Shown here in pieces: positions 1 to 7,186 of a DNA stretch of 7,186 nucleotides. The stretch's first letter is position 1; each line of letters opens with the position of its first letter. The stretch lies in the NCBI GenBank assembly GCA_002084435.1, contig NBLG01000037.1, positions 1 through 7,186 of the forward strand. Reading direction: 5' to 3'. This DNA is from Tenericutes bacterium 4572_104. GTDB lineage: Bacteria; Bacillota_I; Bacilli_A; Izemoplasmatales; UBA5603. The notes below the pieces were generated by a model. It was not told where the DNA came from and did no database searches. It saw only the letters and a program-made list of their open reading frames with translations. The translations under genes and the position numbers were made by a program.

Positions 1-1224
1 TATACCAGTAAAGAAGAGATTGCTGGATTTAGTCATTTAGCTTATCGGAATGAAATTATTCAAAATGAATACAATATGAATATCCCAAGATATGTACAAT
101 CAATTGAAACGGATATAGCCCATGATGTTGATGCTCATCTGTTTGGTGGTATTCCAAAGGAAAATATAGATAAATTAAAGACTTTGCGTGAATTAGTACC
201 TGAAGTTTTAGCAGAAAATATTGAAGAGATTCGCCCTGGTTTCGTGGGCTTAAAAAACTCAATAAAAGAGATGACTGATATAGTACTAAAGCATGAAAGA
301 ATTTTATCTTTATCAAAAGAGTTAGAAATTAAAATCACTGATTATACCTCTAAATTTTGGAATGAGCTGAAAAGAGTAACGGTAGATTCTAATTTAGTAG
401 AGTTAGAAGAGACAATGTTAAATGAGATAAAGCAAATTTTAAAAGAGTTTGATCATCTTGATGTGTACACAGGATATCAGGTTATTGCTGAGATATGGAA
501 AAATTCATTAATTCATGATACGGAGCTTATTGCAAATGAAGGATTTTATACCGTTGCCCGCATGAGAGAACCAAAGATGGTTACCAAAGGAACAGGTAAA
601 AGCAAACGGGAAGAGCAAGACGGTTGGAATGGCAAAATAATACCAAATACATTAATCGCCCAGATGCTTTATGGTAAAGAGCAGCAGGAATTGGACAATA
701 AACGAAATAAAATCGGTGAACTGGAGATGGAACTTACAGATTTAGTGGAAGCTGCCAAGGTGGAAGATAGTGTAGAGTACGATGCCCTTTTTGATATAAT
801 AAAAAAAGATAAAGATGATGAACTGACTGATTCATTTGATAAAAGTGACTTGAAGTCTGAACTAAAGGGGATAGATAAGAAGTCTGAGCAGTATAAATGG
901 CTAAAAAAAGTAGATGATCTGATTGCTGAAAGTGCAATGTTATCTAAAGAACTGAAAATTGAAGAAAAAGAGCTGTGGGATGCAGTAGAAGAGAGAATAT
1001 TGGTTCTTACTGATGAAGAGATAGATAAGTTGATATTTCATAAATGGTTTGGAAAAACGGTAAATGATATTACCAGTTTAATAGATGTCTCGGTGAAGAG
1101 TGAACTAAATATTTTGCAAAAGTTAGAAGAGCGTTACGCAGATACATTAGATAGTATTGATGGACAAATTGAAAATTTGCTGGCCGATTTCGAGACACTC
1201 AAAGCTGATTTGGTGGTGGGATAA
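1..1224 (+). CDS. hsdM: Type I R-M methyltransferase subunit HsdM, 3' part (5' end outside window)
   Basis: HsdM is the N6-adenine methyltransferase subunit of type I R-M enzymes; with HsdS it modifies the recognition site. The frame is open from base 1 and shows 407 residues. An ATG at 76 is internal, because homologous sequence runs through it. Codons 25-32 read NMNIPRYV, the conserved block (N-x-N-I-P-R-Y-V) that closes the HsdM methyltransferase domain. The SAM-binding and NPPF catalytic motifs must lie upstream and cannot be checked. About 370 further residues follow, rich in Lys, Glu and Leu and probably helical or coiled, with a basic patch near codons 195-204 (KGTGKSKRE). This is the long C-terminal extension seen in large HsdM proteins. 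The stop (1222-1224) overlaps an ATG by one base (TAATG), the usual coupling to hsdS, but here that hsdS start is broken. The last 33 codons are duplicated further downstream. Confidence 0.95.
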   Translation, partial: YTSKEEIAGFSHLAYRNEIIQNEYNMNIPRYVQSIETDIAHDVDAHLFGGIPKENIDKLKTLRELVPEVLAENIEEIRPGFVGLKNSIKEMTDIVLKHERILSLSKELEIKITDYTSKFWNELKRVTVDSNLVELEETMLNEIKQILKEFDHLDVYTGYQVIAEIWKNSLIHDTELIANEGFYTVARMREPKMVTKGTGKSKREEQDGWNGKIIPNTLIAQMLYGKEQQELDNKRNKIGELEMELTDLVEAAKVEDSVEYDALFDIIKKDKDDELTDSFDKSDLKSELKGIDKKSEQYKWLKKVDDLIAESAMLSKELKIEEKELWDAVEERILVLTDEEIDKLIFHKWFGKTVNDITSLIDVSVKSELNILQKLEERYADTLDSIDGQIENLLADFETLKADLVVG

Positions 1225-1288
1225 TGGCTGAGGTAAAAAAACTAGTACCAAAGAGAAGATTTAAAGAGTTTCAAAATGCAGAAGCTTG
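1125..1288 (+). repeat. Left copy of 164-bp direct repeat (hsdM tail / hsdS start)
   Basis: This stretch matches 2360-2523 at a constant offset of 1235 bases. By hand alignment I count 9 differences and no gaps (about 94-95% identity). It covers the last 33 codons of hsdM, the TAATG overlap and the first 21 codons of hsdS. Six of the nine differences cluster after the hsdS start, changing for example MAEVKKLVP to MAEVKKIIP. The divergence suggests two alleles were brought together, or an old duplication, rather than a very recent exact copy. Confidence 0.95.
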
Positions 1289-1289
1289 A
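1224..1289 (+). pseudogene. 5' remnant of hsdS, ended by TGA at codon 22
   Basis: The ATG overlaps the hsdM stop exactly as in an intact hsdM-hsdS pair. The 21 residues MAEVKKLVPKRRFKEFQNAE plus A match the N-terminus of the full HsdS starting at 2459. Where the intact gene has TGG (Trp22), this copy has TGA (1287-1289). Homology to hsdS ends there and sequence resembling the end of another hsdM begins. No target recognition domain follows, so it cannot act as a specificity subunit. It may still be translated as a short peptide through coupling to hsdM. Confidence 0.85.
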
Positions 1290-1448
1290 AAACGGTTTAA
1301 ACTTCTTGATAATGTTGTTGGTGTTGAAATAAACTTTAATAAAGTTTTGTATAAACCTGAAGTTTTGAGACCATTGGAAATTATAACAAAAGAACTTTCA
1401 GACTTGGATAAAGAATTAAAAAATTTAGAATCAAAGCTTGGTATATAA
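1290..1448 (+). pseudogene. C-terminal tail of a second, different HsdM
   Basis: In the same frame as the broken hsdS start, after its TGA, this stretch encodes 52 residues. They include GVEINFNKVLYKPEVLRP and then a Leu/Glu/Lys-rich heptad-like helix ending ELKNLESKLGI. From family knowledge, many HsdM proteins of the shorter class end with a (V/I)EINFN(K/R)-x-FY-x-P-x-x-LRP-x-E-I block followed by a short coiled coil. The resident HsdM has no such ending. I therefore read it as the tail of hsdM from another operon, lacking its catalytic part. It stops at 1446-1448, one base before the ATG of the nuclease gene, which looks like the original donor spacing. The HsdM assignment is from memory of the motif and is moderately sure. 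Confidence 0.65.
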
Positions 1449-1449
1449 T

Positions 1450-2325
1450 ATGGATGATAATAAAATTATAGTTTCAAAAGAATACAAAGAGCTTTTAAAA
1501 AGTATTAAAGAGCAGATAAAAACAGCTCGGAATAAAGCTATTAGAAAAGTTAATAGTGGACTTATTGAGCTCTATTATTCAATTGGTCAGCAAATAGTAG
1601 AAAAACAGGAAAAATCAAGCTGGGGTGATGATTTAATAGGTCAGATAGAAAAAGATATAAAAAGAGAACTACCTGATATAACAGGGTTTTCCCGAACTAA
1701 TCTTTTTTATATGAAAAAATTATTGTCTCTTAAATTATATAAGAGACAAGGAAAAGCATTAACTAATTTTGATAAAACAATTAATTGTGAAAGTATCGAA
1801 TTATTAAAAGATAGTTTTAAAGAGAGTTATATCTTGGATTTTTTACAGCTTTCCGAGCAAGCTAAAGAAAAAGAACTGGAAAAATCTTTAGTACAGAATA
1901 TTACCCGTTTTCTAATGGAGATGGGGAAAGGTTTTGCTTTTGTAGGTAAGCAGTATAAGTTGACTGTTGGTGATAAAGAGTTCTTTATTGATCTTCTCTT
2001 TTATAACTATATCCTCAAGAGATTTGTGATAGTAGAACTTAAAACCACAGAGTTTAAACCTGAACATATAGGACAGATAGGATTTTATATAACAGCTATT
2101 GATAGAGATATTAAAACAGACTCCGATAAACCTACCATTGGTCTGATAATCTGCAAAACAAAAAATGATACTATTGTTGAATATGCTTTAAGTAATAGTA
2201 ATCAACCTACAGGTGTTGCAGAGTATAAATTGCGTTCCGAACTACCAGAAGATATTGCGAATTACCTGCCAAATGCTGAAGATATGCAAAAAGTATTAGA
2301 AACTAACTCCGAGGAATCTAAATGA
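1450..2325 (+). CDS. DUF1016/YhcG-type PD-(D/E)XK nuclease domain protein, internally shortened
   Basis: The product has 291 residues from ATG 1450, chosen over an in-frame TTG at 1438. The ATG sits one base after the upstream stop and gives the usual N-terminus; neither start has a clear Shine-Dalgarno. Residues ~10-90 resemble the DUF1016 N-terminal domain (N-R-x-L-I-x-L-Y-x-I-G, then W-G-D-D-L-I, then GFSRTNLFYM). Residues ~97-280 resemble the nuclease domain: KRQGKALTNF, LEMGKGFAFVGKQY, then FFIDLLFYN with Asp181 and VELKTTEF with Glu196-x-Lys198, the expected catalytic set. Family members as I recall them have roughly 65-70 more residues, including a PWGHN-like block, between FYM and the YKRQGKA segment. 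Those are absent here, in frame. Such genes often sit inside type I R-M operons, but their biochemical role is not settled. The catalytic residues are present, yet the gap may have inactivated the protein. Confidence 0.85.
   Translation: MDDNKIIVSKEYKELLKSIKEQIKTARNKAIRKVNSGLIELYYSIGQQIVEKQEKSSWGDDLIGQIEKDIKRELPDITGFSRTNLFYMKKLLSLKLYKRQGKALTNFDKTINCESIELLKDSFKESYILDFLQLSEQAKEKELEKSLVQNITRFLMEMGKGFAFVGKQYKLTVGDKEFFIDLLFYNYILKRFVIVELKTTEFKPEHIGQIGFYITAIDRDIKTDSDKPTIGLIICKTKNDTIVEYALSNSNQPTGVAEYKLRSELPEDIANYLPNAEDMQKVLETNSEESK
1725..1747. repeat. Inverted repeat at the apparent deletion point in the nuclease gene
   Basis: Arms GTCTCTTA (1725-1732) and TAAGAGAC (1740-1747) are perfectly complementary over 8 bp around a 7-base AT-only centre. 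They fall in codons 92-100, where the protein jumps from the DUF1016 N-terminal domain to the YKRQGKA segment. A hairpin here could be a scar of, or a cause of, the deletion. It is inside a coding region and is not followed by a T-run, so it is not a good terminator. Confidence 0.75.
2311..2316 (+). promoter_or_regulatory. Shine-Dalgarno site for the chimeric mini-ORF
   Basis: GAGGAA lies 5 bases before ATG 2322, inside the last codons of the nuclease gene. This is the best ribosome-binding site between hsdM and hsdR apart from that of hsdR itself. It presumably served the donor operon's hsdS start. Confidence 0.65.
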
Positions 2326-2459
2326 AATTTGAAAGATATGAAAAGTATAAAGATGTCGAAGAAGAGCGTTACGCAGATACATTAGATAGTATTGATGGAC
2401 AAATTGAAAATTTGCTGGCTGATTTCGAGACACTCAAAGATGATTTGGTGGTGGGATAA
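2322..2459 (+). CDS. 45-residue chimeric ORF: foreign HsdS start fused to the resident HsdM tail
   Basis: The ORF begins with an ATG overlapping the nuclease stop (ATGA at 2322-2325), preceded by GAGGAA at 5-base spacing. The first 11 residues, MKFERYEKYKD, resemble the start of another HsdS family that usually continues with S-G-(V/I)-E-W. After a two-residue junction (VE) the frame enters EERYADTLDSIDGQ and continues to VVG and stop, a copy of the last ~32 residues of HsdM. The TAA (2457-2459) overlaps the hsdS ATG by one base. The peptide has no catalytic content. I infer that its value, if any, is to carry ribosomes into hsdS by translational coupling, since hsdS has only a weak GGTGG-type site of its own. 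It could also be a pure recombination scar. Confidence 0.6.
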   Translation: MKFERYEKYKDVEEERYADTLDSIDGQIENLLADFETLKDDLVVG

Positions 2460-2523
2460 TGGCTGAGGTAAAAAAAATAATACCGAAGAGAAGGTTTAAA
2501 GAATTTCAAAATGGTGAAGCTTG
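2360..2523 (+). repeat. Right copy of 164-bp direct repeat (hsdM tail / hsdS start)
   Basis: This is the partner of 1125-1288, at an offset of 1235 bases. Here it leads into the intact hsdS, with TGG at the codon where the left copy has TGA. Crossing over anywhere before base 1287 of the left copy would rebuild a normal hsdM-hsdS junction and delete the nuclease insert. Confidence 0.95.
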
Positions 2524-3724
2524 GGAAGAGCGTAAATTATCTGAGTCGTATAAATTTTCGCAAGGATTACAAGTACCAGTCGAGGAACAGTTCAATAATT
2601 GCTTAGATGGATATGAGCGATTTATAAGAATAGTTGATGTCACACAATCAGATGAACCACAACGATATATACAAAACATAACCAGAAAAGGTCGTGTGAA
2701 AAATGAAGATATTTTCTTTGTAAGATACGGTGCTGTAGGTGCAGTGGGATATGGATATTCTGGCACTATAGCAAATAATTTATTTGTATTAACACCACTT
2801 ATAAAAGTGAATTCTAAATTTATGTTCCAGCAGTTTTCTGCTACAAAATTCAATACAAAACTTACTGAAATGAGTGCGTCAACATCTATGCCAGCGATTA
2901 ATTTCGGAGCACTAAATAATATGAAATTTTGGTATCCACCTTTTGAAGAACAAGAAAAAATAGGATGGTATTTTGAACAACTCGACAACCTCATCACCCT
3001 TCACCAGCGTAAGTTAGACAAAATAAAATCTATGAAAAAAGCATATCTTTCTGAAATGTTTCCGGCTGAAGGTGAACGAAAACCAAAACGAAGATTTAAG
3101 GGTTTTACTGACGATTGGGAATTGTGTAAAGTTCAGAACTTCGTAGATAACGGAATCCTTGCTGCTCCAATGGATGGAAACCACGGAGAAAAACATCCGA
3201 CAACTAGAGATTATGTTGCATCAGGTATTCCATTTATTATGGCACGAGATTTTGATGGTGGTTACGTTGATTTGAAACATTGTAGTTTTATATCAGCAGA
3301 AAGAGCAGAAAGACTTGATAAAGGTTTCGCACAGAATAATGATGTTTTGTTAACACATAAAGCCACGATTGGAGAAACTGCTATTATTAAAGGATTAAAA
3401 GAAAAGTATGCTGTTCTTACACCACAAGTCACCTACTATCGTATCCTTAATTTAAAGAAGTTGACGACAGATTACTTATATGCATATTTCAATACAGAGA
3501 GATTTCAAAATGAACTAAAAACAGAAGCAATCCAGTCAACACGTGCGTATATTGGTATCACAGATCAAAGAAAACTATCTGTAATATTTCCAGTTAATAT
3601 TGACGAACAGAAGAAAATTGGTTCGTATTTTTTTTACCTCGACAACCTTATCACCCTTCATCAGCATAAGTTAGACAAACTAAAGAATCTTAAAAAAGCT
3701 TATCTAAATGAAATGTTTATTTAA
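2459..3724 (+). CDS. hsdS: Type I R-M specificity subunit HsdS
   Basis: HsdS reads the split recognition sequence and anchors HsdM and HsdR. At 421 residues it is a normal full-length subunit with the two-repeat plan. After PKRRFKEF (residues 9-16), target recognition domain 1 covers about residues 24-160. The central conserved region EEQEKIG...LDNLITLHQRKLDKIKSMKKAYLSEMFP spans ~162-201. A second half-start, PKRRFKGFTDDWE (209-221), leads into target domain 2 (~222-380). The C-terminal conserved region has LDNLITLHQHKLDKLKNLKKAYLNEMF (394-420). The two target domains look unrelated to each other, so an asymmetric bipartite site is expected. Its bases cannot be read from the sequence alone. 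The ATG overlaps the stop of the 45-codon chimeric ORF; hsdR follows after 18 bases. A run of eight T (3628-3635) replaces the FEQ of the first conserved region with FFY. Confidence 0.94.
   Translation: MAEVKKIIPKRRFKEFQNGEAWEERKLSESYKFSQGLQVPVEEQFNNCLDGYERFIRIVDVTQSDEPQRYIQNITRKGRVKNEDIFFVRYGAVGAVGYGYSGTIANNLFVLTPLIKVNSKFMFQQFSATKFNTKLTEMSASTSMPAINFGALNNMKFWYPPFEEQEKIGWYFEQLDNLITLHQRKLDKIKSMKKAYLSEMFPAEGERKPKRRFKGFTDDWELCKVQNFVDNGILAAPMDGNHGEKHPTTRDYVASGIPFIMARDFDGGYVDLKHCSFISAERAERLDKGFAQNNDVLLTHKATIGETAIIKGLKEKYAVLTPQVTYYRILNLKKLTTDYLYAYFNTERFQNELKTEAIQSTRAYIGITDQRKLSVIFPVNIDEQKKIGSYFFYLDNLITLHQHKLDKLKNLKKAYLNEMFI
2981..3060 (+). repeat. hsdS internal conserved-region repeat, copy 1
   Basis: This 80-base stretch encodes LDNLITLHQRKLDKIK and onward. 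It matches 3638-3717 with 13 differences by my count, only 3 of them in the first 40 bases. It is the paired long-helix region of HsdS, and such DNA repeats are the usual substrate for exchange of target recognition domains. Confidence 0.85.
3638..3717 (+). repeat. hsdS internal conserved-region repeat, copy 2
   Basis: This is the partner of 2981-3060, 657 bases downstream, encoding the C-terminal conserved helix. The near-identical first 40 bases, including synonymous positions, suggest gene conversion or recent exchange between the two halves. Confidence 0.85.
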
Positions 3725-3727
3725 TAC

Positions 3728-3734
3728 AAGGAAG
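3728..3734 (+). promoter_or_regulatory. Shine-Dalgarno site of hsdR
   Basis: AAGGAAG lies 8 bases before ATG 3743 and settles that start. It sits in the 18-base gap after the hsdS stop. It indicates that hsdR is translated from its own site on a shared mRNA. Confidence 0.8.
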
Positions 3735-3742
3735 CGAAATCT

Positions 3743-6700
3743 ATGAGTTATGCACCAAAAAACGCTTCAGAACGAGCGTATCAAGATAATTTTGTAAACG
3801 AGCTAAAAAAATACAGATGGGAATCACCTGATTTTCTAAATGGTAATATCCATAAAGTTACCGTAAAGGATCTGATTAATCATTGGAGAAATGAACTAAA
3901 TAGAATCAATGCAGATCAACTTGAAGGGGTTCCCTTAACTGATAATGAGTTTATGCAGGTGATGACAAAGGTTAATCAAATTAGTAATAGTTTTGAAGCT
4001 ACTAAAGTCCTCTCAATGGAAGGTAACAAAGGAAAGATTGATGGGATCTATAGAGATGACAACCCTAATATTAGCCGTAAGCAGATCACTTTAACAATAC
4101 TTAATAAAGCATCAGTTAGCGGTGGTGATTCAAGTTACACGGTGGCACGAGAAGTTGAAACTGAAAAAGGAAACCGCTTTGATCTTGTATTGCTAATCAA
4201 TGGCTTACCTCTTATTAATATTGAGCAAAAACGGACAGACAAATCTTTAGATGAAGCCTTTGGACAGTTCAAAAGATATTATAGAGATGGTGAGTATTGT
4301 AACAATTTCATGGCTTTTTCTCAAATGATGGTCATAACCACAGAGATTGAAACACGCTACTTTGCTACGCCAAAGTCGGTAGAAGCCTTTAATCCTGTAT
4401 TTGTATTTAACTGGGCAGATAAAAACAACAAACCCATTAATGAATGGAAGCAAGTTGTTAAGAAATTTTTAATGATCCCCATGGCACATCAAATGGTTGG
4501 GGATTATCTGGTAATTGATGAGTCAAAGGAAGAAGAGAACCGTAAGCACATGTTAATGAGACCATATCAGGTATATGCACTTCAAGCTGTAGAGGGTGCT
4601 GCCTTTGGTTTTGACAATAAAGAACGGATTCCCCACGGGGGATTTGTCTGGCATACTACTGGAAGCGGTAAGACGATTACCAGCTTTAAAACAGCCCTCT
4701 TTTTAGCAACCCGTGCAGGATTTGATAAAGTGGTATTCTTAGTTGATCGGCGTGAGCTTGATAGCAGAACAAGTGAAAATTTCAAAGCCTATGCAGCTTA
4801 TGAACCTGTAACGGTAGATGATACTAAACATACCTACCAGTTGAGAAAGAAGTTAAAGTTAGCAAAGCCCGGTATTATTGTAACAACAACTTTTAAACTT
4901 AACATTCTTGTAAAAGAGTTAGAAGATGCAAAGGATAGTTCTCTGGCTGAAAAGAAAATTGTTTTCATCATTGATGAAGCCCACAGAACTACAATGGGTC
5001 AAATGATGGGGGATATAAAAAAATATTTCAAGCAAAAGGGCTTGTTTTTTGGTTTTACAGGAACACCTCTCTTTGATGAGAACGAGGTTAAAGGTAAGAT
5101 TAATGAAAAAAGTGAAGTGGTTAATACAACAGAAAAATTGTTTGGTCCTAAACTTCATGAATATACCATTGATCAGGCTATCGCAGACGGTAATGTGCTG
5201 GGCTTTTATGTGGACTATATCAATACCGGCGAGTTTAAAAATCATGATGATTTAAGAGATCAACTGTTTGATAAGATAAAAGAGGATAAGCCTGAACTGT
5301 CTGATAGAGAAATCGAGAGAAAAGTACAAGCATACTCTTTAGCTGAATTAGAACGACAAGCAAAAAAGAATAATATCTTAGTGTATCAGGATGAAACCCA
5401 TATCCCAAGAGTTGTTACTTCCATGCTGGATAATTGGGAAAATCAATCTAATAGAAGAGAGTTTAATGGGCTTTTAACAGTTGCCTATAAGAATCGTGTT
5501 ATAGCTTACTACGATGAGTTTAAAGAACAATTAGAAAAGCGAGATATGAAACTGAATATTGCAATGACCTTTAGTTTTGGCAATGAAAATGATCCAGATA
5601 ATATAATTCCTACTGATTTAGTTAAGAGAATGTTCAAGGATTATGCTGAATATACTGGAATTGAATTTGTTGCTGGCGATAAAAAACATGGTGAAATGGC
5701 TTATTTTGAAGATATTATAGAAAGAACTACAAGGGGCGGTAGTGGAAGAAATAAAAAGAATATAGATTTAGTAATTGTGGCGGATCAACTGTTAACGGGC
5801 TATGATTCTAAAAGACTAAATACCCTTTATGTAGATAGATCTTTAGAGCTGCAGGGGTTAATTCAGGCTTACTCCAGAACGAATCGAGTATTTGGAAAAA
5901 CAAAAGAGTTTGGTACAATTGTTAATTTTCAATATCCCGAGATTACGAGAGAAACCGTTGATATTGCACTTAAATTATATGGTAGCGGTGGAAAAAGTGG
6001 CGAGGCAATTGTTGATACCTACGAAAACTCGGTAAGAAAATTGAAAGTGAACATAGAAGAAATGATTCCAACCTTACCTAACCCAGCAGATTGGCAGAGT
6101 TTAAGAGGTGATGACGAAGCACGGGAAAAATTCCTTCTTGCTTTTAGAGATGCAGCGGAGCAGTTAAATTTTGTTGAACAATATTATGAGTATAAATGGC
6201 AAAAAGAGTCATTTGGAATGGACGAGCATACTTGGCTTAAATATGTTGGTGCATATAAAAATCTAACTAAAAATGAGGGTCCTGGACCTGATCCAGTTGT
6301 AATAAGATCGTTAGTTGGTAGAACTAAACTTGCTGGTACACAAGTCATCGATGCAAATCATATCTTAGGATTAATAGGAGCTAAAGTAAGTAATGTAAAT
6401 GGTGTTCAATCTGTTGACGATGGAACTTTAATAATAATCCATGAACAGATACAAGAACTGAGTGATATGGGTGAAGACATTAAAGCAAATATGCTAAGAG
6501 AATTTGTTGATACTGAATTAGTCCCGGGGAAACTGAAATACGGGATAAATTTTGATGATGCGTTTGATAATTGGAAGCGTAATAAACTTAAAGTTGAAGT
6601 AGAAGGTGTTTCCGAAGAGTGGGGATTATCTAAAGATTGGCTATTTAAATCCGTTAATTCTTTTGATAAATCAAAACCTAAAATAGTTCCATACCTTGAA

Positions 6701-6829
6701 GAGCTAACGAAAAGTGTAGATTATGAAAAAGCAAGTGACAAATCGGCAGGGAATATACTAAAGCATAATATAACAATGACTGCGGAATTACCTGATAGAG
6801 TTAAAGAGCTTAAGTTTAAGTACGAATAA
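3743..6829 (+). CDS. hsdR: Type I R-M restriction and translocation subunit HsdR
   Basis: HsdR is the ATP-dependent DNA translocase and endonuclease; bound to HsdM/HsdS, it pulls in unmethylated DNA and cuts at a distance. At 1028 residues it matches the EcoR124-like class (about 1040). The N-terminal nuclease domain has RFDLVLLINGLPL with Asp147 and IEQKR with Glu161-x-Lys163, the same spacing as the PD-(D/E)xK residues of that class. The helicase part begins at RPYQ (273-276). It has Walker A TTGSGKT (Lys310), VDRRELDSRT, DEAH (411-414) within FIIDEAHRTTMG, GFTGTPL (437-443) and motif VI QAYSRTNRV (708-716). The C-terminal part (~790-1028) is the helical region that docks to the methyltransferase. 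No frameshift or missing motif is visible, so it appears functional. With HsdR intact, loss of modification would be harmful, so hsdM and hsdS expression should still be maintained. Confidence 0.97.
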   Translation: MSYAPKNASERAYQDNFVNELKKYRWESPDFLNGNIHKVTVKDLINHWRNELNRINADQLEGVPLTDNEFMQVMTKVNQISNSFEATKVLSMEGNKGKIDGIYRDDNPNISRKQITLTILNKASVSGGDSSYTVAREVETEKGNRFDLVLLINGLPLINIEQKRTDKSLDEAFGQFKRYYRDGEYCNNFMAFSQMMVITTEIETRYFATPKSVEAFNPVFVFNWADKNNKPINEWKQVVKKFLMIPMAHQMVGDYLVIDESKEEENRKHMLMRPYQVYALQAVEGAAFGFDNKERIPHGGFVWHTTGSGKTITSFKTALFLATRAGFDKVVFLVDRRELDSRTSENFKAYAAYEPVTVDDTKHTYQLRKKLKLAKPGIIVTTTFKLNILVKELEDAKDSSLAEKKIVFIIDEAHRTTMGQMMGDIKKYFKQKGLFFGFTGTPLFDENEVKGKINEKSEVVNTTEKLFGPKLHEYTIDQAIADGNVLGFYVDYINTGEFKNHDDLRDQLFDKIKEDKPELSDREIERKVQAYSLAELERQAKKNNILVYQDETHIPRVVTSMLDNWENQSNRREFNGLLTVAYKNRVIAYYDEFKEQLEKRDMKLNIAMTFSFGNENDPDNIIPTDLVKRMFKDYAEYTGIEFVAGDKKHGEMAYFEDIIERTTRGGSGRNKKNIDLVIVADQLLTGYDSKRLNTLYVDRSLELQGLIQAYSRTNRVFGKTKEFGTIVNFQYPEITRETVDIALKLYGSGGKSGEAIVDTYENSVRKLKVNIEEMIPTLPNPADWQSLRGDDEAREKFLLAFRDAAEQLNFVEQYYEYKWQKESFGMDEHTWLKYVGAYKNLTKNEGPGPDPVVIRSLVGRTKLAGTQVIDANHILGLIGAKVSNVNGVQSVDDGTLIIIHEQIQELSDMGEDIKANMLREFVDTELVPGKLKYGINFDDAFDNWKRNKLKVEVEGVSEEWGLSKDWLFKSVNSFDKSKPKIVPYLEELTKSVDYEKASDKSAGNILKHNITMTAELPDRVKELKFKYE

Positions 6830-6967
6830 ATTAGAAAATGTGTGCTTAACTCAAAAAACTGAACAGAATTTCATGAAAAGATAATTCTACTTTATTTGAA
6901 ATTGTTAAAAGAGTTGAAAAATAATATCAAATAATTTATTGTATAAAGTCGCATCACTACACATAAC
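6830..6967. other. AT-rich spacer after hsdR, no gene seen
   Basis: About 140 bases separate hsdR from the presumed IS end. I find no ORF of note and no strong terminator. The only candidates are a 10-bp palindrome TTTCATGAAA (6869-6878) and a 6-bp stem AGAATT/AATTCT (6865-6870 with 6883-6888) followed by a short T-containing stretch. Both are too weak and AT-rich to call. Confidence 0.6.
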
Positions 6968-6977
6968 GAGGCTGTCG

Positions 6978-7002
6978 AATTTCTATTTTTCGCATAGAAA
7001 TT
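6978..7002. repeat. Hairpin just inside the presumed IS end
   Basis: AATTTCTAT (6978-6986) and ATAGAAATT (6994-7002) are perfectly complementary over 9 bp around a 7-base loop. Its place beside the GGCTGTC motif suggests a subterminal element of the IS, either a transposase-binding site or a guard against read-through, though it is AT-rich. Confidence 0.6.
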
Positions 7003-7037
7003 ATGATATTCAATCCTTATAAAATTAAATTATTTAT

Positions 7038-7060
7038 CTCAAAAGAATTATTCTTTTGAG
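7038..7060 (-). terminator. 11-bp perfect hairpin after the transposase gene, possible terminator
   Basis: CTCAAAAGAAT (7038-7048) and ATTCTTTTGAG (7050-7060) form a perfect 11-bp inverted repeat around one base. It lies 32 bases past the transposase stop in the direction of minus-strand transcription. The following minus-strand sequence is rich in A and T but has no clean T-run, so termination is plausible rather than shown. The repeat is certain; the role is not. Confidence 0.4.
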
Positions 7061-7092
7061 GTAAATGCCATCTGCACCCACCATTGATTAAA

Positions 7093-7186
7093 TCAAGGTT
7101 TAGCTTTTAATGTTTTTTCTAAATTATGCAAACAACAATATAACACCCATTGAATATTAACTTTTTTCTTACTACGCAGAGTAAAA
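7093..7186 (-). CDS. Transposase C-terminus, partial
   Basis: Read from the right edge on the minus strand, 30 residues precede a TGA at 7095-7093. They begin FTLRSKKKVNIQWVLYCCLH and end in NLEKTLKAKP. The pattern (F-x-x-R-x-x-x-K-V-x-x-x-W-x-L-x-x-x-x-H-N-L-x-K) is typical of the extreme C-terminus of IS1182/IS4-IS5-type DDE transposases. The catalytic DDE residues would be outside the window, so completeness cannot be judged. Assignment rests on this short motif only. Confidence 0.55.
   Translation of the reverse strand, partial: FTLRSKKKVNIQWVLYCCLHNLEKTLKAKP

Follow-up and report, generated by a model that had tools for sequence, protein, structure and literature searches.

How could a DUF1016/YhcG nuclease gene come to lie between two copies of the junction of its neighbours and leave both neighbours whole? 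The question is raised by the window analysed here, a contig of 7186 bp, in which the overlap of a resident hsdM1 and hsdS1 occurs twice and pieces of a second type I restriction-modification operon stand between the copies (Table 1). The footprint of DUF1016 in other bacteria, read from sequence comparisons, suggests a one-gene mobile unit that slips between working genes, with none of them broken. We consider it rather probable that DUF1016/YhcG genes are one-gene mobile units that duplicate their landing sequence, and that the unit in the window came from an hsdM2-DUF1016-hsdS2 operon into hsdM1/hsdS1.

Table 1. Positions of the features of the window
Feature	Position	Strand	Remarks
Resident hsdM1, 3′ part	1..1224	+	5′ end outside contig
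Direct repeat, copy 1	1125..1288	+	hsdM1 end and first hsdS1 codons; 155/164 identical to 2360-2523
9-mer GAAGAGCGT	1126..1134	+	left end of repeat; again at 2361-2369 and 2525-2533
Relic hsdS1 start, 21 codons	1224..1289	+	stop TGA where copy 2 reads TGG; translation, codon comparison
Foreign hsdM2, last 52 codons and stop	1290..1448	+	PADLOC profile, HsdM alignment
DUF1016/YhcG (PDDEXK) gene, 291 aa	1450..2325	+	PF17761 and PF06250
Fused ORF, 45 aa	2322..2459	+	foreign hsdS2 start (2322-2359) in frame with hsdM1 tail copy
Direct repeat, copy 2	2360..2523	+	hsdM1 tail stub and true hsdS1 start
Resident hsdS1, 421 aa	2459..3724	+	PF01420, E 1.9e-25; PADLOC Specificity_I, E 2.6e-85
Resident hsdR, 1028 aa	3743..6829	+	TIGR00348 above cut-off; PF18766, PF12008

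The resident operon is a type I restriction-modification system, with hsdM, hsdS and hsdR all present and each carrying its own domains. Because the window is a contig of limited length, hsdM1 is cut at its 5′ end and represented by its last 407 codons alone (PADLOC MTase_I PDLC03022, E 5.5e-99, profile positions 443-843 of 857). The first-pass annotation had described the resident genes as intact; inside the window their reading frames are indeed open, with the 5′ part of hsdM missing. In all five examined relatives of the resident system, hsdM directly abuts hsdS without DUF1016 between them. These are empty junctions of the window type, although the HsdM proteins compared (four plasmid systems) are just 46-50% identical to hsdM1, too distant for comparison at the level of bases.

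Between the two junction copies, the same annotation had placed the core of a donor operon, hsdM2-DUF1016-hsdS2, and profiles, alignment and motif agree with it. The hsdM2 tail matched a PADLOC type I methyltransferase profile (PDLC03029, positions 617-657 of 661, E 3e-7) and the end of a 686-aa HsdM (69% identity over 98%). NCBIfam gave no match for this tail and Pfam none above the cut-off (only BAR, E 0.13). The hsdS2 start, MKFERYEKYKDVE, is too short for a profile, and we assigned it solely from its motif and position: it shares an ATGA overlap with the stop of DUF1016, and its motif is similar to the N-terminal one of HsdS in L023 and L029, two loci of Chitinophaga. The 45-aa ORF to which it belongs had no match above the cut-off among Pfam, NCBIfam and PADLOC profiles, and the terminal TAA of this ORF overlaps the ATG with which hsdS1 starts. 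The contiguous hsdM-DUF1016-hsdS operon sought in other genomes does exist: this order is intact in L023, L029, L057, L082 and L457, from which the place of DUF1016/YhcG between hsdM and hsdS was already known. A code reading TGA as Trp, which would join the relic hsdS start to the hsdM2 tail, was rejected, as the codons of hsdM, hsdS, hsdR and DUF1016 include 23 TGG and no TGA.

The DUF1016 gene itself is internally truncated. Both Pfam domains score above their cut-offs, with positions 78-137 of PF17761 unmatched, and alignment to P0002 and 13 other homologues placed a loss of 55 residues at about 1728/1729. The gap was seen in none of 54 other aligned homologues and in none of 89 loci spanning that region. 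The PDDEXK core residues are retained, and the missing piece includes a highly conserved N-terminal motif present in the near-identical P0002. Because of this loss, we judged the nuclease to be probably damaged rather than gained; the gene is probably an inactive passenger, and the earlier claim that the operon acquires an accessory nuclease is not supported by the sequence. In predicted models (mean pLDDT 65.7 for P0002 and 59.9 for the window protein, both weak beyond the N-terminal helices), four helices of a well-predicted P0002 region fall in the missing piece. A fold search of the PDB with the P0002 model found nothing at E ≤ 0.001 (best 1.2e-3), and a PDB sequence search found no match.

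Compared with P0002, the window protein has four differences in its first 91 residues and none in its last 199 (P = 0.009). This mosaic look would suit an assembly or amplification chimera in the metagenome, as would the fact that the window is a lone contig and that short repeats can seed chimeras. We regard such an artefact as very unlikely. At the joints we saw a single repeat, of 9 nt; the foreign parents may have shared further stretches on their side. The longest identical run shared by the repeat copies, 60 nt, sits within the repeat and could not produce the foreign joints. Similar brackets were also found in isolate genomes. Many of the surveyed loci come from metagenome assemblies or draft genomes; L011, L013 and L015 belong to isolates sequenced as drafts, and L087 is a complete plasmid.

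The 164-bp repeat with nine differences was recovered as first described. The alignment is ungapped, and a repeat search extended it to 177 nt at 92%. Two of the mismatches fall in 99 nt of hsdM and seven in 65 nt of hsdS (Fisher P = 0.03). The copies, which also register as positive in the flanking-repeat test described below, are spaced 1235 bp apart, with a unit of 1071 bp between them, and the relic hsdS1 start is similar to the HsdS N-termini of relatives. With nine mismatches and a foreign block between the copies, a recent simple tandem duplication remains as unlikely as had been proposed. A third GAAGAGCGT lies directly past copy 2, at 2525. This 9-mer is expected 0.02 times per window, and one of the copies at 1126 and 2361 is forced by the duplication. 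The repeat ends fall on a 9-bp repeat belonging to the host operon, a placement that a slippage-type event, with no mobile unit involved, could also have produced.

A one-off event at short homology would have captured a piece of a foreign operon, with no part played by DUF1016; it could have been a switch of template during replication, or homologous recombination on one side combined with illegitimate recombination. In its favour, GAAGAGCGT bounds the duplicated unit on either side. Two papers offer precedents: insertions with duplications of 109-950 bp arose when partly degraded circular DNA integrated by a single crossover (PMC3240628), and in the T6SS arrays of Vibrio, insertions for which such an origin was proposed leave gene remnants (PMC5361080). 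We hold this event to be unlikely, as it does not predict an excess of repeats around DUF1016 over neighbouring genes. Such an excess was found.

Flanking repeats, counted at a score of at least 20, were present at 35 of 186 DUF1016 genes, but among 487 further ORFs of comparable size from those loci only 5 had them (P = 4e-16). After orthologous sites and one locus present twice were merged, the counts became 28/179 and 5/487 (P = 1e-12). We excluded DUF1016 ORFs shorter than 250 aa, control ORFs outside 250-500 aa and genes closer than 150 nt to either end of the available sequence. In set 1 (86 loci), repeats flanked 20 of 83 DUF1016 genes and 1 of 370 controls. Set 2 (Bacteroidota), collected after the idea arose and comprising 80 of the matches listed, chosen by rank and completeness, gave 11/78 against 3/105 (P = 0.009), and set 3 (Spirochaetota) gave 4/25 against 1/12, which is not significant alone. 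One locus was sampled twice, as L002 in set 1 and as L227 in set 3; apart from it, sets 2 and 3 contain nothing that matches set 1 at 95% over 500 nt. The set 2 pairs L189/L190 and L194/L195 (stretches common at 95-97%) and the overlapping L192/L207 were kept in the count. The five control ORFs with repeats were two hsdS, one RhuM (Pfam), one ORF of L074 without Pfam match and one ORF of L236, which runs antisense within a DUF1016 gene and has the same repeat pair. Repeats were nearly absent at Fic (0/26) and Mrr (1/25) genes, where 4/30 and 5/30 loci were excluded, respectively. They flanked 5 of 30 RhuM genes, so DUF1016 is not the sole bearer of the footprint. Besides these RhuM and Mrr counts, other results speak against the mobile-unit reading: 151 of the 186 DUF1016 genes had no flanking repeat in the same test, and by our rule 12 of 29 classified repeats touch no end and no start of a gene. 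The other 17 duplicate the end of the upstream gene (L002, L057, L068, L074, L188, L174, L200, L151 and L236) or the start of the downstream gene (L008, L045, L047, L046 and L193 by rule; L053, L209 and L238 by eye), nine and eight cases, respectively. Repeat lengths ranged over 23-215 bp and spacings over 1,074-1,559 bp.

Individual loci pointed to insertion. In L002, which is one of the window's two nearest relatives (54%) in the genome collection, a unit of 1079 bp is bracketed by a perfect 174-bp repeat made of the end of the upstream MmeI-type restriction gene. DUF1016 inserted with duplication at a peptidase (pepP-like) site outside restriction operons: in L045 and L047 it lies between two copies, whereas all 11 close relatives of L045 have one copy and no DUF1016 there (the left flank also aligns in ten). 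L188 holds a tandem pair of DUF1016 units with three repeat copies. Flavobacterium is a weaker case: the repeat is intergenic, both copies are kept in three of eight occupied loci, and L290, a locus without DUF1016, nevertheless has two copies. For L209 the empty site was not found as one piece, and no clean empty site was read out among the relatives of L053.

A bracket of this kind outside restriction operons is left unexplained by decay of tandem operons, the first of two routes offered by the first-pass annotation. That route starts from hsdM1-hsdS1, hsdM2-DUF1016-hsdS2 and hsdM1′-hsdS1′-hsdR and needs two deletions, or three counting that of DUF1016. It agrees with the joints, as both outer ones have one form, an hsdS start running into another hsdM end, and all three preserve the reading frame, the first containing a stop codon; the copies also diverged like two alleles, by conservative and silent changes. 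We nevertheless find it distinctly unlikely, since it requires a full third operon, which was present in none of the loci looked at, and leaves unaccounted for that one 9-mer marks both the start and the end of the 164-bp unit. The second route was recombination with an incoming allele. Both are possible, but neither is needed as a special event, because DUF1016 genes are generally enriched for flanking repeats of host sequence.

We return to the mobile unit, for which the way of movement and the history of the window are inferred. Units of 1.0-1.5 kb between repeats would insert by gene ends, by gene starts or between genes, and the landing sequence would be duplicated on both sides, so that the neighbours remain whole. 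The unit of the window, earlier housed between hsdM2 and hsdS2, would have entered the hsdM1/hsdS1 overlap with a target duplication of 164 bp, carrying along stubs of its former neighbours. Copy 1 would then complete hsdM1 and copy 2 restore the hsdS1 start with its TAATG overlap, into which the fused 45-aa ORF would carry translation on; the 55 residues may have been lost during the move or later. As the preferred mechanism, recombination between the repeats might free a small circle of the gene and one repeat copy, which could re-integrate by a single crossover at a homologous stretch in a new host. Such a cycle would account for repeats that vary in length, for copies that have diverged and for units in tandem. 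To settle next to a gene that is new to it, the unit would require a rarer illegitimate join. No circle, recombinase or activity was seen in the analysis. No transposon or insertion sequence was recognised in the unit: DUF1016 is the sole ORF longer than 51 aa within 1289-2359, and the unit ends have no inverted repeat of at least 20 nt.

A broader proposal is offered only tentatively, and we lean against it: DUF1016 and RhuM may both be minimal mobile units without a recombinase, leaving as a small circle with a stub of the last neighbouring host gene and re-entering homologous genes by host recombination with neighbours intact, so that the stub sets the address, the unit gathers addresses over time, and relics such as the hsdM2 tail and hsdS2 start record the travel. 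If true, restriction loci would be favoured landing places, being themselves often exchanged. Restriction and other defence operons can hold additional genes at the place between hsdM and hsdS. Were single genes to enter such operons with long target duplications, passengers would be gained without loss of function, the footprint would be a simple means of finding such genes in any genome, and excised circles and reversible loss would be the direct prediction.

Close relatives of the window were sought in three collections. At distant sensitivity, 121 plasmid records had related restriction-modification genes, the longest match having 71% identity over 46% of the window. There was no near match among 395 genomes from the class of G006; ranked by E-value, the top hit covered 243 bp of DUF1016 at 73%. 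Among viral contigs, a single relative of HsdR (54%) was recovered, with no match for DUF1016, hsdM or the junction pattern.

The window gene has the same Pfam domains and core residues as known DUF1016/YhcG PDDEXK nucleases (PADLOC models PDC-S02, where PDC stands for phage defence candidate), but differs from them by lacking 55 residues in the N-terminal domain. The arrangement in the window, a single nuclease gene between genes with a neighbour partly duplicated, is shared with free-standing homing endonucleases and mitochondrial mobile ORFs. It differs from theirs in that the repeats around DUF1016 vary over 23-215 bp and that RhuM, which is not known as a nuclease, has the same footprint. 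Insertion sequences also duplicate their target on insertion, but their known duplications are short and of fixed length, and the unit in the window has no transposase that we could see. In PMC3240628, single-crossover insertion of small circles brought in foreign DNA and duplicated a homologous stretch of 109-950 bp in 14 sequenced clones; that system is a laboratory plasmid in E. coli, whereas DUF1016 is a recurrent family in natural genomes. As described in PMC5361080, insertion in the orphan arrays of Vibrio T6SS likewise leaves remnants of displaced genes, but these arrays replace effectors, whereas the neighbours in the window are kept whole by duplication.

On the contig, hsdS and hsdR are complete, and the type I hsdM is represented by its 3′ part. 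Five relatives of this resident system were compared at the hsdM/hsdS junction: Priestia (L089), Exiguobacterium (L098), two Streptococcus (L099, L100) and a viral contig (L081, whose hsdM and hsdS were assigned by location, size and terminal motifs, and hsdR by a 54% match). In all five, hsdM was directly joined to hsdS. The window had 1,235 bp extra at this position, and the 164 bp across the junction were present twice (155/164 identical). Because hsdM1 and hsdS1 overlap, this repeat covers a gene end (hsdM1) and a gene start (hsdS1) alike. The two copies differed mostly by silent changes and conservative ones in hsdS, plus a stop codon; they appear to differ as two working alleles would. 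G+C content was 28.9% between the copies, compared with 33.8-35.4% in the surrounding genes.

The first-pass annotation had proposed that the core of a donor operon, hsdM2-DUF1016-hsdS2, lies between the two copies. This proposal was right, since the hsdM2 tail had matches, the ATGA overlap was present and an HsdS-like motif was found. The tail was borne out by a profile and by a protein search: of 76 candidates from the protein collection, 24 reached E ≤ 1, and the best of them matched the end of a 686-aa HsdM at 69% identity. DUF1016 starts one base past the hsdM2 stop, and its own stop shares the sequence ATGA with the next start. The hsdS2 stub, MKFERYEKYKDVE, was identified by motif and position. 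It was similar to the HsdS N-terminal motif in L023 and L029, two loci with the gene order hsdM, DUF1016, hsdS (Pfam). A pattern scan of 2372 open stretches from the loci collected up to that stage found this motif within the first 80 residues four times (L023, L029 and twice in L074), always at an hsdS start or the stub of one. Among the HsdS proteins, P0122, P0128 and P0129 (615-644 aa) seemed by eye to have three target-recognition domains each. What look like the same three modules were arranged in reverse between P0128 and P0129, while P0123-P0125 apparently had one domain twice, as if modules were shuffled.

A close relative of the window's DUF1016 protein, P0002 from another contig, was 98% identical where aligned and longer by 55 residues. 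Within the N-terminal domain, the near-invariant Q-I-P-W-H columns fall in the absent piece. D181, E196 and K198, the PDDEXK residues regarded as catalytic in this family, were retained. Gaps in the 55-residue region did not exceed three in any of the 54 other alignment rows, and none of the 89 loci spanning it lacked the piece. The other differences from P0002 comprised four before the deletion joint and none after it (P = 0.009). Judging from these alignments, the nuclease of the window is probably damaged.

The bracket around DUF1016 in the window is not unique. Several hsdS-start copies around DUF1016 and another ORF were noticed in L074 when DUF1016 loci were compared. We searched for direct repeats between the 400 bp before and the 400 bp after each gene, with other ORFs of 250-500 aa from the same loci as controls. 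The idea arose from set 1, 86 loci collected for their resemblance to the protein of the window, in which 20 of 83 DUF1016 genes and 1 of 370 control ORFs had flanking repeats. Set 2, 80 loci from Bacteroidota (matches in 68 of 198 genomes), was an independent test and gave 11/78 versus 3/105 (P = 0.009). The Spirochaetota of set 3 gave 4/25 versus 1/12, and the pooled sets 35/186 versus 5/487. L227 of set 3 is the same locus as L002, and several loci have one orthologous site in common; with these merged by hand, the counts were 28/179 versus 5/487 (P = 1e-12). The five control positives were hsdS in L144 and L213 and RhuM in L192 (Pfam), and two ORFs without a Pfam match. One of these is in L236, on the antisense strand within the DUF1016 gene, and has the same repeat pair; the other is in L074.

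The repeats were 23-215 bp long, 86-100% identical and spaced by 1,074-1,559 bp (164 bp, 94.5% and 1,235 bp in the window). The duplicated gene part was classified for 29 of the 35 cases. The copy after DUF1016 covered the start of the downstream gene in eight, the copy before it covered the end of the upstream gene in nine, and 12 matched neither rule. In the 17 start or end cases, the reading frame of the long gene continued across one copy, and its counterpart on the other side was a stub.

Features of the window and of the compared loci
Locus	Position (strand)	Feature	Basis
Window	1290-1448	End of second hsdM	PADLOC methyltransferase profile, matched at its last positions, E 3e-7
Window	7093-7186 (-)	Transposase C-terminal end (DDE_Tnp_1_6), downstream of hsdR	E 3.3e-4, under curated cut-off
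L045, L047		Downstream start duplicated: M24 peptidase, pepP kind	Pfam for L045
L008		Downstream start duplicated: S9 peptidase	Pfam
L046, L053		Downstream start duplicated: hsdR-like genes	
L193, L209, L238		Downstream start duplicated: other genes	
L002		Upstream end duplicated: MmeI-type restriction gene	
L057, L068, L074, L188, L174, L200, L151, L236		Upstream end duplicated: other genes	
L074	4052-6336	DUF1016 and an ORF lacking a Pfam match (resembles REP-associated transposases), amid four hsdS-start copies (4052, 5278, 6120, 6274); hairpin repeats GTAGAGACGCGGCATGCCACGTCTCTAC; 154-bp tandem step	
L188	1495-4196 (DUF1016 on +)	Two tandem DUF1016 genes, set apart by three copies of a 191-bp repeat	
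L192	2289-3293 (-)	RhuM gene adjoining DUF1016 gene, each with flanking direct repeats	

RhuM is another passenger of restriction operons; hsdM, DUF1016, hsdS, rhuM and hsdR occur together in an Aeromonas plasmid operon (L457). The footprint was found in 5 of 30 RhuM loci, and reading of translations assigned the duplicated part to a gene start in L341 and a gene end in L333 and L334. The adjoining genes in these three loci read as peptidase-like and oxidoreductase-like. Fic had the footprint in 0/26 loci and Mrr in 1/25 (DUF1016 versus both pooled, P = 0.007).

Sites without the gene were found at the peptidase locus. DUF1016 lies between two repeat copies in the occupied sites, L045 and L047. 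All 11 close relatives of L045 (L424-L434, 84-88% identical at this site) had no DUF1016 at the locus and a single repeat copy; in ten of them the alignment of the left flank reached and entered that copy, and in L430 only the repeat aligned. Another 18 more distant loci (L435-L452), whose left flanks barely align, had no DUF1016 either. In Flavobacterium, the local repeat was present once in 25, twice in one and absent in two of 28 DUF1016-free loci; in eight occupied genomes it was present twice around DUF1016 in three and once in five. This evidence is weaker, because the element lies between genes and might itself be an independent repeat.

Target duplications made by transposases are short and of fixed length, which is at odds with the variable repeat lengths seen here. 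Another route is proposed. A circle consisting of the gene and a stretch of host gene would undergo a single crossover with the counterpart of that stretch in a new host. Such a crossover would leave repeats of variable length, with copies differing as donor and recipient differ, and could also produce tandem units, as in L188. The reverse step would lead to loss of the unit. The 164-bp unit of the window has the 9-mer GAAGAGCGT at either end, which suggests uptake of the new address at a short direct repeat.

Among the listed titles and abstract openings on DUF1016/YhcG, RhuM and nested, tandem or duplicated hsdM/hsdS, from a collection with few subscription journals and no preprints, none dealt with brackets of this kind. 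Rickettsia conjugative elements carry DUF1016 genes, according to PMC4316617 and PMC6300072. A single-crossover route is described for conjugation in E. coli, where insertions had duplications of 109-950 bp (PMC3240628).
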